Source: Bacillus sp. EB01
Lineage (GTDB): Bacteria > Bacillota > Bacilli > Bacillales > Cytobacillaceae
Length of the DNA stretch: 49,634 nucleotides
Assembly (NCBI RefSeq): GCF_000613125.1
Contig: NZ_HG964497.1
Coordinates: forward strand, 5,174,530-5,224,163
Direction: 5' to 3'
Positions within the stretch are counted from its first letter, which is position 1; the number at the start of each line of letters is the position of its first letter. The notes under the pieces are model-generated. The model was given only the letters and a program-made list of their open reading frames with translations, was not told the DNA's origin and did no database searches. Below, in pieces: positions 1 to 49,634 of this stretch. Position numbers and translations under genes: made by a program.

Positions 1-248
1 CCCGCCCCAAGTTCCCTTGCGGCAAATGTACTGAATGAGCCAACGGTTGGGGCAGCCACAGTCATTTCCGACAAAGCGTATAAAATGATAAAAATCAACG
101 CTCCCGCTACAATATAAGAGATTAAAATTGAAGGGCCAGCCGCATTAATTGCTACAGAGGATCCGAGGAAAAACGATCCCCCAATGACACTCCCTAGCGC
201 CATCATCGTAAGCTGTACTGCAGAAAGCCCTTTTTGCGTTTTTTGCAT
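1..248 (-). CDS. Amino-acid permease (APC family), N-terminal part, cut by window edge
   Basis: The reverse strand from 248 encodes about 82 residues beginning MQKTQKGLSAVQL and running off the window. It has the first APC-superfamily helix motif, a glycine-rich stretch GSVIGGSFFLGS at residues 19-30, followed by a second hydrophobic segment around residues 44-63 and the family-typical APTVGSF. This is the fold of amino acid/polyamine antiporters and symporters of the cytoplasmic membrane. The ATG is preceded by a purine-rich GGGGGAAAG about 4 nt upstream. The substrate cannot be told from the N-terminus. Everything after residue 82 lies outside the window. Confidence 0.85.
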   Translation of the reverse strand, partial: MQKTQKGLSAVQLTMMALGSVIGGSFFLGSSVAINAAGPSILISYIVAGALIFIILYALSEMTVAAPTVGSFSTFAARELGA

Positions 249-989
249 GTTTCTTTCCCCCAACCTTTTTTATATGTCAGGGATATTATTTGCCCAAAGA
301 GGAAAAATAATTCGGCTATGGCTACTCCATCCAATTGTGCAGTGGCCTGTAATCTCTTTTTATAAAAAAATTATGTTAAACAACTCTGTTGATTTCCGCT
401 CCACAAAGGGAATCTTCCAAGAATAATCATCGCAGGGACACAAAGGAAAGCATCCGTGAATTAACATCGCAGAGACAGGCGGCACTTTGCCTGGCTCGAG
501 GCGTTCTTTGCCTGTCACGATACGCTTCGCTTTCCACGGGCGGCCTGGGGGCCTGTCTAGCTGCGGCTCCTAGCTAGTTTTCTTCTTGACTAAGCATCCT
601 GAGTATCTTGTAACAATCATGGCTTTGGAAAAGCGATGATTGTTACAGCTCGCGGTCGCTTCGGTCCTTCAGCTGAAGTCAAGGAGCGACTTCTGCTTCA
701 GGCCCCCCACAAGAGTATGCTTCGGAAGCATAGACATCGCACGAAGAAAATGCGTTTTTTGCATTTTCGAGGAGCGCTTGTCGGAGCTGCAGTCGCCTCG
801 CTTTTCTATCTCCTCGGCGTGAACGCCCGCGGGGTCTCCCATTGACCTTTTCTCCCGTAGGACGTTCAATAATCATCCTTGAAAAAGCACCGTAGGAGAA
901 AATGCGTTTTTTGCATTTTCGAACGAGTCTTCGCGCCTTCCGCTACAATCAACTCCGTTTAAGAACTACAATAACCTATAACATCGCCT
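249..989. repeat. Gene-free stretch with a scrambled intergenic repeat locus
   Basis: No convincing gene is seen between the permease start and the spx terminator. From about 415 to 945 the sequence is visibly richer in G+C than its flanks. It contains pieces of the repeat found at 3949-4214, 24273-24332 and 31200-31418: AATAATCATCGCAGGGACA near 422, GCCTGTCACGA near 510 and GTCTAGCTGCGGCTCCTAG near 557. It also holds a 24-bp exact direct repeat beginning AAAATGCGTTTTTTGC at 747-770 and 899-922. Short open frames here lack ribosome binding sites and overlap on both strands, so I do not call them genes. Confidence 0.6.
609..647. repeat. Near-perfect 39-nt hairpin inside the repeat locus
   Basis: A perfect 12-bp inverted repeat, TGTAACAATCAT at 609-620 and its complement at 636-647, encloses a 15-nt centre. 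The centre can itself pair further (CTTT with AAAG). There is no T-run on either side, so it is not an obvious terminator. It may be the structured core of the repeat element. Confidence 0.55.
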
Positions 990-991
990 AT

Positions 992-1024
992 AAAAAAAGA
1001 AAGGATAGCATTTGCCATCCTTTC
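992..1024 (-). terminator. Intrinsic terminator after the spx paralog
   Basis: The stem GAAAGGAT (999-1006) pairs with ATCCTTTC (1017-1024), and on the reverse strand a run of seven T follows. It begins 17 nt beyond the stop codon of the minus-strand gene at 1041-1463. Confidence 0.8.
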
Positions 1025-1040
1025 TTCTCGGATTTATTTC

Positions 1041-1463
1041 TTACATTCCAACGCTTTGGCTTTCAATCGCATCAGCCATTTGATGTGTTTCATGGCGAAT
1101 GATAGTCCGGACACTCCTGGGAAGGAACCTGCGAATTTCTTCCTCGTTATAGCCGACGTTCATCTTTTTTTCATCTTTAATAATCGGCCTTCGAAGCATA
1201 CCCGGGTTATTCTTGATAATTTTATACAACTCCTGGAGCTGGAGAGACTCCAAATTCACATTCAAACTCTTGTAAGTTTTCGAATTGATCGAGATTATTT
1301 CATCCGTTCCTTCCTCCGTCATTGAGAGAATTCCCTTAATCTCATCTGTTGTCAATGGTTCGGAGAAAATGTTTCGTTCAATATATTCCACATTGTGCTC
1401 TTCAAGCCAAGCCTTCGCTTTCCGGCATGACGTACAACTAGGTGACGTATACAAGTTAACCAT
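1041..1463 (-). CDS. Spx/ArsC-family transcriptional regulator (Spx paralog)
   Basis: A 140-residue thioredoxin-fold protein closely following B. subtilis Spx. It starts [13 protein letters not shown], which puts the redox pair at C10 and C13 as in Spx, then [17 protein letters not shown] and the RNA polymerase-contact region [10 protein letters not shown]. Spx proteins bind the alpha subunit C-terminal domain and reprogram transcription under disulfide stress. An in-frame GTG two codons upstream (1469) sits only 4 nt from the TAGGGAG ribosome site. The ATG at 1463 has a 10-nt spacer and matches the family start, so I chose it. The C-terminus ends QSVGM and is longer than the 131-residue housekeeping Spx, so it may be handled differently by ClpXP. 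It lies 100 bp downstream of ftsH but has its own promoter. The main spx copy is expected elsewhere. Confidence 0.88.
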
Positions 1464-1532
1464 ATACACAAAACTCCCTAACGTTATAGTTTATTTGTAT
1501 ATCTTCAATTGGAGTATTTTTAATTAAAATTA

Positions 1533-1562
1533 ATTATACAGCTCTCCAAAAATTTATGTCAA
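1533..1562 (-). promoter_or_regulatory. Consensus sigma-A promoter for the spx paralog
   Basis: On the reverse strand TTGACA (1557-1562) and TATAAT (1533-1538) are both perfect consensus hexamers with an 18-bp spacer. The -35 box ends 1 nt before the ftsH stop codon. A 12-bp palindrome TTTTAATTAAAA (1518-1529) lies about where transcription should start and could be an operator. Confidence 0.8.
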
Positions 1563-1563
1563 A

Positions 1564-3387
1564 TTACAAGGTACCATTTGGCTTTCCAGTAAGAATCATC
1601 ATAAACTCCTCGCCAGATATGGTTTCTTTTTCAAGAAGATATTTTGTCAGTTCATGCAGTTTATCCTGGTTTTCTTCAAGGATTTGTTTTGCCCTTTGAT
1701 AGCATGACTTAATAATTTTCAGAACTTCAGTATCAATTTTTGAAGCTGTTTCCGGAGAAACTAGCAAGGTTGTGTCCCCGCCCAAATATGGATTATTGAC
1801 TGTTTCAAGCGCCATCATTCCAAATTCATCGCTCATTCCATATCGGGTGACCATTGCACGCGCAATTTTTGTTGCTTGTTCAATATCATTTGATGCTCCT
1901 GATGTAATGGAATTGAAAATTAGTTCCTCAGCAGCCCTGCCACCCATGAAGGTCGTGATTTTGTCTATAGCTTGTTCCTTGCTGAGCAAGACACGCTCAC
2001 CTTCGTCAATCTGCATTGTATAACCAAGTGCGCCGGAAGTCCTTGGAATAATCGTAATCTTATGGACTGGCGCGGAGTGGCTTTGTTTGGCAGCGACCAG
2101 GGCATGGCCAATTTCATGGTAGGAAATGATTAACTTATCCTTCATCGAAATCATGGCATTTTTGCGCTGATAACCAGCAATTACTACCTCTACCGACTCC
2201 TCAAGGTCACTTTGGTTGATCATTTTTCTGCCAAAGCGAACAGCTCGCAGGGCAGCTTCATTTATAATGTTGGCAAGATCTGCTCCAGATGCACCAGCAG
2301 TTGCTCTGGCAATTGCATTAAAATTAATGTCTTCTCCCAGCTTTACCTTTTTAGCATGAACGTCCAGAATCGCCTCCCGGCCAGGCAAATCAGGTAATTC
2401 AACGGGAACGCGCCTGTCAAAACGGCCCGGTCGGAGCAGTGCCTTATCAAGTGTTTCCGGACGGTTTGTCGCCGCGAGGATAACTACGCCTTTATCCGCA
2501 TCAAAACCATCCATTTCAGTTAAAAGCTGATTCAATGTCTGCTCGCGTTCATCGTTTCCGCCCATTCCGCCAGAGTTTCTGCTTTTCCCAATTGTATCGA
2601 TTTCGTCAATAAAAACTATGCATGGAGCCTTAGCCTGGGCCTGTTTAAACAAATCTCTCACTCTGGCAGCACCCATACCAACAAACATCTCAACAAACTC
2701 CGATCCGGAAATTGAGAAGAACGGTACCTTTGACTCTCCAGCCACTGCTTTCGCAAGCAGGGTTTTTCCTGTTCCCGGGGGTCCCACCAGCAAGGCACCC
2801 TTCGGAATATTGGCCCCAATTTCCTTATATTTTTTCGGATTATCAAGGAAGTCGACAATTTCCTTTAATGCTTCTTTTGCCTCTTCCTGTCCCGCGACAT
2901 CAGCAAAGGATTTGCCTGTCTGTGCTTCCACATAGACCTTTGCATTGCTTTTGCCAAATGTCATTGCTCCTCCGCCCATTTTCCCTTGCATCTTACGCAT
3001 AAAGAATTGGGCAATTGCGATAAAAATTGCAAATGGCAATATCCAGGTTAATAGAAAGTTCATTAAAGGTGAAGTTTCTTTCGGTATTACCTGTGTAAAC
3101 TTCACACCTGCCTCATACAGACGATTGACTAGCTCCGGGTCATCCACCCGTCCTGTCACATACGTCCGCTCATCATCAGGTACTTTATAGCCAATTTGCT
3201 TTTCCTGAATTTCTACAGTTGTTACATCTCCTTTTTCAACTTGTGAAAGGAATGTCCCATAATCAACCTGTTTTATTTTCCGTTCCATAATGACTGGAAA
3301 AATAAACGCATTTAATAACAACACTATCATCGTTGAAACAAGCACATAGTAAACAAGTGGCTTTTTCGGGTTTTTTTGAACCTTCAT
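1564..3387 (-). CDS. ftsH: ATP-dependent zinc metalloprotease FtsH (probable second copy)
   Basis: A 607-residue membrane AAA+ protease that extracts and degrades membrane and soluble proteins. Visible domains: membrane segment at about 11-33, extracytoplasmic domain about 35-105, second membrane segment about 107-130, AAA module with Walker A GPPGTGKT (202-209), Walker B IVFIDEID (257-264), and second region of homology with GRFDRR (321-326). The protease domain has HEIGH (424-428) and the third zinc ligand D501 in SNDIEQAT. The usual HEAGH is here HEIGH, which keeps both histidines and the glutamate. The housekeeping Bacillus ftsH sits near the origin beside hprT, and none of those neighbours occur here. 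The sequence reminds me more of clostridial FtsH, so this may be an acquired paralog. It is 21 bp downstream of a marR gene, presumably in one operon. RBS AAAGGGG, 8 nt before the ATG. Confidence 0.93.
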
Positions 3388-3408
3388 TAATCAATCCCCT
3401 TTTGGTCT

Positions 3409-3852
3409 TTACTGTTTATTGACATTTTCGAGAATTTCATTCAGTTTCGTCATTCCATTAATAATCACATACAAAGTTTCTTCTGGTACTCCGTTAATCG
3501 ACGTGGATATTTTTTCTAGTAACATCTTGTCCATTTCCTCAACTGCGATAATCCCTTTGTCAGTTAGAGCTACTTTAACAACTCTCTCGTCACTTCGATC
3601 CCTGACTCGTTCCAGGTAGCCCAGCCCCTCTAGCTTTTTGCACATTGTTGAAATATTGGTACCAGCCATATTTAAACGTTGAGCAAGACTTCCAATTGTA
3701 TGGGAGCCATGCTGCTTTATTTCGACTAGAATTCTAACTTGCACTATAGTTAAGTCAAGATTTTCACAAAGAGAAAGTGTAAGGATGTTCGTATGTTCAC
3801 CTATTTTTCTTGTATAGTCCCACAAGAGATTTTTAAATTCGATGACATCCAT
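3409..3852 (-). CDS. MarR-family winged-helix transcriptional regulator
   Basis: About 147 residues with the MarR layout: N-terminal helices, the DNA-binding winged helix (IGSLAQRLNMAGTNISTMCK followed by KLEGLGYLERV), the wing RDRSDERVVKVALTDKG, and a C-terminal dimerisation helix. An ATG six codons upstream (3870) contains the GGAGGGG ribosome site within its own reading frame. The true start is therefore the ATG at 3852, 5 nt after that site. It leads the marR-ftsH operon. A 17-bp perfect palindrome just upstream suggests autorepression. MarR proteins usually sense phenolic or oxidising compounds; the ligand here is unknown. Confidence 0.88.
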   Translation of the reverse strand: MDVIEFKNLLWDYTRKIGEHTNILTLSLCENLDLTIVQVRILVEIKQHGSHTIGSLAQRLNMAGTNISTMCKKLEGLGYLERVRDRSDERVVKVALTDKGIIAVEEMDKMLLEKISTSINGVPEETLYVIINGMTKLNEILENVNKQ

Positions 3853-3882
3853 AATTCCCCTCCGTTGCATATAAATATAGAA

Positions 3883-3899
3883 ATATATGATTCATATAT
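3883..3899. promoter_or_regulatory. 17-bp perfect palindrome, likely MarR operator
   Basis: ATATATGA-T-TCATATAT is a perfect palindrome starting 6 nt past the -10 box, so it covers the predicted transcription start of marR-ftsH. Size and position fit a MarR dimer site that blocks RNA polymerase. The surrounding DNA is very AT-rich, so chance contributes. Confidence 0.6.
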
Positions 3900-3904
3900 A
3901 TTAT

Positions 3905-3933
3905 ATATTATATTATTTTAGCATAATTATCAA
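3905..3933 (-). promoter_or_regulatory. Sigma-A promoter of marR-ftsH
   Basis: On the reverse strand TTGATA (3928-3933), a 17-bp spacer and TAATAT (3905-3910) precede marR by about 50 bp. Confidence 0.6.
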
Positions 3934-3948
3934 ACTGGAACACTTATA

Positions 3949-4214
3949 CAAGAAAAGCGCAAGCGCCTTCGTGACAGGCAAAGTGCACCTGTCCCTGCGA
4001 TGATTATTCTTAGTAGCTTTCCTTTGTGCCCAGCGCCGTATGGACTGGAGGGCTTCGAAGGAGATAAAGGAAACACGATGAGCGTAAGCGAATCGATGTT
4101 GACTTATCGTAACGAGGGGACCGAAGTACACTAGGCGCTAGGCGCTCCTCATTACGCTATCGCGTAATTTCGTGCGATGAATTTCGGGGAAGCTTTCCTT
4201 GTGGAGCTAGACAG
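3949..4214. repeat. Interspersed intergenic repeat, long copy (inverted orientation)
   Basis: About 265 bp between the marR promoter and the potD terminator. Read on the reverse strand it runs GTCTAGCTCC ... TTACGATAAGTCAACATCGA ... TTCCTTTATCTC ... CGAAGCCCTCCA ... AATAATCATCGCAGGGACAG ... CCTGTCACGAAGGCGCTTGC. These blocks appear in the same order in the copy at 31200-31418. This copy carries an additional 60-70 bp near 4145-4200. No open frame with a ribosome site is present. Confidence 0.8.
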
Positions 4215-4241
4215 TTATCAAAGATATTCTTTCTTATTTAT

Positions 4242-4274
4242 AAAAAGAGGCCCCAGCTTCAACTGGGACCTCTG
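4242..4274 (-). terminator. Intrinsic terminator of the potABCD operon
   Basis: AGAGG-C-CCCAG (4246-4256) pairs with CTGGG-A-CCTCT (4263-4273) around a short loop. On the reverse strand TTTTTA follows. It lies 8 nt past the potD stop. Confidence 0.8.
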
Positions 4275-4281
4275 CCAATTC

Positions 4282-5355
4282 CTATTTCCGGTGCATTTTA
4301 AATAGCAAAAATAGCTCATTATAATAAGCAAGGTTCTTTTGCCCAAGATTTTCATACACTTCAAGCTTTTCCGTCAGCTCGGCTGGAGGATAGAACCGCT
4401 CATCCTCAGTCATTTCCTCCGGCATTAGCTTAATAGCTTCCTTGTTCGGCGTCGAATAGCTTACCCACTCTGTATTTTGGGCGGAAACCTCGGCATCAAG
4501 CATGAAATTGATAAACTGGTGGGCACCCTCTATATTTTTGGCGGTTTTGGGAATGACCATGTTATCAAACCACAGATTCGAACCTTCGCTTGGAACAACA
4601 TAATCAAGATTTTCATTTTCAGACATGATATCAGCAGCATCGCCCGACCATACAAGTCCGATGCTTGCTTCCTCGTTGGCAAGCAGGATTTTAATTTCGT
4701 CTCCAACTATGGCCTTTATATTCGGAGTAAGTTTATCAAGCTTTTGTTTGGCCTGTTGCAAATGCTCCTTATCGGTATCATTCAGGGAAAACCCCAAGCT
4801 GTTTAGCCCCATTCCCATGACCTCACGAGCGCCATCCACAAGCAGGATTTCGTTTTTCAACTCAGGATCCCACAAGTCATTCCAGCTTGTGAATTTTCTC
4901 CCATCAAGCATCGAGGAGTTATAGACAATCCCGACTGTACCCCAAAAATATGGAACGGAATACGTATTACCCGGATCGAATGGAAGGTCCATAAATCGCT
5001 CATCAATATTTTTCAGGTTTGATATCTTGCTGTGGTCAAGTGGTATCAGCAAGTCCTCCTGCCGCATTTTATCAATCATATACTCCGATGGGACTGCTAC
5101 ATCATAAGAAGTGCCGCCCTGCTGGACTTTTGTCATCATTGCTTCGTTTGAATCAAAGGTTTCATAAACCACACTGATGCCCGTCTCTTCCTCGAAGCGC
5201 TCAATCAGCTCCGGGTCAATATAATCGCCCCAGTTATAGACAGTCAGTGTATTGTCCCCTGAATAGCCTTCCGCAGAATTCAATTGCGAGATTATCGCCA
5301 ACAAAATCACAGAAGCGCTAATAACCCCAACAAATACTCTTACTAGCTGCTTCAT
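4282..5355 (-). CDS. potD: Spermidine/putrescine ABC transporter, substrate-binding protein PotD
   Basis: 357 residues, the extracellular polyamine receptor of the PotABCD importer. After an N-terminal hydrophobic segment (about 5-24) comes the family signature LTVYNWGDYIDPELIERFEE, then SYDVAVPSEYMI, YSVPYFWGTVGIVYN and LWFDNMVIPK, which line the polyamine site in the family. No lipobox cysteine is visible in the hydrophobic segment, so it is either held by an uncleaved anchor or released. Its start overlaps the potC stop by 4 nt (ATGA type), indicating translational coupling. It is the last gene before the operon terminator. Confidence 0.95.
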   Translation of the reverse strand: MKQLVRVFVGVISASVILLAIISQLNSAEGYSGDNTLTVYNWGDYIDPELIERFEEETGISVVYETFDSNEAMMTKVQQGGTSYDVAVPSEYMIDKMRQEDLLIPLDHSKISNLKNIDERFMDLPFDPGNTYSVPYFWGTVGIVYNSSMLDGRKFTSWNDLWDPELKNEILLVDGAREVMGMGLNSLGFSLNDTDKEHLQQAKQKLDKLTPNIKAIVGDEIKILLANEEASIGLVWSGDAADIMSENENLDYVVPSEGSNLWFDNMVIPKTAKNIEGAHQFINFMLDAEVSAQNTEWVSYSTPNKEAIKLMPEEMTEDERFYPPAELTEKLEVYENLGQKNLAYYNELFLLFKMHRK

Positions 5356-6155
5356 TGCTTCACCCCCATCGAGGTCGGCTTATGGCGCTGATTGATGAAG
5401 TAATAGATAACAACAAGAATTGTTGTAAACAGGAATAAAAGTGTCGATAAAGCATTGATGTTCAGCGACACCCCTCGGCGTGCCAATGAATAAATCTCAA
5501 CCGACAGTGTACTGAAACCATTGCCTGTTACGAAAAATGTCACCGCAAAGTCATCAAGCGAATAGGTCAGAGCCATGAAAAAACCAGCCATGATTCCAGG
5601 GGCAATGTACGGCAGGATTACCTTCACCAACACATCCCTGCTGCTCGCTCCCAGGTCCTTTGCAGCATCGACTAATGACGGACTCATTTCAGAAAGCTTT
5701 GGTAGAACCATCAGTACGACAATCGGAACACTAAATGCAATGTGCGAAAGCAAAACTGAGTAAAACCCAAGTTTATATCCGGAAATTGTAAACAAAATCA
5801 AAAATGATGCCCCAATAATGACATCTGGGCTGACAATCAAGACATTATTTAATGAAAGAAATGTATTCTTTGCAGACCGCTTCCGCATGGAATGAATCCC
5901 AAGTGCACCGACAACCCCAATAATTGTCGCAAAAAGTGCTGATAAGAGCGCTACAACCAACGTGTTTAGTACAATAATCAACAGTCTTGTATCACCGAAC
6001 AATTCCTTATACCAATCCAGTGTGAATCCTTCGAAATCATACATAGTTCCGCCACTGTTAAAAGAATAAAAAATCAAAAAGAAAATCGGCGCGTACAGAA
6101 TGGCAAATACAAGAACCAGAAATGACTTCGCCAAAGCGGATGATTTATTTTCCAT
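5352..6155 (-). CDS. potC: Spermidine/putrescine ABC transporter permease PotC
   Basis: 267 residues with about six membrane segments and the inner-membrane-component EAA loop DAAKDLGASSRDVLVKVILP in the C-terminal half, which docks onto the PotA ATPase. The N-terminal periplasmic-loop phrase FTLDWYKELFGD is typical of PotC. It overlaps potB by 11 nt and potD by 4 nt, so all four transport genes are tightly coupled. Confidence 0.95.
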   Translation of the reverse strand: MENKSSALAKSFLVLVFAILYAPIFFLIFYSFNSGGTMYDFEGFTLDWYKELFGDTRLLIIVLNTLVVALLSALFATIIGVVGALGIHSMRKRSAKNTFLSLNNVLIVSPDVIIGASFLILFTISGYKLGFYSVLLSHIAFSVPIVVLMVLPKLSEMSPSLVDAAKDLGASSRDVLVKVILPYIAPGIMAGFFMALTYSLDDFAVTFFVTGNGFSTLSVEIYSLARRGVSLNINALSTLLFLFTTILVVIYYFINQRHKPTSMGVKQ

Positions 6156-6960
6156 TCAACACACCCCGCTTACCTTTACCTGTCAGGGCCATAAACCCAA
6201 ACATGGCAATAATCAGGAATACTGCGATAACTGACCCCATTCCCCAATCTTGGGTAACAAGAAAATGCTGCTCAATTGCTGTTCCAAGTGTAATTACCCT
6301 GTTCCCTGCAATAAGCCTTGTCAGCATGAACAGGGATAGTGCTGGAATGAAAACAACCTGGCAGCCTGATTTCACGCCTTCAATTGATAGCGGAAAAATA
6401 ACCCTGCTAAACGTCGTCCATTTGGAAGCACCAAGGTCATTGGCCGCATCGATCAGCGCGGGGTTGAGTTCATTCAATGAATTGAAAATCGGCAAAATCA
6501 TAAATGGAATGAAAATATATACAGAAACAAATACGAAGCTGAAGTCCGTGAACAGGATTTGCTGCGTTCCAATTCCGATTGCTTCAAGAAAGGCATTTGT
6601 CATTCCATACGTCCCGAAAATACCAAGGAACGCATATGCCTTAAGAAGCAGATTGATCCAGGATGGGACGATAATCAGCAAAAGCCAGAGTTGTTTATGC
6701 CGTGTTTTCGTCAGCAAATATGCAGTTGGATACGATACTAGCAAAGAGAAAAATGTAATTAAAAATGCATACCAAAAGGAACTCAATGTCATCTTTAAAT
6801 AGACAGGAGTGAAGAATTTCTGGTAGTTTGCCAATGAAAAATCGCCATCAACATTTAGAAAAGAATAATAGACAACCAATACAATTGGTGCGATAACAAA
6901 GAAAACCATCCAGAGTGAGTAGGGAAGCATGTACAACTGGCGATTCAGCTTCTGGTTCAT
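6145..6960 (-). CDS. potB: Spermidine/putrescine ABC transporter permease PotB
   Basis: 271 residues, six predicted membrane segments, and the EAA loop [20 protein letters not shown]. It pairs with PotC to form the polyamine channel. PotB and PotC share the same topology, but this one carries the longer N-terminal [20 protein letters not shown] helix seen in PotB. The start codon overlaps the potA stop by 4 nt. Confidence 0.95.
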
Positions 6961-8057
6961 CGCTCTTCCCCATCCTTATAACTTTCCAGCCTGCGGTCAA
7001 ATTCTTCTTCTGTCTCACCCAGCCTCATGACATGAATGGCTTCGGGATCGAAGTAAAGCCCTATTTCATCACCAACTGCTGCCTTTTTCGTAGAATGAAC
7101 CAGCCACTCATTGCCTTCCTTGTCATAGCAGCTTAATTCATAGTGAACGCCTCGGAACAATTGAGAATCAACCCGGACCTGGAGTTTGCCCTTTTCAGTT
7201 GCGGTAATTTCCAGGTCCTCCGGGCGGATAACAATCTCGACTGGCTCATTTGGGTGCAACCCCTGGTCAACACATTCAAACTGCTTGCCAGTAAACTCCA
7301 CGAGGTAATCTCTTGTCATTGTGCCATGAACAATATTCGATTCGCCGATAAAATCTGCGACAAACCGATTTATAGGTTCATCATAAATATCCGTAGGTGT
7401 TCCGCTTTGCTGAATCTTCCCCTTATTAATAACAAAAATCTCATCCGACATCGCAAGGGCTTCTTCCTGATCATGAGTAACAAAAATAAACGTAATCCCG
7501 AGCCTTCTTTGCAGTTCGCGAAGCTCGTATTGCATTTCAGTTCTTAGCTTCAGGTCAAGTGCCGACAATGGCTCATCCAGGAGGATAACCTCAGGCTCGT
7601 TAACAATTGCCCGTGCGATGGCAACCCGCTGCCGCTGACCGCCAGACATCTCTCTGATTTCCCTGTTTTCATAACCCGCAAGATTAACAAACTCCAGTGC
7701 TTCTTTCACCTTCGCGGTAATTTCAGCATTTTTCATTTTTTTAATCCGAAGCCCAAATGCTATATTTTCAAACACATTCAAATGTGGAAAAAGAGCATAA
7801 TCCTGAAAGACCGTATTCACCTGCCGCTTATTGGCAGGAACGTCATTTATCCGTCTTTCACTGAAGTAAATATCCCCTTGTGAGGCTTCCGTAAATCCGG
7901 CAATCAGTCTTAGGATTGTCGTTTTTCCACAACCGGAAGGGCCAAGCAGTGTGTAAAATTTTCCCCGTTCAATTTCAAAGCTGACATTATCAAGGACTGG
8001 CTGATCGTTATCATATTGCTTCGTCACGTTCTTGAACTGGATAATAGTTGAATTCAT
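6957..8057 (-). CDS. potA: Spermidine/putrescine ABC transporter ATP-binding protein PotA
   Basis: 366 residues. The ATPase domain shows Walker A GPSGCGKT (39-46), Q-loop Q85, signature SGGQRQR (138-144), Walker B VILLDEP (157-163) and switch H195. The C-terminal third is the TOBE regulatory domain (RPEDLEI and following). It drives polyamine import through PotB/PotC. A TTG two codons upstream abuts the GGAGG site, while the ATG at 8057 sits 7 nt after it and is preferred. B. subtilis places a small Xre-type regulator before potA. None is found here, the next upstream gene being an unrelated monooxygenase. Confidence 0.95.
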
Positions 8058-8279
8058 GTGCAACCTCCTTTTGTTACGTTTTTATAGAACATGGTAAAAA
8101 TACCAATTGAATTGATGATGAACAGTGATGGAACTCCTTCAATTTATTACTATACTATTAATATAAAAAAATTAAAGAGAAGAAACGATATATTGACAAA
8201 ATGCGATATGGAAAGTGTAGTTAATTTTTCGTTTTATCCACTATATAGATTAAGCTTTCCTGTAATTTCCGCTCCATAA
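8058..8279. other. Intergenic region upstream of potA
   Basis: About 220 bp, very AT-rich, holding the potA ribosome site (AAAGGAGG, 8064-8071) and presumably its promoter. I see no promoter with good spacing and no gene. TTGTCA (near 8188-8193, reverse strand) is a possible -35 without a well-placed -10. Confidence 0.4.
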
Positions 8280-8309
8280 AAAGAGCCCTTCGTCATCGAA
8301 GGACTCTTC
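8280..8309 (-). terminator. Intrinsic terminator after the luciferase-like monooxygenase
   Basis: AAGAG-CCCTTCG and CGAAGG-ACTCTT form a stem with a TCAT loop. On the reverse strand it is followed by TTTTTATGG. It lies about 50 bp past the stop of the gene at 8362-9363. Confidence 0.75.
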
Positions 8310-8361
8310 TCGTAATTTTTCTTTATTATATAGAACACATGCATGTTTAATTTAGACCTGC

Positions 8362-9363
8362 TTATCTTCCATCGACTACTTCTTTTAAGATTTCATAGGA
8401 TCTGATTTGCTTGCCTCTATCGTACATGTAGGTCACAGCCATTATCTCATCAATGTTGTACTTATCCTGAAAATTTTGGAGCTGACTACGGATGGTCTCT
8501 TTACCCCCCACAAACGAAACACTGGTCATTGACAAGGCCATTTCCTTCTCTTGCGGACTCCAGATTGCCTCTATATCTTCAATAGGGGGCTGAAGCGGCG
8601 TTTGCGAACCCCGGACAACATTCAGGAAAAACTGAAGTAAAGTAGTTGACTCCCGCTCTGCCTCTTCATCACTTTCAGCTGCAATGACATTCAAACATAC
8701 CATCATATACGGCTTGTCCAGATAAGCCGACGGCTGGAACCGATTTCTGTAAATTTGAATTGCTTCCGTCATGTGGCGTGGGGCAAAATGGGATGCAAAA
8801 ACGTACGGAAGTCCCAGGCTTGCAGCCAGATAGGCGGAATCAGTCGATGAGCCTAAAATGTAGATTGGAATTTGGGTTCCGACTCCTGGATAGGCCTTGA
8901 CATAGCCTTGCTGTTCATCAGAGCCAAAATAATTAAGAAGGCTTTTCACATCCTCAGGAAATGTATAGACCGAGTCATGTTTTGATCGCCTCAATGCACT
9001 AGCTGTAAGCATATCAGTACCAGGCGCGCGGCCAAGTCCAAGGTCAAGTCGGTCTCCATAAATCGTTGCCATTGTACCGAACTGCTCGGCAACAACTAAT
9101 GGTGAATGGTTGGGCAACATAATTCCTCCAGAACCTAAACGGATTTTCTCCGTATGTTCAAGAGTATGATTAATTAAAATGGAAGTCGCAGAACTGACTA
9201 AATTCGGTGCGTTATGGTGTTCAGCGATCCAGTACCGGGTATAGCCCATCTGTTCAGTCGCCTGTGCCAGTTCAACTACTGCATTTATAGCTTCCCTTGG
9301 GCCTTCTCCCTGGCGAATCGGAGCTAGGTTAAGGACAGAAACTGGTATATTTAAATTAGACAA
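8362..9363 (-). CDS. LLM-class flavin-dependent oxidoreductase (luciferase-like monooxygenase)
   Basis: 333 residues of the bacterial-luciferase TIM-barrel family. It shows the MsnO8-type opening [19 protein letters not shown], the barrel phrase [11 protein letters not shown] (flavin/substrate site) and [14 protein letters not shown]. Members use reduced FMN and oxygen to oxidise small organic substrates; the substrate here cannot be inferred. The start is TTG at 9361-9363, 7 nt after AAAGGAGA, with no ATG nearby, so TTG is well supported. It is a single-gene unit with its own terminator. An inverted repeat at 9442-9474 upstream could be its operator. Confidence 0.88.
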
Positions 9364-9441
9364 GAGATTGTCTCCTTTCGATAAGAAGGTTCTCCTTTAT
9401 TGTAACCAATCTTCCTCTGAAACCCGATTAATCTGCCTGTT

Positions 9442-9474
9442 TAACTAAATATCTTATTATTAAGTGTTTAGTTA
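9442..9474. promoter_or_regulatory. 8-bp inverted repeat in a divergent promoter region
   Basis: TAACTAAA (9442-9449) and TTTAGTTA (9467-9474) with a 17-nt spacer lie between the minus-strand monooxygenase and the plus-strand glycosylase gene. This could be a regulator site, but no regulator gene is adjacent. Confidence 0.3.
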
Positions 9475-9535
9475 TGAAAAAGCTTGAGGCTAAGGGGCAT
9501 GATAAAAATGAGAATGAATTAGGAGGGTCAAGTAT

Positions 9536-10159
9536 TTGCATAATTTTTGCACCTCATTGTGGCCAGAGGAACCACCACCTGAACATTTAAAGGATTGTGA
9601 TGAGTGCGGGCTCATTAAACATGGTACGGGAATGGTTTGGGGTGAAGGGAATCCATATGCTCCAATCATGATTCTATTGGACAACCCTGGAGCTCGCGAG
9701 GATAGGGAAAATAAGCCCTTTGTCTGTGGGACAAGGCAAACATTACAGCAAGCTGTATATGAGGTCGGAATAAATGCCGGCGACGTATATGTAACCTATA
9801 TTTTAAAAAGAAGACCTATAAAAAAGTATGATAAAGAAGCAACTAGAGAAATTTGCGCAAAACACCTGAAGGAGCAGATATTGTCAAAGCAACCTCAATT
9901 TATCATTTGTCTGGGCAACATAGCTGTCCAATCTTTTTTCCATAGCCAGGAAGTTGATGTGAAATCATTGCGTGGCAAAGTACATACTATTGATGGGTTC
10001 AGAACAGTTGCCGCTTACCACCCACTGGCAGTAAGGCGCCGCCCTAATCTCTGGCCGCTCTTTTTAGAGGATTGGAAGCTTTTAGCCAAACATTATCTTC
10101 ATGATTCACCATCGCACAATAGTTTACAATCTGGATCACAGAAAAAGGAGACCGATTAA
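9536..10159 (+). CDS. Uracil-DNA glycosylase superfamily protein (family 4-like)
   Basis: 207 residues. Family 4 uracil-DNA glycosylases remove uracil from DNA and hold a 4Fe-4S cluster. Visible motifs: CDEC (C21, C24), the catalytic-loop region LLDNPGAREDRENKPFVCGT (48-66) corresponding to the GEAPGxxED...PFVG motif, and the second motif YHPLAVRR (161-168). The third cluster cysteine normally lies in a KCRP motif, and here that motif reads KRRP (R92). The fourth, C107, is present 15 residues on. So three of four cluster ligands remain, and the motif-1 GE is changed to LD. Activity may differ from true UDG. Start TTG at 9536 lies 8 nt after AGGAGGG. The stop codon falls inside the terminator loop. 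Confidence 0.8.
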   Translation: MHNFCTSLWPEEPPPEHLKDCDECGLIKHGTGMVWGEGNPYAPIMILLDNPGAREDRENKPFVCGTRQTLQQAVYEVGINAGDVYVTYILKRRPIKKYDKEATREICAKHLKEQILSKQPQFIICLGNIAVQSFFHSQEVDVKSLRGKVHTIDGFRTVAAYHPLAVRRRPNLWPLFLEDWKLLAKHYLHDSPSHNSLQSGSQKKETD

Positions 10160-10173
10160 GCTCTCCTTCTTTG
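10142..10173 (+). terminator. Terminator-like hairpin overlapping the glycosylase stop codon
   Basis: AAGGAGA (10145-10151) pairs with TCTCCTT (10162-10168), and the TAA stop is in the loop. The T-rich tail (CTTTG) is weak. Confidence 0.55.
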
Positions 10174-10539
10174 TAAAAAGCTATAGATATTGCTCATAAA
10201 GTCGAAACAATTGATTTGTACATTTCTTCATATTTTTCCGCTCGGTGATGGGGTAAGATGAAAGACATTCAAGGTGCGCTACCAAAGAAGAACCATACAT
10301 TAATTTCAAGTCTAAGACCCTCAAACTGACCTTTAAGTGTATTTAATTTAGTCGTATGATCACTAACAGCTGTAAAGCCTTTTACAGCACTATATTCGCT
10401 ATTAAGCAAAAATTGGCTGGAATGAGTACGGTTCAAACCGCCTTCACACCAGCCAACTACTGCTAAGTATAAACTCTAACATTTGGAGTAACACATAAGT
10501 CTTAGGACCTGCTTAACTTTTAGCTGAAATAGGGTACTT
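10174..10539. other. Gene-free stretch with a possible gene remnant
   Basis: No complete gene. The reverse strand is open from 10475 down to a TGA at 10269-10271 (about 68 codons, ending LRLEINVWFFFGSAP) with no start codon or ribosome site. It reads like protein sequence and could be the decayed 3' end of a gene. I do not recognise the family. Confidence 0.25.
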
Positions 10540-11523
10540 CTACTGTTCCCCCATTATATCGGAATTCTTTGCTTCAAAGTTATCGAGCAAGGCCCGCACT
10601 TCATCAGTTGACTCGGTGTTCATTAATTGATTTCTTAATTCACCCGCCCCTCGAAATCCTTTGACATATATCTTAAAAAAGCGATGAAGAGCCTTAAATG
10701 AACGCAGTTGTAATTCTGAATATGTCTCATGTAGATCCAGATGCAGCCTTAAGAGATCAAGCAATTCCTTACTGCTATGATCTTTCGGCTCCTTTTCAAA
10801 GGCAAATGGATTTTTAAAAATACCGCGCCCAATCATAACCCCATCAACACCGTATTGTTGAGCCAGCTTCAAGCCAGTTTGACGGTCAAGAATATCTCCA
10901 TTAATCGTCAAAAGTGTATCTGGTGCCACTTGGTCACGAAGTTTCTTAATCTCCGGAATCAGCTCCCAATGGGCATCTACTTGACTCATTTCCTTTCTTG
11001 TACGCAGATGAATGGAAAGGTTGGCAATGTCTTGTTTCAATATGTGTGTAAGCCAGTCGCGCCATTCGTCCACATTCGTGTAGCCAAGCCTTGTCTTAAC
11101 ACTTACAGGCAATCCACCTGCTTTTGCTGCCTGTATTAAATCTGCAGCCACTTCCGGACGAAGGATAAGCCCGCTTCCCTTCCCATGCTGTGCCACATTA
11201 GGTACAGGGCAGCCCATATTGATATCGATACCCTTAAACCCAAGTTCCGCCATCCCAATACTCATCTTCCGAAAGTTTTCAGGCTTATCCCCCCATATAT
11301 GGGCTACAATGGGCTGTTCATCCTCTGTAAAAGTCAAACGCCCACGCACACTGCGAATTCCCTCGGGGTGACAATAACTCTCACTGTTTGTAAACTCAGT
11401 GAAAAACACATCCGGTCGGGCTGCCGCGCTTACTACATGGCGAAAAACAACATCCGTCACATCTTCCATTGGTGCTAGTATAAAAAAAGGCCGTGGTAAA
11501 TCACGCCAAAAGTTATCTTTCAT
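10540..11523 (-). CDS. tRNA-dihydrouridine synthase (Dus family)
   Basis: 327 residues of a flavin-dependent TIM-barrel enzyme that reduces uridine to dihydrouridine in tRNA D-loops. Visible: FMN-site opening [10 protein letters not shown] (15-24), the substrate-activating cysteine C105 in [27 protein letters not shown] and the phosphate-binding [12 protein letters not shown]. It resembles the B. subtilis paralog YfjN rather than DusB by the APMEDVTD and SESY features. An in-frame TTG at 11535 sits 1 nt after AAAGGA, so the ATG at 11523 is a safer start although its spacer is long. It is transcribed alone. Confidence 0.9.
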
Positions 11524-11930
11524 ATTGCCATTCAAATCCTTTCATTATGGGATTCCAGCCAACCCCTTATCCCAAAATTAAAAAGCAAAATGCCCCTGCT
11601 TATTTTACACTAATACCATCTTGGGCACTTGTTATCAACTGGTCGGAAAGGTTTATTTAATTTCACAAACCCCTAAAACCATTACATCTTCCGCTTAAAA
11701 GGGCTAATAAAGAATATTAGCTGATCTGATCTCCGCTACATGTTCAAGCTAATAAAGTCCAACCCTCAAAAAACAAACAGAAACCATATACGGTTTCTGC
11801 TTAATTTAACACTATTTTCGCGACTGATTCAACATGTGTAAACTGTTATTGACAACGCATAGAGATGCTGCTGGGTTTATTCCTTAATAAAGAAGCACTT
11901 TAAATGGATGATAAAAAATGAGCATTACTA
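11524..11930. other. Intergenic region between dus and the stress protein gene
   Basis: Contains the dus ribosome site near 11536-11545 and one clear terminator at 11766-11800. No open frame with a ribosome site was found. Confidence 0.5.
11766..11800 (-). terminator. Intrinsic terminator, 130 bp after the stress protein gene
   Basis: A perfect 8-bp stem, CAGAAACC (11778-11785) with GGTTTCTG (11792-11799). On the reverse strand TTTGTTTTTT follows. The nearest minus-strand gene upstream ends at 11931. Confidence 0.75.
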
Positions 11931-12419
11931 TTATTTATTTAATTCAATTGTTTCATTAATATCAGCCGATTTAGAATTTTGCCCTGTCATGTGTTTATAC
12001 ATAAAGGCGATTTTCTTCGTAAAATTATCGGTCTCCCAATATTCCGCTGCTTCCGCTTTTATCTTTATCAAGACCACGTTAGGATCGTCATAAGAAGTTT
12101 GCATAATTTTCTCGTATGCTTTGCTCCACAATTCCTTTTTCTTGTTTAAATCCTCAACGATTTCTGCTTTTCCCCGGACGGAAACATACGATTTACCTGC
12201 ATATGCTACATTAACATCCTGATCATCTAAAATTTCTTCATATTTATTAGTCTCTTTTTTAGTAAAAAACCATAAGTCACCATCAAACTCTACCTCTTGT
12301 GTTTTCATAGGTCGAGAAACAAGACCTTCATCAGTTACCGTAGTCAGCATGGCTGTATCCACATCTTTAATTAACTCTCTTAAAGTTTCCATTTCTTCTT
12401 GTTTTATTATGTTAGACAT
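11931..12419 (-). CDS. Pyridoxamine 5'-phosphate oxidase-like protein (general stress protein 26, YdaG-like)
   Basis: 162 residues with the split-barrel flavin-binding fold of the PPOX superfamily: TAMLTTVTDEGLVSRPM in the first strands, DGDLWFFTKKETNKYEEI, VAYAGKSYVSVRGKAEIV, and a C-terminal YWET segment. It resembles the sigma-B-controlled B. subtilis general stress protein YdaG, about 20 residues longer at the C-terminus. These proteins bind FMN or F420-type cofactors, and the reaction is usually unknown. The ATG is 8 nt after GGAGG. I looked for a sigma-B promoter (GTTT...GGGTAT) upstream and found only a poor match. Confidence 0.85.
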   Translation of the reverse strand: MSNIIKQEEMETLRELIKDVDTAMLTTVTDEGLVSRPMKTQEVEFDGDLWFFTKKETNKYEEILDDQDVNVAYAGKSYVSVRGKAEIVEDLNKKKELWSKAYEKIMQTSYDDPNVVLIKIKAEAAEYWETDNFTKKIAFMYKHMTGQNSKSADINETIELNK

Positions 12420-12843
12420 TTCCTATACCTCCTTTACTATTTTTCAGAGGTATACTACCCTTCACACCAAATTTTATTCAGGTACGGGGGATTACTTTCT
12501 AACTAAGTCAAACCAAACTACCCCAACGGATAGATGAGGGTAACCTTTTATGGTAGAATACTCAAACCTAAAAATTTATATAGAAATTTTCGGACATTAT
12601 GAAGAATAATAACAAAACGAGAGAATCTATCCGGTAGAAATAATAAGAGGGCCTAGTTCGATGATTATTAATTAAAGGCAACAACCATAGGGTTAGTTGC
12701 CTTTTTTAAAATTAATCTCGCACTGTCAACCAGTCCTGAGTATATGTCGGGGACACAATAAAAGGTGCTGGAAGTATCTTATATTTAAGTTTATTCCTAT
12801 TTATCCTTTAGTCCCCGTCATTCTTACTATCAATGGGCTAATC
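12420..12843. other. Intergenic region with a bidirectional hairpin
   Basis: Mostly AT-rich sequence. A hairpin at 12673-12706 pairs GGCAAC with GTTGCC and has a run of six T on the plus strand. A 19-codon plus-strand frame at 12550-12609 (start ATG, GAGGG 9 nt upstream) precedes it. It is too short and unsupported to call a gene. Confidence 0.4.
12673..12706 (+). terminator. Intrinsic terminator with no clear upstream gene
   Basis: GGCAAC-AACC-ATA-GGGTT-A-GTTGCC followed by TTTTTT on the plus strand. It may end a short untranslated or leader RNA from about 12540. Confidence 0.55.
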
Positions 12844-13698
12844 TTAAATACGCATTAATGCACCATTAGGCTTAGGTAAATCTTGGTCTATTATCTGATT
12901 CATTTTACAGAAATGCTCAAAAAACTGCTGTGCCAACTCTCGTTCTGTTGGGTCAACTTTCAATGAAACTATATCAAGTAAAATTTGAGCCATCCATAAA
13001 TTATCAAAATAACGGTATTTACCTGTATTCCATGTCATTTTGTTCGGATATTTTTCATTCACATAATATTTCCAGAAATGCATCTGATCCGATTCTTGTT
13101 CAGTAAGTTGGAGTCTGTACGTTGAATGCGCAGGAATATATCCATCTTCACTAAGCTTACCGATAAAATCTTCATTCACCATATAGACACCTAAGATACG
13201 CCTGTCTTTTTCAGGCATGCCGGCATCTACTGCTGTTAACAGGACAGCGCTATTTTGGTGCAAGCGGATCGGTTTGTTTGGTTTTCCCTGGTTATTGCCA
13301 CTTTTTATTACGCCTGAAAAAACCTTCCACTCTGAAAAAGAATTATTCTGTTCTTCTGCGTCACACCAAAAAACCATTTGTGATTCGGGGTGAAGTTTAT
13401 GATTTTTCATAAGTTTTTCATGTTCCAAGCGAAGTTCCAGGTTTTTTTGTTGTAGTTTTTTTTCCTCTTCCTTCTTCCGTTCTTCCTCCTGTCGTTCGGT
13501 TTCCCTTTTTTGTATAATTTTTTCAAGTGAATTAGCAACCATTTTATCATGCAGTTTTAAGTGTTTTCCAAATACATCGGGGTAAACAAACTTTTTATTT
13601 TCCGATGCGAAATTAATTTCGATAACAGAATCGTTATGTTTTACTATACTACCCATGCCAAAACGCTTGTGTGTAACTTTCTTATTGATTAGATTCAA
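12844..13698 (-). CDS. Bacillales protein of unknown function with N-terminal barrel-like and coiled-coil parts
   Basis: 284 residues. Residues 5-45 (KKVTHKRFGMGSIVKHNDSV and following) look like a small beta-barrel of the kind found in SH3/CarD-like modules. Residues about 58-100 are a highly charged helix rich in E, K, R and Q, probably a coiled coil. The C-terminal half (QMVFWCDAEEQ..., RYFDNLWMAQILLDIV) is a conserved domain I have seen in other Bacillaceae and clostridial proteins without a known function. No membrane segment or signal peptide is seen. The start is TTG (13696-13698), 9 nt after AAGGAGG; no ATG lies near. Confidence 0.75.
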   Translation of the reverse strand: MNLINKKVTHKRFGMGSIVKHNDSVIEINFASENKKFVYPDVFGKHLKLHDKMVANSLEKIIQKRETERQEEERKKEEEKKLQQKNLELRLEHEKLMKNHKLHPESQMVFWCDAEEQNNSFSEWKVFSGVIKSGNNQGKPNKPIRLHQNSAVLLTAVDAGMPEKDRRILGVYMVNEDFIGKLSEDGYIPAHSTYRLQLTEQESDQMHFWKYYVNEKYPNKMTWNTGKYRYFDNLWMAQILLDIVSLKVDPTERELAQQFFEHFCKMNQIIDQDLPKPNGALMRI

Positions 13699-13941
13699 TA
13701 TTCTAGTCCTCCTTGTAGAATAAAAACTCGATTACTTTTAGATAGTAAATTGATAATTTTATTCAACTCAATTCCTTTAAAGCTCACACAACTGTTTGAT
13801 TTTTTCTTCGGTTTACAAAAATATATTAAAAAAACGCATCCATAATTCTTTCTGCAAAAAATACAGCGGAATTCGGAATACGATTAAAAAACAATTGTAA
13901 GACTATTGTAACATTTTTTCGAAAAAATTGCAAACTCCTTA

Positions 13942-13971
13942 TTGACAATACATTTTATTGTGAGGTAAAAT
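13942..13971 (+). promoter_or_regulatory. Promoter-like sequence without a downstream gene
   Basis: TTGACA (13942-13947), an 18-bp spacer and TAAAAT (13966-13971) on the plus strand. The next plus-strand gene is 2.4 kb away, so it is either fortuitous or drives a short RNA. Confidence 0.3.
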
Positions 13972-14146
13972 GAAGTTTTTTATTCTCTTAATTACTTGAA
14001 ATAAACTCCTTCAAAAAGTCGCAAAATTTCTTGAATGGGCCTATAAATAATTATTGATGCCGTTGATAAGTGGCGTAGGTACGTGTAGTGAAAATGAAAT
14101 AAATACTTGAAACCTCAGTAATTTCTCTTAGCCGGTCTGGAAACTA

Positions 14147-14177
14147 TAAAAGCGTTCCCAACTTGAAGGAACGCTTC
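14147..14177 (-). terminator. Intrinsic terminator of rlmCD
   Basis: AAGCGTTCC (14150-14158) pairs with GGAACGCTT (14168-14176). On the reverse strand TTTTATAG follows. It lies 43 bp past the rlmCD stop. Confidence 0.75.
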
Positions 14178-14219
14178 GGCTAACTATTCCTAGTCGTTAT
14201 AAGTAACGTGGCTCAATCA

Positions 14220-15587
14220 CTATAAAGTAATTTGCGCCACACATTCAACATGTGTCGTCTGCGGAAACATATCGACAGGCTGGACTTCGACGGTCTTATA
14301 GCCGCCATCCTCAAGTATCCGCAAGTCTCTTGCCAGTGTCCCCGGGTTACAGGACACATAAACTACCTTCTTTGGCTTCATTTCGATAATAGTCCGCAGC
14401 AACGCTTCGTCGCAGCCCTTCCTCGGCGGGTCGACAACGAGCACGTCCGCTTCATTGCCCGCTTCGTACCATCGCGGAATCACTTCCTCAGCTGGCCCTG
14501 CCTCGAACTCCACATTGGTGATTCCATTCAATTCGGCATTCCTCTTCGCGTCTTCAATCGCCTGTGGAACAACCTCAACGCCAAAGACTCTTCCCGCCTT
14601 TTGTGCGAGGAACAATGAAATCGTACCAATTCCACAGTAGGCATCAATTACAGTTTCGCCGCCATTTAATCCTGCAAACTCAAGCGCTTTTTCATATAGC
14701 ACCTTTGTCTGAACAGGGTTAACCTGGTAAAATGACAATGCTGATATGGCGAACTTCACTTCACCAATATAGTCGTAAATGAACTCATTTCCCCAAATCA
14801 CCGTTGTTTTCGGGCCCATTATCACATTCGTTCGCATTGAATTAAGATTATGGATAATCGACTTTACCTTTGGCAGTTTAGCGATGATTTCCTCAACAAG
14901 CCTATTTTTATGGGGAAGCTCCGCTGTCCTCGTTATCAGCACAATCATGAGTTCGCCCGTTTGCTTGCCGTATCGGGCCATTATATGGCGTAAATCCCCT
15001 TTATGGGTTTGCTCATCATAGGCTCTGACCCCAACACTTCCACATATTTCCTTCACAGTGTTAATTGCTTCATTCACCTCAGGAAGCTGAATCAAGCTTT
15101 CATTTGTATCAACAATTTCATGGCTTCTTGGCTTGAAGAATCCCGCAATCAGTTTGCCATCCTTCTCGCCAACAGGAACTTGAGCCTTATTCCGATAATG
15201 CCATGGCTCATTCATGCCGAGCACGGGATGGACCACAACATCCTCAAGCTTGCCAATCCTCCTCAGCACCTGCCGGACTTGATTTTCCTTGTATTTCAGC
15301 TGGCCTTCATATGACATATGTTCAAGCTGACAGCCGCCATATTTATGTTCATCACCAGGCAAAATTTCAACTCTGTACGGACTTTTTTCACGGAGCTCAA
15401 TCAGCTTGCCAATCGCATAGCTCTTCTGGGTTTTAATGATTCTAACATTTGCCGTTTCTCCAGGAAGCGCTCCGGCTACAAATACCGGAAAACCATCCAC
15501 TTTGGCGACACCTGCCCCATCGTGGGTTAAATCCTCAAACCGCACCTCAATATGTTCATTCTTTTTAACAGGGATTTGTTTATTCAT
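14220..15587 (-). CDS. rlmCD: 23S rRNA (uracil-5-)-methyltransferase RlmCD
   Basis: 455 residues. It is an S-adenosylmethionine-dependent enzyme that, in B. subtilis (YefA), methylates U747 and U1939 of 23S rRNA. The N-terminus is a TRAM RNA-binding domain ([20 protein letters not shown]). The C-terminal Rossmann domain shows the SAM loop [16 protein letters not shown], the base-flipping/active segment [13 protein letters not shown] and the nucleophilic cysteine in [13 protein letters not shown]. An ATG 13 codons upstream has no ribosome site. The ATG at 15587 lies 7 nt after GAGGG and starts the TRAM domain correctly. In B. subtilis yefA lies beside dgkB and gatB; here the same neighbourhood is kept but loosened by inserted genes. 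Confidence 0.93.
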
Positions 15588-15645
15588 GCCAACGCCCTCA
15601 CTATTTTGATAAAAGGATTTTACCATAACTGAAGGGGGAATGCGA

Positions 15646-15673
15646 AAAGCCCTGTTTCATTAACAAGGCTTCT
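15646..15673 (-). terminator. Terminator-like hairpin after the membrane protein gene
   Basis: AAGCCCTGTT (15647-15656) pairs with AACAAGGCTT (15662-15671) with one mismatch. On the reverse strand TTTTCG follows. It separates the gene at 15699-16319 from rlmCD. Confidence 0.6.
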
Positions 15674-15698
15674 TCTGCTTATATTTAGGGATAAAACT

Positions 15699-16319
15699 CT
15701 AGTCGCTTTTTATTATGATCGGAAAATGCGGCTCCAGCTTTTCATTAGAACGCTTTAGCAGCCCTCTCACCTGGACGAACAAGTATATGATAAATATGAT
15801 TATCGGAATGATGATAAAAAAGCCTGCGCCTCCTATATCCACCGTTGTATGATTTTCAACTAAAATGATCGTTACCGCGGAGATACCAGTCAGAACAACC
15901 TGGAAAATGCAATAAAGATTAAACACCTTATCGGCTTTTTCAGCAAGAGCTGTTTCCTCGACCTTTAGCGCCTCTTCCTTAATCCCTCTCGTAAGCTTGT
16001 AGAAAAAGTAAAGTGATAAGGAAACCATAGTCAGAAGCAAAATTACCGAGAAAATTCTTCCGAAAACCGTTGGACTGGTGACCGTTCCACTCATCACCGA
16101 AGAGTTTTTTAAAAATAAATCCAAGAGCCCCAGGGCTAACAGCAGAAGGCTCGCTTTCTTTATAATTGAAAAATGAGCGTTGCTTATCCTTCCTGCTACT
16201 TCATTCGCTCCCCAAACCAATAATGCATATCCAACAATATCAGGAAAAATATTCAATGGCCCCACATTAAAATTAAAAAACAAAAAGAAATAGCCCGCAA
16301 TCAAGATTCCGAATCCCAT
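15699..16319 (-). CDS. Integral membrane protein of unknown function
   Basis: 206 residues with about five to six hydrophobic segments (near 3-18, 27-41, 58-75, 84-108, 140-157, 165-189) and a charged linker EEALKVEETALAEKADK between the fourth and fifth. The N-terminal phrase NVGPLNIFPDIVGYALLVWG recurs in small Bacillaceae membrane proteins of unknown role. I recognise no catalytic motif. The upstream ATG at 16337 overlaps the ribosome site itself (GGGGGG), so the ATG at 16319, 6 nt later, is the start. Confidence 0.75.
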   Translation of the reverse strand: MGFGILIAGYFFLFFNFNVGPLNIFPDIVGYALLVWGANEVAGRISNAHFSIIKKASLLLLALGLLDLFLKNSSVMSGTVTSPTVFGRIFSVILLLTMVSLSLYFFYKLTRGIKEEALKVEETALAEKADKVFNLYCIFQVVLTGISAVTIILVENHTTVDIGGAGFFIIIPIIIFIIYLFVQVRGLLKRSNEKLEPHFPIIIKSD

Positions 16320-16404
16320 TGATTTCCCCCCTAACATAAATTCAGGATGTAATGTATAATATTGGTATTATTATACTATCTTTCGCAAGGAAGCAGGGGC
16401 GTTA

Positions 16405-17241
16405 TTGAAAATTAATTTTAGCTTTCTCCGCATAGCTGGATCCCTTACAATCTTTCTATTTTCTTATGCTGGAATCACATACCTCGACCAAATTTCTCAT
16501 AGCGCGGTTGTTACGGATTATAGCAAGCTTACAAAACCAGGAAGTGTTTCTAAGAGCGATTTCCAGCACCTAAAGCAGCTTGGTTTTTCCGACATGTCCA
16601 TTACCCATTTGAAAGAGGGGGAGATAGAAAACTTAAAGGGTGTAAACGGAAAAGTTGTTGCGGAAAATGATATTTATCGGGAATTAAACGGTGATGGTGA
16701 ATTGCGCCTTACAAAAGAAGAGTATGAGAAACGAGTAAAGTCTTATTCTGGGTCAGTTTTACCCAAATTCAAGACGCTTCAACAGATTCATATGAAACTG
16801 ATTGACGAGGGCAACAATAGATATCTCGCTATAACTGAACACCACTTTGATTTTAATCCAATGTCCGGAAAACCATTGGGAATTGAGCTGCAGTTAAATT
16901 CCCACTACACACTCCTTGAGCATATGGCAAGGCAGATTTCCTGGACTGTTCCAAGCTTCAACCATGATAAAATCAAGTCCAGTACTGCTGCTGTCGAGGC
17001 TGGGGACCCACCCAATGTAAATGAAGATTATCCCTTTTTTGACAATAGTCCAGCTTCCTCTTTATTTTATACCGTCCCTTGGAAACAGGCTGGGCTTCTT
17101 CGCGAAACAGTAGGGCTGTACTTTTTTACAGTCACTCGTTTTGAAGTACCAGGGGACTGGCTGGGTGTTGATATGTATGTGCAGGGCCAAAACCCCCATC
17201 TGTCAGATGTAGTGCAATATGACTTACAATCGGCTCAATAA
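16405..17241 (+). CDS. Exported or membrane-anchored protein of unknown function
   Basis: 278 residues. One N-terminal hydrophobic segment (about 6-25) can serve as signal anchor or signal peptide. The rest is hydrophilic, with a mid-protein segment HMKLIDEGNNRYLAITEHHF and a C-terminal AGLLRETVGLYFFTVTRFEV. There is no lipobox and no recognised domain. Start TTG at 16405, 5 nt after AGGGG; no closer ATG fits. It is divergent from the membrane protein at 15699-16319, leaving 85 bp for both promoters. It ends in a strong terminator, so it is monocistronic. Confidence 0.7.
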   Translation: MKINFSFLRIAGSLTIFLFSYAGITYLDQISHSAVVTDYSKLTKPGSVSKSDFQHLKQLGFSDMSITHLKEGEIENLKGVNGKVVAENDIYRELNGDGELRLTKEEYEKRVKSYSGSVLPKFKTLQQIHMKLIDEGNNRYLAITEHHFDFNPMSGKPLGIELQLNSHYTLLEHMARQISWTVPSFNHDKIKSSTAAVEAGDPPNVNEDYPFFDNSPASSLFYTVPWKQAGLLRETVGLYFFTVTRFEVPGDWLGVDMYVQGQNPHLSDVVQYDLQSAQ

Positions 17242-17243
17242 TA

Positions 17244-17278
17244 ACAGCCCCGGGAAGTATTTCTCCGGGGCACTTTTG
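17244..17278 (+). terminator. Intrinsic terminator
   Basis: GCCCCGG (17247-17253) pairs with CCGGGGC (17265-17271), followed by ACTTTTG, directly after the stop of the plus-strand gene. It also lies just beyond the convergent pncB end. Confidence 0.75.
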
Positions 17279-17301
17279 TCGTTACAAGGTATACCATCAA
17301 C

Positions 17302-18774
17302 TTATTGGTTCTTTTGAATTGCCGAAACCTTTTCCTTTATTTCCTCAATATTGCGCATCTTGTTGTCCCAGCACTTTTGGCTCAAGTCCACTGGGTACTC
17401 CTCAGGATTAGAAGTTCGCTTGTACTCATCCCAAATCTCCGCAAGGTTCGAACGGAGGAATTCGCGAGTCTCCTCCAGGCATGGTACCTCATAAACAAGC
17501 TCGCCATCTACAAAAACATCCTTTTGAATCTCCCTGGCTGTAAAGTTGGTGACGAATTTGCTGATATAGGTGTGGGTAGGATGGAACATCTTCAAACGGC
17601 CCTCATTCTGCGGGTTTTCATCTTCCATCGTAATGTAATCCCCTTCTGAGTAACCATTCGTATTATTGATAATTCTATAAACCCGTTTCAGTCCCGGTGT
17701 TGTGACCTTTTCGGGATTTGAGGAAATCTTGATCGTATCCCTCATTACACCATTCTCATCTTCAATTGAGACAATTTTATAGACCGCCCCCAGTGCAGCC
17801 TGGTCGAACGCCGTGATCAGCTTTGTGCCGATTCCCCAGCTATCAATCCTGGCTCCCTGAGCCTTCAGGTGGAGAATCGTATTTTCATCAAGGTCGCTTG
17901 AGGCAAAAATTTTCGCATCTTTGTATCCGGCATCATCAAGCATCCTTCTTGCTTCTTTGGACAAGTAAGCCAGGTCTCCGCTGTCGAGGCGAATTCCACC
18001 AAAGTTAATCCTGTCACCCATTTCCTCAGCGACGCGAATTGCTGCGGGAACCCCGGAACGGAGCGTATCATACGTATCCACAAGGAACGTGCAATCCTTA
18101 TGGGTTTCAGCGTATTTTTTAAATGCTGTATAATCATCACGGTATGCCTGGACCATGGAATGCGCATGGGTGCCCGCAACCGGGATGCCAAATTTCTTGC
18201 CGGCCCGGACGTTGCTTGTGCCATCAAAGCCAGCAATATAGGCAGCCCTGGTTCCCCAGATTGCCGCATCAAATTCATGTGCCCGCCTCGTTCCAAACTC
18301 CATTGCAATTTCATCTTTAATAACCTGTTTAATCCTGGATGCTTTCGTGGCTATCAACGTTTGATAATTAACAATATTAAGAAGCGCTGTCTCAAGAAGC
18401 TGTGCTTCAGCAAGAGTCGTATCCACCCTGACAAGCGGCTGGTTTCCAAAAACCAACTCACCTTCCTGCACCGACCTAATCCTGCCGGTAAAACGCAAAT
18501 CCTTTAAATAGTCTAGAAAGTCCTCAGCATAGCCAACTTCATTTCTTAAATAGTCGATATCCTCTTCTGAAAAGCGGAATCCTTTAACATATTCAATAAT
18601 TTTTTCAAGTCCAGCAAAAACAGCATAGCCATTCCCAAATGGAAGTTTTCGGAAAAACAATTCAAATGCGGCCTTCCTGTTATGAATCCCGTCTCTCCAG
18701 TAGGTTTCGACCATATTGATTTGGTATAAATCAGTGTGAAGGGCGTAGCTGTCATCCATATATATATGCTTCAT
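17302..18774 (-). CDS. pncB: Nicotinate phosphoribosyltransferase
   Basis: 490 residues. It joins nicotinate to PRPP with ATP hydrolysis to give nicotinate mononucleotide, the entry step of NAD salvage. Visible: the N-terminal ALHTDLYQINM typical of the family, the phosphohistidine region MEFGTRRAHEFDAAI, AGTHAHSMVQAY, and the PRPP-site phrases IRLDSGDLAYL and IFASSDLDE. The ATG is 8 nt after GGAGG. The gene follows pncA by 29 bp, an operon matching B. subtilis yueJ-yueK, so the pair converts nicotinamide to nicotinate and then to the mononucleotide. Confidence 0.95.
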   Translation of the reverse strand: MKHIYMDDSYALHTDLYQINMVETYWRDGIHNRKAAFELFFRKLPFGNGYAVFAGLEKIIEYVKGFRFSEEDIDYLRNEVGYAEDFLDYLKDLRFTGRIRSVQEGELVFGNQPLVRVDTTLAEAQLLETALLNIVNYQTLIATKASRIKQVIKDEIAMEFGTRRAHEFDAAIWGTRAAYIAGFDGTSNVRAGKKFGIPVAGTHAHSMVQAYRDDYTAFKKYAETHKDCTFLVDTYDTLRSGVPAAIRVAEEMGDRINFGGIRLDSGDLAYLSKEARRMLDDAGYKDAKIFASSDLDENTILHLKAQGARIDSWGIGTKLITAFDQAALGAVYKIVSIEDENGVMRDTIKISSNPEKVTTPGLKRVYRIINNTNGYSEGDYITMEDENPQNEGRLKMFHPTHTYISKFVTNFTAREIQKDVFVDGELVYEVPCLEETREFLRSNLAEIWDEYKRTSNPEEYPVDLSQKCWDNKMRNIEEIKEKVSAIQKNQ

Positions 18775-18803
18775 CTAAAAAACCTCCGCAATTTGCGTAT
18801 CTC

Positions 18804-19355
18804 TTATTTAACTTCCGCTCCAAGTGAACCGGTAAAATGACCGAGCGCCCAATCGTGTCCATCCTGATTGAAGGAAGCGACCGCATCTTTATACACAACA
18901 ATTTTAAAGCCTTTATTGTAGGCATCAACTGCTGTGTGCAGGACACAAATATCCGTACATACTCCAACAAGATGAACCTCGGTAATTCCGCGTTCCCTTA
19001 GCTTGATTTCAAGGTCTGTTCCGGCAAAAGCGGAATATCTCGTTTTATCGATATAATACACATTTTCCGCATCCTTATGCTCTTCGTACACCGATTGAAG
19101 CGCACCATAAAGGTCCCTTCCGCTTGTTCCCCGGATATTATGGGGAGGAAACAGCTTTGTTTCTGGATGAAGTTCATCACCAGCATCATGGACATCAATC
19201 GCAAAGACTGTATAATCGCCATTCGTAATGAATTCCTCAGTTAAATCAGTTATGCGTTTTTCAATCGCCCTGCCTGGCTCACCGCAAGTCAAAGCACCTG
19301 CATCTGCAACGAAGTCATATGTATAATCGACATTGATTAAAGCCCTTTTCGTCAT
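18804..19355 (-). CDS. pncA: Nicotinamidase (isochorismatase-like cysteine hydrolase)
   Basis: 183 residues. It hydrolyses nicotinamide to nicotinate and ammonia. The catalytic triad is visible as D10 (NVDYTYDF), K104 (YIDKTRYSAF) and C123 (GVCTDICV). The metal site is D54, H56 and H63 in AIDVHDAGDELHPE. The length equals that of B. subtilis PncA when started at the ATG at 19355, which follows GGGGTGG by a few bases. An ATG six codons upstream contains that ribosome site, so it is unlikely. It is first gene of the pncA-pncB operon. Confidence 0.94.
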   Translation of the reverse strand: MTKRALINVDYTYDFVADAGALTCGEPGRAIEKRITDLTEEFITNGDYTVFAIDVHDAGDELHPETKLFPPHNIRGTSGRDLYGALQSVYEEHKDAENVYYIDKTRYSAFAGTDLEIKLRERGITEVHLVGVCTDICVLHTAVDAYNKGFKIVVYKDAVASFNQDGHDWALGHFTGSLGAEVK

Positions 19356-19460
19356 TTTGCCACCCCGTTTCATAAAATAAATATCTCTTCTAATATTGTA
19401 TCAATTCTGGTAGAGCAACGCCATTTCTCGGTATTCTCGGATGCTAAATGAGTGAATAGT

Positions 19461-19487
19461 AAAAATCCCGCCTTCACGGCGGGATTT
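19461..19487 (-). terminator. Intrinsic terminator of dgkB
   Basis: ATCCCGCC and GGCGGGAT form a perfect 8-bp stem around a TTCAC loop. TTTTT follows on the reverse strand. It starts 5 nt past the dgkB stop. Confidence 0.85.
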
Positions 19488-19491
19488 CATT

Positions 19492-20433
19492 TTAGCTGTA
19501 GATTTTTCCTGGTACCCAATCGGCTGGCAGGTCTTCTGGTCGAAGCGCGTCCAACGGAGCAAACACTTCAAAATGCCTGTATAAATTTTCAAACTCGGCA
19601 GGCAGCAAGCCCCCGTACTCCCCATCAAGATTGAGGAGGACCTTATCATTAGAGCGGATTTTAATCCGATTAGCTTTCGTATAAATGACATTTTCATCCT
19701 TGATATGTTCACCACGAATAGCCAGTGTAGCCACCCTGATGAACTCCGCAAGATTTACCTTTTTTAGAATCAACAATGAAAACATTCCGTCATTCAAAGA
19801 CGCATCAGGTGCTATTTTTTCAAAGCCCCCAATCGAGTTAGTCAGACCAATCAAAAAGAGCATGGCCTCTCCCTCGAACAGTTTCCCATCATATTCAATG
19901 CAAACATGGCTGGCATTTATCGATGGCAGCATTTCCATACCCTTAAGGTAATAAGCCAGCTGGCCCAGTACGGTCTTTAGTTTGCTTGGAACATCATATG
20001 TCAGTTCGGTCAGGCGTCCTCCACCAGCAATATTGATGAAATATTTATCATTCATCCGTCCGATATCGACCGGGATTCGGTCACCCTTTACAATAATATC
20101 AGTTGCTCTCTCAATATCCCTCGGAATGTGCAGGGCTCGTGCAAAATCATTTGTTGTCCCCATCGGGATAATCCCCAGTTTCGGGCGGTAATCCTGCTGG
20201 GCAAGTCCATTGACTACTTCATTAATGGTCCCGTCCCCTCCGGCAGCAATCACAACGTCATATCTCCGCTCAACAGCAATCTTTGCTGCCAGTATCGCAT
20301 CCCCTTCCCCGGCAGTTGCGTGGCAGGATGCTTCATAGCCAGCCTTTTCAAGCTTTTCAAGCACATCAGGAAGGTGCCTTCTGAATGCTTCTCTTCCGGA
20401 TGTTGGGTTATATATGATTCGCGCTCTTTTCAT
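19492..20433 (-). CDS. dgkB: Diacylglycerol kinase DgkB
   Basis: 313 residues. It phosphorylates the diacylglycerol left by lipoteichoic acid synthesis, returning it to phospholipid synthesis. Visible: N-terminal ARIIYNPTSGRE, nucleotide-binding AAGGDGTINEV (GGDGT at 65-69) and GIIPMGTTNDFARAL, the fold shared with NAD and sphingosine kinases. An ATG three codons upstream is fused to the AAGG ribosome site. The ATG at 20433, 6 nt after AAGGATG, is the likely start. The B. subtilis counterpart YerQ also lies next to yefA and the gat genes. Confidence 0.93.
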   Translation of the reverse strand: MKRARIIYNPTSGREAFRRHLPDVLEKLEKAGYEASCHATAGEGDAILAAKIAVERRYDVVIAAGGDGTINEVVNGLAQQDYRPKLGIIPMGTTNDFARALHIPRDIERATDIIVKGDRIPVDIGRMNDKYFINIAGGGRLTELTYDVPSKLKTVLGQLAYYLKGMEMLPSINASHVCIEYDGKLFEGEAMLFLIGLTNSIGGFEKIAPDASLNDGMFSLLILKKVNLAEFIRVATLAIRGEHIKDENVIYTKANRIKIRSNDKVLLNLDGEYGGLLPAEFENLYRHFEVFAPLDALRPEDLPADWVPGKIYS

Positions 20434-20665
20434 CGGTATCATCCTTATAATAAATTACAAAAATAGTCTTATTCCACCATTTACCATCATAGCTTAAAAT
20501 TTATGTTTCCGCAATTCTGCAGGAAGTCCGATATTAATCATACTCCCTGGAAAAATCTTTTGTAAAGAAAATTCATGCGAGGTACCATTCCCAATTTTTA
20601 GGCAAGCTTTTTATACTATATAGACAGGAATCCTTTTACAAAAGTTGAAACGAAATCAAAATTAC

Positions 20666-20710
20666 AAGGATAGCATTAAGGCGGAGAGCTATTCTGCCTG
20701 CACGATCCTT
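20666..20710 (-). terminator. Branched hairpin downstream of the small broken gene
   Basis: The outer stem AAGGAT (20666-20671) with ATCCTT (20705-20710) encloses an inner stem AGGC...GCCT. Both flanks are moderately T/A rich, so it may end transcription of the frame at 20724-20876. Confidence 0.4.
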
Positions 20711-20723
20711 TTCTTTAATAATA

Positions 20724-20876
20724 CTAATGAATTGTGAGTGCCGCCCCATTCAAAACATACCGCCCCGCATTATTCTCATTTTCCTGCGCCTTCCCTTTCC
20801 TTTTAAACAGGAGAGTCAAGAGCGCCCCCGTAAGCATCACCATTCAAATCACGACTTTAATCCAGTTTATATTCAT
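20724..20876 (-). pseudogene. Small membrane protein frame interrupted by an in-frame TGA
   Basis: Reading on the reverse strand from ATG at 20874-20876 gives MNINWIKVVI, then TGA (20844-20846), then MVMLTGALLTLLFKRKGKAQ and on to a TAG at 20724, about 50 codons in all. The ATG has AAGGA 7 nt upstream. The two halves together look like one single-pass membrane peptide with a basic, hydrophilic tail. A TGG-to-TGA change would explain it, or translation may restart at the ATG right after the TGA. I do not recognise the family. Confidence 0.4.
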
Positions 20877-21174
20877 CTATGTGTCCTTTTTAACCCAGAC
20901 TGAAAGTATGGTCACTCCCGGCCAGCATCTTTCAATATAATTCAGTATCACTGCTCTCTTTCTCCCCTCTTTTCTCCCATACTATTAGACGGAACAGATA
21001 TGACAATCCCTACAAGTAAATAAAAATTTCTTTCTACTAATTTGAACTGTCCTGAATATATTTTTATTGAAGGACAAGAAGCTAAGAATGTCTTTATTTT
21101 TCCAAAAAAGGTAATTATAATGCAATTCTTATGGTAAAATGGAACCCAATACCGGTGCGCAAAGGAATGATTCT

Positions 21175-21807
21175 ATGATTGCAGTCTATTTTCTGGCAGC
21201 CTATTTTATCGGTTCTTTTCCTACCGCTTTGATAGTCGGCAAACTGGTTTACGGTGTTGACATCCGTGAACACGGAAGCAATAATCCCGGCGCCACTAAC
21301 ACATTGCGGGTGTTCGGAAAAGCAGCAGCAGTTTTTGTATTAATTTTCGATCTTGGCAAGGGAGCCCTGGCCGCGTCTTTGCCGCTTTTGCTTTCAATTC
21401 CGGCTGAGCCTCTTTACCTTGGTCTAGTTGCCGTAATCGGGCACTGCTTCCCGGTATTTGCTGGCTTTCGCGGTGGAAAGGCGATTGCCACGACTGCCGG
21501 TACTCTCCTTGTTGCGAGCTTTCCCATGCTTGTCGTTGCATATGTCTCATTCTTTCTAGTCATTTTTGTAACAAAGTATGTTTTTCTCGGTTCCATTTCA
21601 GTTGGACTGTCTTTATTCATTTATTCCTTATTTGTACCAACCGAAGGATTAACCTTGCTGTTCTGTGGATTTACTCTACTTCTTATATTCCTGCACCGCT
21701 CGAACATCCGGAATATCCTTCTAGGAATTGAGCCGAAAATTAACGACAAGAATTTAAAGAAAGACCGGATACCGCCCTCAGGAGGAGGAACACTACCTTT
21801 CGGCTAG
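21175..21807 (+). CDS. Acyl-phosphate glycerol-3-phosphate acyltransferase (PlsY family, probable paralog)
   Basis: 210 residues, about five membrane segments. PlsY moves an acyl group from acyl-phosphate to glycerol-3-phosphate in phospholipid synthesis. Motif 1 is GSNNPGATNTLR (34-45), versus the usual GSGNxGATN. Motif 2 reads GHCFPVFAGFRGGKAIATT, where the usual FKGGKG has become FRGGKA. The third motif is HRSNIRNILLGIEPKI. The changes suggest a second copy rather than the main plsY, which in Bacillus lies beside parE. The ATG at 21175 follows AAAGGAA by 7 nt. An ATG 12 codons upstream has no ribosome site and gives a non-family N-terminus. Confidence 0.85.
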   Translation: MIAVYFLAAYFIGSFPTALIVGKLVYGVDIREHGSNNPGATNTLRVFGKAAAVFVLIFDLGKGALAASLPLLLSIPAEPLYLGLVAVIGHCFPVFAGFRGGKAIATTAGTLLVASFPMLVVAYVSFFLVIFVTKYVFLGSISVGLSLFIYSLFVPTEGLTLLFCGFTLLLIFLHRSNIRNILLGIEPKINDKNLKKDRIPPSGGGTLPFG

Positions 21808-21886
21808 TGGTGAAAAAGCCAAGTGCCCCTTAGCGGTATAGCATGAAGGTTTCTCGCCGTGGGACTTAGGCTCCTAAAAAATGAAT

Positions 21887-21912
21887 AAAGCAGCCGCACT
21901 GGCTGCTTTTTT
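21887..21912. terminator. Bidirectional intrinsic terminator
   Basis: AAAGCAGCC (21887-21895) pairs with GGCTGCTTT (21901-21909), loop GCACT. A run of T follows on the plus strand (plsY side) and TTTATT on the reverse strand (thioredoxin-like gene). Confidence 0.8.
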
Positions 21913-21915
21913 CTA

Positions 21916-22470
21916 TTAACCCGTAATTCTTTCAAGAATGCTATCTGAAACTGTCTGCCAGATTCCTTTATCTGTTACGTAAGACTCAGTCAGTGTCGTG
22001 TAAAACTCCCTTTGCTTCCTTTCAAAATCAGGGTCTTCCTTGGCTGGCAGCCCGGCTCTTCCCCGCTCGACAAGCTCTTGAACTTGCGGGGCACGAGGTC
22101 CCCAGACTGCATATTCAGCTCCATCACGATTTATGAAAATAAAAATTGGAATTGCCCGTGATGTTCCGTTCGTGAGATATTGGTCCATTAGCTCGAGGTT
22201 TTGATCGCGCAACAGGAAACGAACCTCCATGCCGCCTACTTCTGCAATCTTCATAAGGATTGGGTTATTAAGCATAGCATCCCCACACCAGTCCTCGGTA
22301 AGGACAAGGACTCTAAGCTCTTTATCCTTCAGCGATTCAAGTCGGGCTTTCTGAGGCTGGGCCAATTCAAACTTCTCCAAAATTTTAAGCATGCTCTCTT
22401 TATTTTTTTCCATGCCTTCTATATACCCATCTGCAGTAAGTCCTTTTTCAAACCAGCTATTCAACTCCAT
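21916..22470 (-). CDS. Thioredoxin-fold protein with a one-cysteine WCGDA site
   Basis: 184 residues. The core VLVLTEDWCGDAMLNNPILMKIAE matches a thioredoxin fold, but the usual WCxxC is WCGDA (C62, D64), so only the first cysteine is kept. After it come MEVRFLLRDQNLELMDQYL and the cis-proline region SRAIPIFIFI. Many Bacillaceae have this family, annotated only as thioredoxin family protein; a disulfide reductase role is unlikely with one cysteine. The ATG at 22470 follows AAAGGGTGG by 5 nt and fits the fold start better than an ATG 13 codons upstream. It is a single gene between convergent and divergent neighbours. Confidence 0.82.
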   Translation of the reverse strand: MELNSWFEKGLTADGYIEGMEKNKESMLKILEKFELAQPQKARLESLKDKELRVLVLTEDWCGDAMLNNPILMKIAEVGGMEVRFLLRDQNLELMDQYLTNGTSRAIPIFIFINRDGAEYAVWGPRAPQVQELVERGRAGLPAKEDPDFERKQREFYTTLTESYVTDKGIWQTVSDSILERITG

Positions 22471-22583
22471 CCAAGCCACCCTTTCTGTTTTTCTTCCATC
22501 ATACCTCACTTGTTAAAGATATCAAGTTCCTGGTTCATAGTTTTCCACTTACTTACTTTTATTATATTGGAATATTTTTAAAT

Positions 22584-22612
22584 TTGACGAGTATATCCAA
22601 GTTATATTATAT
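22584..22612 (+). promoter_or_regulatory. Probable sigma-A promoter of the proline symporter gene
   Basis: TTGACG (22584-22589), 17-bp spacer, TTATAT (22607-22612), about 75 bp before the start codon. In B. subtilis the matching gene opuE also has a sigma-B promoter; I could not recognise one here. Confidence 0.55.
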
Positions 22613-22688
22613 ATAGTAAATGAAGAATATTTTTTATATGCTGAATATTTTAAAAACATTCTTCTAGAAATATAAAGGGGGATACATT

Positions 22689-24182
22689 ATGTCAAATGAG
22701 GCGTTACAACTCATCTCGATAGGCATTTATATGGCCGCGATGTTATGGATCGGATGGTACGCTTATCGGAAGACAAGCAACCTGACCGACTATATGCTTG
22801 GGGGACGCTCATTGGGTCCGGCAGTAACAGCTTTAAGCGCTGGCGCAGCCGATATGAGCGGATGGCTGTTGATGGGGTTGCCGGGAGGAATTTATGTAAG
22901 TGGTTTAGCGGATGCCTGGATTGCAATTGGCTTGACAATTGGGGCTTATATTAACTGGCTCTTCGTCGCTCCACGCCTTCGTTCCTACACCCAAGTATCG
23001 AATGATTCAATTACGATACCGAGCTATCTTGAAAACAGATTTAAAGATAATACGAACCTATTAAGAATAGTATCCGGAATTGTTATTTTAATTTTCTTCA
23101 CTTTTTATGTCTCATCTGGTTTAGTATCAGGTGCTGTATTTTTTCAGAGTTCCTTTGATACAGGCTACCTCACCGGACTCTTCATTGTCGGTGGTGTCGT
23201 TGTAGCCTACACACTGTTTGGTGGTTTTTTGGCGGTCAGCTATACTGACTTTATTCAGGGGCTGATGATGCTGATTGCCCTCTTGCTTGTACCAGCCATC
23301 GGCATTTTTGCAACTGGAGGACCTTCTGAAACATTTGAGACCGTTCGTATGGTAAACCCTGAATTCATGAGCCTCTTTAAAGGTGCAACCATAATTGGTG
23401 TCATTTCCGCACTGGCCTGGGGGCTCGGCTATTTCGGCCAGCCGCACATCATTGTCCGCTTTATGGCAATAACCAATGTAAAAGAAATGAAAAGCGCTCG
23501 GAGAATTGGAATGGGCTGGATGATTTTCTCGTTACTCGGGACGATTTTTACTGCTCTCGTCGGTATTGCCTACTTTAAACAAAATCCTGATGTAGAACTA
23601 GGCAATCCGGAGGCAGTTTTTCTTCTTTTAGGGCAGCTTCTGTTCCATCCAATTTTTGCCGGATTCATGCTTGCGGCGGTTCTGGCTGCTATTATGAGTA
23701 CTGTCTCTTCCCAGCTTATTGTTACATCAAGTGCATTGGTTGAGGATCTTTATAAAGTCCTTGTCAAAAAGGACGCTTCAGATAAGCAACTTGTCTTTCT
23801 CGGCAGGTTGGCAGTCCTCGTTGTCGCACTCGTTGCCGCTCTTCTTGCTTTGAATCCAGACAACACCATTTTGGATTTGGTAGCGTACGCTTGGGCGGGG
23901 TTTGGAGCTTCCTTTGGTCCAATCATACTGCTTAGCCTATTCTGGAGGAAAATGACTGGCCAGGGCGCCATCGCAGGTATGATTGTCGGTGCTGTTACGG
24001 TCATTATCTGGGCAGAGCTTGACCTTGGCAAGGTATTATTTGGCGAAACACTTTATGAAATCGTTCCTGGCTTTCTACTGAACCTCCTGGTTACCTGGCT
24101 TGTAAGTAAGGCAACCTATAAGAAGGATCCGGCTATAGAAAAAGAATTCGACGAAAGTATCCGATTGTTAACACAAGATTAA
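22689..24182 (+). CDS. putP: Sodium/proline symporter (PutP/OpuE type)
   Basis: 497 residues of the sodium:solute symporter family with about 13 membrane segments. Family phrases seen: SNLTDYMLGGRSLGPAVTAL, SAGAADMSGWLLMGLPG, LGYFGQPHIIVRFMAI and AAIMSTVSSQLIVTSSALVEDLY, the last two containing sodium-site residues. It imports L-proline with sodium, either as osmoprotectant (OpuE) or nutrient (PutP). Position beside the gat genes equals that of B. subtilis opuE, which favours the osmoprotection role, but no proline catabolic genes are here to decide. The ATG lies 8 nt after AAAGGGGG. A strong terminator follows. Confidence 0.93.
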   Translation: MSNEALQLISIGIYMAAMLWIGWYAYRKTSNLTDYMLGGRSLGPAVTALSAGAADMSGWLLMGLPGGIYVSGLADAWIAIGLTIGAYINWLFVAPRLRSYTQVSNDSITIPSYLENRFKDNTNLLRIVSGIVILIFFTFYVSSGLVSGAVFFQSSFDTGYLTGLFIVGGVVVAYTLFGGFLAVSYTDFIQGLMMLIALLLVPAIGIFATGGPSETFETVRMVNPEFMSLFKGATIIGVISALAWGLGYFGQPHIIVRFMAITNVKEMKSARRIGMGWMIFSLLGTIFTALVGIAYFKQNPDVELGNPEAVFLLLGQLLFHPIFAGFMLAAVLAAIMSTVSSQLIVTSSALVEDLYKVLVKKDASDKQLVFLGRLAVLVVALVAALLALNPDNTILDLVAYAWAGFGASFGPIILLSLFWRKMTGQGAIAGMIVGAVTVIIWAELDLGKVLFGETLYEIVPGFLLNLLVTWLVSKATYKKDPAIEKEFDESIRLLTQD

Positions 24183-24187
24183 ATGAA

Positions 24188-24228
24188 TTAAGGAGCCAGG
24201 CATCTCAGTGCCTGGCTCCTTATTTTCG
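24188..24228 (+). terminator. Strong intrinsic terminator of the proline symporter gene
   Basis: AAGGAGCCAGGCA (24190-24202) pairs over 13 bp with TGCCTGGCTCCTT (24209-24221), loop TCTCAG, then ATTTTCG. Confidence 0.85.
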
Positions 24229-24272
24229 TTAGTATAGATTTTCGGGATTGTGGGTGGCTTTTTTATCTAGTT

Positions 24273-24332
24273 TGTCTACGTCTAGCTCCACCCCGAAATT
24301 GCATCTCACCAAGGCGCTTGCGCTTTTGTTCT
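24273..24332. repeat. Short copy of the interspersed repeat, beside tRNA-Pro
   Basis: It joins the two ends of the element (TGTCTACGTCTAGCTCC and AAGGCGCTTGCGCTTTTG) with almost all of the interior missing, compared with the copies at 3949-4214 and 31200-31418. It ends 2-3 nt from the 3' end of the tRNA gene. Confidence 0.7.
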
Positions 24333-24334
24333 AT

Positions 24335-24407
24335 CGGGATGACAGGAATTGAACCTGCGACCCCTAGCACCCCATGCTAGTGCTCTACCAAGCTGAGCTA
24401 CATCCCG
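24335..24407 (-). tRNA. tRNA-Pro (anticodon GGG)
   Basis: The reverse strand folds as a full 73-nt cloverleaf: acceptor CGGGATG/CATCCCG, D arm GCTC/GAGC, anticodon stem CTAGC/GCTAG with loop ATGGGGT (anticodon GGG), and T arm GCAGG/CCTGT with loop TTCAATT. CCA is not encoded. It is an isolated tRNA, between the proline symporter terminator and gatB. GGG reads CCC and CCU codons; B. subtilis manages with UGG alone, to my knowledge. Confidence 0.95.
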
Positions 24408-24482
24408 CAGCGGTCAAGATTAGTATAGCTCTATGCTAATTCAATTTCCAGAAGATTTATATATTGTTTTTCGACAAAACCC

Positions 24483-24508
24483 AATTTAATCAAACGTTTG
24501 ATTAAATT
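24483..24508. promoter_or_regulatory. 26-bp perfect palindrome (orphan operator-like site)
   Basis: The left arm AATTTAATCAAAC is followed directly by its exact reverse complement. The AATCAAACGTTTGATT core looks like a TetR-family operator. It lies about 75 bp upstream of tRNA-Pro and 55 bp downstream of the gatB terminator. No regulator gene is near, and it lacks the GC-rich stem and T-run of a terminator. Confidence 0.6.
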
Positions 24509-24563
24509 TTTCAAAACTCCTGCTGCAAGTGCTTTTTAACCAAACTTGGTCTGCAGGAATCGT

Positions 24564-24597
24564 CGAAAAAACAGGCGGGAAACTCTCCCCGCCTGCC
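24564..24597 (-). terminator. Strong intrinsic terminator of gatCAB
   Basis: CAGGCGGG (24572-24579) pairs with CCCGCCTG (24588-24595). TTTTTT follows on the reverse strand. It starts just past the gatB stop codon. Confidence 0.9.
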
Positions 24598-24598
24598 T

Positions 24599-26026
24599 TT
24601 AACGTTTGGTTATTTCCTCTGCGAGGATTTTATTGACCAGCTGTGGATTTGCCTGGCCCTTTGTAGCTTTCATAATCTGGCCGACAAGATAACCAGTTGC
24701 TTTGCTTTTTCCATTTTTGAAATCCTCGATCGACTGAGGATTTGCATCAAGTGTTTCGTTGACGATTTTCAGCAAGGCCCCTTCATCGGAAATCTGAACC
24801 AGGCCTTTTGCCTTAACAATTTCTTCTGCATTGCCCCCGTTTTCAATCAGTTCCTTGAAGACAGTCTTGGCAATTTTGGAGGAAATCGTACCATCACCAA
24901 TTAGCTTAATCAATCCAGACAGATTTTCTGGGGTCAGCTTTGTTTCCCCAAATTCTTTCTGTACGGACTTTAAATAAGCTGAAACCTCACCCATCAGCCA
25001 GTTCGATGCTTGTTTCGCATCCGCCCCGGCAGCAACAGTGGCTTCGAAGAAATCTGCCATTTCCCGAGTCGCCGTCAGCACCTTCGCATCATATTCAGGC
25101 AATCCAAGCTGGGATACATACCGCTCAATCCGGGAATCAGGAAGCTCTGGTATTTCCGCCTGGATTCTTGCTTTCCACTCTTCATCGATTACAACATCAA
25201 GAAGGTCAGGTTCCGGGAAGTAACGGTAATCATCAGAACCTTCTTTTACCCTCATCAGAATTGTTGTGCCGGTTGCTTCATCGTAACGGCGTGTTTCCTG
25301 GCGGATTTCCCCTCCTGCGCTTACGACTTCCCGCTGGCGTTTTTCTTCGTGTTCAAGGCCCCTTCTCACAAAGTTAAAAGAGTTAAGGTTTTTCAATTCC
25401 GTTTTTGTACCGAACTCTTCCTGTCCAACAGGGCGGATTGAGATATTCGCGTCGCAGCGAAGTGATCCTTCCTCCATCTTGACATCGGACACTCCAGTGT
25501 ACAGAATGATTGACTTCAATTTTTCAAGATAGGCATATGCTTCATCCGGGGTTCGGATATCTGGTTCAGAGACGATTTCTACTAGCGGAGTACCCTGCCT
25601 GTTGTAATCGACAAGCGAAGCACCTGAAACATGGTTTAGTTTCCCTGCATCTTCTTCCAAGTGAAGCCTTGTAATACCGATTTTTTTCTTATATCCGTTC
25701 ACTTCAATCTCTACCCAGCCATTTTCTCCAATCGGCTTATCAAATTGTGAAATTTGAAACGCTTTTGGATTATCCGGATAAAAATAATTTTTCCGGTCGA
25801 ACTTCGTAACTGGCGCAATTTCACAATTCAGCGCCATCGCCGCTTTGATTGCATATTCAACAGCCTTTTTATTCAGTACCGGCAGGACACCCGGGTAGCC
25901 CAAGTCGATGACGGTTGTATTTGTATTTGGTTCAGCACCAAAATGATTGGGGCTAGTTGAAAAAATTTTCGACTCGGTTTTTAATTCAACGTGGACCTCA
26001 AGGCCGATGACTGTTTCAAAATCCAT
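24599..26026 (-). CDS. gatB: Aspartyl/glutamyl-tRNA(Asn/Gln) amidotransferase subunit B
   Basis: 475 residues. GatB is the kinase/tRNA-binding subunit that phosphorylates Glu (or Asp) mischarged on tRNA-Gln (tRNA-Asn) before amidation with ammonia delivered from GatA. Visible: the family opening [20 protein letters not shown], the cradle domain with [29 protein letters not shown], and the C-terminal YqeY-like helical tail from about residue 330. A frame upstream is open to 26119 but would overlap gatA and lacks a ribosome site. The ATG at 26026 follows AGGAGG by 8 nt, 13 bp after the gatA stop. Confidence 0.96.
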
Positions 26027-26039
26027 TCTGTTCCCCTCC

Positions 26040-27479
26040 TTAAAGCGCCGGCCGCTGTTTATGATAGTTGGTTGCCTGTTCAAAAGCATACGCGGCCCGA
26101 TAAATCGTTGCTTCATCAAAATGCTTGCCGATTATCTGCAACCCAAGTGGAAGCCCACTACTAAACCCGCACGGCACCGAAATTGCTGGAACCCCTGCTA
26201 GATTGACTGGTATAGTCAGGATATCATTCGCATACATTGTCAGCGGGTCATCAATGATCTCCCCAATTTTAAAAGCTGGAGTAGGAGTGGTTGGCCCGAC
26301 TATCAGGTCAAACTTTTGGAATACATCCTCAAAGTCCTTTTTAATCAAAGTCCGAACTTTTTGCGCCTTTTTGTAGTACGCATCATAGTAACCCGAGCTT
26401 AATGCAAAAGTTCCAAGCATAATGCGGCGCTTTACCTCGTCACCAAAGCCTTCTGAACGTGTCTTTTTGTACATGCTGAGCAGGTCTTCGGCATGTTCGG
26501 TGCGGTGTCCATATCGTACCCCATCAAAGCGTGCAAGATTAGCCGATGCTTCTGATGAAGATAAAATATAATAAGCCGCTAAAGCATACTTCGAATGTGG
26601 CAGGGATACTTCTTCAATGATAGCCCCTTGTTCCTCAAGTACATTTAACGCCGCCCTGATTGAGTTTTTCACTTCTTCTTGCACACCTTCGCCCAAGTAC
26701 TCTTTTGGAATCCCAATTTTCATTCCTTTTATATCGCCCGTTAACCCATTTGTGAAATCCGGAACCTCCATGTTTGCAGATGTTGAGTCCATTGGGTCAA
26801 TTCCGCAAATTGCATTCAGGAGATACGCATTGTCCTTCACGTTCCTTGTAATTGGGCCGATTTGATCAAGCGATGACGCGAAAGCAACAAGGCCATAGCG
26901 CGATACACGGCCATATGTAGGTTTCATCCCGATAACTCCACAAAAAGAAGCCGGCTGTCGAATAGATCCGCCTGTATCGGAGCCAAGCGAAAACAACACT
27001 TCCCCCGCAGCAACCGATGCTGCAGAACCGCCAGAGGATCCGCCGGGTACCCGTTCCAGGTCCCATGGGTTCCGTGTCTTTTGATAAGCAGAGTTTTCGT
27101 TTGACGATCCCATCGCAAATTCATCCATATTGAGTTTGCCAATTGTAATCGTTCCTGCAGCATCGAGCTTATCCATGACAGTCGCATTGTATATTGGGTC
27201 AAAGTTGCCAAGAATCTTACTTGCACATGTTGTTTTAAGTCCCTTAGTGACAATGTTGTCCTTTATGCCAATCGGCATTCCGGATAGAATACCATTAGCA
27301 GTTTGTTGCCTTTGTGCCTTGGTACGGGCACCCTCCTCATCGAGTGTTAGAAAGGCCTGAACCTTCCCATCTACCTCGCCAATCCGCTTATAAGACTCCT
27401 CAACAAGATCCAAGGAGGATAGTTCCTTTTTCTGCAATAACTCCCTTAAATCCTCGAGAGTATGATCAAATAAACTCAC
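26040..27479 (-). CDS. gatA: Aspartyl/glutamyl-tRNA(Asn/Gln) amidotransferase subunit A
   Basis: 479 residues, amidase-signature enzyme that frees ammonia from glutamine for GatB. The Ser-cisSer-Lys triad is visible as K73 (IGIKDNI), S148 ([12 protein letters not shown]) and S172 ([12 protein letters not shown]), with the spacing of other GatA proteins. The start is GTG (27477-27479), 7 nt after GGAGG; no ATG competes. It follows gatC by 12 bp. Together gatC-gatA-gatB form the indirect Gln-tRNA route of organisms lacking GlnRS. Confidence 0.96.
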
Positions 27480-27491
27480 AAACGTTCCTCC

Positions 27492-27785
27492 TTATTCCTC
27501 TAAAATTGACGGTACCCGGAAGTAACCATCCTGCTGGTCTGGTGCATTTTTCAAGACCCGTTCCCGAGGAAGGCCTTGTCTAGCTTTATCATCTCTTAAA
27601 ACATTGGTCATCGGAAGCACATGGGACGTTGGCTCAACGCCTTCCGTATCCAGTTCATTCAGCTGTTCAGCAAAAGTAATAATCGCATCAAGCTGGTGTG
27701 CAAATTTTTCCGCTTCCTCACTGGTAATATCAAGCCGGGCAAGGTTCGCCACATGCCGGACCTGATCAAGTGAAATTCTCGACAT
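27492..27785 (-). CDS. gatC: Aspartyl/glutamyl-tRNA(Asn/Gln) amidotransferase subunit C
   Basis: 97 residues, the small belt subunit that holds GatA and GatB together. It begins [19 protein letters not shown] and ends in the MRDD-like stretch [14 protein letters not shown], both family marks. Two ATGs lie two codons apart. The first is 1 nt from GGGAGG, the second (27785) 7 nt, so the second is chosen. A weak promoter-like pair TTTAAT-17-TATTAT occurs upstream. It is the first gene of the operon. Confidence 0.93.
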
Positions 27786-27995
27786 CCTCATTCCTCCCGT
27801 TCAATCATAATACTATTGATAATAACAGAAACTTCAGTAGGATTAAAATGGGGAGTAGTTAGATTTCTTTTTGTAAAATAATCCTATATCTAGAAGTAGC
27901 CATTTATCTGAAAAAATAGCCCCTTTTTAAAGTGGCTTTATTGTGTAATCGAGCTACATTATACGAAAGGACTTATTTATTCTTTTAAACTAAAT

Positions 27996-28020
27996 AAGAG
28001 CACCCGTAAATGTAGCGGGT
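27996..28020 (-). terminator. Terminator-like hairpin after the VanW-like gene
   Basis: ACCCG and CGGGT form a short stem with a nine-base loop, close to the stop at 28026. The T-tract (CTCTTATTT) is interrupted. Confidence 0.5.
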
Positions 28021-28025
28021 ACCCT

Positions 28026-28847
28026 TTACTCAGCCTTCTGCTCCGGCAGAGGCTCATACATCATTATAGCAATATTTTCAGTAATGAATTCTTCGCTGAC
28101 AAGCTTATGCTGGCGGTTGTACGCTTTGCGCCAGAGCTCATTATGCCTTATATATTCACCCCAATAGGTGCGGCTAATGCTATGGTCTTTTTCATAAATA
28201 TGATACGCATGGACTTGGGGCTCCTCGCAGCGCCACTCACCCACAAGATGGGTATCAGTCATCCGGACATGTAGCTGGTATGACACATCCGTTTCATTTT
28301 TAATCCGTAAATCACGGTCATTATATGAACAGGTTGCTCCGCTCCCAAATGGCTGTGTACGGTTAGAATCCGGAAACACATCGAAACTATGGCGATGGCG
28401 TTCTGTCACCGACAAAGGTGTGTGGAGAGCCATCCAGTATATCAAATTAGAAAGCTGGCATAACCCCCCACCAGTATCCTTCAAATAGCGTCCATAATGG
28501 AGGACCATTCCGTCGACATACCCTTTTCTTTTGGTAGGATTGCCTATCAACTTCCAAAAGGAAAACGTCTCACCTGGCTTAATAATAATCCCATTTACCT
28601 TTTCTACTGCAAGCTTAAGATTCTTTATTTTATTTTGCTGGCAGGTTATATCCACACCCTCCAACTCTCGCATCAAGGGTGTTTGATGTCCGAAGGCTGA
28701 GTAGGACAGAAGAACCCTGTCTCGTTCATTCGCATATATATTCCTATCTATCAACCATTCAAAATATCGTTTCCATATATAAAATGTCTTACCAAGCTTG
28801 ATCCTTATATCAGAACGCTCTTTTGGCCGTATTTCAGCCATGTTCAT
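28026..28847 (-). CDS. VanW-family protein
   Basis: 273 residues. It contains the VanW core: IIIKPGETFSFWKLIGNPTKRKGY, then DTGGGLCQLSNLIYWMAL and ERHRHSFDVFP. VanW was named from vancomycin-resistance clusters but is widespread in Gram-positive chromosomes with no proven reaction; a cell-wall link is inferred from context in other genomes. This form lacks a signal peptide or membrane segment. The ATG at 28847 follows AAAGGGG by 9 nt. It stands between gatC and yueI and is probably transcribed alone. Confidence 0.85.
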   Translation of the reverse strand: MNMAEIRPKERSDIRIKLGKTFYIWKRYFEWLIDRNIYANERDRVLLSYSAFGHQTPLMRELEGVDITCQQNKIKNLKLAVEKVNGIIIKPGETFSFWKLIGNPTKRKGYVDGMVLHYGRYLKDTGGGLCQLSNLIYWMALHTPLSVTERHRHSFDVFPDSNRTQPFGSGATCSYNDRDLRIKNETDVSYQLHVRMTDTHLVGEWRCEEPQVHAYHIYEKDHSISRTYWGEYIRHNELWRKAYNRQHKLVSEEFITENIAIMMYEPLPEQKAE

Positions 28848-29009
28848 TTGTTTTGGCCCCTTTTCTTCAAATCTTCCAAACCATATACTAATCTCTTTTA
28901 TCTAAAAAGAAAAGGGGGTTTTCAAAGCAATTATCGCCAAAACCTGCCAAAATTGTGAAATATGAATTCGACCGCCATAGGATTCATAGGCGATAACAGT
29001 CTAAAGCAA

Positions 29010-29035
29010 AAAAAGAACCCCGGCAATCCGAGGTC
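29010..29035 (-). terminator. Intrinsic terminator of the yueI-like gene
   Basis: ACCCCGG (29017-29023) pairs with CCGAGGT (29028-29034) with one G-T pair. TCTTTTTTTG follows on the reverse strand. Confidence 0.8.
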
Positions 29036-29040
29036 CACAT

Positions 29041-29484
29041 TTATTTTCGTGCCCATCCAAACAGCTTTCCAAAAAACCCCTTCTTCGCTTCAGGCTGAAT
29101 TTCTTCCTGAACTACATTGGCTTTCACGTAAATTTCTTTCTTATCTACTGCATACGGGCAAGCTAACACCAATCCAAGATCTGAATCGTGTTCTTTATTG
29201 GTTACAATTGTATACTCGATATTATTTTCCCTGGCCATTTTCAGGTATTTGGAAAAATCCTCATAAGAGATAGTGCCGTTCATGTATAAATGGGCGTCCT
29301 GAAATTCCTTCATTAACTGTTCCACCTGGACGTATGTTCCTTCAGCAAGCACTTGGCCCTTTTTTAGCGCAATGAGCACACGCTCCCTGATTGTTCCCAG
29401 GAATTTACGCCGTTCCTCGGGCTTCAGCTGCTTTTGCCCATGAATCCCCTGCTGCAGAACATCCTCCACCGTTGGCTTCCCCAT
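29041..29484 (-). CDS. yueI: YueI-family protein (DUF1694)
   Basis: 147 residues, soluble. It matches B. subtilis YueI in opening (VEDVLQQGIHGQKQLKPEERRKFLGT) and central parts (ERVLIALKKGQVL, YTIVTNKEHDSDLGLVLACP), ending in a basic tail KKGFFGKLFGWARK. The function is unknown. In B. subtilis yueI is next to the pncA/pncB genes (yueJ-yueK), which are 10 kb away here, so the order has been rearranged. Confidence 0.85.
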   Translation of the reverse strand: MGKPTVEDVLQQGIHGQKQLKPEERRKFLGTIRERVLIALKKGQVLAEGTYVQVEQLMKEFQDAHLYMNGTISYEDFSKYLKMARENNIEYTIVTNKEHDSDLGLVLACPYAVDKKEIYVKANVVQEEIQPEAKKGFFGKLFGWARK

Positions 29485-29607
29485 CGCTTCACCCCGTCTC
29501 CTGTTTCTTATTATGTATGATTATTCCCTAAAAACCGTGCAACTTCCCTTCATACTAGTAAAAAAACTCAACTCTTGCCAGCTTTTTAATCTTGAATGCT
29601 GAGAAAC

Positions 29608-29636
29608 AAAAAGCAGCCCCCTGGGGGACTGCCTAT
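29608..29636 (-). terminator. Intrinsic terminator of aceA
   Basis: AGCAGCCCCC pairs with GGGGGACTGC with one mismatch. TTTTTG follows on the reverse strand, directly after the aceA stop. Confidence 0.8.
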
Positions 29637-29639
29637 CAA

Positions 29640-30923
29640 TTATTTAGCTGGCGTGAATTGTTCCGCTTCCGTAGAACCCTTGAGGGCAACTGTTGAGGAT
29701 GTGCCGCCGGAAATAACCATTGCAACCTCATCAAAGTATCCCGTGCCTACCTCACGCTGATGCCTTGTCGCGGTATAGCCATATTGTTCGCTAGCAAACT
29801 CCGCCTGCTGCAGCTCAGAGTAGGCTGCCATTCCGCGTTCCTTGTATCCGCGAGCAAGCTCAAACATGCTGTGGTTGAGGGCGTGGAAGCCTGCTAATGT
29901 CACGAACTGGAACTTGTAGCCCATATTGCCGAGCTCAACTTGGAACTTTTCAATTGTCTCCTGATTAAGCTTCTTCTTCCAGTTAAACGAAGGTGAACAG
30001 TTATATGCGAGAAGCTTGCCTGGATACTTTTCATGAATCGCTTCAGCAAAAATCCTGGCTTCCTCGAGATTCGGCTCTGAAGTCTCGCACCAGACAAGGT
30101 CTGTATAAGGAGCATACGCCAGCCCTCTTGCAATTGCCTGGTCAAGGCCCGATTTTGTTTTGAAAAATCCTTCAGGTGTTCGTTCACCAGTCAGGAATTC
30201 GTGATCATATGGATCAATGTCACTTGTTATCAAGTCAGCAGCATTGGCATCTGTGCGTGCGACGATAACAGTTGGAACACCCATTACATCAGCTGCAAGT
30301 CTGGCTGCAATCAGATTTTTAACCGCAGTCTGAGTTGGCAGGAGAACCTTTCCACCCAAATGCCCGCATTTTTTTTCAGAAGAAAGCTGATCCTCAAAGT
30401 GAACACCCGCCGCACCCGCTTCAATCATGCCCTTCATCAGCTCAAAAACATTCAGCTGGCCGCCAAATCCTGCTTCGGCATCGGCCACAATCGGCACAAA
30501 CCAATCTGTCGAAGCATCTCCTTCACTGTAGTGAATTTGATCAGCACGCTGAAGCGCCTGGTTGATACGCTTGACGACGCTTGGCACGCTATTAGCAGGA
30601 TAGAGGCTTTGATCAGGATACATATGGCCTGAAAGGTTTGCATCAGCCGCGACCTGCCACCCGCTTAAGTATATTGCCTTTAGGCCTGCTTTGACCTGCT
30701 GGATGGCCTGGTTCCCAGTCAAAGCGCCCAAGGCGTTAATATAATCCTCTTCCTGAAGAAGGTTCCATAGCTTTTCAGCTCCCCTTCTTGCAAGTGTATG
30801 TTCAATGTCAAGTGACCCCCGCAGCTTAACAACATCTTGTGCAGTGTAAGTTCTCTCCACTCCGTTCCAGCGGCTGTCCATCTGCCAGCTTTCCTCCAAT
30901 TGCTTTACACGTGAATTGTTCAT
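29640..30923 (-). CDS. aceA: Isocitrate lyase
   Basis: 427 residues. It splits isocitrate to glyoxylate and succinate, the first step of the glyoxylate shunt for growth on acetate or fatty acids. The active-site motif KKCGHLGGK (184-192, catalytic C186) is intact, as are [10 protein letters not shown] and [11 protein letters not shown]. An in-frame TTG two codons upstream is 4 nt from AAGGAGG; the ATG at 30923 has a 9-nt spacer and is preferred. Malate synthase, usually its operon partner, is not adjacent. B. subtilis 168 lacks the shunt, so this marks a different Bacillaceae lineage. Confidence 0.96.
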
Positions 30924-30950
30924 CTCCAAAATCCTCCTTGATTTTTCTGT

Positions 30951-30984
30951 TATAATACAACCTTATTAAACTAATAGTATTATA
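30951..30984. promoter_or_regulatory. 8-bp inverted repeat upstream of aceA
   Basis: TATAATAC (30951-30958) and GTATTATA (30977-30984), spacer 18 nt, in the aceA promoter region. Each arm also resembles a -10 box. It may be an operator for a carbon-source regulator; no catabolite-response element was recognised. Confidence 0.4.
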
Positions 30985-31106
30985 TAACACACTTTTCAAA
31001 AAGGAAACTATTTTAAGTATAAAATTTTCACTTTTTTACCAAATTCCTGAAAAATAGGACTAAAGAAATAAAAAACCTTATCCGACTGGGAAAGGTTGAT
31101 TCACGT

Positions 31107-31143
31107 AAAATAAAAAGTACCCAGGCTATAAAACCCTGGGTAC
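31107..31143 (-). terminator. Intrinsic terminator at the end of pcrB-pcrA-ligA-camS
   Basis: A perfect 9-bp stem, GTACCCAGG (31117-31125) with CCTGGGTAC (31135-31143). TTTTTATTTT follows on the reverse strand. Between it and the camS stop lies the repeat copy, so the repeat is probably transcribed as 3' untranslated RNA. Confidence 0.8.
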
Positions 31144-31199
31144 AAACATGTTTATTAGAAGTTATAGGTTACACAACTGTGATTATTCTTTTGTCCAGC

Positions 31200-31418
31200 G
31201 TGTCTACGTCTAGCTCCAGCGCCTATCGCCTAGCAAATTTCAGGTCTCCTCCCTACGATAAGTCATCATCGAATCGCTTACGCTCTTCGTGATTCCTTTA
31301 TCTCAGTCGAAGCCCCTCCATTTTGTACGGCGATGACCACTAAGGAAAGCTCCTTAGAATAATCATCGCAGGGACAGGCGTTCTTCGCCTGTCACGAAGG
31401 CGCTTCCGCTTTTGTTCC
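31200..31418. repeat. Interspersed intergenic repeat, full copy after camS
   Basis: About 219 bp, the same ordered blocks as the inverted copy at 3949-4214: GTCTACGTCTAGCTCCAGCG, CTACGATAAGTCATCATCG, ATTCCTTTATCTCAG, CGAAGCCCCTCCATT, AATAATCATCGCAGGGACAG and CTGTCACGAAGGCGCTTCC. It ends directly at the camS stop codon (31419-31421). It encodes no protein with a ribosome site. Confidence 0.8.
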
Positions 31419-32588
31419 TTATTCATAGATATGGACAAATGGTTCTTTCTGGTCTGCCTTTTTTACAATTAATGCCTCTGGACCATTTACTGAATTGATA
31501 TCGACTGATACTGAAATGTATTCTGGGAAGTATTCCATGATAAGCCCTGTTACATACTGGGTAAAACCGATTGCTTCTGCCTTCCCATAAAACTGAATTG
31601 GGATTGATATACTTAATTCTTGGAGTTCATCCTCAAGATAATGGGCTTTACCTACAACACCATTATAATTCGGAAAATACTTCTCAACATCCATCTTAAA
31701 GTTTTCAAATGCAACAACGTCTTCACGATGTTTTTCTTTTGCCTCATCATCTGACGGGAATAAGTAGTATTTTTCATTTACCTTTTCCCAGTCGCTAATG
31801 GAGTTTCCCTGTTTTACTGTTGTGTAAGCAAAAAAGTTACCCGGCACTACAGAATCACTGCTCGCTTGTTCAAAGAGGGCAATAGTAATTGGAATATTCT
31901 TTAATTGGTTCATTGAGCGGAGCCTTTTAAGAACTTCCTGAGCGATTTTCTTGCCTTCCCGCTCCATATCAGCCCTCTTTATATTCACATCAAAAACATC
32001 GCCATACTGCTCTTTTTGATAATAATGAACCGAGTTAAGGGCAAGGCCAATCGTTACCCCAGCCAGCTTCATCTTGTCATCCTCACCCTTGATCAAGTAA
32101 TTATGTTCAAGGATATGAGCAAGGTAAATCGGCGCTTTTTCATTTCGAGCCTCTATGGAACCTGTACCTGGATCAACCGGATTTAAGCCAAGGTTTTCCT
32201 CTTCTTTTAACTTCAACTCAGCTAGCTGCTTTTTTGTATATTTCCTTGCGAGCCAGGACTGAACTGTTTTCTTCTTCAACTGCTGCCCTTCGCGAAACAC
32301 ATACGTATCAGGGTCGAATGTGTTTTGGGCAATCCGCATCAAGCCCATTTCAAATTCATTGATATCATATCGGGTGTTAAGATTATTTACTGTCAAACCT
32401 CTTGCTTCACTTGGTTCAAAAGGAAGCAGCGTCCTATAAAACTTATCTGATATTTGGTATTTCGGAATAATCGCATTTTCCTTGGATTTAGTCGAATTGT
32501 CTATGACTTCCTCCTGCTTATCAAAGTTCGGGGCACAGGCCCCAAGCAGAAGGGCCAGGGATATAAGCGCGACTGATAGCTTTCTCAC
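31419..32588 (-). CDS. camS: CamS-family lipoprotein (sex-pheromone precursor-like)
   Basis: 389 residues, exported lipoprotein with lipobox LLLGAC (C18). The family is named for staphylococcal cAM373, whose lipoprotein signal peptide gives a pheromone-like peptide; the mature protein's job is unknown. Conserved mature segments here include YYQKEQYGDVFDVNI and AYTTVKQGNSISDWE. The start is GTG (32586-32588), 8 nt after GAGGTG. It follows ligA by 14 bp, in the order pcrB-pcrA-ligA-camS seen in B. subtilis (yerH). Whether the signal peptide is secreted as an active peptide cannot be told. Confidence 0.92.
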   Translation of the reverse strand: MRKLSVALISLALLLGACAPNFDKQEEVIDNSTKSKENAIIPKYQISDKFYRTLLPFEPSEARGLTVNNLNTRYDINEFEMGLMRIAQNTFDPDTYVFREGQQLKKKTVQSWLARKYTKKQLAELKLKEEENLGLNPVDPGTGSIEARNEKAPIYLAHILEHNYLIKGEDDKMKLAGVTIGLALNSVHYYQKEQYGDVFDVNIKRADMEREGKKIAQEVLKRLRSMNQLKNIPITIALFEQASSDSVVPGNFFAYTTVKQGNSISDWEKVNEKYYLFPSDDEAKEKHREDVVAFENFKMDVEKYFPNYNGVVGKAHYLEDELQELSISIPIQFYGKAEAIGFTQYVTGLIMEYFPEYISVSVDINSVNGPEALIVKKADQKEPFVHIYE

Positions 32589-32602
32589 GTTTCCTGCACC
32601 TC

Positions 32603-34609
<2,007 letters not shown>

Positions 34610-34634
34610 TCAATCCCTCGTTTCGCAGAAATTG

Positions 34635-36917
34635 TTACAGTTTCTTAATTGGGGCGAATTTAGCTAATAGCCTCTTGATACCAACCGGGCTAGGGAAAGC
34701 AATATCAAGTTCCATGCCATCTCCCTCGCCTTTTACTCCAACGACCGTACCAATTCCCCATTTTCCATGTTCAGCCTTGTCACCGGCGCCCCAGGCAAGT
34801 CCTTCACCGCCAGTTGCAGCAGGCCGTGAAACTGGTTTCCTAATAACGGGCTGTGCAGGCTGGCTTTGCCGCGCAGGCTGCCAGCTGCCGGAAGCGGAAG
34901 ATCCGGCGCTGCCTCCACCAAAGCGGCCCCTGTCGTTCCCGAATAGGCTAGAACCAAATTGCCTTTCAGCAGGTTCCACCACTTCTAGCAAATCTGATGG
35001 GATTTCTTTAATAAACCTCGAGGAAGGATTCATATTGGTCCGTCCAAATAGCGTCCTCATTTGGGCGTTTGTCAGATACAGGATCTTTTCAGCCCTTGTT
35101 ATCCCAACATAGGCAAGCCTGCGTTCTTCTTCCATTTCTCCTTCATCCATCAACGAGCGGCTGTGAGGGAATACACCTTCCTCAAGCCCAATTAGGAATA
35201 CAACTGGAAACTCCAACCCTTTGGCAGAGTGGAGAGTCATCAAGGTGACCTTCTCTGTCTTTTCCTGCCCTTCTTCCATTGAATCAATATCGGCTACGAG
35301 CGCCAAATCTGTCAAGAAAGAGACAAGGGTCTTGTCTTCACTTGTTTCCTCAAAATTCTTTGTAACCGACAGCAATTCTTCAAGGTTCTCAAGCCGGCTT
35401 TGAGCCTCAATCGACTTTTCAGCTTGAAGCATCTCCCTGTAGCCTGATTTATCAAGCAGGTCCTCAACAATTTCAGTAACAGACAGGAATTCCTGCATCC
35501 GGTTGTAGTTGCCAATCAAATCACGGAAACCAGCGGCTGCTTTAACAGCTTTAGGACTAAGCCCAATCAACTCGACAGATTCCAGTGCCTGGTATAGTGT
35601 CAAATCATGCAGCGCAGCAAAATCAATTATTTTGTCCACTGAAGTGGCTCCAAGTGCGCGTTTCGGAACATTGATTACCCGGAGAAGGCTGATATCATCA
35701 TCAGGGTTTGATATAAGCCTTAAGTAGGCAAGGATGTCCTTGATTTCCTTCCGATCATAGAACTTAATGCCTCCAACGATGTGGTAATCAATGATCGATT
35801 TAAGCAAAACTTCCTCCATTACCCGTGATTGAGCGTTCGTTCTGTATAAAATCGCAATATCAGAGGCGCTGTAGTCCCCCGATTCAGTAAGCTCTTTAAT
35901 TTTACCAGCGACGAACTGAGCTTCTCCCTGCTCACTGTCCGCTCTGTAATAGACGAGCTTATTTCCTTCAGGATTCTCTGTCCACAAATTCTTAGGTTTT
36001 CGGTTTAGATTCTTTGCAATCACTTCATTTGCCGCGAGGAGAATTCGCTTAGTGGAACGGTAATTTTGTTCCAATAAAATCACTCTTGCATTAGGATAGT
36101 CTTTTTCAAACGAAAGTATATTGGCAATATCAGCTCCGCGCCACCTGTAGATGGACTGATCGGAATCACCGACAACACATAAATTCTTGAACCGTGCCGC
36201 AAGCTTTTTAACGAGCGTATACTGCGCCCGGTTTGTATCCTGGTACTCATCCACATGGATGTACTGGAATTTGCGCTGGTATCTCTCTAAAACATCCGGC
36301 ACCTGGTCAAATAGCTTGATCGTCATCATAATCAAGTCGTCAAAGTCCAAAGCCTGGTTCTTGCGCAGCTTCTTCTGATATTCCTTATACACGGCAGCAA
36401 TTTGCCTCTGGAAATAATCACCGGCCATATTTTCATATTCCTCTGGGCCTGTCAGTTCGTTTTTCGAAGAAGAAATGGCACCAAGGATAGCACGGGGATC
36501 AAACTTTTTCGGATCAAGATTCTGCTCCTTCAGGATGCCCTTAATTACAGATTGCTGGTCAGTAGTATCGAGTATTGTAAAGTTCCGGTTGAAGCCAATC
36601 CTGTCAATATCGCGCCGTAAAATCCGCACACACATCGAGTGAAATGTCGAAATCCAGACTTCCTCCGCTACACCGCCCATCATTCTTGCAACACGTTCCC
36701 TCATTTCACGTGCAGCTTTATTTGTAAATGTGATTGCCAGAATGTTATAGGGATTGACCCCCTTTTCCAGCATCAGATACCCGATTCGATGCGTCAGAAC
36801 CCGGGTCTTTCCACTTCCTGCCCCTGCCATAATTAATAGGGGGCCATCTGTCGCCTTAACAGCTTCCTGTTGCTGGGGGTTAAGCCCGCCAAGCAGTTTA
36901 TCTTTAAGATATTGCAT
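34635..36917 (-). CDS. pcrA: ATP-dependent DNA helicase PcrA
   Basis: 760 residues, superfamily 1A 3'-5' helicase for repair and removal of blocking nucleoproteins. Motifs: I AGAGSGKT (31-38), Ia [77 protein letters not shown]. The C-terminal tail after about 640 is low in order ([12 protein letters not shown]...), then [14 protein letters not shown], the RNA-polymerase-binding Tudor-like part. The ATG at 36917 follows GGTGG by 7 nt; an ATG eight codons upstream has no ribosome site. Confidence 0.97.
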
Positions 36918-36983
36918 CTCTACACCACCATAACAAAACATATGTTCTTATTTCATTTTAATCTATTTATGAACAATACGCAC

Positions 36984-37676
36984 TTATTTTCCTGAGCGAA
37001 CTGCTTTTACAGTTTCAAGTGCTTGTTGCAAGTTTTCATATATGATATTGCCAACAACAATTACATCTGCATGCCTGGACATTTCCTCTGCCTGCTCCTT
37101 TGTCCGGATTCCTCCTCCATAAAAAAGAATAGATTTCTCAAGACTTGTTTTCGCAGCAGACACCATTTCTGGGTCACCATAGGCTCCACTATATTCAAGA
37201 TAAACAATTGGCATTCCAAACATCTTTTCGGCCATCATTGCATAGGCCTGTACATCCTCGACTGACAGATTTGTATCTGCTTTTGTCAGTCTTGCGGCCT
37301 TGCAGTCTTCGTTAAGAATAATATACGCTTCCATGGCGAACTCGTCCCAATCCACCATATGCCCAAATTCCCTAACTGCCTCAAAATGAAGGCCATTGAT
37401 CCACCTTGGGTCGCGGCTATTCAAAACAGACGGAACGAAGTAGAGGTCAAACCCAGGCGAAACAGAATCAAGATTCGAAATCTCCAGGACACATGGAACT
37501 GTATAGCGGCGAACTCTTGCCATCAAGTCAAGTACCTTTTCAAGTGTGACTCCGTCCGTTCCCCCTATCATAACGGCATCCGTACCTGATTCACAAATTA
37601 TTTCAAGGTCCTTATCAGATAGCTCCTTGGCAGGGTCAAGCTTGAATACATGGCGCCATTCGCGGTAATCGTACAT
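36984..37676 (-). CDS. pcrB: Heptaprenylglyceryl phosphate synthase PcrB
   Basis: 230 residues, TIM barrel that couples glycerol-1-phosphate to a heptaprenyl chain, an archaeal-type ether lipid step found in Bacillales. Family phrases: EWRHVFKLDPAKELSD, ICESGTDAVMIGGTDGVT, YLEYSGAYGD and ILFYGGGIRTKEQAEEM, the last holding the phosphate loop. The ATG at 37676 is 8 nt after GGAGG; an ATG five codons upstream precedes that site and is not used. It heads the pcrB-pcrA-ligA-camS operon. The gene upstream in B. subtilis is yerC (with yerD/yerE between); here a 5-kb cassette intervenes. Confidence 0.94.
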   Translation of the reverse strand: MYDYREWRHVFKLDPAKELSDKDLEIICESGTDAVMIGGTDGVTLEKVLDLMARVRRYTVPCVLEISNLDSVSPGFDLYFVPSVLNSRDPRWINGLHFEAVREFGHMVDWDEFAMEAYIILNEDCKAARLTKADTNLSVEDVQAYAMMAEKMFGMPIVYLEYSGAYGDPEMVSAAKTSLEKSILFYGGGIRTKEQAEEMSRHADVIVVGNIIYENLQQALETVKAVRSGK

Positions 37677-37805
37677 TGATGAATCCTCCATTCACTACTC
37701 CATTAGTCCATTATAGCATCTGGTAAAACGATAAAAAAACAAAACAGGGAAAACAGATTTAGAAATGATAACCAGATACATCAAGGCAATAAAATTTTGT
37801 AAAAC

Positions 37806-37874
37806 AAAAAAAGCCTTATGTTTTTTGATGGTCAATAGCAACTATTTGCTATCAAACATCAATGCTTAAGGCTT
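37806..37874 (-). terminator. Long hairpin terminator overlapping the regulator's 3' end
   Basis: The outer stem AAGCCTTA (near 37811-37818) pairs with TAAGGCTT (37867-37874), and an inner imperfect stem includes ATAGCAA-CTA-TTTGCTAT. TTTTTTT follows on the reverse strand. It begins inside the coding end of the gene at 37859-38752. Confidence 0.7.
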
Positions 37875-38752
37875 CCTAATAGTTTCTGTTTAATTCTGTC
37901 TATATCCTTGCTTGCTTGATTCACATACTGCTGTTTCCCTTCTATTATAAAAAGATTAACAGCATGTTCTATACTTGTTAATGCTTGTTCCAAATGACCC
38001 TGCTCTTCATGAAATCTGCCAATCATATGTTTAATTTTAGCGTACATATAAAATAGATGATTCACTTCAATATGTTCCAAAACTTTAAATCCGATCTTAA
38101 TTGCGCTATCCAAATTATTTAGATAAAACAGACAGTAAGCCAGATTATAACCTACTCTAGGAAGTAATGTTAAATCATTCGTAAAAGGAAGATTTTCTAT
38201 GCTTTGATAAGCCTTTTGGAAATACGATAGGGCTTGTGAATGTCCACTACTCTCCATGATAATAAGCCCCAATGAATTGCAAATACTGATATCCAGTTCG
38301 GTCTTCAGTTTATTAGTATTGACTTTTCTTAAAGTTTTTTCAGCCTTTTGAGGATTCTTGTTGGATTTATGCAAAATAACTGCTTTATGCCATTCTATAT
38401 ATTTATATAATTCTTCATATTCAGGTTGATTTATATAAATCTGTATCAATTTATTAAATTCTTGTAAAACGATCCCTAAACTTGTGAAATCCTGTGAATA
38501 GGTTAACTCCCTGCATAATTTTTTATATTTTTGAATTTGATTAAAATCATCCCTGCTTAAATCACTCACAATATAATTTAAAGGGACTTGTAATCTTTCA
38601 CTTAAAGTTTTAAGTAAATCCAGCCTAGGAATTTGATCATCATTTTCTATCCTAAAAAGAGTTGATGTGTCACAGATGCCTTCACAAAGTTCATTTCTAG
38701 AAAGCCCAACCATGGTTCGATAATATTTCAAGTTATCCCCGATTTTCCCCAA
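37859..38752 (-). CDS. RNPP-family (PlcR/NprR-like) peptide-responsive transcriptional regulator
   Basis: 297 residues. Residues about 5-58 form an Xre-type helix-turn-helix (LKYYRTMVGLSRNELCEG, CDTSTLFRIENDDQIP). The rest is helical with tetratricopeptide-type repeats, e.g. ALSYFQKAYQSIENL, LAYCLFYLNNLDSAIKIGFK and EEQGHLEQALTSIEHAV. This is the architecture and length (285-300) of PlcR-type regulators, which bind a re-imported secreted peptide through the TPR domain. The start is TTG (38750-38752), 6 nt after GGGGAG. A divergent gene 109 bp away encodes a small secreted prepeptide, the normal arrangement for such pairs. The gene is AT-rich compared with pcrB. Likely target: the plus-strand genes beside it. 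Confidence 0.85.
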   Translation of the reverse strand: MGKIGDNLKYYRTMVGLSRNELCEGICDTSTLFRIENDDQIPRLDLLKTLSERLQVPLNYIVSDLSRDDFNQIQKYKKLCRELTYSQDFTSLGIVLQEFNKLIQIYINQPEYEELYKYIEWHKAVILHKSNKNPQKAEKTLRKVNTNKLKTELDISICNSLGLIIMESSGHSQALSYFQKAYQSIENLPFTNDLTLLPRVGYNLAYCLFYLNNLDSAIKIGFKVLEHIEVNHLFYMYAKIKHMIGRFHEEQGHLEQALTSIEHAVNLFIIEGKQQYVNQASKDIDRIKQKLLGSLKH

Positions 38753-38786
38753 ATAAATCTCCCCTTTCTACAATATTACCAATTTA

Positions 38787-38812
38787 TTGCAAAAATGCAT
38801 ATTTTTTAGCAA
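38787..38812. promoter_or_regulatory. Imperfect inverted repeat in the divergent promoter region
   Basis: TTGC-A-AAAAT (38787 on) mirrored by ATTTTTT-A-GCAA (to 38812), centred on ATGCAT. Size (26 bp) and place between regulator and prepeptide genes suit an operator of the RNPP regulator. It is not the PlcR-box consensus TATGnAnnnnTnCATA. Confidence 0.45.
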
Positions 38813-38861
38813 ATATTTTTGAAGGATAATAATTGTAGTACTAAAAATTGGGAGGGATTTT

Positions 38862-39017
38862 GTGAAACGGTATTTTTTTATCATTATGATGATTCTTTCT
38901 TTACTAAACTTAGATACTTCCATTAATAAAGATTCAAAAATTTATGGACCCTATCAAACTTATCAAGTAGCTGATGCAACGGCCGAACTAAATACTTTAA
39001 TTGAGGGTGAGCACTGA
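38862..39017 (+). CDS. Small secreted prepeptide, putative cognate signal of the RNPP regulator
   Basis: 51 codons from GTG at 38862 to TGA at 39015. It starts MKRYFFIIMMILSLLNL, a short basic end plus hydrophobic core like a signal peptide, then a polar region with SKIYGPYQTYQ and a C-terminus AELNTLIEGEH. A very good ribosome site, GGGAGGG, lies 5 nt before the GTG. Size and form match PapR/NprX-type pheromone precursors, which sit next to their receptor gene, are exported, cut by proteases and re-imported by Opp. The mature peptide cannot be predicted. It may instead be a small bacteriocin-like product. Divergent from the regulator, 105 bp before the next secreted protein gene. Confidence 0.65.
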   Translation: MKRYFFIIMMILSLLNLDTSINKDSKIYGPYQTYQVADATAELNTLIEGEH

Positions 39018-39122
39018 TGGTGGCGATTATATAAAGACACCTTTACTAGCGGTAGCATTCTGTCATGCAGGTCACTGGCAGATTCTATAATAACTTTAAT
39101 AGAGAAGGAGAGAGTTTCTTAA

Positions 39123-39527
39123 ATGAAAAAGAAATTAATCTCAGGAATACTGGCAACAGCATTTGCTTTCTCACTATTTGCACCTACTGGATTTGCGGCC
39201 AAAAAAAATATTTCTTTTAGTGTCAATCCTTCAGTTAACAATGGGGTAGCTTTTTCTGCCCCTAATCCAAAGGATGATAATGAACAAAACGCTTATATTT
39301 ACACAACAAATCACAATATTATTGATACAGATCTTTTTTATTATAATGTAAGAAAGGATGACAGTACCTCCGCAACATCATTAACAGGATACTTTAGGGT
39401 AACCCCAACTAACGCATCAAGAATTGTAAAAGGTTACTCTTCATATGTTGGTGCTGGTTATCCCCTTCACCTTCAAGCTGACACCGATAAGTATGGTGTT
39501 TTTGCAGAAGGCTATTGGTACTCTTAA
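39123..39527 (+). CDS. Small secreted protein, DUF2712-like
   Basis: 134 residues. A typical signal peptide (KKK, hydrophobic 5-20, cleavage near GFA-A at 25-26) leaves a mature protein of about 108 residues rich in Tyr, Asn, Ser and Thr. Its parts FSVNPSVNNGVAFSAP, AYIYTTN, SLTGYFRVTP and the ending GVFAEGYWYS recall the DUF2712 family of small exported Bacillus proteins, which often stand beside ABC transporters (from memory: B. subtilis yybN region). The role is unknown; a bacteriocin-like or signalling product is possible. GGAG/GAGAG purines precede the ATG. A strong terminator follows, then the transporter genes. Confidence 0.65.
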   Translation: MKKKLISGILATAFAFSLFAPTGFAAKKNISFSVNPSVNNGVAFSAPNPKDDNEQNAYIYTTNHNIIDTDLFYYNVRKDDSTSATSLTGYFRVTPTNASRIVKGYSSYVGAGYPLHLQADTDKYGVFAEGYWYS

Positions 39528-39552
39528 TACTTAATTTACTTAAAGCAAACAC

Positions 39553-39587
39553 ATAGACCGATAACCTGCATCGGTCTGCTTTTTTCT
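39553..39587 (+). terminator. Intrinsic terminator between secreted-protein and transporter genes
   Basis: AGACCGAT (39555-39562) pairs with ATCGGTCT (39570-39577), followed by GCTTTTTTCTC. No separate promoter is evident in the 32 bp before the next gene. It therefore probably acts by partial read-through, giving much secreted product and little transporter. Confidence 0.8.
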
Positions 39588-39619
39588 CTGTCGTTTATTA
39601 AAGGTCTGGAGGGTTTAAA

Positions 39620-40750
39620 GTGAACAAGGTAGTAATATTGTTTGTCTGTATATCTGCGTTTGTGCTAAGTGCATGTTTTCCCACAGGCGAACATAAGGAT
39701 TCTCTAAATTCTAGAAGCACTAAAACATCCAATGGTCCCACCCCTGAGGTTTTGGAAAGGAAATTGGACGATAATATATTGATTGATGCAGACATAGTGA
39801 GTGATAATGAAAAAAAAATTAAAATTAGTTCTATTTTTCTGAAGGAATTTGATACTGAGCAAGTAAAAAAAACTTTTTTAAAGGATAAGACTATAAAAGA
39901 AATTCATGAAGATGAAGACTGGCTGTTTCATTATAAAAACAAGTATTTTCAATTGTCAGACGAGTCAAATTTAACCATGGAATTAGGTTCTTTGCGGTAT
40001 ACAGATATTTATTACAGTAAGCGGGAATACGATACCGTCATAAGCGGAACTACTTATTTTATTCGCTCTGATTTAAAGGAGGTATTCAAAAATAAATCCC
40101 TTGAAGGAATCGATAAAGCTAAGTCAATTGAAATAGTAAAAAAAGTCGCAAATGAAGTGGGTATAACCAATTTAGGGAATCCAGAAGTATTTGCCCTTGA
40201 TTTTGAAACATTGCAAAGTGAATGGGAGGACTATGAAACGAAAAATGGCGGACATCCACGAAAATGGGAAAAAGCTGATGAAGCATACGTCGTCACCTTT
40301 CCAATTCTTTATGACAATATAGCAATAACGAATAAAGGATATGCAGATGTTAACAATCAAATCTCTGTTATTGGAAGCCGGATTATGGGTGTTGTAAATA
40401 AGAATGGTTTAATATTCTTTACAGGTAGCGGAGTTTATGAATTAGGTGAAACTCTGAAAAAGAACATAACCCCCATTTCGTTGGAAACAGCTTTAGAAAA
40501 GGTCAAAAACAAGTATAAGGATGTTTTAATAACAGATCCTATTGTTATTTCTAAAATTGCTTTGGAATATCTACCGGTTGTAAATAATACAGAAAAAGTT
40601 AAGTTTGAACTTATCCCAGCTTGGATTTTTACAGCAAACCAGGACGTAACCTTTAATGATAAGGGAGGAACTTTTAAAACTAAAGCTGAATTCACAATTA
40701 TTATCACTGGAGAAACTGGTCAAGAAATACGAACAGGAGGCGAGCGGTGA
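39620..40750 (+). CDS. Lipoprotein of unknown function in the ABC cassette
   Basis: 376 residues. Lipobox LSAC with C19 after a hydrophobic signal segment, so the mature part is anchored outside the cell membrane. The rest is hydrophilic, with FLKEFDTEQVKKTFLKDK, VTFPILYDNIAITNKGYADV and a C-terminal PAWIFTANQDVTF, as in regulatory YycH/YycI-like or transporter-linked lipoproteins, but I cannot assign a family. The start is GTG, 6 nt after GGAGGG. Its stop is 1 nt before the next gene's ATG, so it is coupled to the permeases. It may bind the exported product or protect against it. Confidence 0.7.
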   Translation: MNKVVILFVCISAFVLSACFPTGEHKDSLNSRSTKTSNGPTPEVLERKLDDNILIDADIVSDNEKKIKISSIFLKEFDTEQVKKTFLKDKTIKEIHEDEDWLFHYKNKYFQLSDESNLTMELGSLRYTDIYYSKREYDTVISGTTYFIRSDLKEVFKNKSLEGIDKAKSIEIVKKVANEVGITNLGNPEVFALDFETLQSEWEDYETKNGGHPRKWEKADEAYVVTFPILYDNIAITNKGYADVNNQISVIGSRIMGVVNKNGLIFFTGSGVYELGETLKKNITPISLETALEKVKNKYKDVLITDPIVISKIALEYLPVVNNTEKVKFELIPAWIFTANQDVTFNDKGGTFKTKAEFTIIITGETGQEIRTGGER

Positions 40751-40751
40751 C

Positions 40752-41540
40752 ATGAATAGAAGAGCCTTTACCATGTCCTTTATACAGTTGTTCTCCTCTC
40801 CAGTTTTTTATCTTTCCATTATTGGGGTTACTGTTCTTTGTTTTATTAGCATTTGGGAGAAAATTTCTGCCTCCGGAGCAGGTATAACGGTCTACTATAG
40901 TTTGGATATTTTCATAGGGCTAACGATGTTAAAAAAATTGGTCGTGCTATTTGCTGCCCTTCCTTATGTTTCAAGCTTTTGTACTGACTGGAAATTTCAA
41001 TACATAAAACCTGTAGTCATTCGAACGGGAATTAATAGGTATATTTGGTCCAAAGTTGTAACTTGTTTTGTTAGCGGTTTCTTAACTGTTTTTATTGGGC
41101 TAATTACGTTCATTTCATTACTTTCGTTTAAACTGCCTTTGTTTCCAACTGAATATTTAAATCAGGAATTTAATAATCAAACATTTGGATCGCTAGCCTT
41201 AGGGGATTATCCACTCCTGTTTTTATTGGCAAAGAGTCTCGTTTTTAGTTTGGCTGCTGCCTTATGGTCCGTTGTGGGCTTAGCCGTTTCAGCATTCATT
41301 CCGATTCCTTTTGTTGCAATCGCTACACCTGTTATTGCCAGTTACATACTGGAAGAGCTAACGATGAGCCTGCCTTCTTGGCTTAACCTTTATTTGTTAA
41401 CGAGAAGCGGGAATGTAATACAGGAAGGTCCGCTAGTTAGTTTGGCTTTTTTTATTTTTATTTTCATTTTTTATTCTGTTTTAGCGGGATTCTTGTTTAA
41501 TTATCAAGTAAAGAGGCGAATGCGTAATGAGGTTGTTTAA
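40752..41540 (+). CDS. ABC transporter membrane protein (ABC-2-like), first of two
   Basis: 262 residues with about six membrane segments. Between the first two (near 15-30 and 50-75) lies a charged loop, and near residues 75-95 FCTDWKFQYIKPVVIRTGINRYIWSK, a cytoplasmic coupling-type stretch seen in ABC-2 family permeases. The open frame extends 32 codons upstream into the lipoprotein gene but the AGGAGG lies 11 nt before the ATG at 40752, which I take as start. It overlaps the following permease gene by 14 nt. Confidence 0.7.
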   Translation: MNRRAFTMSFIQLFSSPVFYLSIIGVTVLCFISIWEKISASGAGITVYYSLDIFIGLTMLKKLVVLFAALPYVSSFCTDWKFQYIKPVVIRTGINRYIWSKVVTCFVSGFLTVFIGLITFISLLSFKLPLFPTEYLNQEFNNQTFGSLALGDYPLLFLLAKSLVFSLAAALWSVVGLAVSAFIPIPFVAIATPVIASYILEELTMSLPSWLNLYLLTRSGNVIQEGPLVSLAFFIFIFIFYSVLAGFLFNYQVKRRMRNEVV

Positions 41541-42378
41541 TACATCCCGGTTAGTCTGTTATCAAAATTTTCGTAAGTGGCCATCTAATTACAGAGTATG
41601 GGTAATTGCAATCCTACTCACCATATTGACCCACAACTTCACAAAAGAAATCATGGATTTCTCGCAAGACATTAATATCGATGTTTCCCCCTGGTTGTTT
41701 CCTTTTCTATTTACCCAGAAGTTTATTAAGCTTCTATTCTTTTTTCCATTAATCCTACTCTTTTGCGATGCTCCGTTCATCGATGATAATCAGCCATATA
41801 TCATTGCAAGGAGCGGCCGGATTCCATGGAGTATCGGGCAAATAGGATATATTATCATCGCGTCCGCATTTTACTTTATCTTTTTGATGGTCATATCCAT
41901 CCTAATAAATCTCCCAACAATCCAGTTTTCAATGGAATGGGGAAAAGTACTTGGCACGCTTGCAAATACAAATGCATCTGTAGTGGTTGGGTTAAAAACA
42001 GTAATTACTTCAAGTACCCTTCACTATTTTTCACCTTTCCAGGCGATGTGGTTCTCTTTTTTGCTTTCATGGATGGCGGGTATTTTTTTAGGATTGTTAA
42101 TTTACCTAATTAATTCTCTCACAAATACAAGAATTTTTGGCGTTTTAACGGCTTCATTCTTTCTTGTTTTGGATGCAGCAGTTACAGGCAAATCGCATCT
42201 CTACAGCTTTTCTCCTCTTTCTTGGAGCAATCTTGATCGGATTGATATTGAAGGTACTACACTAATGCCATCGATAACTTATATCTATGTTAGTTTCGCA
42301 CTACTAATTGTCGGAATGATAATATCTGCAATTATTACAAATCGAAAACAATCCATTAACGTTTTACCTCCAATTTAA
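41527..42378 (+). CDS. ABC transporter membrane protein (ABC-2-like), second of two
   Basis: 283 residues, about six to seven membrane segments (near 24-36, 60-82, 102-125, 170-195, 203-222, 250-275). It also has a loop FIDDNQPYIIARSGRIPWSIGQ that parallels the RTGxxRYIWSK region of its neighbour, so the two are likely homologous halves of one channel. The start overlaps the previous gene by 14 nt, indicating coupled translation, and the ATPase gene follows 20 bp later. The substrate is unknown. Confidence 0.7.
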   Translation: MRLFNTSRLVCYQNFRKWPSNYRVWVIAILLTILTHNFTKEIMDFSQDINIDVSPWLFPFLFTQKFIKLLFFFPLILLFCDAPFIDDNQPYIIARSGRIPWSIGQIGYIIIASAFYFIFLMVISILINLPTIQFSMEWGKVLGTLANTNASVVVGLKTVITSSTLHYFSPFQAMWFSFLLSWMAGIFLGLLIYLINSLTNTRIFGVLTASFFLVLDAAVTGKSHLYSFSPLSWSNLDRIDIEGTTLMPSITYIYVSFALLIVGMIISAIITNRKQSINVLPPI

Positions 42379-42398
42379 CGAAAAGAGGACAGCTATCT

Positions 42399-43079
42399 AT
42401 GCAGACTGCTATTAAAATTACGAATGTAACAAAAAAATTTGGAGATACAACTGTTTTAAACGGAATTTCCCTCTCTCTAGATAAATATAAAATACATGGA
42501 TTAATTGGCAGAAACGGTTCAGGAAAGACCATGCTATTAAAATGCATTTGTGGGTTTGTAATCCCAACATCCGGGACTATTAGGGTAAATGGGAAGCAAA
42601 TAGGAAAAGATTGTGATGTACCTGAAAGCATAGGAATCATTATTGAAGCTCCCGGATTTCTTCCCAATTATGACGGATACACGAATTTAAAATTCCTGGC
42701 AGCGATTAAAAATAAAATTTCGAAAGAACAGATTCTTGCTGTGATTGAAAAGGTCGGACTGGATCCTAAAAGCAAAAAACACGTCGGCAAGTATTCTTTA
42801 GGAATGAGGCAACGCCTTGGACTGGCACAGGCACTCATGGAAGACCCGGATATCCTTATTCTTGATGAACCTATGAATGGACTGGACAATCGGGGAGTAG
42901 CAGATATCCGCAGGCTCCTTCTTGAATTAAGAGACCGCGGAAAAACGATCATTCTTGCCAGCCATGGTAAAGAGGATATTGAAATACTCTGTGACACGGT
43001 ACATGAGCTGGACCAAGGGCAGATAATAAATTCATTTAGTAAAGCCGAAAAGTTGGAGACCCAAACTAAAATAAGATAA
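42399..43079 (+). CDS. ABC transporter ATP-binding protein (BcrA/lantibiotic-immunity-like)
   Basis: 226 residues. Walker A GRNGSGKT (37-44), signature YSLGMRQR (132-139), Walker B ILILDEP (152-158) and switch H189. The region after Walker A, IIIEAPGFLPNYDGYTNL, has Glu where most ATPases have the Q-loop Gln. This is a mark of the bacitracin (BcrA) and lantibiotic self-protection ATPases that work with ABC-2 permeases. So the transporter likely removes or exports a peptide or a membrane-active compound. RBS AAGAGGA is near the ATG. It is the last gene of the cassette, before a bidirectional terminator. Confidence 0.88.
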   Translation: MQTAIKITNVTKKFGDTTVLNGISLSLDKYKIHGLIGRNGSGKTMLLKCICGFVIPTSGTIRVNGKQIGKDCDVPESIGIIIEAPGFLPNYDGYTNLKFLAAIKNKISKEQILAVIEKVGLDPKSKKHVGKYSLGMRQRLGLAQALMEDPDILILDEPMNGLDNRGVADIRRLLLELRDRGKTIILASHGKEDIEILCDTVHELDQGQIINSFSKAEKLETQTKIR

Positions 43080-43083
43080 AAGG

Positions 43084-43117
43084 AAAAAGCCGGGAACAAT
43101 TTCCCGGCTTTTTCTAA
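43084..43117. terminator. Bidirectional intrinsic terminator at the cassette's right edge
   Basis: AAAAGCCGGGAA and TTCCCGGCTTTTT form a perfect stem around CAATT. It serves the plus-strand ABC operon and the minus-strand yerC, and marks the border of the accessory cassette. Confidence 0.85.
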
Positions 43118-43121
43118 AAAC

Positions 43122-43436
43122 TTATTCCTCTGTATTAGTCGATACAGGCTCCTTCACCCGTTCAAGCACCATTTCATACCCATCGTTTCCATAATTCAGG
43201 CAGCGCTTAACCCGAGAAATGGTTGCTGTACTTGCACCTGTCTCACTTTCTATCTTGTGGTAGGTCTTGCCTTCACGAAGCATTCTTGCCACCTCAAGCC
43301 GCTGAGCCAGCGACTGGATTTCATTGACTGTACATAAGTCATCGAACAAACGATAGCATTCCTCAAGGTCTTCCAAAGAAAGGATTGCATTGAAAAGCTG
43401 GTCTAGTTCTTTTCCTCTTAATTTATTAATTTGCAT
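43122..43436 (-). CDS. yerC: YerC/YecD-family TrpR-like DNA-binding protein
   Basis: 104 residues. It contains the TrpR-fold helix-turn-helix: EIQSLAQRLEVARMLREGKT followed by SETGASTATISRVKRCLNYG, the latter being the recognition helix. Family members are named after B. subtilis YerC; the regulated genes are not known to me. A longer frame exists upstream but overlaps yerB. The ATG at 43436 follows AAGGGGTG by 6 nt. It is 40 bp after yerB in the same direction. In B. subtilis it lies just before the pcrB group; here the cassette separates them. Confidence 0.92.
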   Translation of the reverse strand: MQINKLRGKELDQLFNAILSLEDLEECYRLFDDLCTVNEIQSLAQRLEVARMLREGKTYHKIESETGASTATISRVKRCLNYGNDGYEMVLERVKEPVSTNTEE

Positions 43437-43476
43437 GTATTTCACCCCTTTTAAAACATCTGTTATTGTTCTGGTT

Positions 43477-44514
43477 CTAGTGTGCTTCAAGCGATACGCT
43501 TCCAGGAATTCCGGGATCCTGCGGGATAATGTTGACCCAGGTTTTACCCGGTATAAGCCCCGCCTCCGCTCCATTTAAATAAGGCAGGATTCTTCCACCG
43601 CTGTTTTTCCACTCAACCTCAGTGGCTTTTCCCTTTTGTAAAAGAAGGCCCTTGCCTCCGCTTTCAAGGTCAATATCACGCAGGCCGCCCTCTCCTGCCG
43701 GTGTGTGGCTCATTTCTGCTATAAAAATATTATCCAGTAGGATAGGCTGTTTTGTATCAAGGTCAATAGTTAGTTCGCCGTTGCTATAACGCTTATATTT
43801 CCCCAGAGCAGTATCATATTCATAAACAGAGTTGTAAATATCATTAGAAAAATAGGCAACGCTGGCATAAAGGGCTTCATGCCCCGATAGTGCCTTTACA
43901 GCATCTTCATTCAAGAAAGTAAATGGCTTTGGAGTCTTATTAAGGTCAAATCCGAGCTTCCTTGATCCTTTTTGCATATTCTCGAAAGTGATGTACGAAT
44001 TATGCGGTGCCACCCTAAAATCCGCACGCTTGAATAACGTCCCATCATAGGCAATTCCATTAATGTTGTCAATGAAACCATTGCTGAGCATCTGTTTTGC
44101 TTCCTTGCTGTACCCATGAGCTATAAAAATACTGTCCAGGCCTTTGGCTAGATGAAGATAATAATCCCGTGCGCTCCTGACTGGTCCTACCGTTTCCGGC
44201 TTTTCACTTTGAAACACTGCAAGGAATCGGGTGATTTCCCCTTCTGCGAGCATTTCATAAACAATATCTGCCTTGTGCAGCCCGGATTGTGGCCTGGCCT
44301 TTGGAAAATTATTAATCATGACAGCAAATGCCCTGCCATCGGTAGAACTTTCTGAGCCGATCCCTGTTAACGGGAATGTGTAAGGAAGATCCTTCCCTTG
44401 CTTTTCAGAAGCTACAGCTTTTTTCTTTTCTTTTTCCGCTGTCTTTGGTGCTTCCTTGCTGCATGCTGATAAAAGCAGCAAGCATGCCACTAATGCAACA
44501 GCCCATTTTCTCAT
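43477..44514 (-). CDS. yerB: YerB-family lipoprotein (DUF3048)
   Basis: 345 residues. Lipobox LLSAC after a short hydrophobic signal, then a Lys/Glu-rich linker and the DUF3048 core: RAFAVMINNFPKARPQSGLHKADIVYEM, AEGEITRFLAVFQSE and GPVRSARDYYLHLA. It is anchored on the outer face of the membrane and its function is unknown. An in-frame GTG two codons upstream is very near GAGGTG; the ATG at 44514 gives a normal MRKWAV signal start. It is 69 bp after yerA and 40 bp before yerC. Confidence 0.9.
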   Translation of the reverse strand: MRKWAVALVACLLLLSACSKEAPKTAEKEKKKAVASEKQGKDLPYTFPLTGIGSESSTDGRAFAVMINNFPKARPQSGLHKADIVYEMLAEGEITRFLAVFQSEKPETVGPVRSARDYYLHLAKGLDSIFIAHGYSKEAKQMLSNGFIDNINGIAYDGTLFKRADFRVAPHNSYITFENMQKGSRKLGFDLNKTPKPFTFLNEDAVKALSGHEALYASVAYFSNDIYNSVYEYDTALGKYKRYSNGELTIDLDTKQPILLDNIFIAEMSHTPAGEGGLRDIDLESGGKGLLLQKGKATEVEWKNSGGRILPYLNGAEAGLIPGKTWVNIIPQDPGIPGSVSLEAH

Positions 44515-44583
44515 TTCCACACCTCAAATTTATCGTCTATCTCTCTATCGCAACTAGTTTTTATTTACTTTTACTTTACCATT

Positions 44584-46326
44584 TTAACGCATTATTGACG
44601 GAAAGAGTATATTTTTATTCATAACATCATACATTCCCTGCTGCGTAATCCTTACATAGGGAAGATGGGTTGAAGAAAAGAACAGCAGGCTATAAACAGG
44701 ATCGCCAAACGAATAGCCTCTCTCCTGCAAAACATCATGAAGAATTTGTTCTTTTTCAATTAGCTTTTCAAGTGGCTCTTTAGTCATTAGGCCGCCAAGT
44801 TCCAATGGTAGTTCACAAATGGTTTCTCCACCTTCAGCAATCACAATCCCACCGCCAATTTCCTTCATTCGACGGAAGGCGTGGAGAAGATCGGCCTTAC
44901 TTTTGCCAATCAACAAAATATCGCCAGTATTTGAAAATGAGCTCGCCATCCCCTGAAGCTTATTCGCAAATCCTTTAAGAATCGTGTTAATTCTCCATTT
45001 CCCTTTCCTGTCTATCAGCATAAAAAAGCATTCGTCATGGCTATCAGAAAGTGTGTCTCTCGAAACTTCCAAATTAATTGAGTACGGCTTTGTAATAACA
45101 GCGTTTTCTAATTTTATTCCAAACGGCATCGAGAATTGAAGATCATCCATTGATAACTCCCAATCCAGTTCAAGCGAGTTTAAGCCATAACTGTCCCAAT
45201 CCAGTTCAGGGAAATGCTCAACAACTTCGCCATCTTTTTTCACCCATTTTCCTCTAGCGAGAACCGATACCGGACAAGGCTCTTCAATGCTGTCCAGGAA
45301 ATTGATATTCGCGACTCTGCCGGTAGCAATATTCCCATGGATATGGCCAATATTGTAATACCTGGCTGGATTAATGGTTGCCATATTGTAAGCATCGATA
45401 GGGGGAATACCTTTTTCAATAGCAATCTTAATCATCATGTCGATAACCCCATCCCTATGAAACCGTGAAGAAGAGCCATCCGTGGTAAAAATCAAACGAT
45501 CATACACATCAATGCCCAAGTCGTTCATTTCGTCCAAAAGCTTGGGAAGATCAGGCCTGATAGAAGAATGCCTCAAGGAAACAGTGTAGCCCTGGAGGAG
45601 CCGCTCATATACTTCCTCACCTCTCATCGCTTCATGGTCACAATCCGCACCTAGCAGCATCATTTTTGCCAAGGTTTTCTCAGATGCCCCCGGAAAATGC
45701 CCTTCAATTTGCTTCCGCATCCGCTTAGCTTCCTGAATCCAGTGGAGCATCATGTCATCCCCGGCCAGCAGTTTCGGCCAGCCTGTCAATTCCCCGCCCT
45801 GAAGGACTGCGTCATGCTCCAGCCAGGACTTGATTGTTCCGTGTGAAAAAACCTCTTCCTCATTCCGAATTTCTGTTTGCGGATCGAATCGGCACCACCA
45901 AAATATGCTCGCTGGTAAACTTCGCATATCTTTCATTAATGAAAATGCCTGTTTTCTTTCCAAAAGAAGGATTAATGATAGATTGTCATTCAAAATGGTT
46001 GTTGTCCCCCGGTGTGATGCATAGGCAGCAAACGAGTGGGGATTATATAACTGAAATGGGTGTGCATGCGGTTCAATATATCCTGGGACAAGATATTTAC
46101 CGGAACAATCTATTGTGCTGCTATTCACAAGATTAGACGGCAGTTTGTTTCCTACATATACAATCCGGTCTTCATAAATCCATATATTAGCCGTCATCCA
46201 TTTATTAAATGCCTGGTTTAAATAGGTTGCATTTGTTAAAACGATGGTTGGGGCACGTTTGCCATCCAACACTTCAACGTGTTCACGAAGTTGCTTATTT
46301 TTCCAACGGTATCGTTGTTCAAGCAT
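44584..46326 (-). CDS. yerA: Adenine deaminase-like amidohydrolase YerA
   Basis: 580 residues, amidohydrolase superfamily, closest in form to adenine deaminase. The metal-binding HxH is in YIEPHAHPFQLYN, and another likely ligand region is SLRHSSIRPDLPKL. IFTTDGSSS has the catalytic Asp of the family. The C-terminal domain ends GGIVIAEGGETICELPLELGG as in adenine deaminases. B. subtilis YerA is annotated as a putative adenine deaminase; which base it acts on is not established. It forms a unit with yerB and yerC. RBS GGGGGAGG, 4-6 nt before the ATG. Confidence 0.9.
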   Translation of the reverse strand: MLEQRYRWKNKQLREHVEVLDGKRAPTIVLTNATYLNQAFNKWMTANIWIYEDRIVYVGNKLPSNLVNSSTIDCSGKYLVPGYIEPHAHPFQLYNPHSFAAYASHRGTTTILNDNLSLILLLERKQAFSLMKDMRSLPASIFWWCRFDPQTEIRNEEEVFSHGTIKSWLEHDAVLQGGELTGWPKLLAGDDMMLHWIQEAKRMRKQIEGHFPGASEKTLAKMMLLGADCDHEAMRGEEVYERLLQGYTVSLRHSSIRPDLPKLLDEMNDLGIDVYDRLIFTTDGSSSRFHRDGVIDMMIKIAIEKGIPPIDAYNMATINPARYYNIGHIHGNIATGRVANINFLDSIEEPCPVSVLARGKWVKKDGEVVEHFPELDWDSYGLNSLELDWELSMDDLQFSMPFGIKLENAVITKPYSINLEVSRDTLSDSHDECFFMLIDRKGKWRINTILKGFANKLQGMASSFSNTGDILLIGKSKADLLHAFRRMKEIGGGIVIAEGGETICELPLELGGLMTKEPLEKLIEKEQILHDVLQERGYSFGDPVYSLLFFSSTHLPYVRITQQGMYDVMNKNILFPSIMR

Positions 46327-46477
46327 GGTCCCTCCCCCTTATATAAGTGGTCTCTATAACATTTTTCTGAAATTTCTATAAAAAGTAAGCCCTTTCATTT
46401 AATAATAACACATAATTTTCTTTCGTACAGTAATGTTTAACAGTATTAAATAAGAAAATTGTGAAGGAGTGAACAAG

Positions 46478-46843
46478 GTGAAGATGAGACAAAACATTGG
46501 CATAGTTAATGCCATGATTCGAATTACTGCAGGGTTGGCTATTCTCTCCTGGTGCACGGCCAAAATGGTCAAAAAACCTTGGCGTGACTCGTATCTAGTT
46601 CTTGCTTTTTTGGCAGCCATGAAGGTGGCCGAAGGAATTGTCAGGTATTGCCCGGTTACAGATTTTATTCAAAATAGTGGAGATAAACAAAAAGAATCCA
46701 AGGAGAAAAGGCCTTCTGAAGAACAGGAAAATGGAGAACATCGAAAGCAAGGGGAAAATACGGATTATAAAGAGGAAATGTCTTCATATGAAGGGAAAGC
46801 TAATTCAATACGATATAGAAGAGAAGGAGCATCCACTCGATAG
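46478..46843 (+). CDS. YgaP-type small membrane protein (DUF2892) with charged tail
   Basis: 122 residues. The N-terminal 65 residues are DUF2892: MRQNIGIVNAMIRITAGLAI, AKMVKKPWRDSYLVLAFLAA and VRYCPVTDF, two membrane helices. The tail (GDKQKESKEKRPSEEQENGE and on) is strongly charged and probably disordered. Three in-frame starts exist: GTG 46469 (inside the ribosome site GAAGGAG), GTG 46478 (spacer 8) and ATG 46484 (spacer 14, family-like start). I use 46478. Function unknown. It is divergent from yerA and convergent with purB. Its stop codon lies in the loop of a terminator. Confidence 0.8.
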   Translation: MKMRQNIGIVNAMIRITAGLAILSWCTAKMVKKPWRDSYLVLAFLAAMKVAEGIVRYCPVTDFIQNSGDKQKESKEKRPSEEQENGEHRKQGENTDYKEEMSSYEGKANSIRYRREGASTR

Positions 46844-46864
46844 CGGATGCTCCTTCTCCTTTTT
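46821..46864 (+). terminator. Strong intrinsic terminator whose loop holds the stop codon
   Basis: GAGAAGGAGCATCC (46821-46834) pairs over 14 bp with GGATGCTCCTTCTC (46845-46858), followed by CTTTTTATA. The TAG stop of the DUF2892 gene (46841-46843) is in the loop. Confidence 0.85.
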
Positions 46865-48155
46865 ATAATCCAAGCCTTTTGAAAATTGTATCGACATGTT
46901 GTAGATGGTAGCTATAATCAAAGCACTCATTCAGCTCCTCTTTTGTTAAAAGAGAAGTCACAGCTTCATCCGTTTCCAATAATTCCTGGAATGGAACTTG
47001 CTTTTCCCATGCCTCCATCGCCCGAGGCTGAACTGTATCGTAAGCCTTTTCGCGAGAAAGGCCCTTGTCAATTAGTGCAAGCAGGACTCTTTGAGAGTAG
47101 ATTAGTCCCAGTGTGCTACCCATATTCCTCTTCATGTTCTCCGGATAGACTGTCAGGTTCTTCACAATATTACTAAATCGGTTAAGCATATAATTTAGAA
47201 GAATCGTCGCGTCAGGAAGGATAATCCTTTCCGCAGAAGAATGAGAAATATCCCTTTCATGCCATAACGGTACGTTTTCATAGGCAGTCAGCATATGTCC
47301 GCGAATAACCCTCGAAAGACCCGCCATATTTTCCGAACCAATTGGGTTGCGTTTGTGCGGCATTGCAGATGATCCCTTTTGGCCTTTCGCAAAAAACTCC
47401 TCTACTTCACGAGTTTCGCTTTTTTGAAGCCCGCGGACTTCCACAGCAAATTTTTCAATGGAGGTAGCAATCAAAGCCACTATAGATAAGTAATGGGCAT
47501 GCCGGTCACGCTGAAGTGTTTGTGTGGATATTGGAGCCGGTTCAAGGCCTAGCTTTTCGCAAACATATTTTTCAACAAAAGGGTCAATATTCGCATAGGT
47601 ACCAACTGCACCGGAAATTTTACCAGCTTCCACACCTTTAGCCGCCTCATTAAATCTATTCAGATTCCGTTTCATTTCTTCATGCCACAATGCCAGTTTC
47701 AGTCCAAATGTAGTAGGTTCAGCATGGACTCCATGGGTACGGCCCATCATGACAGTGTACTTGTGCTCCTGGGCCTTTTCCTTCAAGACCGCGATAAACC
47801 TCTTGATATCTTCCCTGATAATTTCATTTGCCTGTTTGAGAAGATAAGATAAAGCCGTGTCAACGACATCTGTAGAGGTCAGTCCATAATGAACCCATTT
47901 TCGCTCTTCACCAAGTGTTTCCGAAACAGCCCTTGTAAAAGCCACCACATCATGACGGGTTTCTTCCTCGATTTCTTTAATCCGGCTTACATCAAATCCA
48001 GCGTTTTCACGGATTTTCCGAACATCTTCATAAGGAATATCCCCCAATTCGGCCCATGCCTCGCACGCTAATATTTCCACTTCCAGCCATGCGTCAAATC
48101 TGTTTTCTTCATTCCAAACTTTACCCATCTCAGGTCTAGTGTAACGGTCTATCAT
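46863..48155 (-). CDS. purB: Adenylosuccinate lyase
   Basis: 430 residues. It makes AMP from adenylosuccinate and also AICAR from SAICAR. It belongs to the fumarase/aspartase superfamily: SIGNATURE loop [16 protein letters not shown] with the catalytic Ser, [12 protein letters not shown], and [16 protein letters not shown] with the general acid His. The open frame continues 20 codons upstream, but the ATG at 48155 ([14 protein letters not shown]) follows GGGGGAGAAGG and matches the family start. In B. subtilis purB is third in purEKBCSQLFMNHD between yebG and yerA. Here yebG is upstream and yerA downstream, but the other eleven genes are absent. Confidence 0.96.
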
Positions 48156-48220
48156 TCCTTCTCCCCCGTTTTTCTTTAAGTATGAAGCCAAGCAATCATT
48201 CTCGGCACTAGTCACTTTCT

Positions 48221-48249
48221 ATCTTAACAACCAGATTGGAACTAGTCAA
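48221..48249 (-). promoter_or_regulatory. Sigma-A promoter of purB
   Basis: On the reverse strand TTGACT (48244-48249), a 17-bp spacer and TAAGAT (48221-48226), about 65 bp before the purB start. Confidence 0.65.
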
Positions 48250-48258
48250 ACAAGGAGG

Positions 48259-48293
48259 CGAACTATCCAAACAACAAACTTAATAAACGTTCG
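48259..48293. promoter_or_regulatory. Inverted CGAAC motifs, PurBox-like, upstream of the purB promoter
   Basis: CGAAC (48259-48263) and GTTCG (48289-48293) face each other 10 bp upstream of the -35 box. The PurR site of Bacilli consists of two inverted boxes AWWWCCGAACWWT. The left box fits poorly outside the core, and spacing (27 nt between CGAA and TTCG) is a little long, so the assignment is tentative. Confidence 0.4.
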
Positions 48294-48320
48294 TTTTTAA
48301 GAGCTTTAATCTCGATTTTT

Positions 48321-48509
48321 TCACTCTTTTTCCAAAGGTTTTCCTTCAAACAGAATTTTTTGGCCCACAGGGACTATGTCCGAACCCTCTTCTTTGAAAA
48401 TAGGCCGTTCAATTCGGCCTACTGGGCGAAACCCTTGTGCTTTCATTCGATTGAGGCAATCACTGATGGTTTCATTTTCAAGCACTTCAAATAGCTGCTT
48501 TTTCCCCAT
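48321..48509 (-). CDS. yebG: NETI-motif small protein YebG
   Basis: 62 residues, named for the motif NETI found here in [14 protein letters not shown], followed by [13 protein letters not shown]. It is a soluble protein of unknown function, conserved in Bacillaceae just upstream of the purine genes. The ATG at 48509 follows AAAGGA by 9 nt; an ATG six codons upstream precedes that site. The gene stands 55 bp from the DUF421 gene, in the same direction, and 165 bp before purB, with the purB promoter in between. Confidence 0.85.
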
Positions 48510-48564
48510 AACACACTTTCCTTTCATTCATCTTCATGTCTTATTATTCCCCGATAGCAATTCA

Positions 48565-49260
48565 TCAACCGCGGCGTTCTTCTTTTTCAAATTCTTTGAT
48601 ATAAAACCCTCCCTGCTTGGACCATTCGGCGTAATAGATTGTACTGATATCATCATATCCTTCTTTCCTTAACTCATCCTTAAGCCATTTTTCATCCTTG
48701 CCGGTTTTACTCAGGTCTTCTTCTACAATTCTTCCCTCGTCAACAAGCATTAACGCTGGCTCCTCATCTTTTGTATCTACGTTTAAAATTTCCGGGGTTA
48801 CCGGATCCGCACTTGCATATTTCATAACACTGATTTGACCGCCTGTTTCCATAAAGACATATTTTACTTCTTTTAATGAAAAAACACCCTGAGTTCTAAG
48901 CAAGGAGCGGAGCTGCTCCATTTCTAAAGAGTTTTTCTTCATTTCCTTGTGGTCTATTTCCCCGTCCTTTATAAGGACAGAGACAGAACCTTTTAAAGGC
49001 TTGCGAATTTTATCATATTTTTCGGTAAGCTTTTCTACTGCAAATATGACAATACCCCATACTGCGACTCCAAATAAGACATGAAGTATGGATACTTTTT
49101 CATCATAAATTGATTCCTCGATTATCCCGCCTAAAATTATTGCGTATACAAAATCGTACGGCGTCACCTGGGACATTTCCTTCTTCCCAAGAACTCTTGT
49201 TACAGCCACCAAGGCAAAAAATCCAACTATAAGTTTCAGTGCAATAGTTCCGTATAACAT
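48565..49260 (-). CDS. DUF421 (YetF-type) membrane protein
   Basis: 231 residues. Three N-terminal membrane helices (about 4-22, 33-50, 55-75) with the family mark LGKKEMSQVTPYDFVYAIILGGI, then a cytoplasmic DUF421 domain: LIKDGEIDHKEMKKNSLEMEQLRSLLR and FSLKEVKYVFMETGGQISV. Homologs in Bacillus (YetF, YdfR and others, and spore protein SpoVAF-type relatives) have no fixed function. The ATG is 8 nt after GGGAGG. It lies in the spot where B. subtilis has yebC-yebE. Confidence 0.88.
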   Translation of the reverse strand: MLYGTIALKLIVGFFALVAVTRVLGKKEMSQVTPYDFVYAIILGGIIEESIYDEKVSILHVLFGVAVWGIVIFAVEKLTEKYDKIRKPLKGSVSVLIKDGEIDHKEMKKNSLEMEQLRSLLRTQGVFSLKEVKYVFMETGGQISVMKYASADPVTPEILNVDTKDEEPALMLVDEGRIVEEDLSKTGKDEKWLKDELRKEGYDDISTIYYAEWSKQGGFYIKEFEKEERRG

Positions 49261-49391
49261 ATGGACAACCTCCCAATCTCTTTATGTCCATTTACCCCAC
49301 TTCGATAAAATTAACGATTCCTTCTTCTGGTATATTGACATGTTCTTTGATTATGGAGCACCATTAACTTAATAAGCAGGGAGCAAAATAA

Positions 49392-49475
49392 ATGATAGGT
49401 ATATTCAAATGGAAGGCCTCGGCACAGAGCATAGCAAGATATATCAAATCCAAAAAATATCAAAATTCCCATTAG
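49392..49475 (+). CDS. Possible small cationic peptide (27 residues)
   Basis: ATG at 49392 with AGGGAG 8 nt upstream, stop at 49473-49475. It begins MIGIFKWKASAQSIARYI and ends KSKKYQNSH, mixed hydrophobic and basic. Followed at 49508 by the terminator shared with the rRNA operon. It could be a small toxin-like or membrane peptide, or chance. There is no homology I recognise. Confidence 0.2.
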   Translation: MIGIFKWKASAQSIARYIKSKKYQNSH

Positions 49476-49507
49476 ACTATTTATAACCGGCTTTTAATTT
49501 CTCCATA

Positions 49508-49543
49508 ACAAAAAAGGCAACCCATATTGGGTTGCCTTTTTCT
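49508..49543. terminator. rRNA operon terminator (bidirectional)
   Basis: AAAGGCAACCC (49513-49523) pairs with GGGTTGCCTTT (49529-49539), loop ATATT, with T-runs on both strands. It directly follows 5S rRNA on the reverse strand. Confidence 0.9.
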
Positions 49544-49546
49544 AGT

Positions 49547-49634
<88 letters not shown>

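What the first reader, a model, noticed from the sequence alone, without database searches (positions are those of the whole stretch)
37806..43117. Peptide-regulated secretion/immunity cassette inserted between pcrB and yerC
Seen: within 5.3 kb bounded by terminators stand an RNPP-type regulator (HTH plus TPR), a divergent 51-codon prepeptide gene, a secreted DUF2712-like protein, a lipoprotein, two coupled membrane proteins and an ABC ATPase with the BcrA-like IIIEAPGF segment. The stretch is AT-richer than its flanks. Known: yerC and pcrB are near neighbours in B. subtilis, so the cassette interrupts conserved synteny. Inference: a mobile quorum-sensing module in which a pheromone controls production of a secreted antimicrobial or signal and its export or immunity. 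I know of no described system with exactly this gene set.
Basis: partly seen in the sequence, partly recalled or inferred. Interest (0 to 1): 0.85.

Follow-up and report, generated by a model that had tools for sequence, protein, structure and literature searches.

The report
Pheromone-switched secreted-protein and transporter cassette
A relative of Bacillus has acquired a small block of genes in which a secreted signal peptide and its receptor probably switch on an undescribed secreted protein, plausibly an antibacterial, together with a lipoprotein and pump that may protect the producer.

Summary
In detail: seven genes (37859-43079) lie between pcrB and yerC, AT-rich (34.9% vs 42.9% GC), absent from that junction in 7 of 7 congeners. 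PERM2 identity to seven other carriers (72-88%) exceeds that of PcrB (57-67%), suggesting horizontal arrival. The regulator is a PlcR-like RRNPP receptor. Its close relatives sit beside divergent small peptide genes ending G-x-H (6 of 9 distinct loci), like this 51-aa peptide (...LIEGEH). An operator (GCNNAAATGCATATWT) followed by exactly 20 nt and an [ACG]ATAAT hexamer is in 8 of 9 distinct loci; its one exact match in this 5.28-Mb genome is just before the peptide gene. This points to a pheromone-activated promoter reading into the cassette. The cassette (secreted protein, YycI-like lipoprotein, two permeases, ATPase) is rare and patchy and stands elsewhere beside ECF-sigma-like or two-component genes: a conserved effector unit with exchanged regulators. 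I infer a Sec-secreted antibacterial with ABC immunity; activity is untested. The DUF2712 label is not supported. Unexpected lead: a 5' UTR element of the secreted gene and the loop of its 3' hairpin are complementary, with two compensatory changes in one distant relative, none in another.

The parts
37859..38752 (-). REG: PlcR-like HTH plus TPR (RRNPP) receptor/activator, 297 aa, TTG start
   Evidence: HTH_3, TPR_8 and RNPP_C above Pfam cut-offs; only PDB sequence match at E<=0.01 is PlcR 2qfc, E 6.9e-8
38789..38804 (+). REG operator GCAAAAATGCATATTT
   Evidence: matches GCNNAAATGCATATWT, found with 0-2 mismatches in 8 of 9 distinct near-REG loci; the only exact match in the own genome, both strands
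38825..38830 (+). -10 hexamer GATAAT of the PEP51 promoter, 20 nt after the operator
   Evidence: [ACG]ATAAT at exactly this spacing in 8 of 8 distinct loci with the box
38862..39017 (+). PEP51: pheromone precursor, 51 aa, GTG start, C-terminus TLIEGEH
   Evidence: ribosome-binding site by eye (sequence); divergent peptides ending G-x-H beside 6 of 9 distinct near-REG genes
39052..39088 (+). conserved 5' UTR element of SEC134, predicted hairpin, holds GCAGGT (39067-39072)
   Evidence: ATGCAGGT conserved in the 5 close SEC loci although DNA further upstream differs; fold prediction
39123..39527 (+). SEC134: Sec-type secreted 134-aa protein, the presumed effector
   Evidence: 64-68% identical in 4 other loci; distant homologues at the first position of the operons in L078 and L122
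39554..39578 (+). terminator-like hairpin after SEC134; loop AACCTGC complements the 5' element
39620..40750 (+). LIPO: lipoprotein, 376 aa, YycI-like fold
   Evidence: AF2 model pLDDT 72.9 matches 5coz E 1.8e-16 and YycI 2o3o E 2.6e-7; 6 of 8 family members hit PF19499 (DUF6034) at E<=0.01, the window copy does not
40752..41540 (+). PERM1: ABC permease-like membrane protein, 262 aa
   Evidence: 5 hydrophobic segments over threshold; beside PERM2 and ATP in the 7 close carriers and L122
41527..42378 (+). PERM2: ABC permease-like membrane protein, 283 aa, overlaps PERM1
   Evidence: 5 hydrophobic segments over threshold; 72-88% identity to 7 relatives, 38% to L122
42399..43079 (+). ATP: ABC ATPase, LanF/BcrA-like
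   Evidence: ABC_tran E 3.6e-32; TIGR03740 189.3 bits, below cut-off
43083..43114 (.). terminator-like hairpin between the convergent ATP and yerC genes
   Evidence: 14-bp stem, listed on the - strand

Best explanation
A horizontally acquired, density-switched effector cassette. PEP51 is exported by Sec and trimmed to a C-terminal peptide near TLIEGEH; oligopeptide permease takes it back up (inferred from PlcR-PapR). The REG-peptide complex binds the single operator at 38789-38804 and recruits RNA polymerase to a promoter with a -10 but no good -35, giving rightward transcription of PEP51 (positive feedback) and SEC134, with partial read-through past the internal hairpin into LIPO-PERM1-PERM2-ATP. 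SEC134 is a Sec-secreted antibacterial protein; LIPO plus the ABC pump protect the producer by binding and expelling it or clearing its target. Shown by comparison: the receptor family, the peptide-operator-promoter layout and the foreign origin. Inferred: activation by the peptide, co-transcription, antibacterial action and immunity.
For: REG is PlcR-like. Divergent small ORFs ending G-x-H accompany 6 of 9 distinct near-REG genes, against 16 of 6,343 small ORFs ending G-x-H in all loci held, positives included. Operator with 0-2 mismatches in 8 of 9 distinct loci; exact in L070 and L072, which were not used to write the pattern. Fixed 20-nt spacing to a -10 hexamer in 8 of 8. One exact operator in the genome. 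Several REG relatives sit beside what look like biosynthetic clusters (names by eye; radical SAM and B12-binding domains confirmed in L069), and RRNPP pairs next to such clusters are described (PMC10075063 section 12). No consensus promoter on the + strand between 38890 and 39752 and no terminator between PEP51 and SEC134 were called. SEC-LIPO-PERM1-PERM2-ATP keeps its order in 6 loci including a distant family. SEC-less copies (L022, L025, L026) keep LIPO and pump behind an ECF-sigma-like gene and a second gene with the look of an anti-sigma factor (domains tested in L025 only), as one would expect of stand-alone protection. PERM2 72-88% and ATP 79-88% identical, PcrB 57-67%, in the same seven carriers.
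Against: No activity is known. SEC134 and its relatives match no bacteriocin family and the structure model is useless (pLDDT 36). ECF-sigma-like genes near SEC-bearing copies (L122 directly, L078 about 2 kb beyond the far end) fit stress protection as well as attack. Three near-REG loci (L070, L072, L077) lack a peptide gene of this kind; in L077 the regulator itself is split over two frames. A 19-residue hydropathy window did not flag PEP51 and no signal-peptide program was run. The promoter scan of the block found no more sites than shuffles (18 vs 20.6). On the horizontal origin: LIPO (49-71%) and SEC (64-68%) identities are not above PcrB; only the pump genes are.
Confidence: 0.5

Rival explanations
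1. SEC134 is not a toxin. It is a secreted shield or target-binding protein, and LIPO plus the pump form an antimicrobial-peptide detoxification unit; here the unit is switched by density instead of envelope stress.
For: In L122 the unit is divergent from an ECF-sigma-like gene and a DUF4367 protein; L078 has ECF-sigma-like genes nearby; in L025/L026/L022 the SEC-less unit follows such genes, with a MucB/RseB match in L025; in L021 a two-component pair is adjacent (kinase domains). LIPO resembles the sensor-type protein YycI.
Against: A pheromone-controlled secreted protein ahead of a terminator-like hairpin is the layout of a highly made effector gene; REG relatives elsewhere sit beside what look like biosynthetic clusters.
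Confidence: 0.3
2. The ABC pump and lipoprotein export or process PEP51 or SEC134 (a secretion unit, not immunity).
For: Gene adjacency.
Against: SEC134 and PEP51 have Sec-type N-termini of their own (by eye; SEC134 segment 5-23); the pump occurs without SEC134 in three loci; the ATPase scores best with the immunity-type LanF model.
Confidence: 0.08
3. REG controls only itself and PEP51; SEC134 and the pump are expressed independently, and their neighbourhood is a chance of insertion.
For: 34 bp separate the PEP51 stop from the conserved SEC leader element and 105 bp from the SEC134 start, room for a promoter that the scan does not recognise; the Niallia and Terrihalobacillus copies have different upstream DNA.
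Against: No consensus promoter or terminator called in that gap; same strand; both halves are AT-rich.
Confidence: 0.1

Closest known systems
PlcR-PapR and PlcRa-PapRa (Bacillus cereus group RRNPP pairs; passages of PMC2464732, and PMC3519770)
   Same: HTH plus TPR receptor whose only PDB match is PlcR; small secreted precursor with a C-terminal peptide; operator resembles the right half of the PlcR box.
   Different: Divergent gene order; peptide ends LIEGEH instead of ADLPFEF; operator lacks A2, which could not be replaced in the PlcR box; fixed 20-nt spacing to -10, whereas PlcR boxes lie at various distances ahead of -35; one exact site instead of a regulon.
RRNPP pairs predicted to control adjacent biosynthetic clusters (PMC10075063; passages, and section 12)
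   Same: Adjacent receptor-propeptide pair next to effector genes.
   Different: The target here is an unnamed secreted-protein plus lipoprotein plus ABC unit. I could not check whether this pair is in their supplementary lists.
Lactococcin 972 operon (passages of PMC4055356)
   Different: No family match of SEC134 to it; a separate lipoprotein and two permeases here, two genes (orf2-orf3) there.
LanFEG plus LanI / BcrAB immunity pumps (recalled)
   Same: ATPase of the LanF group, two small permeases, lipoprotein.
   Different: ATPase scores below the LanF cut-off; permeases and lipoprotein match no named family; no lanthipeptide genes seen in the block.
icaR mRNA 5'-3' UTR pairing (passages of PMC3868564)
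   Same: 5' UTR pairs with 3' UTR of the same mRNA.
   Different: Here a 5' element and a hairpin loop, not the Shine-Dalgarno; sequence evidence only.

Membership tests
RRNPP quorum-sensing pair (criteria of PMC10075063; four of five seen in the passage, adjacency from its abstract) | small propeptide adjacent to receptor | tested here: met
   51 aa, divergent, 109-bp gap
RRNPP quorum-sensing pair | Sec signal in the propeptide | tested here: inconclusive
   KR followed by a hydrophobic run by eye; 19-residue hydropathy window did not reach threshold; SignalP not available
RRNPP quorum-sensing pair | receptor of about 250-500 aa with TPR and, for transcription factors, HTH | tested here: met
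   297 aa, HTH_3, TPR_8, RNPP_C
RRNPP quorum-sensing pair | peptide binds receptor and changes transcription | not testable with these tools
   needs experiment
PlcR-PapR subfamily proper | operator TATGNANNNNTNCATA with A2, T3, G4 essential | tested here: not met
   window site ATTGCAAAAATGCATA has 2 mismatches incl. A2 (requirement from the passage)
PlcR-PapR subfamily proper | PapR-like C-terminus (LPFE.) | tested here: not met
   LIEGEH; more distant REG relatives L053 and L057 do end DLPFEH
DUF2712 (PF10916) | profile match to SEC134 | tested here: not met
   no hit at E<=1; 0 of 21 genomes, B. subtilis control positive
Lantibiotic immunity ATPase LanF (TIGR03740) | score over curated cut-off 309.75 | tested here: not met
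   189.3 bits
Lactococcin 972 bacteriocins | profile match of SEC134 in Pfam/NCBIfam (that these hold such a model is recalled) | tested here: not met
   not among hits at E<=1
DUF6034 (PF19499) | profile match over cut-off 27 bits | tested here: not met
   6 of 8 LIPO relatives match at E<=0.01, best 2.3e-5; the one score shown, L025, is 23.8 bits; window copy no hit
Self-mobile element | integrase/transposase in the block, or presence on phage/viral records | tested here: not met
   none among the seven genes; REG, SEC134 not in phages, REG, PERM2 not in viral contigs; the one plasmid-collection carrier is the 1.44-Mb replicon of Niallia taxi

The most novel reading that the evidence does not exclude
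SEC-LIPO-PERM1-PERM2-ATP is an ancient, undescribed five-gene system of Bacillota: a secreted effector with its own lipoprotein-pump immunity. It plugs into interchangeable sensors (RRNPP pheromone, ECF sigma/anti-sigma, two-component system), and its effector mRNA is closed by a covarying 5' UTR-3' UTR loop contact that gates its output.
Probability: 0.2. Interest if true: 0.82.

Novelty: new variant of a known kind. Interest (0 to 1): 0.62.

Why it matters
It gives a directly testable pheromone (C-terminal TLIEGEH), an operator with exact promoter spacing for a PlcR-like subgroup that also sits beside likely RiPP and other biosynthetic clusters, and a small unnamed effector/pump unit to assay. 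The same unit beside three kinds of regulator is a natural case of a conserved effector operon whose control has been exchanged. The UTR pairing, if real, would be an unusual case of 5'-3' communication within a bacterial mRNA.

Tried and rejected
DUF2712 identity of SEC134: rejected. A DUF2712 literature search gave nothing useful (badly framed by me) and then no paper; DUF6034 also none. A classical PlcR-box search in the window found 10 sites with up to two mismatches against 5.9 expected (9 of 100 shuffles reach 10), uninformative. The genome-wide scan with one mismatch gave 51 forward sites (and the same 51 in reverse, the pattern being palindromic) against 27 for the reversed control; not used. 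SEC134 structure: pLDDT 36, so no fold search was made with it. LIPO by sequence against the PDB: only chance-like matches, best E 0.022; by fold it worked. Rfam: 3 matches, all below cut-offs. PADLOC: only HTH- and ATPase-type matches. Viral contigs: no relative of PERM2 or REG. Phages: none for REG or SEC134. Plasmids: only Niallia taxi for LIPO, SEC134 and the L122 LIPO, none for the L078 SEC, four weak REG relatives.

UTR pairing as a strong duplex: whole-UTR duplex energies beat shuffles only in L021 (2 of 200 as strong); window 71, L027 52, L028 24, L029 63 of 200. With hairpins picked automatically, the 6-7-nt complement between 5' hairpin and 3' apical loop is reached by 26-76 of 5000 shuffles in window, L021, L028, L029 and L122; in L027 the wrong hairpins were picked, and L078/L115 show only a 4-nt complement, reached by 1122 of 5000. 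In these folds the full 5' hexamer lies in an apical loop only in L122; in window and L021 five of six bases do, and in L028/L029 it is in a stem. So it stays a lead.
Full report
WHAT IS THERE. The block between pcrB (36984-37691, -) and yerC (-) holds REG (-), PEP51, SEC134, LIPO, PERM1, PERM2 and ATP (+). REG has HTH_3, TPR_8 and RNPP_C matches above cut-off. SEC134, LIPO, PERM1 and PERM2 match no Pfam family above cut-off. PERM1 and PERM2 overlap, and PERM1 follows LIPO at once. A terminator-like hairpin lies between SEC134 and LIPO and another closes the block (6 such sites found in the region, 3.6 expected from shuffles).

IT IS FOREIGN. GC is 0.349 against 0.429 for the rest of the window; of 135 overlapping same-size windows outside the block none is below 0.383. 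In 7 of 7 congeners searched, pcrB and yerC are neighbours without the block. The nearest congener (L031, PcrB 98%) matches the window at 265 of 268 bases up to 37773 and then diverges. PERM2 was found in 7 of 193 genomes of the family, the window's own included and one of them (G007) only as fragments. Decayed copies are in L030 (those fragments) and L024 (a PERM2 remnant beside an intact ATPase). In seven other carriers with an intact PERM2 the identities to the window are PERM2 72-88%, ATP 79-88%, PERM1 68-77%, LIPO 49-71%, and SEC 64-68% in the four that have it; their PcrB is 57-67% identical. So the pump genes are closer than a vertical marker, the extracellular parts are not. None of these carriers has pcrA, pcrB, yerC or REG within the stretch read. 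I conclude that the block was gained here; none of its genes looks like a mobility gene.

THE PHEROMONE PAIR. The single PDB sequence match of REG is PlcR (E 6.9e-8). In 397 genomes of the order, 294 have some match at E<=1e-3, a broad superfamily; 10 including the own genome reach 1e-30. In the family it is 2 of 193 at 1e-30. I examined 11 loci of this close group (window, L069-L077, L117), nine distinct if the three with identical peptides (L073-L075) count once. A divergent hydrophobic-headed small ORF ending G-x-H is present in 6 of 9 distinct: window LIEGEH, L069 LIPGNH, L071 FIEGNH, L073-75 and L076 PIIGHH, L117 PIPGHH. It is absent in L070 and L072 (a divergent MFS-like gene instead) and in L077, whose regulator is split over two frames. 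Of 6,343 unique ORFs of 25-90 aa in the loci held then, 16 end G-x-H, positives included. Some more distant REG relatives have divergent peptides with PapR-like ends (DLPFEH in L053 and L057) or repeats (ELPSVY in L049 and L051); in others no such ORF stood out.

THE OPERATOR AND PROMOTER. From window, L069, L071, L073 and L076 I wrote the pattern GCNNAAATGCATATWT. It lies within 300 bp upstream of REG in 8 of 9 distinct loci: exact in six, with one mismatch in L076 and two in L117; none in L077. L070 and L072 were not used to write it and match exactly. Exactly 20 nt beyond the box, away from REG, is a hexamer [ACG]ATAAT in 8 of 8 distinct loci; that offset scores 40 of 48 matches to TATAAT against 28 for the next best of the 37 offsets tried. 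The pentamer ATAAT starts at 19 of 2,488 surrounding positions, these sites included. The own genome has one exact match, at window 38789-38804; with up to one mismatch there are 13 sites, against 7 for the reversed-pattern control. The layout is that of an activator-dependent promoter reading into PEP51, with one target. The box resembles the right half of the PlcR box but lacks A2, which could not be replaced there, so I do not file REG as PlcR proper.

THE EFFECTOR UNIT. SEC-LIPO-PERM1-PERM2-ATP stands in the same order in the window, Terrihalobacillus (L021), three genomes of one genus (L027-L029; L028 is the 1.44-Mb replicon of Niallia taxi) and a distant family (L122). L122 PERM2 is 38% identical and its SEC 27% (single-comparison E 2e-4). 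Three carriers (L022, L025, L026) have no SEC and instead, just upstream, an ECF-sigma-like gene and a second gene that looks like an anti-sigma factor; domains were tested in L025 only: sigma-70 regions 2 and 4, and MucB/RseB. L122 has an ECF-sigma-like gene (by eye) and a DUF4367 protein divergent from the unit. L078 has a related SEC with a larger permease set, and ECF-sigma-like genes about 2 kb beyond its far end. L021 has a two-component pair. A LIPO profile found 2 of 299 genomes of the phylum, one being the own; SEC134 alone found 2 of 397 in the order, and a SEC profile 8 of 193 in the family, two of them weak partial hits. The unit is rare and patchy. LIPO is modelled with pLDDT 72.9 and matches 5coz (E 1.8e-16) and YycI (E 2.6e-7); SEC134 could not be modelled. 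LIPO is the fastest changing part among close carriers, as one would expect of a partner of a changing ligand; that is inference.

HOW IT PROBABLY WORKS. At high density re-imported peptide activates REG, which switches on PEP51 and SEC134. The hairpin after SEC134 would make the secreted protein the main product, with some read-through for lipoprotein and pump. Because SEC134 has its own Sec-type N-terminus, the pump is better read as protection than export. The rival reading, a stress-protection unit put under density control, stays open. RRNPP pairs beside biosynthetic clusters are well described (PMC10075063, section 12 read), and a bacteriocin with a putative immunity ABC transporter is known from lactococcin 972 (PMC4055356, passages). 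Four searches of the held library (20 of 35, 20 of 50, 10 of 16 and 2 of 2 papers listed) showed no title or abstract start that describes this combination; I read passages or sections of a few only, and the library is partial.

AN UNEXPECTED LEAD. The SEC134 5' UTR carries a conserved element with ATGCAGGT, and the hairpin after the gene has ACCTGCAT, its exact complement, in all five close loci. I noted this before L122 was fetched. There, the positions that I take as homologous read GCGAGT (5') and ACTCGC (3'), again complementary, with two compensatory changes. Against it: L078 and L115 show no such pairing; whole-UTR duplex energies are not unusual in four of five close loci; and the predicted folds put the whole 5' hexamer in a loop only in L122. 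5'-3' UTR pairing in a bacterial mRNA has precedent in icaR (PMC3868564, passages).

VERDICT. Real, foreign, and very probably pheromone-controlled; the effector unit is undescribed as far as these searches go, and its antibacterial role is an inference.

Noticed in passing
window 39065-39072 and 39564-39571; L122 upstream of 4682 and 5113-5192: A 5' UTR element and the 3' hairpin loop of SEC genes are complementary in 5 close loci, and in L122 with two compensatory changes; not in L078/L115.
   Followed up: partly
L069 5862-7769 and 5679-5855; L071 5741-7636: REG relatives stand next to a radical SAM protein (B12-binding match in L069), a 58-aa possible precursor (L069) and an M16-peptidase-like gene (by eye): probable pheromone-controlled RiPP clusters.
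   Followed up: partly
L073-L076, L123: REG relatives with peptides ending P-I-x-G-H-H stand beside acyltransferase-like, short-chain dehydrogenase-like and GHMP-kinase-like genes, probably a biosynthetic cluster (names by eye).
   Followed up: partly
L049, L051, L058 upstream of the REG relative: Propeptides with tandem pheromone-like repeats (ELPSVY; AIPFPPRML).
   Followed up: no
L021 5580: The SEC gene of Terrihalobacillus has no usual start codon at the aligned position; it may be silent or start elsewhere.
   Followed up: no
L031 7886-8254, L032 6521-6856: The two nearest congeners have long pcrB-yerC gaps; that of L031 is unrelated to the block by blastn, and that of L032 resembles a dispersed Bacillus repeat (recalled).
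   Followed up: no
window 43110-43160: By eye, the last codons of yerC in the window look more like L035/L037 than like the nearest congener L031, hinting that recombination reached into yerC.
   Followed up: no
L025 3783-6379: The SEC-less cassette of Bacillus sp. V3-13 lies beside a radical SAM protein and an MFS-like transporter.
   Followed up: no
L024 8001-8983; L030 4617-10006: Decaying copies of the cassette: a PERM2 remnant beside an intact ATPase, and PERM2 fragments with a separate ATPase.
   Followed up: partly
window 11931-13698: A second AT-rich stretch (gene GC 0.34-0.36) in the window.
   Followed up: no
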